Origin: an uncultured Mycoplasma sp.
Lineage (GTDB): Bacteria; Bacillota_I; Bacilli_A; Mycoplasmatales; Mycoplasmoidaceae
Assembly: GCA_947177535.1 (NCBI GenBank)
Contig: CAMWUV010000004.1
Span: 1 to 13,473 of the forward strand
Reading direction: 5' to 3'
DNA length: 13,473 bases
How positions within the stretch are numbered: the first letter of the stretch is position 1; each line of letters starts with the position of its first letter. The position numbers and the translations under genes are program-made. A model generated the notes under the pieces. That model was not told the origin of the DNA. It saw only the letters and a program-made list of their open reading frames with translations, and made no database searches. Positions 1-13,473 of the stretch are shown piece by piece.

Positions 1-3
1 ACA

Positions 4-921
4 TTAAATATCTTCTTCAATAACTTTAATTTCACCAAAGTATGTGTCTGCTGCTGTATTATACATATCAAAATCAATTGTTTTTGAAGCATCTTTCATT
101 CTTTCGTTTTCAGTAGGAATATCAATTAATACTTTATAGTCATAATGTTGAGTGTATGCTAAATTTGATCCATTATATAAGTGCTTATATAAAACAGTTA
201 TATACTTATGCGATAGTGCTCTTTCATCTTCTATTAAAATACCATCTAAATCATTATTCTTACAAATTTGTTCAACATAATCATTTTCAATTTCACCACC
301 ATAAATAATTGGTAAATTATTTCCAATGTGATAGCCAAATTTATTTCTTAAAAATTCTCTAATTATTTTAATAGTATCAAAAACAAATTTTTCATCAAAT
401 CTTGTACTTATTTCACCTAAAAATGTTGGTTTGTATACTAAATAAACTTTATCAATTAAATCCAAACCATCAATACCATCAAAAATCTGATTAATTTGTA
501 AATTTAAATTTTCTTTGGTATTTTCTTTAGATAAATCTACTCTTGTTTCTTCAATGAAAACAACAGCTTTTATATCATTCTTAATTAACTTATGTAATTT
601 TGCATTAATTTGATAATTTTTTTCTTTGAAATCTAATTTAACATCTGGATGACCAATTAAAGTTGTTTTAATACCATAATCTTTTAATTCAATTCAAGAA
701 GTACTACCAGTATGATTACCTAAAGAGGGCAATGAAATGTTTTGTGCAATTACTTCAATGTTCTTTTCACCAACTAACCCTAAACTTGGAATAATTCCTA
801 AATATGAAGGCGCAACCATAACTTTAACATTTTCAAAATCAGAAATATTTTTAAAGAATTTGTTTATAGAAATGAAATCAGCACTCATTTTTCAATTTGC
901 AATTAAAACTTTTTGTCTCAT
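4..921 (-). CDS. Degenerate triosephosphate isomerase-like protein (TIM-barrel paralogue, probably inactive)
   Basis: 305 aa when TGA is read as Trp (W10 and W76 are both TGA). The protein aligns with TIM along its whole first 250 residues: IANWKM at 7-12 (catalytic Lys is K11), AQN near 60, LIGHPDVK around H91 (TIM: VIGHSERR), VYKPTFLGE at 162-170 (TIM: AYEPVWAIGTG), IIYGGEIEN at 205-213 (TIM: YGGSV) and DGILIEDERAL at 226-236 (TIM: DGLLVGGASL). Lys11 and His91 are kept, but the catalytic glutamate is replaced by K164. The flexible loop-6 AIGTGK sequence and the phosphate-binding GG of loop 8 are also gone, so isomerase activity is very unlikely. Residues ~251-305 are a polar, acidic tail absent from ordinary TIMs (about 250 aa). 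Start: ATG at 919-921 with SD AAAGAGGT at 928-935. The gene follows the iPGM-like gene by 12 bp and is probably co-transcribed with it. The homology is clear; a structural or regulatory role is inference. Confidence 0.88.
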
Positions 922-927
922 ATTATT

Positions 928-935
928 ACCTCTTT
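928..935 (-). promoter_or_regulatory. Ribosome binding site of the TIM-like gene, overlapping the upstream stop codon
   Basis: The minus strand reads TAAAGAGGTAATAATATG. The SD core AAAGAGGT lies 6 nt before the ATG, and its first two bases belong to the TAA stop (934-936) of the iPGM-like gene. This fixes the start at 921 and suggests translational coupling of the two genes. Confidence 0.75.
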
Positions 936-3900
936 AACCTTTACTAATTTGATTAGCTTCTTTTCAAATTTCACTTAACTGGTTGTAATGTTTTACTTTA
1001 TTTTTATCTAATTTAAATCTTCTTTCTTCTTCAACTAAAATTTGTGCATCAACTGCAACATCCTCTAAAAAGTTATCAACATTTAAATGTTCATCAATTC
1101 TTTTTTGGACTCAACTCTTAGTTAAATCATATTCTGGCTTTGTACTTATTCTTACATTGATGTCATCTACAACAACTTTGTCACCATTTTCATCAAATTC
1201 AAGTTCTTCTTCAGTTTCATCTATTTCAGAATCACTATCATTTCATTCAATAGTTACATTGTCAAATTCTTTATATACATTTGCATAATGTAAAAATCTT
1301 TCAGAAAATTCTTTTTGCTTACTTAATTCTACATTTTCATCAAATTCACCATCATAAACAATAGATTCTTTGGCAAGATTAATTTTATTTTTATAATTCA
1401 TATCGAATTTATAAACAATTTTTTTATTTTCTGTATTTAAAGATTTTGCGTGATTTTTTAAGTCATTATTATATAGTTTGTAAACTCCAACAATTTTTGC
1501 AACCAAAGGATTTAAACTAATTGCTGGTGCACTAAATATATCTGAATTTGAATATTCTTTATTTTTTTCATATAAATAATTAATATTTTCAATATATTTT
1601 TGATTAAATAAATCAATATTTGGTATATTTTCGTTTACAATTTGAACAACTTCTTGGAAATAATCATAATAAGAAATTGTTGCATATAATTTTTTTTCAT
1701 TTTCAATTTCTTTGTCATTTTTTTCTTCAATAAAATCATCTTCACTGTTAGACGGATCCATTGCAGATAAATCTACTTTATTAGCAACATAATTTTCAAA
1801 TACTTCTTTAACTTCATCAGCTACTAATTCATAAAATTGAGTAATCAATAAAGCATCATTTGTTTTTAAAATTTCTAACTCTGCTTTTTGAGTTTTTTTA
1901 AAGTACAAGAAAGGTAATGTATTTGAATAAACTTTATTAACTAATTGTTCATTTTTTGATAAATCAAAAGTTCTAGCAACATTTTGTAATAAATTAAATT
2001 TAATTGAATTAATTCATTTATCATTTCTAACAAAATTAGTTGTTCAAATCTTTTTGTCAAAATATTTGTTTGAAAGTTTAGTTATTTTTTGTAATTTTAT
2101 TTCTTTATCAAATAATGTTTGAAAAGTTTTTTTATAATTAATATCCAAACCAACAAAATCTATTTTGTTATATTCAACATAATCAATTAAAATGTTGTAA
2201 AGTTTTTTTCTGGTTTCTGGTGTTAATAAAATTTTGTCATGAATTTTAACAATTTCTTTTAAAACAACATATTTTTGTTTATCACTAATAAATTGTTCAT
2301 CTTTTGAAAATTCACTATAAAAATTCAATTGATTTTTTTCAAAATTTTTAATTAAATCATCTGAAATTGTTTCTTTTCAAATTTTAAAAGAATCATTTAA
2401 ATTTTCTTCTATTTTTGTTTTAGTAAAATTTGGATCAATTAAAGAAGTGTAGAATAATTTATTATCTAAATCTAAAGATTCAAGTGTAGATAATATTGAT
2501 GAATATACACCTAAAAAATTACTCTTAATTTTTTTTGCTGATAAATCACCATTAGTAAAAACAAAAGGTACAGTTGATGATTTATTTTGTGGAATAATAT
2601 TTAAATGTTTGTCTAGCATTTTTTCTGCTGCACCATAAGCTGATGTTAAAGCAATAATATTACCAGTACATCTACAGAAATTAATTAATCTTCCTAAATG
2701 TTTATCAAAATTTTCAATTGTTGATATTAATTGATTTAAATCAGCTGTTCTAGCAGCTTCTGCAATCATTGGTGCCAAAACAAAAACAACATCATATTTG
2801 CCAATCGCATCAATTGTTTTATCAATTAGAATTTTTGAAGATAAAGAAAAATAATCTTTATCAGTACTACTGTAAGGCGTAGATAAAACTTTTCTTTCAA
2901 TGTTTGAATCTTTATTATTGTGACCAAAAAATTTATTTATGAATCCTTTTTTATGATTCATTCCTAAAACTAACACTTTATTATTATGTTTTGAAATAAC
3001 ATTTGTTAATAAATTATCTTCTCTTCCATCAGTTGGATTTGCAAAAAACAATGCATCAACATCTGTGCCATAAATAGGAGCTAAACTTGATAAATAAATT
3101 CCTTTTAGTTTTGGTTCAGTTTTTATCATTTTTGCAAGAGGGGCAAAATCATCTGAATCACTATTTAAAAACAATGCTATATCTTTTTTTGATAAAAAAC
3201 AATCATCAATCAAACCATTGTATGCAGGTTCAATATTTGCATCCATTATTTGATTAGCTAAGTTTTCGCTTGCATATTCAGTAGCATTACTAAATGCTTT
3301 TTCACCTAAACCACAAATTGTTTCAAAATAATTCATGATGTGTGTATTTTCTAAATATGAATGACCTTTTTTACCAAAAACATGATTTCTTCCAGCAATT
3401 GAAATAATTGGAGTATTTCTTTTTATTAAAAATTTATTAAATTCTTCTAAATTTTCACTAAAACTATAAATTTTTTCTTCTTGACCATCACCTATTAAAT
3501 GTAATACAGGTCTTAATCCTTTTTTGATTAAAATATTAATAATGTAATAAAAGTTAACTAAATTTAACTTAGTGTTATTTTTAGATAGCATTGAAAAAAT
3601 ATGAACTAATTTAGAATTTGTTTCATTTGATCTTTTAACTAAATTGTCAAATACTTCTAAATTATGTAAAGATTTACTAGTTATTTGTTCATTCAATAAT
3701 TCTAAATATGTTTTAATATCAGTCTGACCATAAAACATTTCATAAAAATTTGAATCCACATCTCTTTTAATAGAAGGGTTGCTTTTTTTAGGAACTAATG
3801 GATCTTTTTTTCTATCATTACTAATTATTGCTCAAGGATAAATACCAGAAATTAAATAATTTATATTTGGCTTATTAGCTAACTTTAAATAATTTCCTTT

Positions 3901-3957
3901 TCATTTTTTATTTAATCCTATACCTTCAGTAACAAGAAATACTAGAGTGTTTTTCAT
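934..3957 (-). CDS. Degenerate cofactor-independent phosphoglycerate mutase-like protein with a ~500-aa C-terminal extension
   Basis: 1007 aa, read through eight TGA (Trp) codons (for example 3901, 3832, 2377, 2044, 1243, 964). Residues 1-~507 follow iPGM (about 510 aa) from end to end: LVFLVTEGIGL at 5-15 (iPGM: LIILDGFGL), LANKPNINYL (KKPNFDRY), ISIAGRNHVFGKK (iPGM: ASISGRYYSMDRD), IALTSAYGAAEKM around 437-447 (iPGM: AIITADHGNAE), STVPFVFT (TTNPVPVI) and a closing TSLI at 504-507. The active site is lost: the first metal Asp is E11; there is no NSEVGH (catalytic Ser); HSH, GRD and NPDMVGH are unrecognisable; the metal pair Asp-His of ADHGN is A440-Y441; and the AHTT His is Asn. Residues 508-1007 match no family I know, are rich in Lys, Glu, Asn and Tyr, contain acidic stretches at ~733-756 and ~906-932, and have no membrane segment. 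Start: ATG at 3955-3957, SD AAAGGG at 3964-3969. The gene lies 23 bp after the 1311-aa surface protein gene. An enzymatic role is improbable; a cytosolic scaffold is inferred. Confidence 0.88.
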
Positions 3958-3963
3958 ATTTTT

Positions 3964-3969
3964 CCCTTT
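3964..3969 (-). promoter_or_regulatory. Ribosome binding site of the iPGM-like gene
   Basis: AAAGGG on the minus strand lies 6 nt before the ATG at 3957, within the 23-bp gap after the surface protein stop codon (3981-3983). It supports the start that gives the iPGM-like N-terminus LVFLVTEGIGL rather than the internal GTG at 3759. Confidence 0.7.
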
Positions 3970-3980
3970 CTTTTAATAAA

Positions 3981-6900
3981 TTAAAATCTATCACTATCTA
4001 ATTTCAGTAAGTCTTCAACTTTATTAACATCAACATATCTTTTCTTTTTACTTTCTTCAGATAATCTAACATCAAGAACTTTAGATAATTTTTTAATGTC
4101 TCTTCTAGTTTTAAATAAGATTATGTAAAGAATTGGCGTAAGTAACAGTAAAAGTGGAACAATAACTGCAACTATAACAATTAAAATATTTGTTCCATCA
4201 TATCTAATAGGTGCAGTTGCAAACCCTGTATAAGTTCTTTCAGTAGAAGCAACAACAACACCACTTTTATATAAATTAACTGTTAATTTTAAGGTACCTT
4301 TAATATCATCATAAGAAGTAATTACTTCTTTTTCTAAATCATTACCTAAACTAATGTTAACTAAAGAAGCAATTTGTTCATCTGATAAATTAGAAGGAAT
4401 TATATTTTTTAAAGCTAAAGCAGATTCTGAAGTATCTAAAGCTAAAGAAACTGAATAATCAGCATTTTGTAAAGTAAATCCAGAAAGAATACTACTATAA
4501 TTGTATGTTGAACCATCTATTGTAATTCTTGCATACATTGACAATGTTCCTTGTGAATCATCTGGAGTAATTGAAAGTGATAAAGCATCAGGATTTTGCT
4601 GAATTTCTTCTGATAAACTAGTTAATAAAGAATTTGATAAATTAGAAACTAATTGAAGTCTTTCTAAATTAGTTTGAGCTGAACTTTCAATTAAACTAAG
4701 TGCATTAGATGCTGTTGAGGATGTAAGAGCAGCATTTGAATTAGTCAATTCATAAAAAGACTTTCAAATAATACTATCAATTGAATTTTGAATTCCACCA
4801 CTTAATCCATTTGTTAAAACTGTAGAGAAAGATTTTTCTGGAATTTTTACTGTCTTAGTTTGTCCTTCAACTTCTTGTTGTTCTCATCAATCATAAAAAG
4901 TTATAGTAACTTGAATAGCACCTGATGAGCTCATTGGAATAACATCAACTTTATGACTTAATTGTTGAGCTGAATTTTCAAAAACAAATAAGTTTGGGAA
5001 ATTAGTTTCTAAATATGAAGGTGTTATTTGAGATGGTTTTAAAGAATTAAAAGCATTAACATCTATAGTACCTCAAGAAAACTTAGGCATATCTGTTGGT
5101 GCACCTGATTGATTTGTATTAGATGTTGTAAAACCAGAAAATTCACAAGAATATGATGAAAGTAAACCACTTATTTCTTCATTAAATCTAATTCCAATTG
5201 TTAAAGTCCCTAATGAATCATTTGGATTTATAGTTAGCGTAACAACATCCTTATTATTTTCATCTAGTCCTGCTATTATATTAAAAATATAATTTGACAT
5301 GTTCATAAACAAAAATAATGCAGATTTGTCATTATTTATTAAAGACACAATTGAAGAAGGTGTTAGCGTGTTTAAATTATACGTTGCAGCAGCTTGACCA
5401 CTACCGACTGTATAAGTTGAATTTAATACAGTTTGATTGCTAATGAAATCTAAAAAAACATTTTGATTTGTAGTAAAATCTTTTTTAAAAACTTGAGCAG
5501 TTACAAATGAATATCTAACATTTGTTTTATTCCCTATTTTTGGGACAATAACAGTAACATATAAATATCCTTCAGAATCAATTGGATAAATTTGAATATT
5601 TGTTGATGAAGGTTTTTCAATTAAACCATTTGTTAATAATTTTGTATTTGAAAAAGCATTACCAAAAATTAAGAAATCATCAATGATATCATTTGCAGTG
5701 ACAGCTGATGGTAAAGTTCCTGAATATTTGTTTATTAATGACGTTTTTAATAATGCATTTTCTTCCAAATATTGATCAGTTACTAGATTAACAGAAGAAT
5801 CTAATCCATTTAGTACATCAACATTAAAATAAGGATTATTTGAAGACCCAATATCTATTGATTGTGTGTAATTTAAAAGTAACTTATTATCAATTCAAAC
5901 AGCATCAGATTTAATTTTTACAGTTAAAACACCAGCAACATCATTTGGTTCTAAATACATTAAATAATTTCCGGCATTTTTAATTGTTAGAATTTTTTCA
6001 AGTTCTTTCTCTGTTACTTCACTAGGTAATAAACTTGTTATTTCAGCAGTAACACTACTTCTTTCAGCAACAGTAATAGAGCAATTTTCATTAGTGAAAG
6101 TATAACTATTAGAAGCTAATCAAACTGAAGTTGTATTAGTAGAATCTATAACTCCATTAGATATTTTTCTAAGGCTTTGATAAAAATTAATAGAAACTGT
6201 ATAATTATTTGTCTCATTAATTTTACTAATTGAACTTACTTTAGCATCAAAAATTGGTTCACCAAAAACAGAATCATATGAAGAAACACTAAAAAATTTA
6301 CTTGCATTTGTTTTAATGAATGTTGAAAACTCACTAAGTTCACTAGTTCCATTATCACTAACTTTTTGAAAAAGTATGTTTGATGGAATTTCAGATTCTG
6401 ATAATAAACTTGAAGAAGCAACAAACTCAGTTCTACTATTAATTGATGTACTACCTAATTGACCAACTAAATTAGTTCCACTAAATTGAATAATAGATCC
6501 ATCTGTCATTTGTGCATATCAACTTGCATCACCAGGTCTTGTAAATAAATTAAAAATTAACTTAGAGTCACTTCCACTAGCTGTTAAATTATTAAAATTA
6601 TATAAAAGTGAAATGCTACTAAAATCTGATCTAATTCTAACAGCTGTATTATTACTAAGTAAAGCTACAAAATCACCACTAGCAGTATTTGAAGTATTAG
6701 TATACAAATTACTTATACTAACAATATAAGCACTTGCAGTAGATGCAACTGTTAATAAATGAGCAGGTGTTGAAGCATTAAAAGAATTACTGTTTATATC
6801 TGTATACAAATATGTAGAAGTATTAAAAGAAGATAAAATTAATCTTGTATTAAACTGATTATTAGCAACTGTAGCAGTTAAATTATTTTTTCTACTAGAT

Positions 6901-7916
6901 GTTTTCATTAAAGCTACTTGCTCTGCAGATAAATTAATGCTATACAATGAATTAGAGTTTATTACTATATTCCCACCAGTAGCAACTCTCATAATTGTCA
7001 CATAATTATTTATAGCATTACTATCATTTAAAGAATTTTGTTGAAACACAAAATAAACATAATTACTATCAGTATAATATTGAGTAACTTTTGAAGTTAA
7101 AGTAGCACCTGTTTTATTAGTATCAATAAAATAGTTATTAATTAAATTTTTATCTAATGAAATAGTATTTTCACCAGAATTTGTTCAGTTATTAACATTA
7201 GTATCTGTTGATTTAAAATTTACAGTAGTTAATTTAATATTATTATTATTATTTTCTGAAGTTGCTTCTATCCCATATACAGTAATATTAAAAGTATTAA
7301 CTGAATTAACACCAATATAGAATTTTGTATCAGTTGAAAGTGTGGTATTTATTTTAGTAGCTTGAACTTTACTACCATCATCAACTTTAATTAAAACTGC
7401 ATAATAAGATGAATCATTTCCTTTTGCTATAGCTACAAAATATGCACTTCTATTTAAATAAGGTGGAACATATGCTATTGCCAAATATTCTTCTGCATAA
7501 GTACTTCCGTTTAAAGCATTATCAGTGTGATTTCATATTCTGCTACCATCAGACATCTTATAATATGAAATTCTATTAAATTTATCTGTAATTGAACCAT
7601 TAACTGTAGCACTATTATTTTTATAAGTACTTTTTGAAGTTGTTAATAAAGCATAAGTTGAACCAGAACTATCAAAAGCTATATTTTGAATAGGTGAATT
7701 TAAATTACTAGTATTTTGTAGTTTATTTCAAGGTAACAGATAAGAAGCAGTAGTATCAGTGTCTGCATTTAATTTACTTGAAATTTTAGAAAAACTACTT
7801 GAATCATCACAATTTATACTAATTTTTTGTGTTGCTACAAAAGTACCTGCAGTTAAAACTCCAGATATTCCAATTGTTAATAAAGATGCATAAATTTTTT
7901 TCTTTAAATTTTTCAT
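3981..7916 (-). CDS. Large surface protein, 1311 aa, with lipoprotein type-17-like repeats and a C-terminal membrane anchor
   Basis: One continuous frame with ten TGA (Trp) codons, including a WW pair at 4884-4889; codon-by-codon reading found no TAA or TAG inside. The N-terminus has a basic start (MKNLKKK) and a hydrophobic helix at ~9-28. C36 has no lipobox, so this is a signal anchor rather than a lipoprotein signal. Residues ~60-480 are Asn/Ser/Thr/Tyr-rich beta-type sequence with propeller-like strands (MSDGSRIW near 121-128, MTDGSIIQFSG near 470). From ~480 to 1235 come divergent modules of the pattern P-x-D-x-x-G-x-L-x-V ... x-GF: ~652-690, ~773-810 (IYPIDSEGYLYVTV), ~892-929 (INPNDSLGTLTI), ~1111-1147 (ITPDDSQGTLSMY) and ~1197-1232. 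These resemble the mycoplasma lipoprotein-associated type-17 domain (PF04200). A membrane helix at ~1243-1268 is followed by KTRR and a 43-aa charged cytoplasmic tail. Start: ATG at 7914-7916, SD AGGT at 7924-7927. Exported adhesin-like or gliding-related function is inference. Confidence 0.85.
7239..7253. repeat. Trinucleotide repeat (att)5 inside the 1311-aa surface protein gene
   Basis: Five ATT units on the plus strand encode five consecutive Asn (around SENNNNNIK). A change in unit number would change the Asn count but not the frame. It lies in the Asn-rich N-terminal half of the surface protein and may only reflect its composition. Confidence 0.6.
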
Positions 7917-7923
7917 ACTAGTT

Positions 7924-7927
7924 ACCT
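7924..7927 (-). promoter_or_regulatory. Ribosome binding site of the 1311-aa surface protein gene
   Basis: The minus strand reads TAGGTAACTAGTATG; AGGT is 7 nt from the ATG. The whole gap to the upstream gene's stop codon (7939) is 22 bp, too short for an independent promoter and terminator, so this gene is probably read from the 905-aa gene's transcript. Confidence 0.6.
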
Positions 7928-7938
7928 ATTTAAATTTT

Positions 7939-10656
7939 TTATTTTTTTTCTTTTTTATTTTTGTTTAAATTTAAATTTTTATTATTATTTTTTTCTAGCA
8001 AATTATTATGATAATCTTTAAAATTTCTTATTCTTGCACGTCTTAACAATAAAGCTAGTAAAACAATCCCTAATGTAACTGAAATAATAGTTGTAACTGA
8101 AACACTAATTACAGCAGTTAAATTTTTTGGAGGATCAAATCTTGTATCATTTTCAAAATAATTAGTAATAAAACCTGTAATTCTTGTAGCAAAAACTCTG
8201 TTTGTCATATTTTCATCTTCTTGATTAAAAAGTGGTATATTAACTTGAACCAATAATGATGAATCACTTAATACAGGTGTTATTTGAATATTATTAAGTG
8301 ATAATGTACCATCTTGAAACATAACTATATTATTTAGATAATAATCAATCACATCTTGTTTCGTAACTCTATTTAATGGAATTGATAGTAGTTCAGATGA
8401 AACATTGTCCTGTGGTAATCAAGAGAAAGAAACTAAACCTGTAGTCGATTGACTTTTTGCAAATCCTGTAAAAAATTGTGAATAAATATAATTATTTGGA
8501 TTTGTAGTATTATCAGTTTTTTTACTTAAAAATACAGTTATTGTTCCATTTATATCATCTGGTAATAAACTTATATTTAAATTGTTTTCACTTTCACCAA
8601 TAACACTTGTAATGAATGAATTGAATGGAGAAGCTGTTGATGATGTAATTAAACTATAAGCAACACTTGATGGAATAGTACTAGGAAAAGAAGGGTTTTC
8701 ATTGATTACAGCATCATTTGTTTTTCAAGTAACAGTTAAAACATCATTTTGTCCATCATACTTGTAATATGGCAAAGAAAAAGACTGTTGAAAAATTTTA
8801 GTTTCTCCTGATCCATTTCAATTTTCAAATTCTAATCTTACTGTTATAGTTTTATTATCTATTCCTGATGATGCCTCATAATTACCTGTTATTTCATTGT
8901 AATTAGTATTAGTTTCTAAAACAGGAGCCATTGGATCACTTGTAGTTGGTTCACCATATAGAATAGTAGCTTTTCTATTCATTGATAAAATAGATGAAGT
9001 TGTATTAATAAATTGATTAGTAAATAATCTTACAAATTCATTATTAACTTTAGTTTCATCTTTATTAGCACTTGATGGGTCACCTATATATTTGTTTTTA
9101 TTAAATTCATTTACTACATCAGATGATGAAGTAAAACCGTAATTAGATAAAACATCAGCTGTTTTTCAAGAAAGAATTAAATTATTTGCAGCATTTTCAT
9201 TAACTGCAAAAGTTGCTGATGGAAGATTTAAATCATACGTTGAAGAAATAATATGACCTGTAAAAATACTAAATTCATTATAAGTAAAAATTAATTGTAA
9301 ACTTCCATTTTCATCATTAGGAATCGTTTCAATATTTGTAATCGTTAAAGATGAATTATTATTATTTATATCTTGTAAGATACCACCAGTAATATCACTA
9401 CTACTAGATGCTTGATTATTTGTTGCACTAGAATTGTAGAAATTAAATTGATGATTATCATATGAATAAGTCAAAATTGGCTTAGGATTACCATTTGCAC
9501 TATCTTTTAATCCTATACCACTATCAAACAAACTAATTAATGAAGTAGTTCCGCCTAATGGACTAGTAAATTGTGAAGGTGTTAAAGTTGAAACTTGTTG
9601 ATTTTCTCCTGTTGCACCATTAAATAAAGAATAGCTACTATCAATCACTCAATTTCTAAAATTTTGTTCAGCATTAACATTTATTGTTTTTCTAGTTCCA
9701 TCACTACCTAAAAAACCACCAATATGTTTGGTTATAGTAATTGTTTTTTTATCAGTATCATTTGCATTATTGCCACCTGTTGATTCTTCAGGAAAAGAAT
9801 TATTCAATCAATCAGATTTAGAAGTATTAGCAAAAACAATTTCAACTTTGTATAAACCAATATTGCTAGTTGTATTATTTCCATTTGCATCAACTACACT
9901 AACAGTAATTTTTGTATATGGTTCATTAGAACTTTCATTACCATCTAAAAGTGGTGGGAGACTATTAGTATTAAAAAAATTATTTCAAATATCTTCAGGA
10001 CCTAAATTTGTAACTGTTGAATTTAATACAAATTGTTCAATAGAATCTTCCGAATTTCACACAAGTTGGTATTTTTCTGCAGTAATTCAATTATTTAAAT
10101 TAGTTATTTTTTCTGTTGAAAAAACATTATTAGCAGTTGGTGCAGCAGAAGCATCACCCTTATATTTATTTAATAAACTAGTATCAATAGTATCGTTTGT
10201 TTTGTAATTTACATTACTTGAATTTCCAGCAGTAGATTTAGTTGCATCTGCAAAAGTTGTTGTGTTACTAGTACCACTAAAATATGTTTGATAAACTAAA
10301 AAATTAACATAACCTTTGTTTATGTTTTGTTCAGTAACAGGAAGAATAACAACAGATCAAGATGTAACTGTAGAATTAGGTGTTAATACATTTTCAAGGT
10401 CTGAATTTAAAACTTGATCAGCACTCTTATTCAAGGGTTTTTGAGTGTAATTTACACTAAAAATTGCATCAGTTTGAGAAGTTGTATTATCAGTAAGTGC
10501 ATTTAAATTATTGTTTATATTTTTAAAGTTTTCATTTTTTTGATTATAAAAAATTAAACTTGAAGAAAATGCAAAAACTGAAGTAATTCCAATTGTACCT
10601 AAAATTACAATTTTTTTTTGTTTTTTCAAAAAGGCTAGTAAAGAATATTTTTTCAT
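7939..10656 (-). CDS. Surface protein, 905 aa, with N-terminal signal anchor, type-17-like modules and C-terminal membrane helix
   Basis: Continuous frame with ten TGA (Trp) codons and no TAA or TAG. The N-terminus is MKKYSLLAFLKKQKK, followed by a hydrophobic helix at ~16-37 with no lipobox Cys. After it comes LNALTDNTTS (51-60), matching LNADTDTTAS in the neighbouring 1311-aa protein, so the two are related. The body (~60-845) is Asn/Ser/Thr-rich with modules resembling PF04200: ~436-481 (IPNDENGSLQLIF), ~588-633 (KTITVRLEFENW) and ~690-735 (LLPDDINGTITVF ... FFTGF). A membrane helix at ~847-871 is followed by RRARIR and a Lys/Asn-rich cytoplasmic tail of 34 aa. Start: ATG at 10654-10656, SD GAGGT at 10665-10669. 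It is the first gene of the probable four-gene operon. An A9 tract in codons 13-16 could permit slippage. It is probably a cell-surface adhesin or structural protein; the exact function is unknown. Confidence 0.85.
10611..10619. repeat. Nine-base A/T homopolymer in codons 13-16 of the 905-aa surface protein gene
   Basis: T9 on the plus strand (A9 in the gene) reads as part of Gln13 plus Lys14, Lys15 and the first base of Ile16. An A6 tract sits one base upstream of it on the coding strand. It is the longest homopolymer I noticed in the window. At this length the gene is in frame; gain or loss of one base would stop translation just before or within the signal anchor. Confidence 0.7.
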
Positions 10657-10664
10657 TTCTATTT

Positions 10665-10669
10665 ACCTC
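10665..10669 (-). promoter_or_regulatory. Ribosome binding site of the 905-aa surface protein gene
   Basis: The minus strand reads TGAGGTAAATAGAAATG. GAGGT lies 8 nt before the ATG, a good SD that decides the start at 10656. Confidence 0.7.
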
Positions 10670-10696
10670 AAAACAATACCAACGATAATGTGAAAG

Positions 10697-10702
10697 ATTA
10701 TA
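10697..10702 (-). promoter_or_regulatory. Candidate -10 box for the surface protein / degenerate enzyme operon
   Basis: A perfect TATAAT on the minus strand lies about 40 bp before the ATG of the 905-aa gene, in the 164-bp gap after galU (10657-10820). No convincing TTGACA-like -35 is seen at 16-18 bp, which is common in mollicutes. The rest of the gap is nearly pure A+T with two perfect but weak inverted repeats (10758-10774 and 10801-10819). Neither is followed by a T-run in the minus direction, so I do not call a terminator. Confidence 0.4.
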
Positions 10703-10820
10703 AAATTAATCATTTATATATATTTTAGTTTATTGAAAATCATAAATCAAACATTTTTTATAAAATTTTTATAATAAATAAATTTTTTTATGTATAATTA
10801 AATTTTATTAAATAAAATTA

Positions 10821-11723
10821 TTATTTATTTTTTTTCAAGATTTCTTTTAAATAATTCATCAAATCTTCTTTAATAAAAGGATTGGCTAATGAATGATCAA
10901 TTGTTGCTTTTAAATAACCAAACCTTGATCCTATATCATATCTTTTACCAGTAAATAATTTTGCATAAACATCTTCTTTTTTTGATAAATTTAATAAAGC
11001 CTCAGTAATCCCAAGTTCTTTCATATTATCAACTTTTATATTTTCAAGTTCATCAAAAATAGCAGGTGTTAGAATATATCTTCCTAAAATTGCAAAATCA
11101 CTTGGACTTTTTTCTTCACTTGGTTTTTCAATCATATTTTTTATTTTTGAAAAACTATGTTTTTCATTAATTTTGTCAAATAAATCAACAATACCATATT
11201 TAGAAACATCTTTTTTTAAAACTTTTTGAATACCAACAACTGATTTTTGTTTTTCATCAAATAAATTAATACATTGTTTTAATGCAGGAATACTATTTGA
11301 ATCCGTTTGAATAACAATTTCATCACCTAAAATAATTCCAAACGGTTCATTTCCTACATATTGCTTTGCACATAAAATTGCATTACCCAATCCTTTAGGT
11401 TCTTTTTGTCTAATGTATTGAATTCTAGCCATATCTGCTATTTCTCTAATTTGAAAATATTCTTTTTCTTTATTATTTTGTTTTAATCTTTCTTCTAACT
11501 CAAAAGAGTAATCAAAATAATCCATAATTGAATTTTTTGATTGTGAAACAATAATAAGAATATCTTTTATTCCTGAATTAACAATTTCTTCAACAATAAA
11601 TTGAATAGCTGGTTTGTCCAAAATAGGCAACATTTCTTTAGGCATAGCTTTGGTTGCAGGCAAAAACCTTGTACCTAGTCCAGCAGCAGGTATAATAACT
11701 TTTTTAACTTTTCTTAATTCCAT
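10821..11723 (-). CDS. galU: UTP-glucose-1-phosphate uridylyltransferase (UDP-glucose pyrophosphorylase)
   Basis: Makes UDP-glucose from UTP and glucose 1-phosphate in the cytosol, supplying glycolipid, polysaccharide or galactose metabolism. 300 aa, the usual bacterial GalU length, with no Trp. Motifs in order: nucleotide-binding IIPAAGLGTRFLPATK at 10-25 with PKEMLP at 28-33; EPKGLGNAIL at 108-117; LGDEIV at 132-137 (Asp134 for metal and sugar nucleotide); KYGIVD at 175-180; IEKP at 198-201; GRYIL at 214-218; and GKRYDIGSRFGYLKA at 259-273. All key positions appear intact, so it should be active. Start: ATG at 11721-11723 with SD AAAGGT at 11731-11736. It lies 60 bp after the PH-like gene and 164 bp before the surface protein operon, so it may be a separate unit or share the PH gene's transcript. 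Confidence 0.95.
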   Translation of the reverse strand: MELRKVKKVIIPAAGLGTRFLPATKAMPKEMLPILDKPAIQFIVEEIVNSGIKDILIIVSQSKNSIMDYFDYSFELEERLKQNNKEKEYFQIREIADMARIQYIRQKEPKGLGNAILCAKQYVGNEPFGIILGDEIVIQTDSNSIPALKQCINLFDEKQKSVVGIQKVLKKDVSKYGIVDLFDKINEKHSFSKIKNMIEKPSEEKSPSDFAILGRYILTPAIFDELENIKVDNMKELGITEALLNLSKKEDVYAKLFTGKRYDIGSRFGYLKATIDHSLANPFIKEDLMNYLKEILKKNK

Positions 11724-11753
11724 GAATAAAACCTTTAATATTAAACAAAATAA

Positions 11754-11762
11754 TTTATAACA
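11754..11762 (-). promoter_or_regulatory. Candidate extended -10 promoter element for galU
   Basis: The minus strand reads TGTTATAAA, an extended -10 (TG-n-TATAAA), about 30 bp upstream of the galU ATG in the 60-bp gap 11724-11783. No -35 is evident. AT-rich DNA produces such matches by chance, so the call is weak. Confidence 0.3.
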
Positions 11763-11783
11763 AATACATTTTACTAATATATT

Positions 11784-13343
11784 TTATTCTTTAAAAAACA
11801 TTAATCACTTTAAATCATATGAACTTGAATTAGGAGACGAATCATCTATTAATTGTGATCTTTCATTATATGCTTTATAGGTTAATAAATCTTCATCAAA
11901 AATTAATTCATATTTTCTAAAAATATCACCATTAGGTTTTTTGTCTTCAACAAAAATTTTTATATATTTTTTTTGTAATTTTGAAAATTCATTATAAACA
12001 TTAAAATAATATTTAGTTCCTAAAAACAAAATGCCATCATATTTAAAAACATTTAATTTTTCATTTGTTTTTAAATTATTATAAAAAAAATCTAAACCTG
12101 GTCTTCCATTTTTTTCAAGAAATGAAATAGTTTGTGAAGATCTTAATCCACTTCTTATTTCATCATTTATTTTGTATTCTTTTGCTTTGAAAATATCAAT
12201 AACATTTGATGATCCTACTTTTGAAATATCAATGTATGCACCGTTACCATTTGCATCAACTCCTAAAACTTTATCAGTAACATTGTGCTTAGTATATTCA
12301 ATTCAATTTCTAGAAAAAATTAAACGATTTTCTAAATCATCATTTGTAGTATCGTTAAGTGGTTTTGTTTCTACAATTACAGGAACTGTATTTAATTTTA
12401 AAACTTTATTTTGAAGGTTTATTGCTGTATTATCAATTCCATTTATAGCTAAATTTTTAGATTTTAATTTATTTAATTCTTTTGTAATATCAGCCAAAAT
12501 TGTTTTTTTACCACCAGGCAAAAGTGTTTCTTCATTTGTAAATAAATTTGCTAAAAAAAAGCTACTAAATGAATTTGTATTTGTAATTAAACTATCATTA
12601 ACTACTTTTTTATTTTTAGTTGATTCAATAGAATCTGCTAAAAGATTTGAATGACTAACTAAATCATCTGAAACTATTTCTTGCTCTTGAATTAATGATT
12701 CATAAAAAGTTTCAGAAGGCTTATTTTTTTTATTATTTAAATTTTCAGATTTTTCAATTAGTAAATCTTCAATAAAATTTTCTTTTCAAACAAGATTTTC
12801 ATTCTCAACAAAATTTTCACTTGTTTTTTTGTCTTCATCTTTTTTTATCATAGAAGACAGTGATGAATATGAAAAATTTTCATCAATTAAATCATATTTT
12901 TTTTCTTCATTAGATACCTTTTCTAAAAAGGATTTAACATATATTTCTTTTTGATGTTTAAAAATATCTTTAATTTTTTTAAATTCTTCTTTTCCTACAC
13001 CTTTGATCTTAAAAGTTTTATAATTTTCAGTTTCTATTTCTATATATGATGTGAAATCATTTTTATCATTGTGAACAAAATTTAAACTTCTTATATCTTT
13101 ATATGTATAGACACCACAAAAATTGACTTTATCTTTTTCATCTCCAATGAATATTTTTTGATTGCTAAAACAAATTAACAAAGTGTTTTTTTTATGTCTG
13201 TAATAACCAACAAAAGCATAAATAGTAAATTCTCTTAAAGAATATTTCTTTTGAATTTTTTCATAAATTTTATTTAAATTTGCTTTCTTATTGAATGGTA
13301 CTCTCAATGACTTAACATTAAAATTATTATTTTCTAAAATCAT
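11784..13343 (-). CDS. Cytosolic protein, 519 aa, with an N-terminal bacterial PH-like domain
   Basis: One frame through three TGA (Trp) codons (12786, 12303, 11805), ending at TAA 11784-11786. Residues ~40-131 have the strand pattern of a YokE-type bacterial PH domain: IYAFVGYYRHKKNTLLICFS, then QKIFIGDEK, GVYTYKDIRSLNF, SYIEIETENYKTFKIKG, and a closing helix EEFKKIKDIFKHQ. The middle part (~140-270) is Glu/Lys/Ser/Asn-rich and probably disordered. The rest (~270-519), with VLGVDANGNGAYIDIS and a Tyr-rich stretch FLGTKYYFNVY, matches no family I recognise. There is no signal peptide or membrane helix. Start: ATG at 13341-13343, SD AGGA at 13350-13353. It precedes galU by 60 bp, but the context does not reveal its role. 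The PH assignment rests on pattern only. Confidence 0.75.
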
Positions 13344-13473
13344 TTTCTTTCCTATTTAACCAATTAACTAACAGAAATTACAAAAATAAAAATGGATATT
13401 AAATAAAAGAGCAAAATTACTTTTGTATATATTAATTCAATAAGAATTATAATTAATTAAGAGATATATATAC
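13344..13473 (-). promoter_or_regulatory. Upstream region of the PH-like gene with a possible -10 box
   Basis: This 130-bp AT-rich stretch contains no gene that I can see. TATAAT on the minus strand at 13446-13451 could be a -10, giving a leader of about 95 nt; its -35 would fall at the window edge. A 6-bp inverted repeat (13433-13438 with 13444-13449) overlaps it, and gtatatat (13425-13432) is mirrored by atatatac (13466-13473). Both are weak in such AT-rich DNA. Confidence 0.3.

Follow-up and report, generated by a model that had tools for sequence, protein, structure and literature searches.

A conserved Malacoplasma operon encoding two surface proteins and two glycolytic pseudoenzymes

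Organization of the operon

The window analysed here, a stretch of 13,473 nucleotides whose source genus is Malacoplasma, carries an operon in which the genes of two membrane-anchored surface proteins are followed by those of an iPGM-like and a TIM-like pseudoenzyme. We see about an even chance that this operon is a dedicated Malacoplasma envelope machine for adhesion or gliding, with cytosolic parts recruited from glycolytic enzymes. Reading of the open reading frames with code 4 placed all four genes on the minus strand. In the order of transcription, they encode a 905-aa surface protein (S905, 7939..10656), a 1311-aa surface protein with five Lipoprotein_17 stretches (S1311, 3981..7916), the 1007-aa iPGM-like protein (934..3957), and the 305-aa TIM-like protein (4..921). 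The intergenic gaps are 22, 23, and 12 bp, and an SD-like purine-rich stretch was recognized by eye 5' of each start (TGAGG, TAGG, AAAGGG, and AGAGG), in agreement with the preliminary description of four same-strand genes, closely spaced and each with its own SD.

A gap of 164 bp (10657..10820), where the promoter is expected, lies between the operon and an NTP_transferase family gene (Pfam; 10821..11723, minus strand), which we take to be galU-like. This gene is outside the module and was not found at the corresponding place in G084, G087, and G102. The gene upstream of it (11784..13343, minus strand) encodes a 519-aa protein without a family match and lies near the operon in several Malacoplasma. 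Scanning of the window for promoters and terminators gave matches no more numerous than in shuffled sequence, and no RNA element exceeded the Rfam thresholds. Base 1 of the window is the contig end, so that only relatives show where the operon stops on its 3' side; in G018, G050, G072, and G231, the next same-strand gene begins 284–368 bp further on. A phage origin of the surface genes and the 519-aa gene was rejected for want of a PHROG match. The MIB-MIP immunoglobulin system was also weighed as an identity for the window proteins and rejected, as neither Pfam nor NCBIfam gave a match of this kind at E 0.1.

Conservation and spread of the operon

The four-gene order is intact on a single contig in 8 of the 10 Malacoplasma genomes searched, including M. 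penetrans HF-2, and is interrupted by contig ends in the other two (G164 and G267); the gene order that the preliminary description had proposed to look for in relatives is therefore conserved. S905 homologues were found in all 10 genomes, with the G267 homologue not linked to the operon. In HF-2, the operon lies at 21.6–32.4 kb of the genome, and those of its members that were looked up carry the names phosphoglycerate mutase and hypothetical protein. A diverged module with the same order (the surface pair, a third protein of 720–781 aa, a TIM-like pseudoenzyme, and a fifth gene) is present in G123, which belongs to another genus, and in Mycoplasma iguanae, which belongs to another family. 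In a survey of 320 genomes of the order, with two candidates scored per genome, near-full-length S1311 relatives were detected in 11, in addition to a contig-truncated one in G267.

Conserved gene order alone can be explained by co-transcription, so that an ordinary operon of unrelated genes, in which pseudoenzymes and surface proteins are functionally independent, has to be considered. Such an operon appears quite unlikely to us, since the surface pair and the TIM-like gene have kept their order in three lineages with differing neighbours, one of them in another family, and since each of the 12 genomes of the order in which the S1311 relative is more than a fragment also has the TIM-like gene. 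Surface pairs without pseudoenzymes of their own also occur, adjoining the operon as second pairs in G084, G087, and G102 and lying some 8–23 kb from the module in G123 (pairs 2 and 3), indicating that the surface pair has no strict need of the pseudoenzymes. In M. penetrans HF-2, S905 and S1311 paralogues form arrays at 462–473 kb and 1037–1051 kb.

Features of the two surface proteins

Each surface protein contains one strong hydrophobic segment near its C terminus, in keeping with the membrane anchoring first proposed for the pair. In S905, hydropathy and alignment place the transmembrane segment at residues about 846–874 (8035..8121, minus strand); the tail beyond it is basic and about 31 aa long. 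In S1311, the transmembrane segment by hydropathy comprises residues 1239–1270 (4107..4202, minus strand), and the aligned cytosolic tail is about 41 aa long (3984..4106, minus strand). The tails were originally described as short, which holds for the window and not in general, as the S905-like protein of G123 extends about 230 aa beyond its transmembrane segment.

No Pfam match above the cut-off was obtained for S905, while its relative in G123 contains two Lipoprotein_17 stretches. Comparison of the S905 profile with PDB sequences returned only transmembrane-region matches to a receptor kinase and no adhesin match, and the S1311 profile returned zero PDB matches at E 1. The predicted structure of S1311 suggests a beta-propeller-like head at residues about 72–490 (6447..7703, minus strand), a designation based on the model and on fold matches (Foldseek and VIA), the blades not being counted one by one. 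By prediction, S1311, the one member of the pair that was modelled, combines a propeller-like head with a single C-terminal transmembrane segment. Alignment of the S1311 tails revealed a motif, V-x-x-[VI]-x-D-L-L, in 9/9 operon-linked copies versus 0/8 other Malacoplasma copies; the motif was picked after inspection of the alignment, and the counts cover the copies examined, a subset of the known paralogues. It is absent from the G123 and M. iguanae copies (0/4).

Loss of catalytic residues in the pseudoenzymes

The TIM-like protein matches Pfam TIM with 121.3 bits and, by alignment, is longer at its C terminus by about 60 aa (7-186, minus strand). Comparison of 12 TIM-like proteins with 22 housekeeping controls revealed that the catalytic residue Glu165, present in all 22 controls, is replaced by Lys in 10 of the relatives and by Met in the other 2, in line with the loss of an essential active-site residue noted in the preliminary description. 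Two glycines conserved in 22/22 controls are also lost in all 12, Gly171 of loop 6 being replaced and Gly232 of the phosphate site being changed to Glu or Asp, which makes triose phosphate an unlikely ligand. Asn11, Lys13, and His95 are kept in 12/12 (21, 21, and 22 of the 22 controls, one having a gap), and the dimer-loop Thr is retained in 10/12. In a tree that took in 11 of the 12 sequences, the TIM-like proteins form a single branch separate from the 22 housekeeping TIMs, with a support of 100/98.

The iPGM-like protein scores 94.5 bits against TIGR01307, the cut-off of which is 330.65. Profile, alignment, and model delimit an iPGM-fold domain (about 2428-3957, minus strand), and the model predicts an all-helical C-terminal extension of about 500 residues (about 937-2427, minus strand). 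Comparison of the model with 1ejj (E 3.2e-24, TM 0.83 by target length, rmsd 4.3) points to an overall iPGM fold. The five metal ligands, all kept in 8/8 control enzymes, are retained in 0/31 (Asp403), 1/31 (His407), 0/31 (Asp444), 0/31 (His445), and 0/31 (His462) iPGM-like proteins. By these column counts, none of the 31 keeps more than one of the five aligned ligand positions, and the loss of essential residues first suggested for this protein is confirmed. The column of the nucleophile Ser62 holds Ser in 11/31, where the alignment is unsure, and the residue aligned to Lys336 is kept in 31/31.

Intact TIM and iPGM, followed by enolase, lie together on contig C5 of the same genome, away from the operon. 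The check for intact tpiA and gpmI put forward in the preliminary description was thus positive for both, ruling out that the pseudoenzymes are the sole TIM and iPGM copies. Relative to G072 and G231, the dN/dS values are 0.03–0.04 for the TIM-like gene, 0.10–0.12 for the iPGM-like gene, and 0.19–0.26 for the surface genes. Purifying selection thus acts on both pseudoenzymes. Decay to pseudogenes was rejected on these low values and on the full-length open frames in the 8 genomes of the genus with the operon on one contig. Strong purifying selection and the kept Asn, Lys, and His of the TIM-like protein would also suit proteins that catalyse something else on the same folds. Of the explanations weighed here, this is the least probable, given the extent of metal-ligand change in every iPGM-like protein and the replacement of the TIM catalytic Glu by Lys or Met.

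The fold shared with the housekeeping enzymes and the retained dimer-loop Thr could instead indicate that the pseudoenzymes regulate glycolysis through mixed complexes with intact TIM or iPGM, their position beside surface genes being incidental. This is very improbable in our view: in two families, the TIM-like gene has stayed linked to the surface pair with the housekeeping TIM elsewhere, and the 500-residue helical extension suggests a different partner. Moreover, the pseudoenzymes are kept in two Malacoplasma genomes in which the search detected neither a housekeeping TIM nor an enolase, a result that one assembly gap could explain.

The surface pair may alternatively constitute a host-interaction or antigenic system, with the pseudoenzymes as cytosolic regulators or ligand sensors of its display rather than structural parts. 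The paralogue arrays of M. penetrans fit such a role, and the invariant TIM-like Asn, Lys, and His and iPGM-like Lys336 could mean that a ligand pocket has been retained. The changes at Gly232 and Gly171 nevertheless disfavour triose phosphate as the ligand, and the operon copy, unlike the arrays, has kept its position, leaving this explanation unlikely.

The third gene outside Malacoplasma

In the diverged module, the third gene encodes a protein of 781 aa in G123 and 720 aa in M. iguanae, without an accepted sequence match to iPGM; HMMER comparison with iPGM gave nothing at E 1. It was weighed as a possible far-diverged iPGM-like protein. With hhalign, the G123 protein alone gave a probability of 0.2%. 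Taken together, the two proteins were compared with two iPGM-like profiles, of which one also contains housekeeping iPGMs; the scores were 33.8 and 35.1, at a probability of only 6–8% (9% under another setting). These scores exceed all 120 column shuffles (maxima of 29.4 and 26.6), and a decoy set of 38 other proteins scored no higher than 25.3 on the first profile and, among the six listed, at most 23.3 on the second. Against a profile of housekeeping iPGMs only, the score was 18.8, lower than the five best shuffles.

Proposed model

The preliminary description had proposed that enzyme folds were recruited to a surface complex. This proposal is partly supported by linkage that is conserved within Malacoplasma and, with a different or far-diverged third gene, in two other lineages, by purifying selection, by the tail motif confined to operon-linked copies among the Malacoplasma copies examined, and by the intact tpiA and gpmI elsewhere. 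We infer that S905, S1311, and the iPGM-like and TIM-like proteins form one complex, in which the pseudoenzymes would be the cytosolic scaffold and which would serve adhesion or gliding. In such an envelope machine, the two single-pass proteins would form the outer part touching host or substrate, with the propeller head of S1311 borne by a string of repeat domains. The cytosolic tails of S905 and S1311 may connect to the iPGM-fold protein, with its 500-residue helical extension, and to the TIM-fold protein, both as non-catalytic, structural parts that plausibly reside within the attachment organelle for adhesion and gliding. The model sits less well with the surface pairs that have no pseudoenzymes of their own, with the lack of an accepted iPGM match for the third gene outside Malacoplasma, with the long S905-like tail of G123, and with the absence of the tail motif from G123 and M. 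iguanae.

A bolder possibility, which we hold only tentatively, is that the operon is the core set of the M. penetrans-type attachment and gliding machine of Malacoplasma. It would then represent a third mycoplasma gliding system, of independent origin and with glycolytic pseudoenzymes as cytosolic parts, later passed between distant mycoplasmas (the G123 lineage and M. iguanae). The genus-wide four-gene set offers a short, testable candidate list for M. penetrans gliding. If true, the model would provide a clear example of the joint conversion of two enzymes from the same pathway to non-catalytic components of a surface apparatus.

Comparison with known systems

No published description of the operon was found in the open-access literature searched. 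We know of no motility in M. iguanae or the G123 organism, and Distelhorst 2017 reportedly describes the proteome of M. penetrans detergent-insoluble material. According to one report, M. penetrans glides protrusion first and does not obviously resemble other gliders, including the two known mycoplasma gliding systems, at the molecular level (PMC9282661), and a 2026 review places it under attachment-organelle-driven motility (PMC13104615).

The G1-ATPase twin motor of M. mobile likewise has a glycolytic enzyme (PGK, MMOB4530) in its cytosolic part and works with leg-like surface structures (PMC11864180, PMC8406192). In the motor PGK, the catalytic residues are retained, and this protein should be the working PGK, while the homologue MMOB4490 has lost them (PMC11864180). 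The parallel drawn in the preliminary description therefore stands for a glycolytic enzyme in a cytosolic machine and is otherwise weaker than stated. In contrast to that F1-like ATPase motor, the operon encodes a dead iPGM and a dead TIM beside the surface pair, and no Pfam match to an ATPase subunit (F1-like, type 2) was obtained among the six window proteins.

The Nap of M. genitalium and M. pneumoniae (P140-P110 and P1-P40/P90) resembles the surface pair in having two large surface proteins with a C-terminal transmembrane helix, cytosolic regions, and a beta-propeller, which in P140 is seven-bladed (PMC7280502). In contrast to this likeness, the S1311 profile gave no sequence match to any solved structure at E 1 and the S905 profile no adhesin match, and of the two proteins, S1311 is the one modelled here. 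Nap adhesins were not named among the matches listed by Foldseek and VIA, an absence that does not exclude likeness. To our knowledge, Nap has no pseudoenzyme partners.

The Spiroplasma fibril offers another likeness, being a cytoskeletal protein whose residues 1–228 resemble a metabolic enzyme, MTA/SAH nucleosidase (PMC9582952). Fibril is built on a different enzyme fold from the operon pseudoenzymes. We are aware of no linkage of its gene to surface genes. The operon proteins share fold and ancestry with housekeeping TIM and cofactor-independent PGM, as reflected in the Pfam TIM match (121.3 bits) and the 1ejj superposition (TM 0.83), but differ from them in lacking the catalytic residues, in carrying added C-terminal parts, and in coexisting with separate intact copies in the genome.

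Operon structure and conservation in Malacoplasma

The window is an entire contig of 13,473 bp from a 128-contig assembly. In the protein database, its iPGM-like protein has its closest named relatives in Malacoplasma sp. and Malacoplasma penetrans HF-2, and, judged by sequence, the source assembly is a member of Malacoplasma. The four genes lie on the minus strand between 10656 and 4, are separated by 22, 23, and 12 bp (TGA read as Trp), and encode, in order, the surface proteins S905 (905 aa, 7939..10656) and S1311 (1311 aa, 3981..7916), a 1007-aa iPGM-like protein (934..3957), and a 305-aa TIM-like protein (4..921). A purine-rich SD-like stretch, judged by eye, precedes each gene, and hydropathy analysis revealed that S905 and S1311 each carry a strongly hydrophobic segment close to the C terminus, followed by a short tail. 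The window begins at the contig end, on the 3' side of the TIM-like gene. The operon probably ends with this gene, because the next same-strand gene lies 284–368 bp further on in M. penetrans HF-2 (G018) and the genomes G050, G072, and G231. Near the operon, a 519-aa protein (11784-13343), retained in several Malacoplasma, has no match in Pfam or PHROG. A 493-aa ORF with an identical start sequence at two loci (L040:1895-3376 and L104:2073-3554), one copy of which separates the galU-like gene from the operon in M. penetrans HF-2, looks like a mobile-element gene.

Comparison with relatives revealed that the four-gene order is kept, on a single contig in 8 of the 10 genus genomes (the window's own genome, G018, G050, G072, G084, G087, G102, and G231). 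In G164, contig ends interrupt the iPGM-like gene, whose two pieces lie on contigs C214 and C223. In G267, a contig starts inside the iPGM-like gene, and the S905 and S1311 homologues, located on another contig and apart from each other, are probably not the operon copies. Among the matches listed for 298 order genomes, the long iPGM-like protein occurs in 10, exactly the 10 genus members searched, and the other iPGM matches listed have ordinary iPGM length. Extra tandem S905–S1311 pairs in the same order, lacking pseudoenzymes of their own, are found at L102, L046:630-7361, L047:13596-19938, and L042:14310-19999. M. penetrans HF-2 also carries an array of S1311 paralogues at 1037-1051 kb (L104), one copy of which appears as two ORFs, and an array of S905 paralogues at 462-473 kb (L105).

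Active-site residues of the TIM-like and iPGM-like proteins

The preliminary description held that both enzymes lack essential active-site residues, and this was borne out across 12 TIM-like and 31 iPGM-like proteins. In the TIM-like proteins, with textbook TIM residue numbers and roles, the catalytic Glu is replaced by Lys (10/12) or Met (2/12), Gly171 of loop 6 is replaced in all 12, and Glu or Asp takes the place of the phosphate-site Gly232 in all 12, while Asn11, Lys13, and His95 are retained throughout (12/12). The catalytic Glu is present in all 22 housekeeping TIMs used as controls. In the iPGM-like proteins, the metal-ligand positions of iPGM, Asp403, His407, Asp444, His445, and His462, are retained in 0, 1, 0, 0, and 0 of 31 proteins, respectively, and Arg261 is Asp in 31/31; the residue aligned to Lys336 is retained in 31/31 and Arg185 in 30/31. 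All eight residues are present in the eight control iPGMs. Both enzymes are thus, as far as sequence can tell, dead, and not through a local accident. In the structure model, the N-terminal half of the iPGM-like protein adopts the iPGM fold (1ejj, E 3.2e-24, TM 0.83 by target length, rmsd 4.3). The C-terminal half has no Pfam match and is predicted to be all-helical, with partly low confidence (whole-model mean pLDDT 73.5).

Intact glycolytic enzymes and selection

Intact TIM and iPGM genes were found elsewhere in the same genome, adjacent on contig C5 and followed by enolase. A housekeeping TIM accompanies the TIM-like gene in 8/10 genus genomes, and a housekeeping iPGM was found in 7/10 when two candidates per genome were scored; in G164, the split halves of the iPGM-like gene took both places. 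G102 (93% complete) and G267 (78%) yielded no TIM or enolase of the housekeeping type, nor a second iPGM among the two scored candidates; PGK is present in both, and the TIM-like and iPGM-like genes are also kept (L047 and L107). Since TIM, iPGM, and enolase adjoin in the window's own genome, one assembly gap may explain these absences; otherwise, the pseudoenzymes have outlived lower glycolysis in these two genomes.

By Nei-Gojobori counts, a rough method, comparison of the window genome with G072 and G231 gave dN/dS values of 0.031 and 0.041 (TIM-like gene), 0.096 and 0.117 (iPGM-like gene), and 0.19-0.26 (S905 and S1311); the neighbouring 519-aa and galU-like genes gave 0.14 and 0.17 against G072. 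In the comparison with the more distant M. penetrans, dS approaches saturation, and dN/dS is 0.19 for the TIM-like gene, 0.23 for the iPGM-like gene, 0.53 for S1311, 0.52 for S905, and 0.23 for housekeeping TIM. The TIM-like and iPGM-like genes are functional genes.

Related gene sets outside Malacoplasma

Near-full-length S1311 relatives occur in 11 of 320 order genomes, with a contig-truncated one in G267; 11 more genomes have only short matches of at most ~160 residues. The 12 genomes with a near-full-length or contig-truncated relative all carry a TIM-like gene. A TIM-like profile search of the family (95 genomes) identified two TIMs in G123, from another genus, one of them near an S1311-like match. 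In this stretch, genes for S905-like (1103 aa) and S1311-like (1403 aa) proteins are followed by those for a protein of 781 aa and a TIM-like protein without the catalytic Glu. The S905-like protein (L101:2570-5881) extends ~230 residues past its TM segment, compared with the 31-aa tail in the window. Among the 320 order genomes, the sole relative of the 781-aa protein outside G123 is a 720-aa protein of Mycoplasma iguanae (G033), where the genes come in the order S905-like, S1311-like, 720-aa, and TIM-like; two of the junctions are gaps (1 and 9 bp), and the remaining one is an 8-bp overlap. A separate intact TIM is also present. In both genomes, the TIM-like gene is followed by a fifth gene of ~1000 aa (L101:13578-16709; L113:17401 to L114:385), probably encoding a membrane protein; searches of the remaining 318 order genomes did not find it.

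In a midpoint-rooted tree with long branches, the 11 TIM-like proteins included (G164 left out) form one branch against the 22 housekeeping TIMs (support 100/98). Given the branch lengths and the midpoint rooting, a single origin of the TIM-like proteins is likely rather than proven. The TIM-like proteins of G123 and M. iguanae are sisters (100/100), and the housekeeping TIM of M. iguanae clusters with those of its own family; transfer between the two lineages fits better than vertical descent. If the third gene of G123 and M. iguanae encodes an iPGM-like protein at all, that protein is highly diverged. As the evidence for its iPGM kinship is not conclusive, the components established as common to Malacoplasma, G123, and M. 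iguanae are limited to the surface pair and the TIM-like gene.

Proposed surface machine and known parallels

In the open-access literature searched, we found no description of the operon; the members in M. penetrans HF-2 that were looked up are named phosphoglycerate mutase and hypothetical protein in the database. We give roughly even odds to the operon encoding a surface machine whose cytosolic parts are the pseudoenzymes. In such a machine, the S905/S1311 outer pair, with a propeller-like head, would touch the host or substrate, and the tails of the surface proteins would cross the membrane and hold the cytosolic proteins, which are built on the iPGM and TIM folds and have lost catalysis. 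That the operon is the gliding machinery of the M. penetrans type is a more tentative suggestion.

One study describes a protrusion that leads during M. penetrans gliding and a molecular basis without obvious similarity to that of M. mobile or M. pneumoniae (PMC9282661). Because of this mode of gliding, this dissimilarity, and two enzyme-fold parallels, a role in adhesion and gliding is our best guess. The first parallel is the M. mobile motor, which contains PGK (PMC11864180, PMC8406192), and the second is the nucleosidase-like fibril protein of Spiroplasma (PMC9582952). The Nap complex (PMC7280502) has a similar organization, but homology to it was not detected. Precedents are known both for mollicute motility components derived from enzyme folds and for paired adhesins with propellers.
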